Below, piece after piece: positions 1 to 40,438 of a stretch of DNA of 40,438 nt. The notes beneath the pieces were generated by a model. The model saw only the letters and a program-made list of their open reading frames with translations, made no database searches and had not been told where the DNA came from. The position numbers and the translations under genes are program-made. This stretch comes from Gemmatimonadota bacterium (GTDB taxonomy: Bacteria > Latescibacterota > UBA2968), in NCBI GenBank assembly GCA_009838845.1, contig VXRD01000084.1, forward strand, positions 1 through 40,438, read 5' to 3'. The first letter of the stretch is position 1; every line of letters begins with the position of its first letter.

Positions 1-547
1 TTACAATACCAAAAATAAACATCATATAAGTCGCAAGCTCCAAACTCGCTACCAGAACAAAATCAAAAAACAGCATACGCTCTACTCCAAATATAACTCT
101 ATATATAAACTTAGACTCTGCCTCTCCCAACAAGTCGGCAACATGCGCTATCGACAAATACACACTGCCAATAACAATCCCACCACCCACAAAGCCTACA
201 CTCGCAACCGCAGCGATCTTTGCCAAAATCACCGTATATTGCGACAACGGCAGCGCAAACATCTGATAATGCGTTTCTGATCGCCACTCGGAGCTGAAGG
301 TGTATGCCAGAAAAAAGGGCAGACTCAGAACGAGGATAGTTTTTGTCAGACTGATGGGCAACGTAACGGTTATCAGAAATTTGATGATCGTCCCCATCTG
401 TTCTTGTGCAACAAGCTGTTCTTGCGAAACATTTGCCACCTTCATAAGCCCATAAGCATTTATCCCAGCAATCAAAAGAAGCAAAAACAGAAAAAGGATT
501 TTATTTGCCTTAAGTTCCTTCACGTATAATGCAAAAAATGGTTTCAT
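1..547 (-). CDS. ABC-2 type transporter permease, partial
   Basis: Reads leftward from ATG at 547 (MKPFFALYVKEL) and is open to the window edge, so only about 182 N-terminal residues are present. Hydrophobic segments near residues 17-37, 60-85 and 110-130 mark an integral membrane protein. It is a close paralog of the permease at 1881-2636: both share the MKPFFALYVKE start and the SETHYQMFALP and AKIAAVAS stretches. It is the last visible gene of the GntR-ATPase-permease group and probably forms the membrane part of the exporter with the ATPase at 779-1471. The substrate cannot be read from the sequence. The ribosome site in front of this ATG is weak. Confidence 0.8.
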   Translation of the reverse strand, partial: MKPFFALYVKELKANKILFLFLLLLIAGINAYGLMKVANVSQEQLVAQEQMGTIIKFLITVTLPISLTKTILVLSLPFFLAYTFSSEWRSETHYQMFALPLSQYTVILAKIAAVASVGFVGGGIVIGSVYLSIAHVADLLGEAESKFIYRVIFGVERMLFFDFVLVASLELATYMMFIFGIV

Positions 548-613
548 GTCACGATTCCAGGTAAAGGTGGAAAATGATGTTGCATCCCGAAGACGGGCGG
601 ACGGCTAAAAACC

Positions 614-649
614 TTCTGGATCGCGGCTCAAAAACATGCCGCGATGACA
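614..649. repeat. Dispersed palindrome, copy 1 (TCGCGGC ... GCCGCGA)
   Basis: Inverted repeat with arms TCGCGGC and GCCGCGA around a short A-rich loop, preceded by CTTCTGGA and followed by TGACA. Related copies lie at 2734-2768, 6071-6104 and 6576-6610, all between genes. It resembles a REP/small palindromic element. Confidence 0.7.
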
Positions 650-674
650 AAGCCTGCCCCTGCATGTTCTAACC

Positions 675-690
675 AGGGGGACCGTCCCCT
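675..690. repeat. GGGGAC/GTCCCC palindrome
   Basis: Palindrome GGGGACCGTCCCC followed by TACAACA. A second copy with the same GGACCGTCCCCTACAACA core lies at about 4599-4616. Both sit next to members of the TCGCGGC palindrome family, so the two elements seem to travel as a composite. Confidence 0.55.
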
Positions 691-778
691 ACAACAGGAT
701 AGTACCAAACCCTACATTACCGGGCGGGCACGGGGGCGTCGCCCCTACATTGATGGAAGGACGTAGAGAGACACCCTC

Positions 779-1471
779 CTACATCGCCACCATCTCAAAC
801 ATCTCCGAAAGCGACTCCCCGCGTTCTTCTCTCAGCGCATCTGCATTGCCAGAAAGCGCGATCTCGCCCTCTTTCATAAACATCACATCCTCGATAAACT
901 CGCCCACTTCGTGGACCAGATGCGTCGAAATCAAAATTGTCTGCTCCCCAAATCGAAACTCGCTAAACAACGCTTCCACAATGCGTTTGCGCGACGGGGG
1001 ATCAATGCCGGACAGCGGCTCATCCATCAAAACAAGATCACTCGGCCAGGAAAACGCGCACACCACCTTGAGCCGTCCCTGTTGCCCCCGCGAAAGCGCA
1101 CCCACCTTCTTATCGCCATCCAGCCCCATAAAACTCAGCAAACTGCGCGCCTTATCCATATCCCACATCGGATAAAAGCGCGCCAAAAATTCGACCTGCT
1201 CCATCACCTTCATCCAATCGTAAAACGGATTGACCTCCGTCAAATAAGCCACATGCTGTCGGGTCTTCACACTCACCTCTTGCCCCATCACCTCGGCGGA
1301 TCCCCGCGACGGACGGGTCAAACCAGCCAGAATGCGGAACAAAGTACTCTTCCCACTCCCGTTCTCGCCCAACACACCTTGCACGCGCCCGCGCTCAACC
1401 TGAAAAGAAACACCGCGCAGTGCCCACGCGCCCGGATATCGCTTCCACATGTCTCGAACATCGATCATCAT
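779..1471 (-). CDS. ABC transporter ATP-binding protein
   Basis: A 230-residue ABC ATPase. Walker A GENGSGKST lies near residues 36-44, the signature LSRGQQGR near 122, and Walker B LVLMDEP with the following LSGIDPP near 146-158; the switch histidine is in STHLVHE. It would power an ABC-2 exporter made with the permease(s) on either side. The ATG overlaps the stop of the GntR gene (ATGA), and GGAGG lies 7 bases upstream inside the GntR gene, so the two are translationally coupled. Size and gene order match YtrA-regulated ABC operons of Firmicutes. The substrate is unknown. Confidence 0.92.
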   Translation of the reverse strand: MMIDVRDMWKRYPGAWALRGVSFQVERGRVQGVLGENGSGKSTLFRILAGLTRPSRGSAEVMGQEVSVKTRQHVAYLTEVNPFYDWMKVMEQVEFLARFYPMWDMDKARSLLSFMGLDGDKKVGALSRGQQGRLKVVCAFSWPSDLVLMDEPLSGIDPPSRKRIVEALFSEFRFGEQTILISTHLVHEVGEFIEDVMFMKEGEIALSGNADALREERGESLSEMFEMVAM

Positions 1472-1839
1472 GTCAAATCCTCCTCTATCTTGCGCAACAA
1501 ATCGGCAATTTGCTCGCTGGAAAGATCCAATTCGCCAACCTCTACAACAAACCGCGCAGCAGCGCTATGTGCCAACGCCCGCTTCTCATCCTCAATCTTT
1601 TTCCCATCCTCTGTCACAAACGAACCCTGCCCACGCCGCGTAAAAACAAACCCCTCTCGCTCAAGCTCTGCATAAGCCCGCGCCATCGTATTGGGATTCA
1701 CGCCCATTTCCTTCGCCATATCCCGCACAGAAGGCAACTTTGACCCCGGCGAATAAACCCCGCGCACCGAACGCTTTTTGATCTCGCCGATAATTTGTAG
1801 ATAAATAGGTGCATTCGGATCAAACTCATAAGGTGGCAT
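1468..1839 (-). CDS. GntR family regulator, YtrA subfamily
   Basis: A 123-residue protein with an N-terminal winged helix (PIYLQIIGEIKK ... GSKLPSVRDMAKEMGVNPNTMARAY) and only a short helical tail. This is the layout of the YtrA subfamily, which lacks a large effector domain and usually represses its own ABC transporter operon. ATG at 1839 is preceded by AGGAGG at good spacing. It lies between the permease at 1881-2636 and the ATPase it overlaps by 4 bases, which supports autoregulation of the group. The effector cannot be inferred. Confidence 0.9.
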   Translation of the reverse strand: MPPYEFDPNAPIYLQIIGEIKKRSVRGVYSPGSKLPSVRDMAKEMGVNPNTMARAYAELEREGFVFTRRGQGSFVTEDGKKIEDEKRALAHSAAARFVVEVGELDLSSEQIADLLRKIEEDLT

Positions 1840-1851
1840 ACAAATGCCTCC

Positions 1852-1869
1852 TGACTTTTTTTACAGTCA
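1852..1869. promoter_or_regulatory. Possible GntR operator (TGACT-N8-AGTCA)
   Basis: Short inverted repeat TGACT/AGTCA with an 8-base T-rich spacer, in the 41-base gap just upstream of the GntR gene and abutting its ribosome site. Position suggests an autoregulatory operator, but it does not match the classical YtrA site well. Confidence 0.22.
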
Positions 1870-1880
1870 TAGATTGAACC

Positions 1881-2636
1881 TCATATTTCCGCGCGTTTTT
1901 CATACACAACAAGCCCAATAACCATAAAGATGACACCCATCAGAATGGTATAGACAAAAGGTGCCAACTCTATTTGCCCAGAAGGCGTGGGAGTAATTGA
2001 AATTTGCCCTAAAAAGTCTAATACAGTCGTCATTTGGTTGAAAAATCGAAAAAATAAAAACACAGCAATTGCAAAAAAAACAACCGCTGTCAATCCCCGA
2101 TACCGCTTAACCGCAAATTTCACCCCCTCCATCCCAGTCACAACGCCGAGAATGAAAACCATATATGTCACGAGCGCCAAACCAGTTATAAAAACAAAAT
2201 TCAAAAATCCTGTAACTTCTGTGTTATCAAATGCTATAATCTGTACGTCTGGCAAGTCGGCCAACACCCAAAAATACAGACCACCAATAACAATCCCACC
2301 ACCTACAATACCCTTACTCGCAACCGCAGCGATTTTTGCCAGAATCATTGTGTATTGTGATACCGGCAGTGCAAACATCTGATAATGCGTTTCTGATTTC
2401 CACTCTGCATTGAAAGCATGTGCCAGCAAAAAGGGCAGACTGAGAACAAGGGTAAAAGGAGGAAGAAGAATAAAGAAGGACAACTTGAGAAATTCGCCGG
2501 ATGCAATTTGTTGCGAAATATCTTCTATTTCGATAAATCCATAGATATTTATCCCCACAAGCAAAAGGAGCAAAAATAAAAAAAGGGTTTTATTCGCTTT
2601 GATCTCCTTCACATACAGCGCAAAAAATGGTTTCAT
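1881..2636 (-). CDS. ABC-2 type transporter permease
   Basis: A 251-residue integral membrane protein with about six hydrophobic segments (near residues 17-33, 50-72, 105-125, 142-165, 180-197 and 228-245). It starts MKPFFALYVKEIKANKT at ATG 2636, preceded by AAAGGAG. It is paralogous to the partial permease at 1-547, so the operon order on the minus strand is permease, GntR, ATPase, permease. The two permeases may form a heterodimer, or one may be a recent duplicate. No enzymatic motif is visible and none is expected. Confidence 0.85.
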   Translation of the reverse strand: MKPFFALYVKEIKANKTLFLFLLLLLVGINIYGFIEIEDISQQIASGEFLKLSFFILLPPFTLVLSLPFLLAHAFNAEWKSETHYQMFALPVSQYTMILAKIAAVASKGIVGGGIVIGGLYFWVLADLPDVQIIAFDNTEVTGFLNFVFITGLALVTYMVFILGVVTGMEGVKFAVKRYRGLTAVVFFAIAVFLFFRFFNQMTTVLDFLGQISITPTPSGQIELAPFVYTILMGVIFMVIGLVVYEKRAEI

Positions 2637-2660
2637 TTCATACTCCTTTGAAATCGCGGT

Positions 2661-2768
2661 AGACTGGATCGCGGCTCAAGTTTGCCTCTGCATGCTTTAA
2701 GCAGGGGATAATACCGCGAGGACAACCAAAACCTTCTGGATCGCGGCTAAAATCCTGCCGCGATGACA
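2661..2768. repeat. Composite of two dispersed palindromes
   Basis: Positions 2734-2768 hold a full copy of the TCGCGGC...GCCGCGA palindrome. Positions 2661-2725 hold a second copy whose arms (GGATCGCGGCTCAA and ACCGCGAGGACA) are split by an inserted CTGCATGCTTTAAGCAGG hairpin. The same hairpin recurs at 6151-6168. Confidence 0.6.
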
Positions 2769-2783
2769 CTCTCTTCTCACATT

Positions 2784-4400
2784 TTACCCCTGACCTTCTT
2801 TCAACAATTCAAGAGCTGCGTTGATCAAAGGATCATCCTCTGGCTTATCGGGAAATTCAACGTGAACATCAGGTGATATACCCTTCCCTTCTAACGGCTC
2901 GCCATCGGGCGTCAAAGCCACCCACGACGGAAGAAACACAGTCACCTTATTTGCCAGGCGCATGGGTTTTGGATTGCCCGAACTACCGTAGGACTTCTCG
3001 CCCATCAGCGTGCATTGCGGTGCCTGCTTCATCATCAACAAAAACGCCTCGCAACTGCTCATATTGACCGGCCCCATCAAAACGACCGTGCGTCCTCGAA
3101 ACCCGGGCCGAATCGGCTTCAGCGTTCGCGTCTTAATCTTGGAAAAACCAGAAGGACTGGAAGTGTCGCGATTGAGATGGCCAGCATATACCACAGATCG
3201 CTCGACAAATCGACCAGCTATCTTTTTTGCCAACCGCTCGTCGCCTCCGCCGTTGAATCGAATATCCAGAATCAGTGTATCATCGGGCGACAGTCCGTCG
3301 ACCCATTTCTCGGCGGCCTCAATATTCCGCTCGATATTCCGGGCAGTCTGTTGTGACCAACTTCCAATCATCAGATACGCAGGTCCATCTGGAAACCTCC
3401 CGGTAGCCACCACCTGATTGAGGAATTGAAACTGAGGTACTGCTTTTTTTATTAAATCAAAGTCCACGTTGGGGCGAACGCTTCCGCTTCGTCGAAAGCT
3501 GGCGAAGGTTTCACCATCTGTATTGAGCAAGGTTGCCACCTTGATCCGGATATGAGCATCGCGGGCAACCTCAAGGAGTTGTCCGGCAAGAATGGCGAAC
3601 TGGCGGGAAGTCTTCGCATTGACCAACCGAGACTCGAACTCGGCAAACCTGGCGTCCCAATCTATGCCCCGCAGATCGCGATGGGAATACTTCTCCTCAA
3701 TGGCTGACCTCAACTGCATCAACGATTTCTGATTTTGGAGTTTTTTCTTTCGCGCGTTGGCGGGATCAGAACCCTCCCGGTGATCGCGAAGCAAAATAGG
3801 CAAGATGCGTTGAGCCTGTTCATGGTCTTGCTCGGCGGCCAGGCGAACCCACTTCACGGCTTCATCATCGTCTTTTGGAACACCCATACCCTCGTAATAC
3901 ATCACGCCAAGCCTGAATTGTGATCTGGGCAGTCCCAGATCCGCAGCCTTGCGATACCACTTTACAGCCTCTGTATTGTCTTGTTGCATACCCTCGCCTC
4001 TAAAATACATCAAGGCAAGGTTGTACTGTGCCTTTGTATCTTCTTGCTCAGCGGCCATGCGAAGCCATTTCTTGGCCTCCTTATAGTTTTTCAACACCGT
4101 CAAACCGAGGCGATACATTACACCAAGTCGGACTTGTGATTTAACATCTCCTTGCTCAGCAGCCATGCGAAACCATGTCGCTGCCTCTTCTCCATCTTGA
4201 TCTACACCCTGACCTTTGTAATACATATAGCCAATGAAATACTGTGCTCCGGCATGGCCTTGCTCAGCAAGAGGTAGCAATTCTTTGAGTGCCGTCGCGT
4301 AGTCACCCCGGTTATAAGCCTTTCTACCGTCCTGATAATCCCCCCACGCCAATGGCGCGAGGATCAGACACAGCGAGAAAATAAAAAGCAAGCGTCGCAT
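2784..4400 (-). CDS. Secreted Sel1-repeat protein with S41 peptidase-like domain
   Basis: The start is taken at ATG 4400, 5 bases after GGAGGGG; an upstream TTG at 4412 would overlap that ribosome site. The 538-residue product has a signal peptide (MRRLLFIFSLCLILAPLAWG) and four or five Sel1-type repeats (about residues 40-200, with AxxWFRMAAEQGD and LGVMYxxG patterns). A C-terminal S41 (tail-specific protease-like) domain carries LILDIRFNGGGDE and the nucleophile region MSSCEAF, Ser at about 448. The Lys of the usual TFGKG motif is absent (SYGSSG), so a Ser-Lys dyad of the CtpA/Tsp type is unlikely; it may use His or be non-catalytic. It probably acts in the periplasm, with the Sel1 part binding partners. 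Confidence 0.85.
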   Translation of the reverse strand: MRRLLFIFSLCLILAPLAWGDYQDGRKAYNRGDYATALKELLPLAEQGHAGAQYFIGYMYYKGQGVDQDGEEAATWFRMAAEQGDVKSQVRLGVMYRLGLTVLKNYKEAKKWLRMAAEQEDTKAQYNLALMYFRGEGMQQDNTEAVKWYRKAADLGLPRSQFRLGVMYYEGMGVPKDDDEAVKWVRLAAEQDHEQAQRILPILLRDHREGSDPANARKKKLQNQKSLMQLRSAIEEKYSHRDLRGIDWDARFAEFESRLVNAKTSRQFAILAGQLLEVARDAHIRIKVATLLNTDGETFASFRRSGSVRPNVDFDLIKKAVPQFQFLNQVVATGRFPDGPAYLMIGSWSQQTARNIERNIEAAEKWVDGLSPDDTLILDIRFNGGGDERLAKKIAGRFVERSVVYAGHLNRDTSSPSGFSKIKTRTLKPIRPGFRGRTVVLMGPVNMSSCEAFLLMMKQAPQCTLMGEKSYGSSGNPKPMRLANKVTVFLPSWVALTPDGEPLEGKGISPDVHVEFPDKPEDDPLINAALELLKEGQG

Positions 4401-4482
4401 TTGCCCCTCCAATCGAGTGAAAAATCAGCAGTGTCTTAGTGTTCTACCTAAATAATACACTAACACGCATCAATTGTCAAAC

Positions 4483-4526
4483 GAAAAAATAAAAAACTCC
4501 TCAAAACCCGAAGGCTCTGAGGAGTT
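4483..4526 (-). terminator. Intrinsic terminator for the gene at 4644-6011
   Basis: A 9-bp stem AACTCCTCA/TGAGGAGTT (4495-4503 with 4518-4526), followed on the minus strand by a T-rich run (4494-4483). It lies downstream of the minus-strand gene that ends at 4644. Confidence 0.75.
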
Positions 4527-4543
4527 AAATAGCGATCTATTGC

Positions 4544-4636
4544 CTGGATGATACACGGGACGGCGGCACAGGGCCTGCCCCGTAGTGGCTCTATACGAGG
4601 ACCGTCCCCTACAACAACATACCGCGATGACAGCCA
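4544..4636. repeat. Degenerate composite palindrome
   Basis: Contains CTGGAT near its left end, the GGACCGTCCCCTACAACA core at about 4599-4616, and ACCGCGATGACA at its right end. It looks like a rearranged member of the intergenic repeat family. Confidence 0.45.
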
Positions 4637-4643
4637 AATTATA

Positions 4644-6011
4644 TCATCGCCCCTTCCACATCCTGGCCCGGGTTATGAAAACTGAGGGATCTTGCCGCCA
4701 CTCTCCATAGCCGATGCGTTGGTCATCTGTCAGATAATTGATCTTATCATCAATACAGGCAGCCAAATCCGCATCTTCCACACCAAGCGTAAAGCCACCA
4801 TACTCAACCGCCGAATCCAGCGCCGTCACCACAAACGCACCACCCGAAGCATGAACCGCATCGCGGTTGCCGATCTCTCCTCGCGCCAGGACATCTACCC
4901 TACCAGACGCAAGCGCACCCAGTAATTCCTCTTCCCCCAGATAAACCACCTGCGGCATCGTATCTACAGCCGGGAAAATGCGCTGCCTGCCCTCGAGGTT
5001 CGGCGACGCGCCAGCAGCAGTGATAAAAAAATTCGCACTCCCATCGGCGACCACCGTATCCGTCTGCGTTTCAACGCGCACACCCTCAGCGAGCACACCA
5101 TCGGCATTGACCAGACCCGTCAGCACCAGTAAACGCGCCTCACCCGTCGTACTCGCCAGAACCCCCACGCGCACATCGCTCGTCAAATCGTCGTGACTCG
5201 CCCAGCGCGCCCCATCTTCGGCACGCACCAAAAGCGACTGCCGAAACACAATATGCCCCGAAGTAAAAGTCACCACCTGATTACCCATCTCATCGCGGGT
5301 TCGAGAATCCAGAATCGTAATACCACCGCCGACAACATCGTATTCCGGACCAGCCGACAGCAACCATATATTGGGCCATATATCAATACCTCGACGGGAA
5401 AACGACAACCCCGCACCATCCATAGCCTCAAGAGCCGTCAACAAATCCGCCTCATAACCCATATGCGTATTAAACCCGGCAGAATTCGGATCGGGATCTG
5501 CACTGGAACTAACCGGCGCGAAAAAAGCGAAAAAACCAAAATTGAGCACGCGATCCGCACAAGCCGACGACGGAGACATCCTCGTCACCTGCGCCCTCCC
5601 CCCAACGGGCAAATTGACCACCACCTCATCGCCGGCATTAATCGGAATACTCGACCATAAACCGATCACGCGCCCGTCCTGCGATACACGCGCCTGATAA
5701 TAACCCGTCGCATCGCCCGCAATCTCCAACCGCATCCGACCATCTTCATCCGTCATTCCCGACCACGCATACTCTGCCACCTGCCCCGCAATAGAACGCG
5801 CAAACTCTACCATTGCACCACTCACCGGCCCATCATCCTGCTGCACAGAAGCCACCACCACAGCCCCTGACGCATTGTTTTCCACCGCCAACTTACTCAG
5901 CGGCTGTCCAACCTGCTCATCCACCTCCATCATCACCCGCTCACCACCACAGTGCCACATCAATCCAGCGACAAGGACCAGTACAACCACACTACCAAAC
6001 CCTTTCATCAT
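4644..6011 (-). CDS. Extracellular solute-binding-like lipoprotein with N-terminal beta domain
   Basis: The start is placed at ATG 6011, because AAGGA at 6020-6024 lies 8 bases upstream; an ATG at 6020 overlaps that site. The product (about 455 residues) begins with a hydrophobic segment ending in a Cys (GLMWHCGG), a non-canonical lipobox. Residues about 40-145 look like a carboxypeptidase-regulatory or Ig-like beta domain (VVVASVQQDDGPVSGAMVEF ... DGRMRLEIAGDATGYY). From about 150 on it resembles family-3 periplasmic binding proteins: GYEADLLTAL, YDVVGGGITI, VRVGVLASTTGE and a late GRVDVLARGE. Family-3 proteins bind amino acids or similar ligands. No permease is adjacent, so it may be a sensor or orphan binding protein. 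Confidence 0.72.
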   Translation of the reverse strand: MMKGFGSVVVLVLVAGLMWHCGGERVMMEVDEQVGQPLSKLAVENNASGAVVVASVQQDDGPVSGAMVEFARSIAGQVAEYAWSGMTDEDGRMRLEIAGDATGYYQARVSQDGRVIGLWSSIPINAGDEVVVNLPVGGRAQVTRMSPSSACADRVLNFGFFAFFAPVSSSADPDPNSAGFNTHMGYEADLLTALEAMDGAGLSFSRRGIDIWPNIWLLSAGPEYDVVGGGITILDSRTRDEMGNQVVTFTSGHIVFRQSLLVRAEDGARWASHDDLTSDVRVGVLASTTGEARLLVLTGLVNADGVLAEGVRVETQTDTVVADGSANFFITAAGASPNLEGRQRIFPAVDTMPQVVYLGEEELLGALASGRVDVLARGEIGNRDAVHASGGAFVVTALDSAVEYGGFTLGVEDADLAACIDDKINYLTDDQRIGYGEWRQDPSVFITRARMWKGR

Positions 6012-6070
6012 AACAATCATCCTTATACTAATTGGTCAGTCAAAAAAAATTAGCTAACATTTTTCTAATA

Positions 6071-6168
6071 GACTGGATTGCGGCTAAAATCATGCCGCAA
6101 TGACAACCGTCGTTCGTCACGCCCCTGCTTAAGGCATACAGGAGCAGGCTCTGCATGTTTTAAGCAGG
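6071..6168. repeat. Dispersed palindrome with compensatory change plus CCTGCTTAA inverted repeat
   Basis: At 6071-6104 the palindrome arms are TTGCGGC and GCCGCAA; both arms differ from the other copies by matching changes, so pairing is kept. At 6124-6132 and 6160-6168 a 9-bp inverted repeat CCTGCTTAA/TTAAGCAGG encloses further GC-rich sequence. Confidence 0.6.
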
Positions 6169-6184
6169 CGTCCACCAGATACAC

Positions 6185-6382
6185 TCACTCATCTCTCTTG
6201 TGCTTCATCCTTTGATAGCGCGTCACCTGATTTTTATTTTTTACAAAAGCAACCACAACGATCACCACAAATACACCAATAGCCAACAGACTTCCCACCT
6301 CTTTTTTTGGATGATCCATCCACCACGCCAGAGCAATCACTGCCCCAACGGATATGCCAGCCATTACAATCTCGCGTATCAT
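6185..6382 (-). CDS. Small two-helix membrane protein, unknown function
   Basis: A 65-residue product with two strongly hydrophobic segments (about residues 5-20 and 32-47) separated by a short polar loop (DHPKKE), and a basic C-terminus (KNKNQVTRYQRMKHKRDE), which by the positive-inside rule would be cytoplasmic. ATG at 6382 is preceded by AAGGGG about 7 bases away. I do not recognise the family. It stands alone between the binding protein and the RNA-repair operon, on the opposite strand to the latter. Confidence 0.55.
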   Translation of the reverse strand: MIREIVMAGISVGAVIALAWWMDHPKKEVGSLLAIGVFVVIVVVAFVKNKNQVTRYQRMKHKRDE

Positions 6383-6702
6383 TTGCTCGCCCCTTCAAAA
6401 ATGTAAATCCCTTCAAACCTCTTCGCATCCACCAAAAAATACACCATCAACAAATTTCAGTCCACACAAAAAGACTGACATAGGCACAGGCACAAGTAAC
6501 ACTATCATTTATATAATTTTATATATATCTTGAAACAGCACTCTAATGCACAACGTCAGTAATAACAAACAAAACCTCTAGATCGCGGCTCAACACCATG
6601 CCGCGATGACGAGGGCTATCACCCGTATAACACTTTATGGGGCAGGCTTTCACAGTGAACTGGTCTGGATTGCGACCAGTTGTAAACCGTTCCACACTTC
6701 AC
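6383..6702. other. Gene-free divergent region with a fourth palindrome copy
   Basis: Separates the divergent small membrane gene and hen1. It contains an AT-rich tract (about 6508-6530) that could hold promoters, though I could not assign -35/-10 boxes. A copy of the TCGCGGC...GCCGCGA palindrome lies at 6576-6610. Confidence 0.5.
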
Positions 6703-8064
6703 ATGCTCTTAACCATCACAACCACATACAACCCCGCAACCGACCTGGGCTACCTGCTGCACAAACATCCTGGTCGCGCACAAACGTTTGACTTGTCTTT
6801 TGGTCGCGCACATGTATTTTATCCCGAAGCCACAGATAAAAAATGCACGGCTGCCCTATTGCTCGACCTCGACACCATTGGCCTCAAACGCCGTCGCCAA
6901 AACACCTTTGCATTTCGCGATTACGTCACAGATCGTCCCTATGTCGCCTCCTCGTTCACCAGCGTAGCCATCGCCCGCGTATTTGGCACCGCGCTCAAAG
7001 GCCAGTGCGCTGACCGACCTGACCTCGTCACCCGGCCCATCCCCTTGCGCGCGGAAATCCACGTTCTTCCTTGTCGCGGTGGCGACCAACTGCTCAACGA
7101 CCTGTTTCAGCCATTGGGATATAAAGTCACAGCCAAACCGCACCACCTCGATGAAAAATTCTCAGAATGGGGGTACAGCCCGTATTACACCGTCGCACTC
7201 GAAGCGAACATCCCACTAAAAGACCTGCTCACCCATCTCTACGTCCTCATCCCCGTACTCGACGACGACAAACACTACTTCGTCAGCCAATCAGAAATCG
7301 ACACCCTGATGCGCCGCGGCGAAGGCTGGTTATCAGACCATCCCAAACGCGACCTCATCATCGACCGATATCTCAGACACCAGCGCATCCTCACCCAAGA
7401 AGCCTATCGCCTTATGGATGAACAACCCTTAGAGCGCAATATCAAAGACAACGAACTCGTCGTCGAAAACAACCTCAGGCTGAACCAGCAACGGCACAAT
7501 GCCGTACTCAAAGAACTCGAAATCAGCGGCGCACAACGCGTACTCGATCTCGGCTGCGGTGAAGGCCACTTCACACAAGTCCTGTCAGAACGCCCCCAAT
7601 TCACCAAAATCCTCGGCATGGAAGTTTCACACCATGCCTTGAGCCGCGCTCACAAACGCCTCGAGCAACCCATACAGCGCAACCGCATCGAACTCATCCA
7701 CGGATCGCTATTCTACCGCGACACGCGCCTCGACGGTTATGACGCCGCAGTACTCTTAGAAGTCGTCGAACATCTCGACCCATCGCGACTACCTGTCTTC
7801 GAACGCGTCTTATTCGAATATGCCCATCCCAACACCGTCATCATCACCACCCCAAACGCCGACTTCAACACGCGCTGGGAATCTCTTCCCGCCGGACAAT
7901 TTCGCCATCCCGACCACCGATTCGAGTGGTCGCGCAAACAATTTCAACACTGGACACAAGGCATCGAAAAAAAATTCAACTACCACACAACAATCAAACC
8001 CATCGGTCCCGTAGATCCCGAAGCAGGTCCACCAACGCAAATGGCCGTATTTAATACAAAATAA
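6703..8064 (+). CDS. hen1: Hen1, RNA 3'-terminal ribose 2'-O-methyltransferase
   Basis: The start is ATG 6703, because the family begins MLLTITTTxxPATDLGYLLHKHP; an in-frame ATG at 6637 would add 22 unrelated residues. The 453-residue product has the N-terminal domain (about 1-245) known to activate the Pnkp ligase. Its C-terminal methyltransferase has the AdoMet loop LDLGCGEG (281-288) and the metal ligands E353, E356, H357 and H405, with the same spacing as Clostridium thermocellum Hen1. It methylates the 2'-OH at a broken RNA 3' end before sealing, protecting it from re-cleavage. Its stop lies 3 bases before the pnkp start, so the two are co-translated. Confidence 0.95.
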   Translation: MLLTITTTYNPATDLGYLLHKHPGRAQTFDLSFGRAHVFYPEATDKKCTAALLLDLDTIGLKRRRQNTFAFRDYVTDRPYVASSFTSVAIARVFGTALKGQCADRPDLVTRPIPLRAEIHVLPCRGGDQLLNDLFQPLGYKVTAKPHHLDEKFSEWGYSPYYTVALEANIPLKDLLTHLYVLIPVLDDDKHYFVSQSEIDTLMRRGEGWLSDHPKRDLIIDRYLRHQRILTQEAYRLMDEQPLERNIKDNELVVENNLRLNQQRHNAVLKELEISGAQRVLDLGCGEGHFTQVLSERPQFTKILGMEVSHHALSRAHKRLEQPIQRNRIELIHGSLFYRDTRLDGYDAAVLLEVVEHLDPSRLPVFERVLFEYAHPNTVIITTPNADFNTRWESLPAGQFRHPDHRFEWSRKQFQHWTQGIEKKFNYHTTIKPIGPVDPEAGPPTQMAVFNTK

Positions 8065-8067
8065 ACC

Positions 8068-10605
8068 ATGAACATCACACTCCCCGAAATCTCCCTCGTC
8101 GTCCTCATCGGCGTATCTGGCTCTGGTAAATCCACATTTGCCAAAACCCACTTCAAACCGACCGAAGTCCTCTCCTCCGACTACTTCCGCGGACTCATCA
8201 GCGACGACGAAACCGATCAGACCATCACAAAAGAGGCATTTGAAACCCTCCACTACGTGGCAGCCAAACGCCTCGCCAATTACAAACTCACCGTTATCGA
8301 CGCCACCAGCGTACAGGAAAGCGCCCGCAAACCCCTCGTCGCACTGGCCAAACAACATCACGTCTTCCCCATCGCCATCGTCCTCGACATGCCCGAAGAC
8401 CTCTGCCGCGAGCGCAACAAACACCGCCCAGACCGCAACTTTGCGCATCGCGTTATCGCACAACAACGCCATCAACTCCGCCGCTCGTTCAGACGCCTCA
8501 AACGCGAGGGATTTCGCCGCATCTACACCCTGCGCTCAGAAGAGGAAATCCAGCGCGTGTGTGTCACACGCGAAAAAGTTTGGCCCAACCGCCGCGACGA
8601 ACGCGGCCCCTTTGACATCATCGGCGATGTACACGGCTGTTACGACGAACTCCTCACGCTACTCGACAAACTCGGCTACGACATTCAGTCCAACCATATA
8701 GCACCACCGCCAGGGCGCAAAGCCATCTTTCTCGGCGACCTCGTAGATCGCGGTCCCAAAACACCCCAGGTGCTCGACCTCGTCATGCAAATGGTCGATT
8801 CCGGCGCCGCCCTCTGCATCCCCGGCAATCACGACACGCGCCTCGTTCGCGCGCTACAGGGCAAAAAGGTCAGACCCACTTATGGCCTTTCCGAAACCCT
8901 CGAACAGCTCGAATCATATCCCATTGAAGACCACAAACGCTATGCAAAATTCCTCGACAGCCTCGTCAGCCACTACATACTCGACGACGGCAACCTCATC
9001 GTTGCACACGCCGGAATGAAAGAAGAACTCGCCGGACGCACCTCGGGCACCGTGCGCGCCTTCGCGCTATATGGCGAAACCACGGGTGAAACCGACGAAT
9101 TTGGCCTGCCCATCCGCCTCAACTGGGCGGCGCGATATCGCGGCACAGCCACCGTCGTCTATGGACACACCCCCGTATCCGATCCCGAATGGCTCAACAA
9201 CACCATCAACATCGACACGGGCTGCGTCTATGGCGGCGCACTCACAGCCCTGCGCTATCCCGAAAAAGAATGCGTTTCCTTACCCGCGCTCAAAACATAT
9301 AGCAAACCCTCGCGTCCTCTTACCTCTCAGACCACGCGCTCCGCACAGCAAACGCACGACGACATGCTCGACATCGCCGACGTCAGCGGCAAACGCGCTG
9401 TAGATACCTTTCTCATCCCGCGCATCACCATCCGCGAAGAACACGCCACAGCCGCACTCGAAATCATGAGCCGCTACGCCATCGACCCCAAATGGCTGAT
9501 CTACCTGCCGCCGACCATGTCCCCATCAAAACCCAGTTCGCGTCCCAATATCCTCGAGCACCCCGATGAAGCTTATGCCTACTACCGGGAAAACAACATC
9601 ACTCAGGTCATAGCAGAAGAAAAACACATGGGATCCCGCGCCATCGTCATCCTGTGCAAAAATGACGAAGTTGCCCGCACGCGTTTTGGCCTATCCGAAC
9701 CCGCACCCGGCGCGTGCTATACCCGAACAGGCCGCTCCTTCTTTGACGATACAACCCTCGAAACCGCATTCCTTTCCCGTCTCCAAAATGCCGTCTCCAA
9801 AGCCGACCTCTGGAATGACCTCAACACCACATGGATAGCCCTCGACTGCGAACTCATGCCCTGGTCTGCGCGCGCACAACAACTATTGCAAGAACAATAC
9901 GCAGCTGTCGGTGCCTCTGCCCGTGCCTCGCTCAACGCCACCATCGAGGCCCTCAACGCCACCGCGACCAACAACATCGACGTCGCCGATTGGCTCGCCA
10001 AATACAGAGCCAGTTCACAGCGCATCGACCACTACATCCACGCGTACCGCGCCTACTGCTGGCCCGTTCACAATCTCACAGACCTCAAACTCGCGCCCTT
10101 TCACATCCTCGCCACAGAAGGAAGCGTTCACCACAACCATCCACACACCTATCACATGGAAACCCTCTCAAAACTGTGTGTGGCTGATCCCGAACTCCTC
10201 CATGCCACGTCATACCGCGTCGTCGATCTCAACGACACACAAAGTTGTGCCAACACCACTGCATGGTGGAAAGAAAAAACAGCACAGGGCAGCGAGGGCA
10301 TGGTCGTCAAACCCATAGATTTTATTGCGCAAAATAAAAAAGGCCGGCTGATCCAGCCCGCCATCAAATGCAGAGGACGCGAATACCTCCGCATCATCTA
10401 CGGTCCCGAATACACCACCCTCGAAAATCTCGAAAAATTGCGCTGGCGCAATGTCAAAACCAAGCAATCCCTCGCCCTGCGCGAATTTGCCCTGGGCCTC
10501 GAAGCCCTCAGCCGCTTCGTTCAAAACGAGCCCCTGCGCCGCATCCACGAATGCGTCTTTGGCGTCCTCGCGCTCGAAACAGAGCCCGTGGATCCGCGGC
10601 TGTAG
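8068..10605 (+). CDS. pnkp: Pnkp, polynucleotide kinase-phosphatase-ligase
   Basis: An 845-residue three-domain RNA-repair enzyme. The kinase has P-loop GVSGSGKST (15-23; K21 and S22) and SSDYFRG (D38, R41). The binuclear metallophosphatase has GDVHG (186-190), GDLVDRG (223-229) and GNHD (253-256). The C-terminal nucleotidyltransferase (ligase) has motif I EEKHMGSR with K519 as the AMP-accepting lysine. These positions match C. thermocellum Pnkp closely. It heals 5'-OH and 2',3'-cyclic-phosphate ends of cut RNA and seals them with Hen1, which is encoded just upstream. Likely targets, from studied homologs, are tRNAs cut by ribotoxins. No matching toxin is adjacent here. Confidence 0.97.
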   Translation: MNITLPEISLVVLIGVSGSGKSTFAKTHFKPTEVLSSDYFRGLISDDETDQTITKEAFETLHYVAAKRLANYKLTVIDATSVQESARKPLVALAKQHHVFPIAIVLDMPEDLCRERNKHRPDRNFAHRVIAQQRHQLRRSFRRLKREGFRRIYTLRSEEEIQRVCVTREKVWPNRRDERGPFDIIGDVHGCYDELLTLLDKLGYDIQSNHIAPPPGRKAIFLGDLVDRGPKTPQVLDLVMQMVDSGAALCIPGNHDTRLVRALQGKKVRPTYGLSETLEQLESYPIEDHKRYAKFLDSLVSHYILDDGNLIVAHAGMKEELAGRTSGTVRAFALYGETTGETDEFGLPIRLNWAARYRGTATVVYGHTPVSDPEWLNNTINIDTGCVYGGALTALRYPEKECVSLPALKTYSKPSRPLTSQTTRSAQQTHDDMLDIADVSGKRAVDTFLIPRITIREEHATAALEIMSRYAIDPKWLIYLPPTMSPSKPSSRPNILEHPDEAYAYYRENNITQVIAEEKHMGSRAIVILCKNDEVARTRFGLSEPAPGACYTRTGRSFFDDTTLETAFLSRLQNAVSKADLWNDLNTTWIALDCELMPWSARAQQLLQEQYAAVGASARASLNATIEALNATATNNIDVADWLAKYRASSQRIDHYIHAYRAYCWPVHNLTDLKLAPFHILATEGSVHHNHPHTYHMETLSKLCVADPELLHATSYRVVDLNDTQSCANTTAWWKEKTAQGSEGMVVKPIDFIAQNKKGRLIQPAIKCRGREYLRIIYGPEYTTLENLEKLRWRNVKTKQSLALREFALGLEALSRFVQNEPLRRIHECVFGVLALETEPVDPRL

Positions 10606-10622
10606 TCAGGAGGAGGTCGCAA

Positions 10623-11783
10623 ATGTTTTTCAAAAAAGCATTTCTATTTGTTACCACCCTTGCATTGCTGGCCCTTGTGAGTCAAGCCTCTGCTGGTCCA
10701 AATGCAAATGCTACGCTATCGCTCGATCTCATTCCCGATGGTGGACCGGGCAACCAGACAGATGATGGCGTTACTTCAGGTACTATCTCTGGACAGGGCA
10801 CAAAAATTGCTATTGAAGTCTTCGCAAAAGGTGTGAGCACACCTCTCGCTGGCGTAGTCGTCATATTCGATTTTGATCCTGCTATTTTGACTTTTGACAA
10901 AGCCGAAAACAGTGCGTTCGCCTTTGTTGTTCCAGAACCAGACTCGACTGGCACAAACTTCGCATCTGCTACCCTTGTCACCCTGCCGGAATCCGGTTTT
11001 GTAGCACGCGCTGAATTTACCACTGCAGTGGATGTAACGGATAAGGCATTTACCCTTGGCATTAAAATGGTTACACTTGCTCAAAGCGTGGCATTGATCG
11101 ACGAAATCACAACGACAAATATCATATCGTTTAACGAGCCTACAATTGGCGAATTTGAAGGCATGCTACTCCACCTCGACACACAAATTGAAACACCCGC
11201 TGTACAGAACAACAGACTGATCATACCCGAACAAACAGCAGGCGATACGATACAATTCCAACTCTTTGTTCCAATGGCTGCAGACAAACAAACTTATGGT
11301 TACGAAATAGAACTCGACCTGCCAGACAAGACATTTTTCGACTACATCGGCAACATATCGGGCACGAGTTTTACAGGTGCCTCCCTGCGCCAAACACCGG
11401 ACCGTCCTGTCCTATCGGCACTGCTCATCTCTACCCCTGCTGTGCCAGCCAATGGTTATCTCGGTCAAATTGACCTGCAAGTGACCAACACCCTTGCACC
11501 AGAAACAACGCTCATTGTCAAAACCACTTTAATGGCCGACCTCAGTGGACAACAGGACTCATTGGATGTGTCCAACGCCGTGATCACTATTGCTATCATT
11601 TCCGGCGATTTCGATGGCGACCACGACGTTGACTTTTCCGATTTTCTCGCCTTTACCGGCGTTTTTGGATTATCATCATCAGATGCCAATTACGATGCCC
11701 GTATGGATATGAACGACGATGGTGTCATTAACTTTTCCGATTTTCTCATCTTTGTTAGCGTCTTTGGCACCACATACTCATAG
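10623..11783 (+). CDS. Secreted protein with two cohesin-like domains and a C-terminal dockerin-like pair
   Basis: ATG 10623 follows GGAGGAGG and opens a clear signal peptide (MFFKKAFLFVTTLALLALVSQASA); reading further upstream in frame only overlaps pnkp. The 386-residue product has two beta-sandwich regions resembling cohesin domains (about 30-165, with GVVVIFDFDPAILTFDKAE, and about 195-315). The C-terminus has two EF-hand-like dockerin repeats, DFDGDHDVDFSDFLAF and DMNDDGVINFSDFLIF, each followed by a phenylalanine/glycine pair (VFG). Type I dockerins bind calcium and cohesins; here both kinds of module are in one chain. Surface display or self-assembly is possible. No enzyme motif is visible. 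Confidence 0.8.
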   Translation: MFFKKAFLFVTTLALLALVSQASAGPNANATLSLDLIPDGGPGNQTDDGVTSGTISGQGTKIAIEVFAKGVSTPLAGVVVIFDFDPAILTFDKAENSAFAFVVPEPDSTGTNFASATLVTLPESGFVARAEFTTAVDVTDKAFTLGIKMVTLAQSVALIDEITTTNIISFNEPTIGEFEGMLLHLDTQIETPAVQNNRLIIPEQTAGDTIQFQLFVPMAADKQTYGYEIELDLPDKTFFDYIGNISGTSFTGASLRQTPDRPVLSALLISTPAVPANGYLGQIDLQVTNTLAPETTLIVKTTLMADLSGQQDSLDVSNAVITIAIISGDFDGDHDVDFSDFLAFTGVFGLSSSDANYDARMDMNDDGVINFSDFLIFVSVFGTTYS

Positions 11784-11842
11784 ATGAAACCAGATTTTTT
11801 TTAACCATCGAGCTACCGCTCACTTTCAAAAAAGGATATCTC

Positions 11843-13132
11843 ATGCCAGATCGTCCCAATATTCTCTTCATCATCACCGATCAGCAATACGCCGGGGCCA
11901 TGTCCTGTGCGGGCAACCCCGACGTACACACTCCAAATATGGACAGCCTCGCCGAAACCGGCGTGCGCTTCACCCGCGCCTATTGCACGCATCCCCTGTG
12001 CGGTCCCCAGCGCGCCAGCTATATGACGGGCCTCTACCCCCATCAAAACGGCGCCACGAGCAACGGCACCCCGATCAAAGCCGAATACAAAGGCAAAACC
12101 CTCGGCAACTTTCTCAAAAACGCGGGTTATGACTGCGCCCTCTCGGGCAAATGGCACGTCCCGGGCACCACACCCGAAGAAAGCGGCCTCGAAGTCATCT
12201 GCGGCAACCGCGACGACGAAGTGCCCCTTTGCGCCATCGAATTTATGAAACGCGACCGCGACAACCCCTTCTTCCTCATCGCGTCATTCCTCAATCCCCA
12301 CGACATCTGCCAGGTCGCCCGCAGTCAGCCGCTTCCGCAAGGTCCCGTGCCAGAACCCGCAACCATAGAAGAATGTCCCAACCTGCCCGCGAACTTCGCC
12401 ATCCCACCCTATTCACCAGACATTTTGCAAATGCTGCGACAGGCCAACCGCCGCGTCTATCCCACTATCGAATACACCGAAGACGACTGGCGACACCTCC
12501 GCTTCCTCTATTACCGCCTGTGCGAAAAAGTCGATGCCGAAATCGGCGTCCTCCTCAACGGCTTGCGCGACCTGGACCTCGAAGACGATACGTACATCGT
12601 CTTCACCTCAGATCACGGCGACGGGCACGGCGCACACAATTGGAATCAAAAAACCAGCCTCTACGAAGAAGTCATCAACATCCCATTCATCATCAGCCAC
12701 AAAGGCGTCACGCAACCCGGCGGCGTCAACAACACACACCTCGTCTCCCTCGGCCTCGACCTGCTGCCCACATTGTGCGACATCGGCGGTGCGAGCATAC
12801 CCGATGGCCTCGACGGATTGAGCCTGCGGTCTCTCGCAGAAGGCAACACATCCGGCGAATGGCGCGACGACCTCGTCGTTGAAACCATTATCGACCTCGG
12901 ATCTGGTCCAGGCGGTAGCGGTGCTTCGCGCGCCGTCCTCACCGACCGCTACAAATACAGCGCCTTTCCCATGGGCCGCCACCGCGAACAACTCATCGAC
13001 CTCCAGGACGACCCCGGCGAAATGGTCAACCTCGCCGTCAACGCGCGTTTCAAAAATGAACTCGACGACCACCGCCGCCGCCTGCGCGACTGGTGCGAAA
13101 AAACAAATGATAGGTCTTTTACAGGTGTATAG
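11843..13132 (+). CDS. Sulfatase (arylsulfatase/choline-sulfatase type)
   Basis: A 429-residue alkaline-phosphatase-superfamily enzyme. C53 in CGPQR fits the CxPxR motif whose Cys is converted to formylglycine. Metal ligands include D13 (FIITDQQ) and the late FTSDHGDGHG, and GKWH follows the usual position. The C-terminal LIDLQDDPGEMVNLA region is typical of sulfatases. It hydrolyses a sulfate ester, substrate unknown. There is no signal peptide, so it may act in the cytoplasm. The AAAGGATAT ribosome site precedes ATG 11843. It is followed at 39 bases by the aldolase, probably one transcript. No formylglycine-generating enzyme is in the window. Confidence 0.93.
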   Translation: MPDRPNILFIITDQQYAGAMSCAGNPDVHTPNMDSLAETGVRFTRAYCTHPLCGPQRASYMTGLYPHQNGATSNGTPIKAEYKGKTLGNFLKNAGYDCALSGKWHVPGTTPEESGLEVICGNRDDEVPLCAIEFMKRDRDNPFFLIASFLNPHDICQVARSQPLPQGPVPEPATIEECPNLPANFAIPPYSPDILQMLRQANRRVYPTIEYTEDDWRHLRFLYYRLCEKVDAEIGVLLNGLRDLDLEDDTYIVFTSDHGDGHGAHNWNQKTSLYEEVINIPFIISHKGVTQPGGVNNTHLVSLGLDLLPTLCDIGGASIPDGLDGLSLRSLAEGNTSGEWRDDLVVETIIDLGSGPGGSGASRAVLTDRYKYSAFPMGRHREQLIDLQDDPGEMVNLAVNARFKNELDDHRRRLRDWCEKTNDRSFTGV

Positions 13133-13171
13133 TTTTACCGCTTAAATCTTTACCTTAACAGGAGTTCCAAA

Positions 13172-13933
13172 ATGGCCGAAAACCTGCTGAAAAACAAACT
13201 CTCCAATGGCGGCGTTGCCATCGGACCCTTCGTCAACCTCAGCTCTGGCGCGCTCATCGAAATCGCGGCATACAGCGGATTTGACTTTGTCATCCTCGAC
13301 ACCGAACACGGGCCGCTCGACATTCCCACCTGCGAAGACCTCTGCCGCGTTGCACACGGCGTCGATATCACGCCCATAGTCAGAGTGCGAGAAAACGATC
13401 CCGCACAGATCCTGCGCGCCCTCGACATAGGCGCTGGCGGCGTACAGGTACCGCAAATCTGCAACAAAGCCGATGCAGAAGCCGTTGTGCGGGCAGCCAA
13501 ATACTCACCGCTGGGCATGCGGGGCGTCTCGCCCTATACCCGAGCAGCCCGTTATTTTGCAGATGGTGGCGCCATATTTGAACGCCTCAATGCCTCATCG
13601 ATGATACTCATCCACATCGAAGGCGTAGAAGGCCTTGAAAACCTCGAAGAAATCATCTCCGTTCCAGGTCTCGACGTCATCTTCCTGGGACCTTATGACC
13701 TGTCGCAATCTCTCGGCATACCCGGCCAGGTCAACGACCCGCGCGTGGTTGACCGAATGCGCGAAGCCGCAAACTTAATCAACGACGCCGGACTCACCGT
13801 CGGCACATTTGCCGACTCTCCCGAAGCCGCCAACCGCTGGATCGACGCGGGCGTGGGCTACATCTCGCTCTCCGTTGACACGGGCATCTACCTCTACGGC
13901 TGCCGCCACATCCTTCAAGAAATCCGCACCTGA
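13172..13933 (+). CDS. HpcH/HpaI family aldolase
   Basis: A 253-residue class II 2-keto-3-deoxy acid aldolase. The residues of E. coli HpaI align at nearly the same numbers: H46 (DTEHGPLD), R71 (IVRVREN), metal ligands E150 (HIEGVEG) and D176 (LGPYDLS). The family splits or makes 4-hydroxy-2-oxo acids, such as 4-hydroxy-2-oxoheptanedioate or 2-keto-3-deoxy-L-rhamnonate, to pyruvate and an aldehyde. Next to a sulfatase, a sugar-acid substrate is likely but unproven. ATG 13172 follows AGGAG. A strong terminator follows. Confidence 0.9.
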   Translation: MAENLLKNKLSNGGVAIGPFVNLSSGALIEIAAYSGFDFVILDTEHGPLDIPTCEDLCRVAHGVDITPIVRVRENDPAQILRALDIGAGGVQVPQICNKADAEAVVRAAKYSPLGMRGVSPYTRAARYFADGGAIFERLNASSMILIHIEGVEGLENLEEIISVPGLDVIFLGPYDLSQSLGIPGQVNDPRVVDRMREAANLINDAGLTVGTFADSPEAANRWIDAGVGYISLSVDTGIYLYGCRHILQEIRT

Positions 13934-13955
13934 CCCACCATTTAAAAAAAAGAAA

Positions 13956-13987
13956 AAGGAGATACCGTCTGGTATCTCCTTATTTTA
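13956..13987 (+). terminator. Intrinsic terminator after the aldolase gene
   Basis: An 11-bp perfect stem AAGGAGATACC/GGTATCTCCTT (13956-13966 with 13971-13981), loop GTCT, A-run before and T-rich run after; it could work in both directions. Its stem is nearly identical to the terminator at 15166. Confidence 0.85.
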
Positions 13988-13995
13988 TTCAATTC

Positions 13996-14024
13996 TTGAC
14001 ATCACCCTTGTAATCCGCCATAAT
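13996..14024 (+). promoter_or_regulatory. Sigma70-type promoter
   Basis: TTGACA (13996-14001), 17-base spacer, CATAAT (14019-14024), just upstream of the first leader copy. A TATAAT at 14028 is too far from this -35 to pair with it. Confidence 0.6.
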
Positions 14025-14037
14025 TGCTATAATAGGG

Positions 14038-14061
14038 AAAGGATAGACAGACGATGACCCC
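14038..14061 (+). repeat. 24-bp direct repeat, leader copy 1
   Basis: Identical over 24 bases to 14820-14843. It contains AAAGGA and, 10 bases on, an ATG followed by ACCCC, so it is a complete translation start region. The two copies bracket the two-gene cassette. Confidence 0.85.
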
Positions 14062-14119
14062 TATTTACGCATATTTTGAATTAGTCAGGCTTGGAAAGCT
14101 GTGGTTTGAATCATGCTAA
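14054..14119 (+). CDS. 21-codon leader ORF overlapping the toxin-like start
   Basis: Begins at the ATG inside leader copy 1 (MTPIYAYFELVRLGKLWFES, then Cys and stop) and ends at TAA 14117-14119. The stop overlaps the ATG of the next gene at 14113. It may serve only to couple translation. It is probably a remnant of the gene that originally followed this leader rather than a functional peptide. Confidence 0.35.
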   Translation: MTPIYAYFELVRLGKLWFESC

Positions 14120-14406
14120 TCAATCGAATCTCTGAAAGCCCCTTATTAATCCGTGAAGGTAGAAAAACGCTAAAATCTCTCCAGGGAGAAATTAAGAAAA
14201 TTACCGATCAGCTAAAAAAGGGAAATATGAACCCGGGTATAGGCAATAAATACATTGGAGGGGGTATTGCCGAATCGCGTACCCGTGGGGGTGCAAGGGT
14301 CTATTGGAGAATCAGAGAAGGCCAGACTGAGATTTTAGGCGTCTCTGGCAAAGACAACCAACAGAGGGTGGTCAATGAAGTTTTACAGCGTTTTGGAGGT
14401 CAATAG
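14113..14406 (+). CDS. Possible RelE/BECR-fold toxin
   Basis: A 97-residue basic protein. The C-terminal half (GGARVYWRIREGQTEILGV followed by a Gly-Lys and Gln-rich helix) resembles the strand-turn-strand core of RelE/ParE and related BECR-fold RNases. The N-terminal half is helical, with NPGIGNKYIGGGIAESR between. A stop lies immediately upstream in frame, so it is free-standing rather than the tip of a larger secreted toxin. It is followed after 2 bases by a smaller-pI partner gene, as in toxin-antitoxin or toxin-immunity pairs. It starts inside the end of a short leader ORF. The family assignment is by eye and uncertain; a phage or recombination-linked protein is possible. Confidence 0.45.
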   Translation: MLINRISESPLLIREGRKTLKSLQGEIKKITDQLKKGNMNPGIGNKYIGGGIAESRTRGGARVYWRIREGQTEILGVSGKDNQQRVVNEVLQRFGGQ

Positions 14407-14408
14407 CG

Positions 14409-14810
14409 ATGGATAAGCCTTACACGATTGTTCAACGTGACAAGTACAAATTGACGATTTATCGCGGGATTGCGCCCCTGGGTTCCAACAACGATAACGT
14501 CGATGTTCAAGTCACCTTTCCCAATGGCGAGCGTTTCTCTGCTGTCTTCTTTACCCTTCGTAATATCGAAGCCTTGATGAGGCGGTATAAAAAAACTGGA
14601 GAGTGTGCGGATGGCCTGTATTTTGGGGCATCTGACATGATAATTGTCGAAAGCCTGACCGAAAAGACCATCTGTAAGACCATTGACCATTTATTGGCAG
14701 AGGACGAGTTTGGGTACATTTTTTCAAAAAATGAAGATCCCAAAGATGTTTCTTCCGAAGAGGGAGATAAACTCTTCGAATGCTTTGACGAATCTCTCAA
14801 AAAGTTCTGA
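14409..14810 (+). CDS. Partner (antitoxin/immunity-like) of the upstream gene
   Basis: A 133-residue acidic, compact alpha/beta protein without signal or membrane segments. Visible features are VQVTFPNGERFSAVFFTLRNIEALMRRY, a middle GECADGLYFGASDMIIVE strand, then TEKTICKTIDHLL and an acidic tail (KNEDPKDVSSEEGDK). It starts 2 bases after the stop of the possible toxin, so the pair is one translational unit. Opposite charge and tight linkage suggest it neutralises or works with that protein. I do not recognise a named family. Confidence 0.5.
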   Translation: MDKPYTIVQRDKYKLTIYRGIAPLGSNNDNVDVQVTFPNGERFSAVFFTLRNIEALMRRYKKTGECADGLYFGASDMIIVESLTEKTICKTIDHLLAEDEFGYIFSKNEDPKDVSSEEGDKLFECFDESLKKF

Positions 14811-14819
14811 ATCTAATGA

Positions 14820-14843
14820 AAAGGATAGACAGACGATGACCCC
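14820..14843 (+). repeat. 24-bp direct repeat, leader copy 2
   Basis: Exact second copy of 14038-14061, again with AAAGGA and an ATG (14836). After ACCCC the reading frame is MTPRKK then TAA at 14854, and the same frame continues as the membrane ORF below. Confidence 0.85.
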
Positions 14844-14883
14844 AAGAAAAAAATAAATTATAAAGGAGCTTAAACCTGGTTGG

Positions 14884-15099
14884 TTGAGGAGGTTTTTCGG
14901 CAACAGAGCAAACGCCCCATTCAATATCTCAGGCTTTCTACTCATTGTGCTATTGCTATCCGGGATTGTAATGATATTTCTGCCTTATGAGGATCCCAAT
15001 GCCCTTAGCGTGACCCCAAAAGAATACTGGGAGATCATCGTTCCCCTCGTAACCCTGATATTGGGCTACATGTTTGGCGAGCGCAGCAACGGAGACTAA
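14884..15099 (+). CDS. Small membrane protein, N-terminus interrupted by a stop
   Basis: About 71 residues with two hydrophobic segments (FNISGFLLIVLLLSGIVMIF and IIVPLVTLILGYMF). The frame runs upstream to ATG 14836 in leader copy 2 except for one TAA at 14854-14856; between them it reads IIKELKPGW. Expression would need the TTG at 14884 (AAAGGAG lies about 14 bases before, rather far) or readthrough. It is probably the gene that originally belonged to the duplicated leader. Function unknown; followed by a terminator at 15166. Confidence 0.45.
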   Translation: MRRFFGNRANAPFNISGFLLIVLLLSGIVMIFLPYEDPNALSVTPKEYWEIIVPLVTLILGYMFGERSNGD

Positions 15100-15165
15100 T
15101 CGCGTCCAAATGCGCGTGCCAAAAGCCCCAGGACACGCGCTGAAAGAGCAGATGAAATACAGAAA

Positions 15166-15196
15166 GGAGATACCGCTTGGTATCTCCCTTTTTTAT
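15166..15196 (+). terminator. Intrinsic terminator closing the cassette region
   Basis: A 9-bp stem GGAGATACC/GGTATCTCC (15166-15174 with 15179-15187), loop GCTT, then CTTTTTT. The stem and flanks nearly duplicate the terminator at 13956. Confidence 0.85.
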
Positions 15197-15222
15197 TCTA
15201 CAAATATCGCAAGTACAACCAA

Positions 15223-15348
15223 CTAATCGGACGCCTCATTTACGACAAATTGGTGCAGTGCCGATGAATCGGTCGCTACCTCCTGAGTAGAAAGACCAAG
15301 ATATTCCAGAGCGTACTTATAGCAGGGGCCTGAAGATTCTTTCAACAT
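15223..15348 (-). CDS. Short ORF of unknown function
   Basis: A 41-codon ORF (MLKESSGPCYKYALEYLGLS ... NEASD) overlapping the 3' end of the next minus-strand ORF in another frame. Composition looks like normal protein and it may be the shifted C-terminal part of that neighbour. No good ribosome site is visible. Confidence 0.25.
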   Translation of the reverse strand: MLKESSGPCYKYALEYLGLSTQEVATDSSALHQFVVNEASD

Positions 15349-15502
15349 AAATTTTCTCTGTCACCTTTTTGTCTTCGTCCTGTGTCCGAACAACACTTTG
15401 TAAAATGAGCAGTAAGGCATCCAGATTCTGGTCTTCGTCATAAGTCTCCAGGGCGACATCAATATACTCATCTGCATACCTGGAATCTTTGAGTTTTGGC
15501 AT
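15317..15502 (-). CDS. Small acidic protein, unknown function
   Basis: A 61-residue product beginning MPKLKDSRYADEYIDVALE, with an acidic, helical character and no membrane segment. The start somewhat resembles N-termini of small prophage antidote proteins, but no helix-turn-helix follows. A frameshift into the 15223-15348 ORF could give a longer original protein. Both are orphans in the accessory stretch after the toxin-like cassette. Confidence 0.3.
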   Translation of the reverse strand: MPKLKDSRYADEYIDVALETYDEDQNLDALLLILQSVVRTQDEDKKVTEKIYVERIFRPLL

Positions 15503-15652
15503 CAGATAATCTTCAAATGGACGACTTCGGCGTCACGCCAAGAGTAACAGATGAATATCATGCGTCACCATACGAGTGCAGCCTGGAGATTGTCCGTCGT
15601 CTGAGTAGCGGCGATTCCCGCAATGACTTCGGTGAGAAACACAAAGAGAGAA

Positions 15653-15736
15653 ATGACCCAAAGCGGTGTCATCTTAGCAGGTAGCTTCGCATTTGTAATT
15701 GGACTCGTAGCCATAGTTTATTTTGTTTTATACTAA
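15653..15736 (+). CDS. Possible 27-residue single-helix membrane peptide
   Basis: ATG 15653 after an AGAGAG purine run opens MTQSGVILAGSFAFVIGLVA and a further IVYFVLY before TAA. Almost the entire peptide is one transmembrane segment. Small size makes chance possible; no neighbour explains it. Confidence 0.3.
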   Translation: MTQSGVILAGSFAFVIGLVAIVYFVLY

Positions 15737-15920
15737 CATAGAAATATCTGTAATCACAACTTGTCAGGTGTCGTCCTGTGCTAAAAAATATATCCCAATA
15801 CACCCAGTGGTGTCAACCCGCTTTTGCGTGCTCTACACGCATTGGGCAAGAAGAATGGCGTAGCGCATTGTGGGTAAGCCACTGCCATAGATACTCTCAG
15901 ACCAACTGGACCAGCATCCC
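15737..15920. other. Short region with no recognisable gene
   Basis: Between the small peptide and the pentapeptide-repeat gene. I see no hairpin, promoter or ORF here that I would defend. Confidence 0.4.
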
Positions 15921-16991
15921 CTACATCCCCCAAAACTTCTGCCATTGTTTAATAGCCTCCTCTCGACTTCCCCAGTGCGGGGGCCGAATCACGTCATTGG
16001 GCAGGGATGTTTTTTCATCTCCAAATGCTTCTTTGAGCATCTCGGTCTTTAAACCTTTTGAATCTTGGGGGCGGACTTCATAACGGAATGCCTGCAATAG
16101 ACCAACTTTCGAAAAGTTAGCACCCGATAGATTGGCTCTCCAAAGGCGAGCATTAGATAGATCGGCTCCCAAAAGGTCAGCATTAGATAGATTGAGATTG
16201 GCTTCCCAAAAGACTACGTTCGAAAGGTTAGCACCCGATAGATCGGCCAATCTTAGATTAGTGCCTTTACGTGCAAGCCCCCCGCTCTTGTTCCAGAGCG
16301 TCGCCCCCTGAAAGTTTACCCCGGTGAAGTCCGGTTGGGTCTCATTTTCGCTCGTGCTGGTCCAGTGGCGGTTCTGTTCCCGACGGCTCAGTACTATCAA
16401 GACCGCTGCCACATCGGAGCGATCCGCTGGAGGATTTTTACTCAGGGACTCAATCCACTCTTGCCATGCCCGATTGAATTCTTCCCCGCTCGAGTCATCG
16501 TCATTAAAAGGTTTTGGATCGCGGCAGTGCTCGCGGATATAGGCGGCGAGTGTTTCAATGATGGGGCCATAATCACGCTCGCTGTCCTTTGCAAGCCGTT
16601 CCAGGGAATAGATTGCGCCGATCCGTATTTCAAGGGCAGGTTCAGGCTCCTTGCCAGGTACTTCACGGACTGCGCCAAGCTGCTCCACTGCTTTGGTGAA
16701 AAGCTCGGTGTAATGGCTTTCTTGACTGATTTGTGTTTGCTTGTCCGCGAGTATTGTGCGCCAGACCAGAAAAGGCACACCATACCAAGCTGCGAGGACC
16801 AGCATAATTGTCCGCACATGGTTGAATAAATTTTGCGGCGATCCTTCTTCCTGCCATGAACTGATCCAATTTGGGTTCCAGTACAGTAGAATTAACGGTA
16901 ATAACATCCAAATAAGGACAATAATCTTGACCAACCAGGGCCATTTTTTCCAAAACCCTCTTTTTCTGTTTTCATGCTCTCCAGCATTCAT
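15921..16991 (-). CDS. Membrane-anchored pentapeptide-repeat protein
   Basis: A 356-residue protein. Two N-terminal membrane segments (about 17-38 and 55-75) are followed by an amphipathic linker and a conserved helical region (LEIRIGAIYSLERLAKDSERDYGPIIETLAAY). From about 235 to 300 there are A(D/N)LxX pentapeptide repeats (ADLSGANLSNVVFWEANLNL, then further ADLLGADL and ANLSGANF copies) forming a short right-handed beta-helix. The membrane-plus-YSLERLAKDS architecture is common in cyanobacteria and other phyla, with no defined role. AAAGGAG lies 8 bases before ATG 16991. It is transcribed toward the accessory island. Confidence 0.85.
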   Translation of the reverse strand: MNAGEHENRKRGFWKKWPWLVKIIVLIWMLLPLILLYWNPNWISSWQEEGSPQNLFNHVRTIMLVLAAWYGVPFLVWRTILADKQTQISQESHYTELFTKAVEQLGAVREVPGKEPEPALEIRIGAIYSLERLAKDSERDYGPIIETLAAYIREHCRDPKPFNDDDSSGEEFNRAWQEWIESLSKNPPADRSDVAAVLIVLSRREQNRHWTSTSENETQPDFTGVNFQGATLWNKSGGLARKGTNLRLADLSGANLSNVVFWEANLNLSNADLLGADLSNARLWRANLSGANFSKVGLLQAFRYEVRPQDSKGLKTEMLKEAFGDEKTSLPNDVIRPPHWGSREEAIKQWQKFWGM

Positions 16992-17109
16992 AATTCAATC
17001 TCCTTTTCATCATTCCCAACATCCCTATCAGAGCAAGTTGCCTTTCCATCTGCGGATAGCTCATAGTGCAATCTCCACATCTCAATTCCCAACAGATTGG
17101 ACTTTTATC

Positions 17110-18408
17110 TCAATCACTCCCACCCGTGAAATAGCTCTTGGTACCCTTGGCTTGCACCGCATCGCCGATTCGGTTCAAAGCATGCACATAAGCCGCCGTA
17201 CGCTGGGAAATACCCTGTGTCTGGGCAATATCCCAAACGCGTTCCGTCTCCTCGACCATCTTCTGTTTCAGCCGCTGATTGACCTCGTCCAGAGTCCAGT
17301 AAAGACCCTGGCGATTCTGCACCCACTCAAAATAACTCACAGTCACCCCACCGGCATTGACCAGAATATCGGGAAACACCACCACATCTCGCCCACGCAA
17401 AATCTCGTCCGCCTCCGGAGTCGTCGGACCATTTGCCAGTTCGTACACCGCCCGCGCCTTAATATCGCGGGCATTCGACGCTGTAATCTGGTTCTCCAGC
17501 GCCGCTGGCGCCAGAATATCGACATCGAGCGTGAGCAATTCCTCATTGGTAATCGTCTCGTGATCAACCGCATTGCACACACTACCTTCGCAATAAACGG
17601 CTTTAAGCGCGCGGGTCGAATCCTTGAACTGACGCACACTGGGAATATCGAGACCCTCTCGCCGATATATCCCGCCCTGAGAGTCACTCACCGCCACAAC
17701 CTTATAACCGGCGTTAAAAAGCAACTCGGCAATAATAGCCCCGGCATTGCCAAAACCCTGCACTGCCACAGTCGTCGTAGCGGGCGAGCCACTCAACCCG
17801 AGCCTGGGCAAAGTCGCCTCCATCGTAAAAAAGGCGCCCATAGCAGTCGCCTTATCCCTGCCGAGACTCCCCCCCATAGTCAAAGGCTTGCCAGTAATCA
17901 CCGCAGGCGCAATCTGCCGCGTAATAATGCTATACTGATCCACCATCCAGCCCATAATCATCTCATTGGTATAAACATCCGGAGCTGGAATATCGACATC
18001 CGGACCAATAAAATCGGCCACCGCGTCGATATACCCCCGACTAAGCCGTTCCAGTTCAAAAGGGGACAGCGACTTGGGATCAACCGTTATACCGCCTTTG
18101 CCCCCACCGAAAGGCAAATTGGCCACCGCACACTTGAAAGTCATCCAAAAAGCCAGGGATTGCACCTCGTCAATAGACACATCTGGATGAAAGCGAATAC
18201 CCCCTTTGGTGGGACCCCGCGTATCGTCGTAGCGCACCCGGTACCCCGGAAAAATACCCAACTCGCCGTTATCCATCCGCACCGGAATAGAAACTTTCAA
18301 ACTCGACCTGGGCAATTTGAGCCGCTCAATGGCTTCCTCGGAAATAGAAGCATAAGCCAGAGCTTCATCAAGCCGTTGGCTGGCATCGCTGAACAATGAT
18401 TCGGACAT
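17110..18408 (-). CDS. gdhA: Glutamate dehydrogenase (Glu/Leu/Phe/Val family)
   Basis: The start is taken at ATG 18408 (MSESLFSDASQ) after GGGGAGG; the longer frame to 18471 would run through an upstream hairpin and add an atypical N-terminus. The 432-residue product fits the family. Catalytic and substrate residues: K68 (PTKGGIRF), K92 (MTFKCAVA), K104 (GGGKGG), D144 region (PAPDVYTNE), and the dinucleotide loop GFGNAG (218-223). It interconverts glutamate with 2-oxoglutarate and ammonia, linking nitrogen metabolism to the 2-oxoglutarate oxidoreductase encoded at 33-36 kb. Coenzyme preference cannot be fixed by eye. Confidence 0.95.
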   Translation of the reverse strand: MSESLFSDASQRLDEALAYASISEEAIERLKLPRSSLKVSIPVRMDNGELGIFPGYRVRYDDTRGPTKGGIRFHPDVSIDEVQSLAFWMTFKCAVANLPFGGGKGGITVDPKSLSPFELERLSRGYIDAVADFIGPDVDIPAPDVYTNEMIMGWMVDQYSIITRQIAPAVITGKPLTMGGSLGRDKATAMGAFFTMEATLPRLGLSGSPATTTVAVQGFGNAGAIIAELLFNAGYKVVAVSDSQGGIYRREGLDIPSVRQFKDSTRALKAVYCEGSVCNAVDHETITNEELLTLDVDILAPAALENQITASNARDIKARAVYELANGPTTPEADEILRGRDVVVFPDILVNAGGVTVSYFEWVQNRQGLYWTLDEVNQRLKQKMVEETERVWDIAQTQGISQRTAAYVHALNRIGDAVQAKGTKSYFTGGSD

Positions 18409-18428
18409 GGATCCTCCCCAAAGAGAAA

Positions 18429-18451
18429 GCCGCCAGGTATATCCTGACGGC
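18429..18451 (-). terminator. Hairpin between dksA-like gene and gdhA
   Basis: Arms GCCGCCAGG and CCTGACGGC (one mismatch) with loop TATAT, followed on the minus strand by TTTCTCTTT. It could be a weak terminator of the dksA-like gene or a leader structure of gdhA, since the gdhA ribosome site follows at once. Confidence 0.45.
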
Positions 18452-18480
18452 CATGGAATAATCACTTGCAAATTTCAAAG

Positions 18481-18921
18481 TCACTCATCGTCATCTGTAG
18501 AAATGGGCAAATCCTCGCGCTTCAAAGCGCGGCGGCGGGGCCGACTACGCTGTTGGGGTGTGCGCTCGAGCCGTTCCTGAACCTGCACCGTATAACGCGC
18601 CGTGGGCATCGCCTCGAGCCGCATCGGATGAATCGGTTCGCCGGATTCCTCGCAGAATCCATAAGAACCATTTTCAATTTTTTGCAAGGCATTGTCAATC
18701 TCTGCCAATTCGAGCCGCTCGTGATTGCCCAGCGTCGTCATCAACTCCAGCGACGACGCATTGCCCGCCGCATCGAGAGGATCGGCTGCGACATCGCCTC
18801 TAATTTCATCGAGATCTTCATCTTGACTGAGCACCTGCTTGAGCAACTCGCGCTTGCGCTCAGTCAAAATTTTTTTATAAAACGCGAACTGTTCATCACT
18901 CAAAGGTTCATGCTTTGTCAT
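18481..18921 (-). CDS. DksA/TraR family protein with degenerate zinc finger
   Basis: A 146-residue DksA-like regulator. A long helical hairpin (about 10-85) carries the tip motif DPLDAA (D47, D50, A52), matching the DxxDxA that acts in the RNA polymerase secondary channel. The globular part keeps YGFCEESGEPIHPMRLEAMP, but of the four zinc cysteines only C90 remains; the others are S93, T111 and V114. A basic, arginine-rich segment and acidic tail follow. Single-Cys DksA variants are known to work without zinc, so it may still modulate transcription with ppGpp. It lies just upstream of gdhA on the same strand. Confidence 0.88.
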   Translation of the reverse strand: MTKHEPLSDEQFAFYKKILTERKRELLKQVLSQDEDLDEIRGDVAADPLDAAGNASSLELMTTLGNHERLELAEIDNALQKIENGSYGFCEESGEPIHPMRLEAMPTARYTVQVQERLERTPQQRSRPRRRALKREDLPISTDDDE

Positions 18922-19044
18922 TACCTATTGGTCCTTTTTTTATTTCCCAGAAATCTGCTCCCATAAATTTGTCCGCAATTATATGTCAGAGGCAAAATAA
19001 TGTCAAGTCTTCCAAAACAAAAGTAAATCGCAATCCCAGGTATT

Positions 19045-20754
19045 CTATCCCCCAAGCGCAGCCAAAAAATCTTCTACAGAAAGCGCATTGAGCACACCAT
19101 CAGCCGTCAGACCACCCTTTCTGGCAATCCCCAACCCAAAGCACATATCTTTCAGTCCCTCGGTACTGTGGGCATCTGTATTAATCGGAATTTGCACACC
19201 CTTCTCCCGCGCATAAGATAAAAATCGCCAATCCAACTCCAAACGCGCGGGATTGGCATTGATCTCAATTGCCGTACGCGCCTCGGCCGCAGCGTCAATC
19301 ACAGCCTTCATATCGAGCGGATAGCCCTCACGAGACAATAACAAACGGCCTGACGGATGCCCCAAAATATCGACATGGGGATTCTGAACCGCGCGAATCA
19401 ACCGATCCGTAGCCTCTGTTTCAGTCATTGAAAACTTCGAATGCACAGACGCAACCACCAGATCAAACTCGGATAAAAATTCATCGTCGAAATCCAACCC
19501 CCCATCGCTCAAAATATCCACCTCAATACCCTTCAACACCCGAATATCCTCCACCGCATCGTTGATCCGATCGATCTCATCCCACTGCAACCGAACGCGA
19601 TCTTCATTCAGCCCATTGGCATAAGCCGCGGCCTTGCTGTGATCGCAAATACCGATATACGCATAACCCAGCGCCTTTGCCGCCCGTGCCATATCCTCCA
19701 CACTATGCCGCCCATCGCTATACGTCGTATGCACATGAAGCGTACCCTTCAGATCGGATTGCGCGACCAACTCCGGCAACGATCCTTGTGCTGCGCGTTC
19801 AATCTCATCCCGTCCCTCGCGCAACTCAGGCGGAATATAATGCAAACCCAATGCACCAAATAACGCGCGCTCATCAGCACAAACCGCGTTTTCATCTCCC
19901 TTGAACAAACCGTATTCATTGAGCTTCATACCCCGGTCTTTTGCTCGCTGCCGCATCGCGGTATTGTGTTCTTTGCTCCCCGTAAAATGGTGCAATGCAT
20001 AGGGAAACGCCGCATCCGGCACAATCCTCAAATCCGCGCGCATACCCGAATCCAGCACAACACTCACCTTTATTTCGCCGCGACCCGTAACCTCTGCCAC
20101 ACCGGGATACGCGACAAAAACCTCGGCAAGCGCGCGCCCGTCTTTCGCGCTCGCAACAATATCCACATCCTTGCTCGTCTCCATACATCGCCGCACACTG
20201 CCCGCCACCGATAGACGCATCACCCCCGGTTGATCCGACAGATAAGCGCGCAACGCCTCTGCTTCATCCTGCGCCGTGCGGCTCAAAAAACGCCCGCGAT
20301 GTTGCTGCAAATAAGACACCCCATGCAAAATACTCTCAGCGGTCTTCTTCCCGAACCCGCGCAATTTTTCGACCTCACCCGCCTCGCAGGCTTTTGCCAG
20401 CGCATCCACATCGGCAATACCCAATTGCTCGTAAATAGACCGCACCCGCTTCGCGCCCAAACCGGGCACCTCAATCATCTCCAATAGCCCTTCGGGCAGA
20501 GCGGAACGCAAATCGCCCATACCCGGCAACTGCCCCGTATCAATAAGTACTGCAATATTTGCCGCCATCTTCGCGCCAATACCGCGCACAGATTCCAATT
20601 CACCGCGCGCGCTCAAATCCGAAGCGGACTCTTGCAACAGTTCAATCTGCCGCGCTGCATTGACATAAGACCGAATGCGAAACGCATTCTCGCCATTCAG
20701 TTCCATCAGCGTAGTCATCTCTTCCAAAGCCGCGGCAATATCTTTATTATCCAT
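19045..20754 (-). CDS. polX: DNA polymerase/3'-5' exonuclease PolX
   Basis: A 569-residue protein, standard length for bacterial PolX. The N-terminal helix-hairpin-helix units are around 57-60 (GIGAK), 97-100 (GLGAK) and 133-136 (GFGKK). The palm motif GSVRR (185-189) leads to the catalytic DVD (196-198). The C-terminal PHP domain starts at LHVHTTYSDG (339) with ICDHS, GIEVDI, ASVHS, ILGHP and NTDAH metal-binding motifs. It fills short gaps and trims 3' ends in base-excision or break repair. It stands alone on the minus strand, divergent from the carbohydrate cluster at 20865. Confidence 0.95.
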   Translation of the reverse strand: MDNKDIAAALEEMTTLMELNGENAFRIRSYVNAARQIELLQESASDLSARGELESVRGIGAKMAANIAVLIDTGQLPGMGDLRSALPEGLLEMIEVPGLGAKRVRSIYEQLGIADVDALAKACEAGEVEKLRGFGKKTAESILHGVSYLQQHRGRFLSRTAQDEAEALRAYLSDQPGVMRLSVAGSVRRCMETSKDVDIVASAKDGRALAEVFVAYPGVAEVTGRGEIKVSVVLDSGMRADLRIVPDAAFPYALHHFTGSKEHNTAMRQRAKDRGMKLNEYGLFKGDENAVCADERALFGALGLHYIPPELREGRDEIERAAQGSLPELVAQSDLKGTLHVHTTYSDGRHSVEDMARAAKALGYAYIGICDHSKAAAYANGLNEDRVRLQWDEIDRINDAVEDIRVLKGIEVDILSDGGLDFDDEFLSEFDLVVASVHSKFSMTETEATDRLIRAVQNPHVDILGHPSGRLLLSREGYPLDMKAVIDAAAEARTAIEINANPARLELDWRFLSYAREKGVQIPINTDAHSTEGLKDMCFGLGIARKGGLTADGVLNALSVEDFLAALGG

Positions 20755-20864
20755 TCAAAACCACCGGGAAATGTAGTGGACATTTGGCAATCTACATGGT
20801 TATTTTAACTTCAATCGCCTGCGTCAAAGTTTGGAGAATATAGATACAGAATGGAGCTAAGTCA

Positions 20865-21893
20865 ATGAACCAAACCACAAAAATCGCCATCGTCGGACTG
20901 GGTCGCATCGGCTGGCGATTTCACTTTCAGCAAGCCCTCTCATCCAACCAATTTGAACTCACCGCTGTTGTCGATCCCCTGCCCGAACGCTTATCCGAAG
21001 CACGCGCAGCAGCGGGTTGTGAAACCCACACCGATTTTGAATCTCTCTGGTCCGGCCCATTGCCCGACGTGGTCGCCATTGCCACACCGACCACATTGCA
21101 CGAAGACATGACCATTCGCGCCCTCAACGAAGGTTGTCACGTCATCCTCGAAAAACCCATGACCACCTCCCTCGCCTCGGCAGATCGCATGATCGCCCAG
21201 GCCCAAAAAAATAACCGCCGCATCTTTCTCTATCAACCCCACCGCCTCACACCCGAAACGCAAACCGCGCGAGAAATTATTCAAAGCGGCATGCTGGGAC
21301 CTATCTACTTCATACACCGGGGCGTATATCGCTATGTGCGCCGAAACGACTGGCAGAGCTTGCGAAAAAACGGCGGCGGCATGCTCAACAACTACGGCGC
21401 GCATTACCTCGACCAACTCATCTATCTCTCGGACGACTCGGCAATCACAGAAGTCGATTGCAAACGCTGGGCAATAGCCACCCGGGGGGATGCCGACGAC
21501 GTAGTCAAAGCCTGGGTGAAAAAAGAATCTGGACAACTCTTAGACGTACAGATCAATCAGGCCACTGCCCATATCATGCCCCTCTGGCATATCTGTGGAA
21601 AATACGGCACAGCCATTCGCGAGGACAACGTATTCAAAGTACGATATTACGACCCCGCAGAAGCACCCCCGCTAAACATCGTCGAAGGCGCAGCCCCCGA
21701 ACGCAGCTACGACAACCGGGACCGACTGCCCTGGCGGGAAGAAGACATCCCCATTACCCGGGACAAACAGCGCGACTTCTACGCCAACATCTACGACGTA
21801 ATCGTCAACAACGCCACGCCCTATATACGCATAGAAGAATCGCGCGAACTCATGCGCGTCATGGACTTATGTCGCCAAAGTTCCAAATTCTGA
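20865..21893 (+). CDS. Gfo/Idh/MocA family oxidoreductase
   Basis: A 342-residue NAD(P)-dependent sugar dehydrogenase. The Rossmann loop is IVGLGRIG near the N-terminus and the conserved EKP motif is present (VILEKPMTT). The C-terminal domain has NNYGAHYLDQLIYL, where the His is in the usual catalytic place. Substrates in the family are pyranoses, inositols and uronates. GGAG precedes ATG 20865. It is the first gene of a six-gene same-strand cluster, so it probably oxidises a sugar released by the later enzymes. Substrate not determined. Confidence 0.9.
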   Translation: MNQTTKIAIVGLGRIGWRFHFQQALSSNQFELTAVVDPLPERLSEARAAAGCETHTDFESLWSGPLPDVVAIATPTTLHEDMTIRALNEGCHVILEKPMTTSLASADRMIAQAQKNNRRIFLYQPHRLTPETQTAREIIQSGMLGPIYFIHRGVYRYVRRNDWQSLRKNGGGMLNNYGAHYLDQLIYLSDDSAITEVDCKRWAIATRGDADDVVKAWVKKESGQLLDVQINQATAHIMPLWHICGKYGTAIREDNVFKVRYYDPAEAPPLNIVEGAAPERSYDNRDRLPWREEDIPITRDKQRDFYANIYDVIVNNATPYIRIEESRELMRVMDLCRQSSKF

Positions 21894-21975
21894 TCAGGAT
21901 GTGCCGGATTAAAGGATATACAGGATAAAATCCGTAGATTGAACCAACGATGCAATCAAACTATCAGGAGACACG

Positions 21976-22830
21976 ATGAAACTTTCACTCACCTCTGTCA
22001 TGCTTCCCCGATGGGATTTGGAAACCACATTCAAAAAATTGGAAAAACACGGTTACGAAGGCATTGAACTCCGCTGCCGATACAATCCCGAAGACCCCAA
22101 TGCCGAATTGTTCTATTGGGGACGCCACCTCACGGATGTCAGCCCGGACAATATCCTGGACAAGGCAGCGCAGATACGCGACCTCTCAAACCAAACCGGC
22201 GTGCGCGTTTGCACCCTCGCATCCAATTTCACTTATGATCGGACTGATATCATCGAAAAAATATTCAAAGGCGCGCGTGCAATCGACTCCGATAACCCAC
22301 CCCTCATTCGCGTTGGTGCCCAGAGCCACGACCGCCAGGCGCCCTATATTCCCCAATTCCTCAAAGCGCGTATCGGTTTTGCCGACCTCGTTGAAATGGC
22401 GCGCGATTACGGCGTCAAAATCATCTATGAAATTCACGTTGGCACCATCGCTGTGAGCGCATCTCGCACCATCGCCCTCTTAGAAAATCTCGATCCCAAT
22501 CACATCGGTGCCATCTGGGATGTGCCCAACATGATCCGCGTGGGACTTGAAGACAGCAAAATGGGCCTCGAACTACTCGGCCCGTATCTCGCCCATGTAC
22601 ACATCGGCAATGCCACACCCGTGCAAACCGAGCGCGACGAGACCGGAAGCATGCAATGGGAATGGGATTTTAGCGACCTGCGAGAAGGCATGGCAGATAT
22701 TCCCCAAATTATCCAGGACCTCAAAGACGTCGGATATCGGGGTTATATCTCACTCGAAGAATTTGGTCCCGGCGATGACGAAGAAAAAATCAGTTCCCAG
22801 GGCAACTATTTGAAATCCCTCATCAATTAA
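21976..22830 (+). CDS. Sugar phosphate isomerase/epimerase (TIM barrel)
   Basis: A 284-residue xylose-isomerase-like barrel. Visible metal-site segments are KIIYEIHVG, GAIWDVPN (the family often has WDxGH), AHVHIGN and YISLEEFG with the last Glu. The family includes D-tagatose and ketose 3-epimerases and keto-sugar isomerases. AGGAG precedes ATG 21976, 82 bases after the oxidoreductase. An oxidoreductase plus such an isomerase is a frequent pair in inositol or uncommon-sugar degradation. Confidence 0.88.
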   Translation: MKLSLTSVMLPRWDLETTFKKLEKHGYEGIELRCRYNPEDPNAELFYWGRHLTDVSPDNILDKAAQIRDLSNQTGVRVCTLASNFTYDRTDIIEKIFKGARAIDSDNPPLIRVGAQSHDRQAPYIPQFLKARIGFADLVEMARDYGVKIIYEIHVGTIAVSASRTIALLENLDPNHIGAIWDVPNMIRVGLEDSKMGLELLGPYLAHVHIGNATPVQTERDETGSMQWEWDFSDLREGMADIPQIIQDLKDVGYRGYISLEEFGPGDDEEKISSQGNYLKSLIN

Positions 22831-22843
22831 CAAGGAGCATACT

Positions 22844-23734
22844 ATGGTCCCCCTCATCAGCAACCTCGCCTCTGGCCCGCTCGGCGCGTGTCAATTGCCC
22901 CGCACATGGTGGAAAGTCCTCACGCGCAACGCCGGTATTTTAGACGACGAATATCCCGACATGACGGATAATGGCCTCGACCCCCGCGTACTGCGCGCAT
23001 TAAACCTGGATATCGACACCACATTGGCCTACTTGCGCGAAAACATGCCCTCATACCTCAATTTTGAAGCCTGGATACTCGAACAGAGAGGCGACGACTT
23101 CTGGGGCTTTGAACAGCAAGACGCCATCGTCCGATGGAACGCGTTTATCCGCGCACGGCGACACCGCGGGGAAAAAATCGAAGAAACGTACACAGACACG
23201 GGCCTGCCTCGGGATGCGGGCATTGATTCTGCAACCGTACTCAACTGCCTTCAGGATATGCAGTTATTTTACAAGCGCGACCTGTCCGAACTGCGCGGAA
23301 ACATCGTCCCCCTCATCGCCACAATCGACTTCGGACCCCTCGGCGTGCGCCAATTGCCCCGCACCTGGTACAAAATCCTCCTCCGCGCAAAAGGCCTGCT
23401 ACACCCCGACTATCCCGACATGACAGAGAGCGGCCTGGACCCCCGCGTACTGCGCGCATTAAATCTGGGCATCGACGCCACATTAAACCACATCCGCACA
23501 AACCTCCCATCCTATCTCGAATTTGAAGGCTGGGTACTCGAACAGTGCGGCGGTCAAATTCCCGTACAAGCCGTTGACGAATGGAACGACTACTTGTGCA
23601 ATCGCATCCACAACGACGCCAAACGCGCAGAAATCCGCGCAACCGTGGGATGTGGCGACATATCCTCAGCCGTCGTACTCAACCACATCGAAGACTGGCA
23701 TCTGGCACATCAGTGGCTCTTAAGTGCCGTGTGA
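22844..23734 (+). CDS. Tandem DUF5069 protein
   Basis: A 296-residue protein made of two full copies (about 1-147 and 153-296) of a DUF5069-like unit. Both carry the same landmarks: (S/F)GPLGxxQLPRTWxK, YPDMTxxGLDPRVLRALNL and a PSYLxFExWxLEQ helix. DUF5069 proteins are usually single-copy, about 150 residues and of unknown function. No signal peptide or catalytic motif is obvious; conserved aromatic and Arg residues suggest ligand binding. It lies 13 bases after the isomerase and 14 bases before the beta-propeller gene, with a strong AAGGAG, so it is part of the carbohydrate operon. Confidence 0.85.
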   Translation: MVPLISNLASGPLGACQLPRTWWKVLTRNAGILDDEYPDMTDNGLDPRVLRALNLDIDTTLAYLRENMPSYLNFEAWILEQRGDDFWGFEQQDAIVRWNAFIRARRHRGEKIEETYTDTGLPRDAGIDSATVLNCLQDMQLFYKRDLSELRGNIVPLIATIDFGPLGVRQLPRTWYKILLRAKGLLHPDYPDMTESGLDPRVLRALNLGIDATLNHIRTNLPSYLEFEGWVLEQCGGQIPVQAVDEWNDYLCNRIHNDAKRAEIRATVGCGDISSAVVLNHIEDWHLAHQWLLSAV

Positions 23735-23748
23735 AAAGGAGAAAAACA

Positions 23749-24858
23749 ATGTCTATCGAACTCGGCGAAATGTCCAATGGCGTGGCACTCACACAGGTGA
23801 CCACAGACGAACTTGAAAAATCCAACATCTACTGCGAACTGCCCTACTGCTCTGCTGACTCGCGTGTCTTTGTCTATGAACAAAAAAATTCAGACACCGC
23901 GCCCAACACCACCGAATACATCGCCTGCGAATTTGGCACATGGAAAACCGAAATAATCGGTTGCGGTCTGGGCGGACCTGGCATGACCCACAGCGGCATC
24001 TTCTTTTATAAGCGCGTCATTCCCAACAAATGCCAGGAACTTGTGCGCGTTGACCTGCGCACGGGCAAACAGCGCGTCATCCATGAATTTCCCGAAGACC
24101 TTCAAACGCGCGGCCTGGGCACCCTATCGCCCGATGAACGCTATTACGCCTATGGCGTCACCATCAGTTATCACCCCAAAATGTTTGGCATTGAACTCGT
24201 CGATCTCGAAAAGGGAACGCGAGAAATCATCAACACCGACCCCGACATCTGCAATCCACACACGCAATTTGAACCCACAGAAGGCAAACAAATTATGGTT
24301 CAGCACAACCGGGGCTGCGAATTTAAACCCGATGGCACCCGCCTCAAACTCGTCGGCGACGAAGGCGCCACCGAATACCTCGTCGATATACCCGACGGCA
24401 AAGTCACGCGCCTTCAGGTCGGACTACCCCATACGCCGAGCATCACCGGACACGAAGCCTGGATCGCGGGCGCAAATGAAATCCTCCTATCCGTCCGCGC
24501 AGAAGGTGAGTACGCACCCGACAAGGGCAACCTCGTCAAAGTATCGGCAAACAAACCCCCAGAGCGCGTCGGCACGCCGGGCTATCGCTTCAACCACGTC
24601 GGCACCTCTCCGTGTGGTCAATACTTCTTCTGCGACGACTGGCAGGGCGCCAGCAAACTCATCGTCGGCAATATCCAGACCGGCAAAACCGCGGTCGTAT
24701 GCGAAGCGCACACATCCATGAGCACCGAGCAAAACACACACGGGCATCCCTATCTCTCTCCCGACCTCAAATGGCTCGTCTTCAACTCGGACCGCTCGGG
24801 CCATCCCCAAATCCACGTCGCATCCGTGCCTTCTGACCTCATTGCTCGGTTGAATTAA
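23749..24858 (+). CDS. Oligogalacturonate lyase-like beta-propeller protein
   Basis: ATG 23749 after AAAAGGAG starts [14 protein letters not shown]; the open frame upstream only overlaps the previous gene. The 369-residue product is a WD40/TolB-like propeller with [25 protein letters not shown] and a C-terminal [21 protein letters not shown] His cluster ([12 protein letters not shown]) matches the metal site of oligogalacturonate lyases, which cleave unsaturated galacturonate dimers by beta-elimination. There is no signal peptide, which fits cytoplasmic end-processing. With sulfatases next door, sulfated uronate oligosaccharides are plausible. A non-enzymatic propeller is the alternative. Confidence 0.72.
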
Positions 24859-24883
24859 AAAACCACAACCAAAAGGAGCGCAC

Positions 24884-26287
24884 ATGAGCGAAAGACCCAA
24901 TATTCTATTTATCATGACCGACGACCATGCATCGCATGCCATGAGTTGTTATAACAGTCGGATTAACGAAACGCCCAATCTGGATCGCATAGCAGAAGGC
25001 GGCATGCGCTTTAACAACTGCTTTTGCACCAACTCGATCTGCGCGCCGAGTCGGGCGGTAATCTTGACCGGCACGTACAATCACGTCAACGGCGTCACCA
25101 CATTGCGCACAAACCTGGATGGACGACAGGTCACATTTCCCAAACTCCTGCAAGCCGCGGGCTATCAAACCGCAATGGTAGGCAAATGGCATCTCGGGCA
25201 CGGCGGACACAATGACCCCACCGGATTTGACTACTGGAACGTACTCCCCGGCCAAGGCGCGTATCACAACCCCATGATGTACGACATGGGCAAAGAAGTC
25301 CACTACGAGGGATACACCACAGACATCATAACCGACCTCGCGCTGGACTGGCTAAAAGACCGCGACAAAAACAGACCCTTCATGCTCATGTATCACCACA
25401 AAGCACCCCATCGTCCCTGGGAGCCAGACGACAAACACGCGGACATGTACGAAGACATCGACATCCCCGAACCCGAAACACTGTGGGACGATTACAGCAA
25501 CCGCGCCACAGCGGCATCGCAGGCGGAAATGCGCGTCAACCGGGACCTGAACCCCCGCGATCTGAAACAGCCCGTACCCGAAGGCTTGACCCCCGAAGAA
25601 GACATGAAATGGAAATACCAGCGCTACATCAAAGACTACTTGCGCTGCGTAGCATCCGTCGATGACAATGTCGGCCGCGTATTGGACTACCTGGACGAAG
25701 AAGAACTAACCGACAACACCATCGTCGTCTATACATCGGACCAGGGCTTTTACCTGGGTGACCACGGCTGGTACGACAAGCGATTCATGTACGAAGAATC
25801 CCTCCGCATGCCATTCCTCATCCGGTACCCCAAAGAAATCAAAGCGGGTAGCGTTTGTGACGACATGATCCTCAACGTAGATTTCGCATCCACATTCCTG
25901 GACTATGCCGGAATAAATATCCCCAGCCATTTTCAAGGACACAGCATGCGCCCCCTATTAAACGGCGACCGCCCCGCCTACTGGCGCGCCTCGATGTATT
26001 ACCGGTACTGGATGCACCTCAACGGACACAATATCTACGCACACTACGGAGTCAGAACACACCGGCACAAACTCATCTACTATTACGCCGACGGATGTGG
26101 GCAGGAAGGCGCCTCGGACGACGCCCGAGAACCAGAATGGGAATTATTTGATCTGGACAAAGACCCGTATGAATTGAACAGCGTCTATCACAATCCCGAA
26201 TACGCAGAAATAGTCGCCGAACTAAAAGACGAACTCCACCGCTTGCAGGACGAAGTGGGGGATGAGCGATACGAGAAAGACGTGTAA
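24884..26287 (+). CDS. Sulfatase (N-acetylglucosamine-6-sulfatase-like)
   Basis: A 467-residue sulfatase with C53 in CAPSR (CxPxR formylglycine motif), N-terminal metal ligands [14 protein letters not shown], and the second metal group [18 protein letters not shown]. The C-terminal [17 protein letters not shown] is typical of glucosamine/iduronate-type sulfatases. It removes sulfate esters from sugars. No signal peptide is seen, so substrates would be imported oligosaccharides. AAAAGGAG precedes ATG 24884, 26 bases after the propeller gene. Confidence 0.94.
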
Positions 26288-26299
26288 GAGGAACCTTTA

Positions 26300-27646
26300 A
26301 TGCCCAATGTCGTATTCATCATGACCGACAACCAGGGGGCATGGACCCTGGGCTGTTATGGCAACCCGGACATACAAACCCCCAACATCGACAGACTTGC
26401 AGATGAAGGGATTCGGTTCTCAAACGCCTATTGCGTAAACTCGGTCTGCTCGCCCAGCCGCGCCACATTCATGACCGGACTGATCCCCTCTCAGCACGGC
26501 GTACACTGCTACCTCGGCGGAGAAAAACCAGACGCTCAGATGGGACCAGACGCGTACTGCACCATTCGCGAATTTGCAAACCTCCCCCGCGTCATGGCAG
26601 ATGCGGGCTATGTATGCGGACTGAGCGGAAAGTGGCACCTCGGAGACAGCCTGCGGCCCCAGGAGGGATTTTCATACTGGTTTACCCGCCCGAAGGGACA
26701 CACCACGACATTTTACGACGATGAATGGATCTGGCAAAACCGGGTATATACCGAACCTCGATACACAACCGAAGCCATAACAGAACACGCCCTAAAATTC
26801 CTGCGACAAAACCACCACCAGCCATTCTTCCTCTACGTAGCGTACAACGGTCCCTATGGCCTGGGAACAAGCATGCTGGAAACACACCTCAACCGACATA
26901 CCGAATATTACGCGGACAAAGAACTGCCGAGCTTCCCCAGAGAGCCAGTGCATCCGTGGCTGCGCAGCAACCGGGACATGATCAACAACCCGATAAGCAT
27001 TCGCGGATATGCCGCAGCGGTCAGCGGCGTAGATGATGGGGTAGGCGAAATAACAAACGCCTTAAAAGAATACGGATTGGAAGAAGACACACTGGTAATT
27101 TTCACAGCAGATCAGGGCTGGTGTGGCGGACATCACGGAATGTGGGGCATGGGAGACCACTCCCGACCCCTGCATACTTATGAAGAAACCATCCACATCC
27201 CGCTGATATTCCGCCAGCCCGGACGGATACCGGCAGGCAGAGTATTTGAAGGGCGAACATGCAATTACGATTTCTTCCCCTCCGTACTGGACCATCTGGA
27301 ATTGCGGGAACGGATCGCCGACAACCCCAATCTCCCCGGCACAAGTTATGCCCCAGCACTTATAGGAAAAGAAATGACCTGGAATAATGAAATATTCCAC
27401 GAATTTGAAAACACGCGCCTGGTGCGAAATGACCGCTGGAAATACACCTGGCGTCACCCAGATGGCCCGGATGAGCTATACGATATGCAGGCCGACCCGG
27501 GAGAACGCAACAACCTGGCGAACCGCTCCCACGCAACAGTCATCAACGAATGTCGCAACCGCATCCAGAACTTCTTTAACCAGTATGCAGACCCCCAGTA
27601 CGACCTGTGGCGCGGGGGACGCTCCAAAGCGGGGCGAATCGGATAA
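26300..27646 (+). CDS. Sulfatase
   Basis: A 448-residue sulfatase with C50 in CSPSR, metal ligands MTDNQGAW at the N-terminus and FTADQGWCGGHHG later, GKWHLGD, and the usual C-terminal ELYDMQADPGERNNLA. It differs clearly from its neighbour, so the two probably act on sulfates at different positions of one substrate. It starts 13 bases after the previous stop with GAGG before ATG 26300 and closes the cluster; a bidirectional terminator follows. Confidence 0.93.
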   Translation: MPNVVFIMTDNQGAWTLGCYGNPDIQTPNIDRLADEGIRFSNAYCVNSVCSPSRATFMTGLIPSQHGVHCYLGGEKPDAQMGPDAYCTIREFANLPRVMADAGYVCGLSGKWHLGDSLRPQEGFSYWFTRPKGHTTTFYDDEWIWQNRVYTEPRYTTEAITEHALKFLRQNHHQPFFLYVAYNGPYGLGTSMLETHLNRHTEYYADKELPSFPREPVHPWLRSNRDMINNPISIRGYAAAVSGVDDGVGEITNALKEYGLEEDTLVIFTADQGWCGGHHGMWGMGDHSRPLHTYEETIHIPLIFRQPGRIPAGRVFEGRTCNYDFFPSVLDHLELRERIADNPNLPGTSYAPALIGKEMTWNNEIFHEFENTRLVRNDRWKYTWRHPDGPDELYDMQADPGERNNLANRSHATVINECRNRIQNFFNQYADPQYDLWRGGRSKAGRIG

Positions 27647-27661
27647 GGGTGAAGCACCACA

Positions 27662-27692
27662 AAAAAAGACACCGATATATGGTGTCTTTTTT
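27662..27692. terminator. Bidirectional terminator between convergent genes
   Basis: Stem GACACC/GGTGTC extended by A-run and T-run (27662-27673 with 27681-27692), loop GATATAT. It serves the sulfatase on the plus strand and the RND gene on the minus strand. Confidence 0.85.
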
Positions 27693-27711
27693 GTATCAAC
27701 CGTAAAACGCC

Positions 27712-30700
27712 TTAGTCGGCCGCCTGCGCGTCCATTCCTCCAGTGGGTCGGGCTCGGCGGAAAGCCACCACCGCGATCTGTCGCAATATCCCCCGCAGAT
27801 CGTCCAGAAAGGTGTAGAAAAGCGGTACCACAAAAAGAGTGAGAAGCGTAGAACAGAGCAGCCCACCCATCATGGTGCGACCCAGAGGCGCGTAAGGTGT
27901 CCCCAGCATAGAACTGTTCCCCAGTGCCATGGGCATCAAACCAAACACCGTGGTAAACGTCGTCATCAAAATCGGCCGGAACCGATTAAACCCGGCTTCC
28001 AGAATGGCCTCGTCACGTGCCATCCCCTCCGCGCGAAGTCGATTAATCATATCCACCAGCACAATGGCATTGTTCACCACTACCCCAATCAATACAATAA
28101 GTCCCACCTGCGCCATCGGATTCATCGCTGTATCCCACAAGTAGAGCGTCCAATAGACTCCCAGAAAAGAAAACGGGACAGCCAGTAACACTGAAAAGGG
28201 CAGGATAATGGATTCGAAGAGCACCCCCATGAGCAAAAATACGAAGGTGATGGCCAGAATGATTGCAAAATTCATCATGTCATTTTCTTCTCGATACCGC
28301 TGTCCCTCCGTACCCCGATCCCAAGAATACCCATAGGGAAGCGACATGCCGTCCATCACCCGATCAATATCTGTGAAGAGCGTCTTTAGATCATCCTCCA
28401 TGGTAAAACACTTCAGCCTAATTCGCATCTTTCCGTCAATCCGCCGAATGGTCCCTGGCCCTTCGGTCACCTTGAATGAAGCAAAGGCGGACAGGGGAAT
28501 ACTCTGCCCGTCCCTGGAAGTAAACATATAATTTTTCAACTGCGTCACCTGCTGCCGGTCCACCTCTCGCAACCGGAGCCGAACTTCCACTTCCCGGTCG
28601 TCCGACTTGTAACGCGGCAGAAAGGTCCCCCGAAGTTGAAATCCGATACTCTGCCCCACTTCCTGCGCATTAATCCCGTATTTTTTAGCCCGATCCCGAT
28701 TGATCACGACCTGCACCTCCGGTTCGGCCCGCTCCAGATCGTTTTCGATGTTCACAATCTCAGGGATGGTCTGTAGCCGACGTTCCGCCTCCTCCACCAG
28801 GGGGATCAGCCCCTCCTGATCTTCACCGTAGAGAAACACCTTGATATTGGCATCGGTGTTCACCGCCTGTGAATTGTTGGTATTCACAGACCTTCGGACG
28901 CCCACATGCTTGGGGAAGTTTTCCTTCATATCTTTGATCACTTCCTTTTTGCTCATGCGCTGGTCCAGAGGAAAACCAATTTTCGCCCTCGCATCTCGAT
29001 AAATCGTGTACCACCATTCCTCGGCGTCCTGATGATGGAGAAAAGCCTGGATACGCAGACCCGTTTTCCAGTAACTCAGCCGGATCGTTCGAACCCCATA
29101 GAGTTCCCGTCTGGCTTCAAAATAAGCCTCGTATTCGGCCCCCAGCTTGCTGATATCCTCAAAGGTGAAAAAAGGCGGCGGATAGGCCCGAACATAGACC
29201 TCGTTGAGGTTAAATCCGCCCGCGTTGGCCGTCTTCACCTTTTCCAGCGGATAAAGCATGGTGGCCATCATCCCCACCACAATCAAGGTCGTATCTCGCC
29301 GGTGTGTCACGGTCCAGGATAACATGCGGTGATAAGTGTCTCGCATCCAGCGAATCACCCTCAGGTCTGCCTTAATATCGCGCCCGCCAAATCGCTTGGC
29401 CGCAAGTGGGATAAACAACAAGGCGACAAACAAAGACCCGACAAGCGCCACCACCACGGGCATTCCGATGCGGGCGAGTTGGAAGGTGAGGTTCCTGCTT
29501 CCACCCATTAAGATCAGGGGCAAAAACACGACCACGGTGGTTAAGGTGGCCATTGTAATAGCCAGCCCCACCTCACTGGCCCCACCAATAGACGCTTCGT
29601 AGGGCGCGTCACCCTTTGCCCGCCTCCGGTAGATATTTTCAACAATCACAATCGCATTATCGACCACCATCCCCACCCCCACCATCAGCCCCATCATCGT
29701 GAAGAGATTGAGCGTCCATCCCACAAAATACAACGCTGTCGTCGTGATCATCAAACAAAGCGGAATAGCCAGCGTGATCAACGCGGTCATGCGCATAGAC
29801 CGAAGGAATAATAGCAGCACCAGGGCGGCGAAAAATCCGCCCCAGAGGCCGGTGTTCCGCAGATTGCGGATCGACTCTCCGACCACCTTGCCCTGGTTAA
29901 AAAAAGCGTCAAATTCGATATCCGTTCTGCTCTCGATCTGGTCTAAAGCGGCCTGGACCCGGTTGCACACATCCACCAAATTTTCGCCGGGTTCCCGAAA
30001 CACGCCAAGATTGATGGCGGGCTTGCCGTCGATGCGCTGATACCACTGCCGATCGGGCACATCGTAAGCCACTCGGGCCACATCTTTTAAGCGAACCTCA
30101 CTGTCCTGGGTCGGGATCAGGATATTTTCTATCTCCGACAGGCTGTGGTATTTCGCCATGGAGCGGACGAAAAATTTCTTGCCACCTTCCTGGACATACC
30201 CTCCCGTGAGCGAGAAATTGTCTGATCGCAGCCCCATCACCAGTTGGAAGGGCTGCACCCCTCGCGTCACCATCTTTTCCACATCGATCTCCACCAGTAC
30301 CTCGTTGCGATTCACCCCCCACAACTGCACCTGAGCTACCCCTTCCAGTCGCTCCAGGGGCCTTTTGATGTGGAGATCGGAAAAATAATACGGATCTTCT
30401 ATCCCATCGGGCAGTGCCACCCCCACCCACATCACCTCCATGTCGGTATCTGGATTCCACTTCCACACAAAAGTGTGATCCCGCACCTCCTCGGGCAAAT
30501 CGATCTTGGCACGATCCAGGCGATCCACCAGTTGATTATACGCCAATTGTATATTTGCATCTTCCCGCAGCCAGACCCCCATCCACAGGCCCCACTGAGA
30601 ACTTGCGAAACTTTCAAAGCCTCTGACCCCCTTCACTGTGCGGATGTGCTCCTCAACGGGCCTTCGAATTTGCCGGTCAATCTCCTGGGGCGCCAGGCCC

Positions 30701-30873
30701 GGAAAGTCCACCCCGACCCAGAGCCATCGGTTCTCCCAGCCACTGGGGAAGGCCTGCGACTGAAGTCGAACATAAGACACCAGACCCACCACCAGCAGCG
30801 CCACAAGCGTCACCGTGACCATCACCGGACGCGTGACCGAGATGCGTGGCAGAAAAGAGGAATGGGTTTTCAA
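27712..30873 (-). CDS. RND efflux permease (HAE1/AcrB-like)
   Basis: A 1053-residue inner-membrane pump with the RND layout: TM1 near 18-36, large periplasmic loop, TM2-6 (about 345-500), second loop, and TM7-12. D405 is kept in VVDNAIVIVEN, but the second TM4 Asp of AcrB is Asn (N406), and the TM10 Lys is replaced (VVVNNAIVLVD); both changes are common in HAE1 relatives. It exports hydrophobic compounds using proton force. Translation seems to start at TTG 30873, since AAGGAG lies 7-8 bases upstream and no in-frame ATG fits. The periplasmic adaptor and outer-membrane channel are not in the window. Confidence 0.93.
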   Translation of the reverse strand: MKTHSSFLPRISVTRPVMVTVTLVALLVVGLVSYVRLQSQAFPSGWENRWLWVGVDFPGLAPQEIDRQIRRPVEEHIRTVKGVRGFESFASSQWGLWMGVWLREDANIQLAYNQLVDRLDRAKIDLPEEVRDHTFVWKWNPDTDMEVMWVGVALPDGIEDPYYFSDLHIKRPLERLEGVAQVQLWGVNRNEVLVEIDVEKMVTRGVQPFQLVMGLRSDNFSLTGGYVQEGGKKFFVRSMAKYHSLSEIENILIPTQDSEVRLKDVARVAYDVPDRQWYQRIDGKPAINLGVFREPGENLVDVCNRVQAALDQIESRTDIEFDAFFNQGKVVGESIRNLRNTGLWGGFFAALVLLLFLRSMRMTALITLAIPLCLMITTTALYFVGWTLNLFTMMGLMVGVGMVVDNAIVIVENIYRRRAKGDAPYEASIGGASEVGLAITMATLTTVVVFLPLILMGGSRNLTFQLARIGMPVVVALVGSLFVALLFIPLAAKRFGGRDIKADLRVIRWMRDTYHRMLSWTVTHRRDTTLIVVGMMATMLYPLEKVKTANAGGFNLNEVYVRAYPPPFFTFEDISKLGAEYEAYFEARRELYGVRTIRLSYWKTGLRIQAFLHHQDAEEWWYTIYRDARAKIGFPLDQRMSKKEVIKDMKENFPKHVGVRRSVNTNNSQAVNTDANIKVFLYGEDQEGLIPLVEEAERRLQTIPEIVNIENDLERAEPEVQVVINRDRAKKYGINAQEVGQSIGFQLRGTFLPRYKSDDREVEVRLRLREVDRQQVTQLKNYMFTSRDGQSIPLSAFASFKVTEGPGTIRRIDGKMRIRLKCFTMEDDLKTLFTDIDRVMDGMSLPYGYSWDRGTEGQRYREENDMMNFAIILAITFVFLLMGVLFESIILPFSVLLAVPFSFLGVYWTLYLWDTAMNPMAQVGLIVLIGVVVNNAIVLVDMINRLRAEGMARDEAILEAGFNRFRPILMTTFTTVFGLMPMALGNSSMLGTPYAPLGRTMMGGLLCSTLLTLFVVPLFYTFLDDLRGILRQIAVVAFRRARPTGGMDAQAAD

Positions 30874-31000
30874 GACATTTCTCCTTAGTCCAAGGCTCGG
30901 TTTTCTGACCTATCTATTCATCCGACAAAGTAATACATCCAAAAGTTTCGCAATCATGCCATTTACATCAACTTCCGGGATGCCTCCTGCTCCAATAAGG

Positions 31001-31032
31001 AGAAAAAAGAAAAACCCATTATTAAATGGGTT
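31001..31032 (-). terminator. Terminator for the FIST gene
   Basis: Stem AACCCATT/AATGGGTT (31013-31020 with 31025-31032), loop ATTA, followed on the minus strand by TTTTTCTTTTTT. Confidence 0.7.
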
Positions 31033-31056
31033 GTGTTAAATACCTCTGATATGGAT

Positions 31057-31084
31057 AGGACAGACCGATGGGTCTGTCCTTTTT
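31057..31084 (+). terminator. Hairpin with plus-strand T-run
   Basis: A 10-bp perfect stem AGGACAGACC/GGTCTGTCCT (31057-31066 with 31071-31080), loop GATG, then TTTT. The T-run faces the plus strand, where no gene ends nearby; it may stop antisense transcription or add to the minus-strand terminator. Confidence 0.65.
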
Positions 31085-31103
31085 GATGGGCGCAAGCGCC
31101 CCT

Positions 31104-32279
31104 TTACGCCTCCCAAATCAGTGCCAGCGCGCCCGTATAGCTATGCACAAAATTGCGTCCACCCACAGGTGCCAGTTCTGAATTGCCAAAAAAGCCAGCC
31201 ATTGGAAAAGCGCCCAGGTGTTTTCGAATCACCAGAACATCGTGATCGGGCTGTCCGTAAAGCCCAAATCCGCGTCCCATACAGTTAAAATACAAACCAC
31301 ATGTATTGGACGGGCGCCCGACAGACTGACGCAACTCCTGCATCACCTTCACCATATCTTCGTGCCCCGCGTGGGGCGTGCGCCGATTAAATTGAATGGT
31401 CTGCCCCACAGACACCTGTTCATTAACCGCAATCGCGCCCGAATGCTCGTCGATATGCGTCAGACCGCGAATCAAAAAATCGCCTCGTCCCCGTTCAATT
31501 GCGTATTCATCCATCGCCAGACCCACAAAAACATTGTTGCGCAAATCGGCCCTTTCCTCTGCCGAAAGCGTATTGAGCGCCTCCTTCAGCGCATCAATAG
31601 CTGGAACAAATGCAATCTGCTGAATCACATTGCCCTCGGCTCTGGTAATCGCATAAGCCTGCCCAAACGGCTGGCAACCTTGTGCCACCCCCGTAGCCAC
31701 CTTTACCCCGGTCAGCAAAGCCCCCACCACCCCGTGTTCACCAATCCACCGACCACACCATTGCAATGTCCGCGGCGACGTTGAACCCCACGGCCACGGA
31801 TTGCCCGATGCGACACCTCCCACAACGGGCACATTGCCTGCTATCTCGGCAATCTGTTCCAGACAAGCCGCCGGATTGGAGTAAATCCCACACATAAGCA
31901 CCAGTAACGCATCCTCTGTTCCCTGGGCTATCATCTGCTCGCCAATACGAACCCCTGCATCGTCACCCTCAACCACAAGAGATGTCACCTCAAGATGATC
32001 TCCCCCCAACACCAGCACAGCCACTCCTGGCTCGCGATCATTCTCTCGGGCATCCGTCAAAACACCCATGCCACTGCATCCAAATACAGCCTCTGTCTCC
32101 ACCCGATCAATAACCACATCGACCATGGCAGCGGCATCGCCCATGTGGTGATAGGTCAAAAAAAGAAACGCAGCATCAACCGCGACATCGCCCAGCCCCT
32201 TCATCGCTTCGGACAAAGCGGCCTCAACAGCGTACATGCCATCGGCATCATTTGAATGTCCCGCCCCGGATCGCAGCAT
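31104..32279 (-). CDS. FIST domain signal-sensing protein
   Basis: A 391-residue protein with a FIST N domain (about 20-215; AVFGCSGMGVLTD, VPVVGGVASG) and a FIST C domain (about 225-375; FVGLAMDE, GLYFNCMGRGFGLYG, GFFGNSELAPVGG). FIST modules are thought to bind small ligands such as amino acids in signalling proteins. Here there is no attached kinase, cyclase or membrane segment, so it is a soluble stand-alone form. GGAG precedes ATG 32279. It is divergent from the CBS-kor operon, with about 230 AT-rich bases between that should hold both promoters. Confidence 0.85.
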   Translation of the reverse strand: MLRSGAGHSNDADGMYAVEAALSEAMKGLGDVAVDAAFLFLTYHHMGDAAAMVDVVIDRVETEAVFGCSGMGVLTDARENDREPGVAVLVLGGDHLEVTSLVVEGDDAGVRIGEQMIAQGTEDALLVLMCGIYSNPAACLEQIAEIAGNVPVVGGVASGNPWPWGSTSPRTLQWCGRWIGEHGVVGALLTGVKVATGVAQGCQPFGQAYAITRAEGNVIQQIAFVPAIDALKEALNTLSAEERADLRNNVFVGLAMDEYAIERGRGDFLIRGLTHIDEHSGAIAVNEQVSVGQTIQFNRRTPHAGHEDMVKVMQELRQSVGRPSNTCGLYFNCMGRGFGLYGQPDHDVLVIRKHLGAFPMAGFFGNSELAPVGGRNFVHSYTGALALIWEA

Positions 32280-32510
32280 ATCTTCTCCACGACAAAAACA
32301 AATTTAAAAAAATAGTGTCAGGCAATATAGAAGCAAAAAACCGCAGATCAAACAATTTCCGAACCGATCTTTTTGGGCAGATGTACTGGACTTGCTTCCC
32401 ATGCTATATTACTATAACAATACTTGCCACACACATGTAAATACCGTATATTAAATTGCTCTAAAATTATATCCCCAAATCCCTATAAAACTCCCCAAAG
32501 AGCCTACCCA
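32280..32510. promoter_or_regulatory. AT-rich divergent promoter region
   Basis: Lies between the divergent FIST gene and the CBS-kor operon. TATATT/TATAAC-like boxes occur at 32405-32418, but I could not pair them with a convincing -35. Confidence 0.3.
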
Positions 32511-32978
32511 ATGAATCTGAATCACAGCCTCCACAACGACACAGTAAAACACGTTGATCTCTCTTTTTACGTCGAAGTACAAAAAGACAATTCCGTTGAT
32601 CAGGTCATCACCAAAATGCAGAATAGTCAGCGCAAATGCGCGCTGGTCATGGACCAGGGCAAACTAATCGGCATCTTTACAGCACACGATATTGCCCGCC
32701 GCGTGATCGACCAATCCGAAGTAATCAACGAGCCTATAGAAACGATCATGACCCCCGATCCACTCACCCTGCAATCGGATACCACATTAATCGAAGCCAT
32801 CCGATTTATGAGCGACAAGCCCCACCGCTACATGCCCGTTGTAGATACAGAAGGGCGCGTATTGGGCACACTGACACACTATGCCATCATCAAATACATG
32901 AGCGATCACTTTCCAGAAGAAATCTACAACCTACCGCCAACCCCCGACCACTTTGCCAGCGCTCGGGCTGGTGCCTAA
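32511..32978 (+). CDS. CBS-domain-pair protein
   Basis: The start is placed at ATG 32511 (MNLNHSLHND), not further upstream in frame where the sequence is AT-rich and non-coding in look. The 155-residue product is one CBS pair (Bateman module): about 28-83 with KCALVMDQGKLIGIFTAHDI and about 92-147 with IMTPDPLTLQSDTTLIEAIRFM and YMPVVDTEGRVLGTLT. Bateman modules bind adenosine nucleotides. It lies 18 bases before korA, and korB carries a similar pair, so it probably takes part in controlling this oxidoreductase. Confidence 0.9.
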   Translation: MNLNHSLHNDTVKHVDLSFYVEVQKDNSVDQVITKMQNSQRKCALVMDQGKLIGIFTAHDIARRVIDQSEVINEPIETIMTPDPLTLQSDTTLIEAIRFMSDKPHRYMPVVDTEGRVLGTLTHYAIIKYMSDHFPEEIYNLPPTPDHFASARAGA

Positions 32979-32996
32979 AATACTTCAGGAGGATTT

Positions 32997-34889
32997 ATGG
33001 CCGAAATAGACATCGAAGAAACGGCCGAATCGGCGCTTTTCGAACTGTCCGAAATCGAATCAATTGCCATCCGCTTTGCAGGTGATTCCGGCGATGGCAG
33101 TCAGCTCATCGGCAAAGAATTTGCCAACACCTCGGCAATCGTCGGCAATGACATCAGTACCCTGCCGGACTTTCCCGCTGAAATCCGCGCACCTGCCGGC
33201 ACATTGCCCGGCGTTAGCGGGTTTCAAATTCACATATCCAGCGAAGACATATACACCCCCGGCGATGAACCCCAGGTCCTCGTTGCCATGAACCCGGCAG
33301 CACTCAAAGCCAATGTCAACGACCTTCCAGACGGCGGCATCATCATTGCCAACACAGACAACTTCACGCGCAACAACCTGCGCAAAGCCGGATACGATGG
33401 CGACCCCCTCGAAGGCAATGACCTCTCCAATTACCGCGTGGTTAAAGTACCCCTCACCACGTTGCACAAAGAAGCCGTCGCACACGTTGAGGGCCTGAGC
33501 AATCGCCAGATTGACATGATGAAAAACTTCTTCGCACTGGGCCTGTCCTACTGGATATTTGACCGCCCGATCGAGCCGACCATTCGCATGCTCGAAAAGA
33601 AATTTCAGGGCAAAGACGAAATCATTGACGGCAATGTGAGCACCCTGAAAGCCGGCTACAACTTTGGTGAAACAGTCGAAGAATTTCAGGTTCAGTACCA
33701 GGTCAAAAAAGCCGTCGTCGCACCGGGCACTTATCGCGCCGTCACGGGTACACAAGCCACGGCAATAGGCATGGTCACCGCGGCACACAAAGCGGGCAAA
33801 ACCCTCTTTTACGGCAGCTATCCCATCACGCCGGCCAGCGCGGTGCTCGAAGAATTGGCCGCATTGAAAAATTTTGACGTGCGAACCTTTCAGGCAGAAG
33901 ATGAAATTTCCGCATTGGGCTCAGTCATTGGCGCTGCTTTTGGAGGCGCGTTTGCCGCCACGGGCACCAGTGGCCCTGGCATCGCACTGAAAAGCGAAGC
34001 CATGAACCTCGCCCTGATGATGGAATTGCCCCTCGTTATCTGCGACTTTCAGCGCGGCGGCCCCAGCACGGGTATGCCCACCAAAACAGAGCAATCAGAC
34101 CTGCTCCAATGCATGTTTGGTCGCAATGGCGACAGTCCCATCCCCATTGTCTCACCGGCCACGCCCTCAGACTGCTTTGACATGATCATCGAAGCGTTTC
34201 GCATCGCCGTTGAAACCATGAGCCCGGTCATTTTCCTCTCCGATGGATACCTCAACACCAGCGCTGAACCGTGGAAAATTCCCGATCCGGATGATATTCC
34301 GACCATACAGACCGAGCACAGAACCGATCCCGGGGGCTTCTTGCCCTATCTACGAGATCCAAAAACGCTATCTCGCCCCTGGGTATTGCCGGGCACGCCG
34401 GGCCTTGAACACAGACTGGGTGGACTGGGCAAAGAAGACGGCACGGGCAATGTATCCTACGACCCGGATGACAACCAGCACATGGCGAACATACGCGCCG
34501 AACGCCTGGCGCGCATCGCCGACCGCATTCCCCTCCAGCATGTCATGGGGCCCAAATCGGGCGATCTGCTCGTCCTGGGCTGGGGATGTACTTATGGTGC
34601 GATCCGGTCGGGAGTGCGCCGAATGCGACAGCAGGGCTATTCGGTTGCCGCGGCGCATCTGCGCTACCTCAACCCATTTCCCAAAAATCTGGGTGCCATA
34701 CTATCGAGTTACAAAACCATACTCGTACCCGAACTCAACATGGGACAGTTGTCTTTGCTGCTCCAGGCCAGATATCCCACACAGGTCATCGTCCCCTTCA
34801 ATAAAGTTCAGGGATTGCCCTTCAAAATTACAGAAATCTCCGGCAAAATTGCCGAAATACTGGGTGCTCCAAAGAGCGCATCGTTATAG
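32997..34889 (+). CDS. korA: 2-oxoacid:ferredoxin oxidoreductase, gamma-alpha fusion subunit
   Basis: A 630-residue KorA-type subunit. The N-terminal gamma domain (about 20-200; IRFAGDSGDGSQLIG, LPDFPAEIRAPAGT) is fused to the alpha domain (about 255-630; YPITPASAVLEEL, FQAEDEISALG, ATGTSGPGIAL, ICDFQRGGPSTGMPTKTEQ). With KorB it oxidises 2-oxoglutarate (or another 2-oxoacid) to the acyl-CoA while reducing ferredoxin, or runs in reverse. AGGAGG precedes ATG 32997. Two-subunit KorAB enzymes without separate delta subunit occur in aerobes and anaerobes. Substrate choice between 2-oxoglutarate and pyruvate rests on general similarity to KorA. Confidence 0.92.
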   Translation: MAEIDIEETAESALFELSEIESIAIRFAGDSGDGSQLIGKEFANTSAIVGNDISTLPDFPAEIRAPAGTLPGVSGFQIHISSEDIYTPGDEPQVLVAMNPAALKANVNDLPDGGIIIANTDNFTRNNLRKAGYDGDPLEGNDLSNYRVVKVPLTTLHKEAVAHVEGLSNRQIDMMKNFFALGLSYWIFDRPIEPTIRMLEKKFQGKDEIIDGNVSTLKAGYNFGETVEEFQVQYQVKKAVVAPGTYRAVTGTQATAIGMVTAAHKAGKTLFYGSYPITPASAVLEELAALKNFDVRTFQAEDEISALGSVIGAAFGGAFAATGTSGPGIALKSEAMNLALMMELPLVICDFQRGGPSTGMPTKTEQSDLLQCMFGRNGDSPIPIVSPATPSDCFDMIIEAFRIAVETMSPVIFLSDGYLNTSAEPWKIPDPDDIPTIQTEHRTDPGGFLPYLRDPKTLSRPWVLPGTPGLEHRLGGLGKEDGTGNVSYDPDDNQHMANIRAERLARIADRIPLQHVMGPKSGDLLVLGWGCTYGAIRSGVRRMRQQGYSVAAAHLRYLNPFPKNLGAILSSYKTILVPELNMGQLSLLLQARYPTQVIVPFNKVQGLPFKITEISGKIAEILGAPKSASL

Positions 34890-34901
34890 AGGAATCCAAA
34901 C

Positions 34902-36443
34902 ATGGCAGACGCTATTGAAACACTGACGCGAAAAGACTTCGTATCCGACCAGGAAGTGCGCTGGTGCCCCGGTTGTGGTGATTACGCCATCCTCGCACAG
35001 ATGCAGCGCGTGTTGCCCGAAATGGGCATTGCGCGGGAAGATATGGTCTTTATATCGGGCATCGGTTGCTCCAGCCGCTTCCCCTATTACATGAACACGT
35101 ACGGTCTGCACACCATTCACGGTCGTGCGGCAACCGTGGCGACTGGCCTCAAAGTGGCCAATCCCGACCTGCATGTGTGGGTAATCACCGGCGATGGCGA
35201 CAGCCTATCCATAGGTGGCAATCACCTGTTGCATGTGCTGCGTCGCAACGTCGATCTCAACATCATACTCTTCAACAATGCGATCTACGGCCTCACCAAA
35301 GGACAATACTCACCTACATCGCCGCCGGGCACGCGCACCTATTCGTCGCCCATGGGCTCTGTGGAACAGGACTTCAATGCCATCTCCGTTGCCCTGGCAG
35401 CCGAAGCCACCTTTGTCGCCCGCAGTGTTGACCGCAACACCAAGCACATGGCCGAGATTCTCAAACGCGCCACCGAACACCGCGGCACATCCTTTGTCGA
35501 AATTTACCAGAACTGCAACATCTACAACGACGGTGCCTGGTTTTTTGCAACTGAGGCAGATGTCAAAGACGATCAGACCGTCATTCTGGAACACGGCCAA
35601 CCCATCATTTTTGGCAAAGACCGCGACAAGGGCATCCGCGTCAATGGACTCGCACCCGAAGTCGTAACCCTGGGCAATGGCGTATCGGAAAGCGACTTGC
35701 TCACACACGACGAAACCCTGGACAATCCAGCCCATGCGTATTTGCTCAGCCGCCTCACACATCCGGAATATCCCGTACCATTCGGCGTATTTCGCTGTGT
35801 AGAACGTCCAATTTACGAAGAGCAAATCATCGCACAGGGCCGCCAGGCGGTTGAAGAACGCGGTGCAGGCGACCTCAATGCACTGTATCACGCGACAGAC
35901 ACCTGGATTGTTCCCGAAGGTCCCGACGCCGAAACCGTGCAAGAAGTCCACGAAGAATTGCCCACATCGAATATCATTCCCGATATCGAACAAGAAGACC
36001 CCATGGCACCGCGCACCGCGCTTCAGCAACTGCTCTACGACCCCATCTCATCGCTCGACCTGCCAGCACCCGAATGCGTATCCGCCGAGACCTCGGTAGC
36101 CGATGCCGTCGAGACCATGCGCAGCAAAAATCTGGGATGTTTGCTGGTCGTTGACAAACAGGGCTTGTTGCGCGGCATATTCGCACAGGGCGATCTCTTT
36201 GAAAAAGTTGCCGGGCGCGATATAGATCTGACAAAAATAACGGTCGATAGCCTGATGACCAAAGACCCCACCGCATTGAAAACATCTGATCCCATCGGTC
36301 ACCTCCTGCACCTGATGTCTCTGCACGGCTTCCGCCACATACCCATTGTAGATCCCGATGGGCGTCCCGTGGGCCTGGCATCCTTCAAAGTCATGCTCAA
36401 GTTCACCGGCGGCCTCTTCTCAGACGACATATCGCCCAACTAA
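34902..36443 (+). CDS. korB: 2-oxoacid:ferredoxin oxidoreductase beta subunit with C-terminal CBS pair
   Basis: A 513-residue protein; ordinary KorB is about 280-350. The N-terminal catalytic part (about 1-340) has the [4Fe-4S] cysteines C22 and C25 (CPGCGD), C56 (IGCSS) and C205 (QNCNIY), and the thiamine diphosphate motif from GDGDS (97) to NN (125-126). After a linker rich in acidic residues (about 340-370), two CBS repeats follow (about 385-440, LGCLLVVDKQGLLRGIFAQGDL; about 450-505, HIPIVDPDGRPVGLAS). The fusion places a nucleotide-sensing module directly on the TPP/Fe-S subunit. It lies 12 bases after korA, with GAGG upstream. Confidence 0.93.
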   Translation: MADAIETLTRKDFVSDQEVRWCPGCGDYAILAQMQRVLPEMGIAREDMVFISGIGCSSRFPYYMNTYGLHTIHGRAATVATGLKVANPDLHVWVITGDGDSLSIGGNHLLHVLRRNVDLNIILFNNAIYGLTKGQYSPTSPPGTRTYSSPMGSVEQDFNAISVALAAEATFVARSVDRNTKHMAEILKRATEHRGTSFVEIYQNCNIYNDGAWFFATEADVKDDQTVILEHGQPIIFGKDRDKGIRVNGLAPEVVTLGNGVSESDLLTHDETLDNPAHAYLLSRLTHPEYPVPFGVFRCVERPIYEEQIIAQGRQAVEERGAGDLNALYHATDTWIVPEGPDAETVQEVHEELPTSNIIPDIEQEDPMAPRTALQQLLYDPISSLDLPAPECVSAETSVADAVETMRSKNLGCLLVVDKQGLLRGIFAQGDLFEKVAGRDIDLTKITVDSLMTKDPTALKTSDPIGHLLHLMSLHGFRHIPIVDPDGRPVGLASFKVMLKFTGGLFSDDISPN

Positions 36444-36551
36444 CGATAGCGTCCATATATTTCTGTAAAAAGTAAAAAAATCACCGTAGCTCCGAGAAAA
36501 ATCTTAAGATAGGGGTGAGAAGTAATATAAACCCTAACCCTGGAGGCTACG

Positions 36552-36725
36552 ATGACCCACCCCAAAGAGATTAAAATTACTGCGCCAGAGCAATTTGCAC
36601 TTTTGAATGACCCTGATTTTCTTAATCAGGCCGTGACCCGCTTCCTCTAGCAGTTTATGGAAAATGTGGAGATCAGGTCTCCTCTCCCCGATGCAGGGAG
36701 GGATCCAATATATAAACAAGAATAA
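36552..36725 (+). pseudogene. IS256-type (mutator) transposase N-terminal remnant
   Basis: Starts at ATG 36552 behind GGAGG with MTHPKEIKITAPEQFALLND, and continues PDFLNQAVTRFL. This is the characteristic start of IS256-family transposases, where QQF would follow; here the first Gln codon is TAG (36648). After QFMEN the frame no longer resembles the family and ends at 36723. Only the left end of an insertion sequence remains; possible terminal-repeat sequence lies at about 36455-36490. Confidence 0.6.
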
Positions 36726-36730
36726 ATATC

Positions 36731-37108
36731 ATGCACAAATATCTATTGTCCACCCCGATGATTCTGCTTTTGCTCATTGGGTCCGCCTCTGCACAAACGG
36801 TTAATTTTTCTCTACGGGGCCTCGACGGCAATACATATAGTGCTTCTGACTATCGCGGCAAAGTGCTCGTGCTTGCGGTCATCGGTTGGAACTGACCGAC
36901 CTGCAGGGCCGCGGGTTCGGCCCTCGAAACATTATGGCAAAATTATAACGATAACCCCAATGTTGCCATGCTGGGTCTTGATAGCTGGAATGGTAGTCGT
37001 GCTCAGGTTGAGGGTTTTCGCGCGAATGGGGGCATCACCTTAACGCGAGTGGTTCTGCTCCGTCCACGTATGATCGTCTCGTTGTTGTTGGCACCGATGG
37101 GACTGTGA
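36731..37108 (+). CDS. Secreted thioredoxin-like selenoprotein candidate (UxxC)
   Basis: ATG 36731 opens a signal peptide (MHKYLLSTPMILLLLIGSAS, then AQ) and a TlpA/redoxin fold: VNFSLRGLDGNTYSASDYRG, KVLVLAVIGWN. Codon 55 (36893-36895) is TGA exactly where the first redox Cys is expected, followed by Pro-Thr-Cys (U55-P-T-C58). The same frame continues as normal redoxin (SALETLWQNY, VAMLGLDSWNGS, VEGFRANGG). A bSECIS-like hairpin follows the TGA. Read with Sec, this frame ends at 37106-37108, but after about residue 103 it leaves the family; the proper continuation (STYDRLVVVGTDGTVKWVSPG) is in the frame of the next entry. So it has a frameshift or small deletion near 37028-37042. It would act as a periplasmic thiol-selenol oxidoreductase. 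The alternative is a decaying gene with two lesions. Confidence 0.68.
36905..36924 (+). promoter_or_regulatory. Bacterial SECIS-like hairpin
   Basis: A perfect 7-bp GC-rich stem AGGGCCG/CGGCCCT (36905-36911 with 36918-36924) with loop CGGGTT. The loop begins 16 bases after the TGA and has G at its second position, which agrees with the general bacterial SECIS rule (loop 16-37 bases downstream, G early in the loop). Confidence 0.62.
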
Positions 37109-38289
37109 AATGGGTATCCCCAGGTATAATTTCAAACGCCCTTTCTACTGCGGAAGCCAAGGTTAAAGAACTGTTGAAGAAAGAACCCGACCCACAGGTG
37201 ACAATTACGGCGGATTCTGAATCCATCACCGAAGGGGTATCTGCGAGATTCACGATCAGAGCGAACCTTCTACCAACCACTGCATTGAGAGTGGGGGTGA
37301 GTGTCAGTGAAACTGGCAATGTCATCAGCTCATCGCCCTCGCAAGTCACTATAAATGCCGATAATACGACCGCTACACTGACAGTGAATACCATTGATGA
37401 TCAAGCATATGAGCCACATAGCTACGTGACAGCACAACTCCAACAAGGAACGGGCTATACAATCGGCACACCACACTATGCCCGCATCACTGTCAATGAC
37501 AATGATGAACCAGCGGATCCACCAGCAGATCCACCAGCAGATCCACCAGCAGATCCACCACCGCCACCACCGCCACCACCGCCACCACCATCAATACCGA
37601 CCGAACCTCAAGTTCCTGATCGCACTGTCATCCGAGATACTCTAAATATCGGGGGTATTCCAAGGACAGATCTATTCTCCCTTGACCTCAATGATAGACC
37701 GGGAAATCAGGCTGCTGACACTCTTAATATCGCCCCAGGACAAGATTTTTCCATCCAGATTTACTGTCACGATACTCAAAAGGGAGACAGGATTCGCACC
37801 CTGATCGAATACGACCCATCCCAACTCATCTTCAAGAGGTTTAAGGCCGATGGCATTACGATAGCCTCTTCCTATTCAAAAAGTCAGGAAAAGGTTGGGC
37901 AGGTGACAGTCACTGCCTATATCTTAAATCAAAGTTCGGGATTTTTGGGGAATACCCTCTTCATGACCACGGATACTTTCTCTGGATCTCAAATAAAAAT
38001 CATACAAGCTGAATTCACGATCAGCGACCCATTCAGTGACCAAATATCTCGTATCTCCTACGCCTCAGTCGAGGAAACCGCCGAAATACATCTGATGAAA
38101 GAACCAACTGAGGTAGAAAAATCCGACTTTAATGGCGATGGCGTCATTGACACCCTTGACTTCATACTGTTTAGTAATGCGTGGGGGACGACCGATCCAA
38201 AATATGACCTTGACGGAGATGGCACTGTCAATTACGGTGATTTTGTGATATTCGCGCGGAATTTTGGCAAAACAGTCGATGGAGGATAA
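37105..38289 (+). CDS. Redoxin tail plus Calx-beta, cohesin-like and dockerin-like modules
   Basis: Begins within the end of the redoxin domain (the frame is open from 36994; GTG at 37105 is only the first possible start) and is most likely the 3' part of the 36731 gene. Order: redoxin end (WVSPGII ... VKELLKK), Calx-beta-like domain (about 33-133; ITEGVSARFTIRANL, ATLTVNTIDDQAYE), ADPP repeats and polyproline (about 137-162), cohesin-like beta domain (about 180-330; TLIEYDPSQLIFKRF). Two dockerin repeats close it: DFNGDGVIDTLDFILFSNAWG and DLDGDGTVNYGDFVIFARNFG, each with a full calcium loop. Without its own signal peptide it needs the upstream part for export. Confidence 0.7.
   Translation: MKWVSPGIISNALSTAEAKVKELLKKEPDPQVTITADSESITEGVSARFTIRANLLPTTALRVGVSVSETGNVISSSPSQVTINADNTTATLTVNTIDDQAYEPHSYVTAQLQQGTGYTIGTPHYARITVNDNDEPADPPADPPADPPADPPPPPPPPPPPPSIPTEPQVPDRTVIRDTLNIGGIPRTDLFSLDLNDRPGNQAADTLNIAPGQDFSIQIYCHDTQKGDRIRTLIEYDPSQLIFKRFKADGITIASSYSKSQEKVGQVTVTAYILNQSSGFLGNTLFMTTDTFSGSQIKIIQAEFTISDPFSDQISRISYASVEETAEIHLMKEPTEVEKSDFNGDGVIDTLDFILFSNAWGTTDPKYDLDGDGTVNYGDFVIFARNFGKTVDGG
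37513..37590 (+). repeat. ADPP minisatellite and proline tract
   Basis: Four 12-base units (GCRGATCCACCA, coding Ala-Asp-Pro-Pro) at 37513-37560, then three 9-base units CCGCCACCA plus one more CCA coding ten prolines. It forms an extended linker between the Calx-beta and cohesin-like domains and is likely variable in length. Confidence 0.85.
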
Positions 38290-38406
38290 CGGAAGCATTT
38301 CGCTCAAAAAATTGCTATCATGCACTATCCGCACCGCATCCACGCCATCAATGCGACTCCTGTCCAGTTGAAACCCCCTTTACGTCCTCATCAACATCAC
38401 AGCGCA

Positions 38407-38442
38407 AAAAGAGTCCGCAAGCACCTCGCGGACTCTTTTTTA
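38407..38442 (+). terminator. Intrinsic terminator
   Basis: Stem AGAGTCCGC/GCGGACTCT (38410-38418 with 38428-38436), A-run before, TTTT then ATT after. It ends the dockerin gene transcript just before the methyltransferase gene. Confidence 0.85.
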
Positions 38443-38453
38443 TTGGAGAAAAA

Positions 38454-39329
38454 ATGAACGATGGCATCATCGGCTCGGGCGGTATGGCGAGTCATAATAA
38501 AAGAGGAAAACATGTCTTGAGCACCGCTGCCAAACGCGACTATCTGTTGGGAACAAATGACGAGGAACTGCACCGCCTGCAAGCGCAACACAATACATGG
38601 CAGGCCGAAACCACAGACTTGTGGGATCGCGCCACCTTTCGCGCTGGGCAAACGATTCTCGACCTCGGTTGTGGCCCGGGCTTTACGAGTTTAGAACTGG
38701 GCGAGCGCGTGGGCGCAGGTGGGCGCGTTCTGGCCGTGGATGGATCAAAGAAATTCGCGGATTTTCTCCGACACCGCGCTGCATCAGCCAGTATGACGCA
38801 AATTGAGGTCGTCGTAGCGGATGTCCGCACCCTTGACCTGCCGGTCGCTTCTATAGACGCTGTGTTCGCTCGTTGGCTACTCTGCTTCATAGAAGAGCCA
38901 CAAAAGGTGATTGAGCAGGTAGCCCGCACGCTTAAAAGAGGTGGACACCTGCTCGTTATGGATTACTGCACTTATGGGGCATTTGTCGCCCAGATTCAAT
39001 ACCCCCACTTGCGGCGCGTGCTGCAGGCAGTACACAGGAGCTTCGGCGATGGACTCGAAATCGGCGATAAGCTGCCCCAACTCATGGAACGTTGTGGCCT
39101 GGAGGTCGTGGAAGTCATTCCTATCGGCGGCATTGCCCGCCCAGGCAACCGCATCTGGTGCTGGATAGAAGATTTCTTGCGCATGTATTTGCCTGAACTC
39201 GTGGCACGCGGCGCATTGCGCGAAGAAGATTGCGCGGCGCATTGGGAAGAATGGCAAACAAATGCCCGCGATCCACAAGCCACTATTTCATCGCCATCAA
39301 TGGTCGGCGTTATTGGCGTCAAGATCTAA
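38454..39329 (+). CDS. Class I SAM-dependent methyltransferase with a captured N-terminus
   Basis: A 291-residue methyltransferase with motif I ILDLGCGPGFTSLEL (about 68-82), VLAVDGSKKF, VVVADVRTLDLP and ARWLLCF, then GGHLLVMDY. The family covers small-molecule and quinone methylases; substrate unknown. ATG 38454 follows GGAGA. The first 15 codons (MNDGIIGSGGMASH) match the start of the next gene (MNDIRIGIIGSGGMASRH) at DNA level apart from a 9-base deletion, and are foreign to a methyltransferase; the native part seems to begin near LSTAAKRDYLLG (TTG 38517). Confidence 0.85.
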   Translation: MNDGIIGSGGMASHNKRGKHVLSTAAKRDYLLGTNDEELHRLQAQHNTWQAETTDLWDRATFRAGQTILDLGCGPGFTSLELGERVGAGGRVLAVDGSKKFADFLRHRAASASMTQIEVVVADVRTLDLPVASIDAVFARWLLCFIEEPQKVIEQVARTLKRGGHLLVMDYCTYGAFVAQIQYPHLRRVLQAVHRSFGDGLEIGDKLPQLMERCGLEVVEVIPIGGIARPGNRIWCWIEDFLRMYLPELVARGALREEDCAAHWEEWQTNARDPQATISSPSMVGVIGVKI

Positions 39330-39342
39330 GTTTGGAGGAAAA

Positions 39343-40320
39343 ATGAACGACATCCGCATTGGCATAATCGGCTCAGGCGGTATGGCGAGTCGCCATGCCC
39401 AGCACTTTTCCCGAACAGATGGCTTTGAACTCATTGCCATTGCTGCGCGAAACATAGAAACCGGGCCAGCACTCGCCAACAAGCACGGTATAGATTACTT
39501 ACCGACCTATCGGGAAATACTCAAACGCGACGACATCGACGCCATCGCAATATGCACCTACAACGACACCCACAGTGAAATCGCCCTTGCCGCGCTCGAT
39601 GCAAACAAACACGTTTTTACCGAATATCCCGCGGCGCGCAATATCGATGAAGCGCAACAATTGCTTTCCAGAATCGACCACTCATCTCGCGTCCTCCGCG
39701 TGGGCCACAACGAAGTACTCTCGCCATCTCACCGGGCACTCAAACGACAAACAGCCCAAACGGGAAATCTCATAACCGCACTATTCACCCGCCTCACCCC
39801 GGGCCGAGGTCAACGTCCTGAAATCCTCTTTAATATCTCCATATCGGGTCCACCAGCCCTCTTTTTTGTCTATAACATCTATCCACTCGTCGATTGTTTT
39901 GGTCCCGCCACCTGGGTTGAAGCCGCAGCCCACTACGAAAATCTGCGCGATGACAGCACCTACGATAGCTTTGCAAATTCTGTCACAGTCGGTTTTGAAA
40001 ACGGCGGTATTGGGCAATGGAACTGGGCTGGTGGCATCGAAATTTCCGATGCCGAAGAATATCGCCGTATTGTCATGACAGACGGGACACTCATCAACAG
40101 AGGCGATGGCTGGCACCTCTCGACAAAATCAAGCGAACACGACCTGCCCGCAGCCGAACCATCGGACGTCACAATCCAAACCCAATTCCTCAAAGACATC
40201 CACAATGGCAACTGGCAAACCGACGCCCGCACAGCCATCAACGCCGCGCTGATCGGCCTCGTAGCCGAACGATCAATAGAAGAAAACCGCCGCGTGCCCC
40301 TCTCAGAACTTCTACAGTGA
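39343..40320 (+). CDS. Gfo/Idh/MocA family oxidoreductase, EKP motif altered
   Basis: The start is ATG 39343 after GGAGG (upstream in-frame codons overlap the methyltransferase gene). A 325-residue protein with Rossmann loop IGIIGSGGMASRHA and the second-strand basic residue in AARN. The usual EKP motif is EYP (E94-Y95-P96), so the conserved Lys that contacts cofactor and substrate is missing. The C-terminal beta-sheet domain is present (VTVGFENGGIGQWNWAGG). It may bind cofactor with altered chemistry or be a non-redox member. It lies 13 bases after the methyltransferase gene. Confidence 0.88.
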   Translation: MNDIRIGIIGSGGMASRHAQHFSRTDGFELIAIAARNIETGPALANKHGIDYLPTYREILKRDDIDAIAICTYNDTHSEIALAALDANKHVFTEYPAARNIDEAQQLLSRIDHSSRVLRVGHNEVLSPSHRALKRQTAQTGNLITALFTRLTPGRGQRPEILFNISISGPPALFFVYNIYPLVDCFGPATWVEAAAHYENLRDDSTYDSFANSVTVGFENGGIGQWNWAGGIEISDAEEYRRIVMTDGTLINRGDGWHLSTKSSEHDLPAAEPSDVTIQTQFLKDIHNGNWQTDARTAINAALIGLVAERSIEENRRVPLSELLQ

Positions 40321-40328
40321 ATAATTCC

Positions 40329-40438
40329 ATGAATTTCGTAATTATATTTGGCCCACCTGCTGTCGGAAAAATGACAGTGGGGTATGAATTGTCGAAAATC
40401 ACGGTCTTAAATGTTTTTCACAATAACATGACCATTGA
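40329..40438 (+). CDS. P-loop NTPase, partial
   Basis: ATG 40329 to the window edge, 36 residues seen (MNFVIIFGPPAVGKMTVGYE ...). The P-loop GPPAVGKMT has Met in place of the first Ser/Thr, as in a group of shikimate-kinase-like or AAA_33-type proteins that also carry the FHNxMT motif seen here (FHNNMTI). Probably a small phosphotransferase. The rest is outside the window. Confidence 0.7.
   Translation, partial: MNFVIIFGPPAVGKMTVGYELSKITVLNVFHNNMTI

What the first reader, a model, noticed from the sequence alone, without database searches (positions are those of the whole stretch)
22844..23734. Full-length tandem duplication of DUF5069 inside a sulfatase operon
Two complete DUF5069-like units in one chain, tightly coupled to an isomerase, a lyase-like propeller and two sulfatases. 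The context gives a functional hint for an uncharacterised family: handling of a sulfated sugar or uronate intermediate. The two halves differ enough to suggest divided roles.
Basis: partly seen in the sequence, partly recalled or inferred. Interest (0 to 1): 0.58.

Follow-up and report, generated by a model that had tools for sequence, protein, structure and literature searches.

The report
Doubled DUF5069-like protein, sugar-acid operon
An uncultured bacterium carries a protein made of two copies of a poorly understood small domain; the doubling is real, old and shared by many relatives, and its gene neighbours, together with a separate natural fusion of this domain family to a gluconate-phosphorylating enzyme, hint at a role in breaking down sugar acids rather than sulfated sugars.

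Summary
ORF 22844-23734 (296 aa) is two full, 50%-identical repeats. They are DUF5069-like: same predicted fold as the solved DUF5069 protein 3OMD (Z 13.1), but below Pfam's cut-off (24.4 vs 27 bits). One old duplication is shared by 40 of 47 genomes of this Latescibacterota class, and by Poribacteria and Opitutales. In part of the genus a stretch of repeat 1 looks overwritten from repeat 2.

Sulfatases are a poor clue: this genome has at least 151, and 6 of 54 two-repeat loci have one within 5 kb. Steadier partners are a Gfo/Idh dehydrogenase, an isomerase-like TIM barrel and an oligogalacturonate-lyase-like propeller; other genera show aldo/keto reductase, DHDPS-type aldolase and others. In Verrucomicrobiota canonical DUF5069 is fused to (9) or directly beside (10) gluconokinase, of 387 genomes searched. 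In 13 Poribacterial/Opitutales loci no carbohydrate partner was recognised. Both repeats keep the same 27 near-invariant residues, against divided roles. Best reading: a cytosolic sugar-acid (uronate/aldonate) accessory protein with two equivalent sites; activity unknown.

The parts
20865..21893 (+). Gfo/Idh/MocA oxidoreductase, 342 aa; first gene of the co-directional run
   Evidence: PF01408 99.6 bits, cut-off 24; present in 10 of 11 same-genus loci, not in L066
21976..22830 (+). Xylose-isomerase-like TIM barrel (AP_endonuc_2), 284 aa
   Evidence: PF01261 78.9 bits, cut-off 31.1; no match in L060, L061, L062, L065, L066
22832..22837 (+). AAGGAG ribosome-binding-site-like sequence before the two-repeat gene
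   Evidence: read directly from the sequence
22844..23734 (+). Two-repeat DUF5069-like protein, 296 aa
22844..23281 (+). Repeat 1 (residues 1-146)
   Evidence: alignment of halves; not recognised by PF16798 on its own
22961..23014 (+). Stretch of repeat 1 (residues 40-57) that resembles repeat 2 in window and L058-L062 but not in L063-L067: probable gene conversion
23288..23731 (+). Repeat 2 (residues 149-296)
   Evidence: closer to single-domain paralogues
23749..24858 (+). Oligogalacturonate-lyase-like beta-propeller, 369 aa (start taken from homologues; the open frame begins at 23581)
   Evidence: PF14583 29.6 bits, cut-off 30; 3pe7 2.9e-7 by profile; Foldseek 3c5m 6.6e-17; VIA Z 27.4 over 334 residues; Q328, H331, H333 invariant in 9 sequences
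24884..26287 (+). Sulfatase 1, 467 aa, CAPSR motif, no obvious signal peptide by eye
   Evidence: PF00884 213.5 bits; motif read
26300..27646 (+). Sulfatase 2, 448 aa, CSPSR motif, no obvious signal peptide by eye
   Evidence: PF00884 169.4 bits; motif read

Best explanation
The gene encodes a cytosolic protein of two DUF5069-like helical repeats that arose by one old intragenic duplication. It works as an accessory protein of sugar-acid (uronate/aldonate) breakdown: each repeat forms its own site that binds a sugar-acid carboxylate and most likely carries out, or assists, a small conversion of the free acid between the lyase step (propeller) and the isomerase/dehydrogenase steps. Shown: two repeats, shared residue set in both, old duplication, gene neighbours, gluconokinase fusions of the parent family. 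Inferred: that the shared residues form a site, that its ligand is a sugar acid, that it catalyses rather than only binds, that it is cytosolic (no signal peptide seen by eye). The sulfatases are a separable module and not part of its function.
For: Two repeats, 50% identical, model pLDDT 93.3. 27 positions at least 90% conserved as the same residue in both repeats of 34 proteins, among them R20/173, W22/175, K24/177, Y37/190, D46/199, Y71/224, E75/228, W77/230, N99/248, R105/254, H107/256, K111/260, N134/280, D138/284: two like sites, rich in positive charge. The propeller next door is oligogalacturonate-lyase-like and such genes are rare in the genome (5 matches, two of them in one gene), so this link is not cheap. 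It lies directly downstream also in L066, L067, L068, L076. Upstream partners in other genera: aldo/keto reductase with an enolase-superfamily enzyme, DHDPS-type aldolase with a heparinase-like lyase, Gfo/Idh. Canonical DUF5069 is fused to GntK-type gluconokinase (TIGR01313 167.3, 167.9, 154.8 bits, cut-off 113.75): 9 fused and 10 adjacent cases among 387 Verrucomicrobiota genomes.
Against: In Poribacteria the two-repeat gene often stands alone between unrelated genes on the other strand (MoCF_biosynth, BtpA, with MatE near by; sulfotransferase, DegT). Gfo/Idh (113 matches), TIM-barrel (62) and sulfatase (at least 151) genes are so common in this genome that adjacency to them is weak evidence. 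The gluconokinase link concerns canonical DUF5069, not this divergent subfamily; 14 of 19 of those loci share a penicillin-amidase neighbour, so it may be one inherited event. Direct partners in six loci are CoA-transferase III or MlrC, not plainly sugar enzymes.
Confidence: 0.42

Rival explanations
1. A non-catalytic sugar-acid sensor or regulatory/chaperone domain: the repeats bind a metabolite and modulate a partner enzyme (as a domain fused to gluconokinase could do), with no chemistry of their own.
For: Small all-helical domain; fused N-terminally to a complete kinase domain; partner enzymes vary from genus to genus while the gene is kept, as expected of a helper; multi-copy arrays of two or three domains fit binding at least as well as catalysis.
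Against: The residue set is strikingly polar and invariant in both repeats, more than binding alone usually needs; Poribacterial orthologues have no enzyme partner directly upstream.
Confidence: 0.3
2. A housekeeping or stress-related function unrelated to carbohydrates; the gene drops in behind whichever operon is nearby, and sugar genes are simply abundant in these genomes.
For: Poribacterial and Opitutales loci without recognised carbohydrate partners (0 of 13 directly upstream); canonical DUF5069 beside cytochrome oxidase, LytB, SIR2/DUF790, APH genes; very high density of sugar genes in this genome.
Against: In 35 of 41 Latescibacterota loci a same-strand gene ends within 165 bp upstream, and in 28 of the 41 it is of a carbohydrate type; partners of different kinds in different genera point the same way; gluconokinase fusions.
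Confidence: 0.22
3. One reading: handling of a sulfated sugar or uronate made by the two sulfatases, with the two repeats specialised for different roles.
For: Two sulfatases follow closely in the window and L064; a sulfatase lies 12-15 bp upstream in L054.
Against: Sulfatase within 5 kb in 6 of 54 loci, against a chance level of up to about 29% in this genome (151 matches x 11 kb / 5.75 Mb, my upper bound); in L058, L059, L062, L063 other genes lie between; both repeats keep the same residues and have probably exchanged sequence.
Confidence: 0.06

Closest known systems
DUF5069 (Pfam PF16798), solved example PDB 3OMD (Leptospirillum rubarum, function unknown)
   Same: Helical fold (VIA Z 13.1, 128 residues, repeat 2), LPRxxxK...Y...D motif order, weak profile hit
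   Different: Two repeats in one chain; below the Pfam cut-off; extra conserved Y..FExW, R.H...K and LN..(E/Q)DW positions; 19% identity to 3OMD
Tandem DUF5069 arrays of the same class (2 domains in the genus, 3 elsewhere; e.g. G000:C12, L205, L209, L210)
   Same: Repeated DUF5069 domains in one chain, class-wide
   Different: Their repeats are canonical (well over the cut-off); presumably a separate duplication (not put in the tree); other neighbours (SIR2, DUF790)
DUF5069-gluconokinase fusions of Verrucomicrobiota (L200, L204, L208, L215, L216)
   Same: DUF5069 domain tied to a sugar-acid enzyme
   Different: One canonical DUF5069 domain, covalently joined to a kinase; no gluconokinase was found near this gene or in any Latescibacterota locus held
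Oligogalacturonate lyase, CAZy PL22 (3C5M, 3PE7), for the neighbour at 23749-24858
   Same: Fold (Z 27.4 over 334 residues), Q-x-x-H-x-H aligned to the lyase's
   Different: 16-18% identity; PF14583 29.6 bits against a cut-off of 30

Membership tests
DUF5069 (PF16798) | Profile score at or over the curated cut-off (27 bits) | tested here: not met
   24.4 bits whole protein; 14.3 repeat 2 alone; none for repeat 1 alone. So it is described as DUF5069-like, a remote relative, not a formal member
DUF5069 (PF16798) | Same fold as a solved member | tested here: met
   3OMD Z 13.1, rmsd 2.5, 128 aligned, well above the next row at 3.8; Foldseek prob 1.00 but E 0.058; 3OMD shown to be canonical DUF5069
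DUF5069 (PF16798) | Core motif R-x3-K ... Y ... D | tested here: met
   Profile alignment to 3OMD; conserved in both repeats
Two-repeat subfamily described here | Two repeats, repeat 2 monophyletic across phyla | tested here: met
   34 of 34 repeat-2 sequences form one clade, support 94; repeat 1 not recovered as a clade (supports 14-46)
Oligogalacturonate lyase PL22 / PF14583 (neighbour gene) | Profile score over the cut-off (30 bits) | tested here: not met
   29.6 bits
Oligogalacturonate lyase PL22 / PF14583 (neighbour gene) | Propeller fold of the family | tested here: met
   The best PDB entries are the two oligogalacturonate lyases by Foldseek and VIA; model pLDDT only 76
Oligogalacturonate lyase PL22 / PF14583 (neighbour gene) | Metal ligands (three His, one Gln; ligand list recalled) | tested here: inconclusive
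   Q328, H331, H333 align and are invariant in 9 sequences; the fourth (perhaps H283) was not aligned
Sulfatase PF00884 (neighbours) | Profile over cut-off and C-x-P-S-R motif | tested here: met
   213.5 and 169.4 bits; CAPSR and CSPSR in the translations
Sugar-acid enzyme or binding protein | Catalytic activity or ligand | not testable with these tools
   needs purified protein

The most novel reading that the evidence does not exclude
DUF5069 is an unrecognised all-helical sugar-acid enzyme or binding domain found in several phyla; Verrucomicrobiota welded it to gluconokinase, while Latescibacterota doubled it and put it behind lyase, isomerase, reductase and aldolase genes. The two-repeat form then holds two equivalent sites, kept alike partly by gene conversion.
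Probability: 0.3. Interest if true: 0.62.

Novelty: new variant of a known kind. Interest (0 to 1): 0.4.

Why it matters
DUF5069 has no known function that I could find, and no paper in the held library mentions it by name or accession. The gluconokinase fusions and the lyase-linked two-repeat form give a concrete, cheap hypothesis (sugar-acid ligand) that a ligand screen could settle. It also shows that the sulfatase context, the most eye-catching part of the window, is the least informative one.

Tried and rejected
Sulfatase operon as the functional clue: rejected. Divided roles of the repeats: not supported. Phage or defence link: no relative in viral contigs, no PADLOC match, no credible viral fold match. 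Other folds: apart from 3OMD, the rows are low and scattered; this does not exclude a distant known fold. Promoter and terminator scan of 20700-27800 was at chance level (7 against 5.9; 10 against 8.8), so operon limits are not shown. Literature: no paper for DUF5069, PF16798, or gluconokinase + domain of unknown function + fusion; the search for 3OMD or Leptospirillum rubarum gave 59 papers, and none of the 10 listed looked to be about the structure (listing only). I first took the gene beside DUF5069-gluconokinase for a penicillin-binding protein; Pfam says penicillin amidase. Only five candidates a genome were scored, so those counts are lower bounds; one of the nine fused cases (G442) is listed with a stop inside. 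The gene finder used in my scripts (longest open frames) misplaces genes in GC-rich Verrucomicrobiota, so the neighbour tables were used only where Pfam or tblastn confirmed them. In one search many loci have flanks under 5 kb on one side, so 6 of 54 is a lower bound. For alignment A2 and the tree I used 34 of the two-repeat proteins (window and 33 of the 51 loci), leaving out near-duplicates and those with frameshifts or doubtful ends.

Full report
Observation. The open frame 22844-23734 (+) encodes 296 aa with a clear ribosome-binding-like AAGGAG and starts 13 bp after the preceding gene. Its halves align at 50% identity over 141 columns, E 4e-44. AlphaFold2 with an alignment of 34 sequences gives two all-helical repeats at pLDDT 93.3 and pTM 0.90. 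The DUF5069 name is correct in kind but remote: Pfam PF16798 gives 24.4 bits against a cut-off of 27, and repeat 1 alone gives nothing. The fold settles the relation: 3OMD, a Leptospirillum protein of unknown function, matches repeat 2 at Z 13.1 over 128 residues, with the next row at 3.8 (Foldseek E 0.058); the two-repeat profile finds it by sequence at E 0.011; and a canonical DUF5069 protein matches it at 1.8e-27.

Where it occurs. The genome is a Latescibacterota MAG by the titles of its closest relatives (some relatives are titled Gemmatimonadota). Among 60 relatives plus the own genome, two-repeat proteins occur in 40 of the 47 genomes of the class (my count; two of them split into two pieces, one running off a contig), and in 0 of 13 genomes of other classes of the phylum. 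A scan of the species-genome collection gave 51 loci, including ten titled Poribacteria and three titled Opitutales, Opitutia or Puniceicoccaceae. Viral contigs gave none. The own genome also has single-domain relatives and canonical DUF5069 genes, one of them a two-domain array; three-domain arrays are widespread in the class. Doubling of DUF5069 is thus a habit of this class rather than a peculiarity of the window.

History. In a maximum-likelihood tree of 86 repeats (141 columns) all 34 repeat-2 sequences form one clade (support 94), the single-domain paralogues form another (94) and join repeat 2 (69); repeat 1 forms a weakly supported grade near the outgroup (14-46). The simplest reading is one duplication before these lineages' copies parted. 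In the window and L058-L062 residues 40-57 of repeat 1 read almost like repeat 2 of the same protein, at the DNA level too, while L063-L067 keep a different stretch there: probable gene conversion within the gene. It raises the likeness of the halves in this window.

Are the halves specialised? Across 34 proteins, 27 positions are at least 90% conserved as the same residue in both repeats, including R20/173, W22/175, K24/177, Y37/190, D46/199, Y71/224, E75/228, W77/230, N99/248, R105/254, H107/256, K111/260, N134/280 and D138/284; 12 positions are so conserved in repeat 1 only and 8 in repeat 2 only. This looks like two equivalent sites with small differences, not divided roles.

Neighbours in the window. 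Gfo/Idh/MocA, a xylose-isomerase-like TIM barrel, the two-repeat gene, a propeller and two sulfatases run on the + strand. The propeller is oligogalacturonate-lyase-like: PF14583 29.6 bits (cut-off 30), best PDB sequence matches 3pe7 and 3c5m (2.9e-7, 8.2e-6), best folds the same two (Foldseek 6.6e-17; VIA Z 27.4 over 334 residues). Its Q328-x-x-H331-x-H333 aligns with the lyase's Q-x-x-H-x-H; that these are metal ligands is recalled. PF14583 gives only five matches in this genome, two of them in one gene, so this adjacency is meaningful.

Neighbours elsewhere. In the genus the stable core is Gfo/Idh, TIM barrel, two-repeat gene, propeller; the TIM barrel has no match in L060, L061, L062, L065 and L066. 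The sulfatase pair directly follows the propeller only in the window and L064; in L058, L059 and L060 it is displaced by other genes. Over all 54 loci examined a sulfatase lies within 5 kb in 6 (window, L042, L054, L060, L064, L107). This genome has at least 151 sulfatase matches, so up to about 29% of random sites would have one within 5 kb. In 35 of 41 Latescibacterota loci (window, L038-L077) a same-strand open frame ends within 165 bp upstream. By blastp, phmmer and, for representatives, Pfam the upstream gene is a TIM barrel in 9, aldo/keto reductase in 8, Gfo/Idh in 5, DHDPS family in 4, CoA-transferase III in 3, MlrC in 3, heparinase II/III in 1, sulfatase in 1, and a short frame at a contig edge in 1. 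The other six are L039 (contig edge), L041, L044, L047, L057 and L066. These loci are related, so they are not 41 independent cases, and 113 Gfo/Idh and 62 TIM-barrel matches in this genome make such neighbours common. Against the link, none of 13 Poribacterial/Opitutales loci has a recognised carbohydrate enzyme directly upstream; two whose neighbours I examined with Pfam lie between MoCF_biosynth and BtpA genes, or between sulfotransferase and DegT genes.

Canonical DUF5069. PF16798 occurs in 42 of 144 Verrucomicrobiota genomes searched, up to nine matches each. One locus examined with Pfam lies beside cytochrome oxidase and LytB genes; in the own class others lie beside SIR2, DUF790, APH or BNR genes. 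Looking for fusions I fetched long frames and found a canonical DUF5069 domain followed in the same frame by a GntK/IdnK-type gluconokinase: L200, L204, L208 score 167.3, 167.9, 154.8 bits on TIGR01313 (cut-off 113.75) and are over the DUF5069 cut-off; L215 and L216 are further cases. Searching 387 Verrucomicrobiota genomes with one fusion gave 88 with any match at E 1e-15 or better, nine with a match along the whole fusion (one listed with a stop inside) and ten with the two as adjacent same-strand genes (checked). In 14 of these 19 loci the next gene is a penicillin amidase, so much of this is one inherited association, with fused and split forms at the same place. No gluconokinase was found in any Latescibacterota locus held.

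Reading. The common thread is sugar acids: an oligogalacturonate-lyase-like neighbour, uronate-lyase-like, aldolase-like and enolase-superfamily partners, and a gluconokinase fusion in the parent family. A paper on Latescibacteria single-cell genomes, of which I saw passages only, describes sulfatases (14 and 3 in two genomes) and channelling of uronic acids to KDG (PMC4454575). I propose that each repeat binds a sugar-acid carboxylate and probably acts on it; a pure sensor or helper role is the main rival. Neither is shown. The rest, two repeats, one old duplication, remote DUF5069 kinship and weak sulfatase link, is well supported.

Noticed in passing
L200, L204, L208, L215, L216: Canonical DUF5069 fused to gluconokinase in nine, and directly beside it in ten, of 387 Verrucomicrobiota genomes searched.
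   Followed up: yes
window 22961-23014: Probable gene conversion from repeat 2 into repeat 1 in part of the genus.
   Followed up: partly
G000 (own genome): At least 151 sulfatase, 113 Gfo/Idh/MocA and 62 xylose-isomerase-like matches in 5.75 Mb.
   Followed up: no
window 6637-10605: Hen1 and Pnkp RNA-repair genes side by side (PF12623, PF16542), followed by an overlapping 471-aa frame without a Pfam match.
   Followed up: no
L205, L209, L210; G000:C12: Class-wide proteins with three (in this genus two) canonical DUF5069 domains; neighbours SIR2 and DUF790 in the own genome.
   Followed up: partly
L060, L061, L062, L065: The isomerase-like gene between Gfo/Idh and the two-repeat gene is missing in four same-genus genomes.
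   Followed up: no
L070 (G010): The two-repeat gene is split in two frames, from a frameshift or an assembly error.
   Followed up: no
window 37105-38289: Protein with a dockerin type I domain (PF00404 28.9 bits).
   Followed up: no
L186: A single-domain paralogue of the gene follows a subtilase with a HEAT repeat, in a run with a sulfatase and a PhyH dioxygenase.
   Followed up: no

Follow-up and report, generated by a model that had tools for sequence, protein, structure and literature searches.

A methyltransferase gene at the start of a Gfo/Idh/MocA oxidoreductase gene, a probable scar with the original start left upstream

The window analyzed here is a stretch of 40,438 nucleotides from the genome designated G000. 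Near its end, a methyltransferase gene is located between the hairpin that follows a 2-oxoacid:acceptor oxidoreductase operon and a complete gene for a Gfo/Idh/MocA oxidoreductase, here called gfo (Table 1). The region 38396–38470, which includes the hairpin, folds at −20.5 kcal/mol with a z of −2.95. The gfo product scores 92.1 bits with Pfam GFO_IDH_MocA (cut-off 24). The methyltransferase scores 73 bits with Pfam Methyltransf_11 (curated cut-off 21.2), and the likeness to UbiE/COQ5-like class I SAM-dependent methyltransferases is in the domain at residues 69–168 of the 291-residue frame. The product is thus a predicted class I SAM-dependent methyltransferase, and no NCBIfam model reaches its cut-off for it (best 25 of 43 models). 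Between the gfo stub and the complete gfo gene (38494–39330), the methyltransferase gene is the sole plus-strand frame of at least 100 aa, and the antisense strand contains three frames of 108–133 aa. Nucleotides 38494–38498 are assigned to neither the stub nor the leader of the methyltransferase. The leader itself belongs to the methyltransferase, because it is seen in G007 (and its last part in G002) without any stub.

Table 1. Coordinates of the features at the gfo locus (positions in the window unless a locus is named).
Feature	Position	Strand	Remarks
Intrinsic-terminator-like hairpin and T run	38406..38441	+	Behind the 2-oxoacid oxidoreductase operon
gfo 5' stub	38443..38493	+	SD-like TTGGAG, 13 codons including ATG, 9-base deletion; E 9e-10
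In-frame read-through from stub to methyltransferase	38454..38516	+	21 codons; further in-frame ATG at 38484
Own leader of the methyltransferase	38499..38516	+	SD-like AGAGG; alignment with G007, last part with G002
Predicted class I SAM-dependent methyltransferase	38517..39329	+	Inherited frame of 270 aa from TTG; Pfam Methyltransf_11 3.2e-20
Complete gfo (Gfo/Idh/MocA oxidoreductase)	39331..40320	+	ATG at 39343, SD-like TTTGGAGG; Pfam GFO_IDH_MocA 5.2e-26
Pre-gfo hairpins	38406–38441; L092 9805–9835; L129 about 4455–4485		

The initial annotation claimed that the 5' end of the methyltransferase gene copies the start of gfo, including the GSGGMAS segment, with a 9-base in-frame deletion. The alignment bears this out. 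Nucleotides 38443–38493 align with 39332–39391, with 48 of the 51 aligned bases identical and a single 9-base gap that keeps the frame. The copy contains the SD-like TTGGAG, the ATG (38454 and 39343, respectively) and the codons for GIIGSGGMAS; as had also been claimed, the ribosome site was copied as well. The extent first given for the copy, 38454–38510, covers a real copy, although it is slightly long at its end, where the match stops at 38493, and it omits the ribosome site.

The copy reaches a local score of 76, whereas 2000 base shuffles average 13.2 and reach at most 25. When the whole genome of G000 was searched at the DNA level with 38430–38520 (E up to 0.1), only the query itself and 39332–39391 were found (E 9e-10), despite at least 71 matches of the gfo protein in the same genome (best 71 of 109 candidates). 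Gfo/Idh proteins commonly begin with a glycine-rich Rossmann segment, and a resemblance of such starts, by chance or throughout the family, could imitate a copy. This reading has a negligible probability, as it is contradicted by the match in the untranslated ribosome site, by the scores far above the shuffles and by the uniqueness of the DNA match. The peptide is not a natural N-terminus of the methyltransferase family, either: the 10 genomes without a stub, among the 14 with a match to the methyltransferase, match the 291-residue query from residue 15 or later. An assembly artefact is unlikely, since the order stub, methyltransferase and gfo recurs in four separate genomes, and the related arrangement in G007 is found within a genome of one contig.

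The locus was compared among 11 genomes of the genus, G000 included, with G014 from another genus of the same family as the outgroup. In all 11, the stretch includes a CBS gene followed by PFO alpha and PFO beta, as well as an orthologue of gfo; the orthologues in all 10 other genomes are at 76–95%. Three states are observed. In the first, PFO beta is followed by a hairpin and gfo, as in G004, G005, G006, G009 and the most distant genome, G008; the methyltransferase was not found in these five at E ≤ 1e-45. In G014 the order is PFO alpha, PFO beta, gfo, and inspection by eye places a hairpin-like sequence directly before gfo. The oxidoreductase gene without a preceding methyltransferase, which the initial annotation proposed to look for in relatives, is therefore present in five of the 11 genomes and in G014. 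As it is found in the outgroups, this state is taken as the older one. In the second state (G000, G003, G010 and G001), the hairpin is followed by the gfo stub, the methyltransferase and the whole gfo gene, the ATG of which is 13 bases past the stop codon of the methyltransferase. In the third state (G007 and G002), the hairpin is followed by the methyltransferase, a 3' tail of gfo, about 7 kb of other DNA, a second hairpin and the whole gfo gene. The gfo 5' stub is absent from G007 and G002.

The hairpin element of G000 also precedes gfo in G004, G005, G006 and G009, and the second-placed gfo in G007 and G002. The hairpin before gfo in G008 is of another sequence. A hairpin directly before the ribosome site of gfo is kept in position with a different sequence in G008 (folded) and G014 (by eye). 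With such a hairpin there is almost no space for a promoter, so transcription of gfo may pass through an attenuator.

At the junction, the match to the resident gene exceeds chance, as judged by shuffles, in G000, G003 and G010. The stub of G001 is by itself within chance (score 19, shuffle maximum 23.5), and its assignment is based on position and the gap, not on the score. The stubs of G000, G003 and G010 and the decayed one of G001 share the same 9-base gap, suggesting a single event.

Which of the two gfo starts is the original can be judged from their surroundings. The stub is behind the hairpin, which is the place of gfo in the genomes without the methyltransferase, and its SD and ATG in G000 and G003 have the form of the gfo starts of G004 and G009. 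The whole gfo gene in the second state has no hairpin before it; TTTGGAGG opens it one base behind the stop codon of the methyltransferase. Based on these features, the upstream stub is taken to be the start that gfo originally had, still in its place, and the downstream complete start to be the added copy. In the gfo tree, the four stub-bearing genomes group together by their whole gfo genes (support 0.855). An insertion into the start of the oxidoreductase gene, one of the two origins first proposed for the chimera, is thus supported, with the original and the added start in this order.

The other proposed origin was a local duplication. The gfo start is indeed duplicated, but the apparent gfo 3' tail in two relatives makes it probable that more than a simple duplication took place. 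The sequence CTCAGAACTTCTGTA is the end of gfo, and in G007 and G002 it starts at base 17, taking the first base of the methyltransferase stop codon as base 1. Within the 19.9-kb locus of G007, the tail, with 15 exact bases, is the longest match to the end of gfo; none of 5000 base shuffles gave a match as long. In G002 the tail matches its own gfo over 12 bases (one of 5000 shuffles was as long) and the gfo of G007 over 15 bases. The DNA after the tail in G007 is the DNA that trails gfo in G000 and G005. Since four genomes retain a 5' remnant and two a 3' remnant, one of two gfo copies may have had its body exchanged for the methyltransferase.

The 7-kb module between the methyltransferase and gfo in G007 (L083 6507–13700) contains a frame with a sub-threshold match to AAA_18, a DDE group 1 transposase and a 1170-residue TPR/STAND NTPase. 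DNA matching this module, minus the portion with the transposase, follows gfo in G005, and matching DNA also begins at the end of the present window. The longest shared part of the module is 97.5% (G002) and 96.2% (G005) identical to that of G007, compared with 93.3% and 93.0% for the flank.

In the tree of the flanking sequences, G007, with the methyltransferase, is sister to G009, without it (support 1.000); the other inner branches are weak. The methyltransferase is thus patchily distributed on this tree, and either several losses or exchange between species must be added to any account of the locus. Precise excision between the stub and gfo, which would have recreated genomes without the methyltransferase, is not favoured: all five such genomes of the genus contain the 9 bases that are absent from the stub.

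At E ≤ 1e-45, the methyltransferase has a match in 14 of 64 genomes of the phylum. Its identity is 91–96% within the genus, 78–79% in five of 11 genomes of genus g13 in family f4 (a sixth contains a 53% relative), 46% in G045 and 38% in G014, which belongs to the same family as G000. The identity of rpoB is 95.5–96.9% for two genomes of the genus, 69–70% for three g13 genomes and 83% for G014, and for PFO alpha the corresponding values are 98%, 62–63% and 83%. The methyltransferase is thus closer to f4 than rpoB is, yet far more distant from G014, and on these comparisons it was probably acquired laterally. A scan of further genome contigs found four loci, namely those of G002, G010 and G007 and a 22% match in a Chloroflexi record. 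No relative was found in the viral collection searched.

The initial annotation described the product as having a chimeric N-terminus. An in-frame extension does exist here, but the start inherited by the methyltransferase is different. In all five g13 relatives at 78–79%, the open frame is 272 long and 270 residues match. The pattern of a GTG start was recognized in two of the five f4 loci (L131 and L105), where a TAA is located two codons upstream of the GTG. At the position equivalent to 38517, GTG is seen in G003, G010, G001, G007 and G002, and TTG in G000. The GTG of the relatives and the frames of 272 residues identify TTG 38517 as the inherited start. Among the four stub-bearing genomes, the stub ATG begins an uninterrupted frame into the methyltransferase in two, G000 and G003, so the fused N-terminus is not conserved. 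In G010 a TAG is located within the fused frame, and the sole remaining upstream start is the inner ATG, 11 codons upstream. In G001 there is no stub ATG in frame, and a short frame, recognized by eye, ends in a TGA that overlaps the GTG. Thus, the extension is absent, interrupted or out of frame in four of the six genomes of the genus with the methyltransferase. Unless peptides show otherwise, the chimeric N-terminus is a lineage-specific accident, a fortuitous in-frame extension.

Most probably, the locus is a scar of an event by which the methyltransferase came to sit at the start of gfo, with the original start left upstream and a complete gfo gene downstream. The methyltransferase, probably of lateral origin, would have arrived at the start of gfo directly behind the 2-oxoacid:acceptor oxidoreductase operon and its hairpin. 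Upstream, the old start (SD, ATG and 12 more codons) would have stayed as the stub, while the complete gfo gene now follows the methyltransferase. It can be supposed that gfo was once present twice and that most of one copy was replaced by the methyltransferase, which would now be read from the old position of gfo. Ribosomes starting at the stub ATG would make a 291-residue fusion in G000 and G003; in G000, such initiation would add 21 residues to the methyltransferase with its inherited start at TTG 38517.

Several observations speak against this reading or fit others as well. One insertion step, in which the methyltransferase entered gfo near codon 17 with the duplication of about 60 target bases and without any second full gfo, explains the four stub-bearing genomes equally well. 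There, the copied segment starts immediately past the T run and reaches codon 17, and the whole gfo starts 13 bases downstream of the stop codon of the methyltransferase. By itself such a step accounts for neither the gfo 3' tail nor the second pre-gfo hairpin of G007 and G002, and it is considered the less probable course, though one of real weight. The G001 stub alone is within chance, and the G002 tail has only 12 bases against its own gfo. It is very improbable that a small element integrated site-specifically at the start of gfo, regenerating gfo and displacing a fragment. As described in PMC4383910, tRNA/tmRNA genomic islands split and regenerate their target gene, and they share with the present locus the mark of a displaced fragment on one side and a complete target on the other. 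Compared with such islands, the target here is a protein gene, the insert is a single gene without an evident integrase in the window, and the fragment carries a deletion. The plus strand of 38494–39330 contains no other frame of at least 100 aa, the stub differs from the target by the 9-base gap, and in G007 and G002 a 7-kb module also intervenes, which in G007 holds the DDE transposase. No integrase was named among the three scanned frames of the G007 module.

It is also conceivable, at a probability well short of even, that the 291-residue fusion has a function in this lineage, where it would be translated from the captured start of gfo while the own start of the methyltransferase decays. 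Over 91 bases, G000 and G003 differ at only three positions, 38513, 38515 and 38517, all on the inherited start and including the change from GTG to TTG in G000. The inherited start may therefore matter less in G000, which would fit the use of the upstream ATG and would count against the preferred reading. A functional fusion would agree with the SD and ATG of the stub, which match those of gfo in G004 and G009 exactly, and with the 21-codon frame, open in G000 and G003. It is opposed by the failure of the extension in four of the six genomes of the genus with the gene and by its absence from the f4 relatives. In the structure model the extension contains the blocks of the lowest pLDDT (28 and 27), although the model is poor overall (mean 53.7) and uninformative on the extension.

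A tentative and rather doubtful reading is a capture of a start site in progress, in which an incoming gene takes over the translation start of a resident gene. The frame read from the stub contains a TAG in G010 and is out of register in G001, and the stub is absent from G007 and G002, yet the frame is open in G000 and G003. These states might, with the same reservation, be placed in a series: the fused frame (G000 and G003), the frame with TAG (G010), the short frame ending on the inherited GTG (G001) and no stub (G007 and G002). It is likewise possible, if unlikely, that the inherited start is weakening in G000, where 21 residues of gfo and old-leader sequence would be joining the methyltransferase. 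The series of states in close relatives is a usable case for the question of whether captured start sites are kept or erased.

Gene remnants beside horizontally acquired genes are, as a general kind, scars of insertion or replacement. The present locus shares with them a truncated resident gene piece beside an incoming gene and an insert-free locus in relatives. It differs in that the remnant is the start of gfo with its ribosome site, which in two of the genomes happens to read in frame into the incoming gene. It is thus an instructive scar of an already known kind, and a small, clear example of the way in which a laterally acquired gene can come under the expression signals of a resident gene. 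Longest-frame calling would give the methyltransferase a false or new N-terminus (291 versus 270 residues). Among the titles and the beginnings of the abstracts in a literature search, nothing bore on this locus.

The region upstream of the hairpin also varies. In G010 (L087), a run of N and an apparent repeat of the PFO beta end are located before the hairpin, upstream of the stub, and probably represent a scaffolding gap. In G000, about 1.9 kb (~36446–38390) is inserted between PFO beta and the hairpin, and a frame in it (37105–38289) matches the dockerin type I domain. Nine of the 10 other genomes of the genus do not have this insert, and G010 has the run of N there. Parts of 36446–38390 match elsewhere in the genome of G000 at 67–78%.
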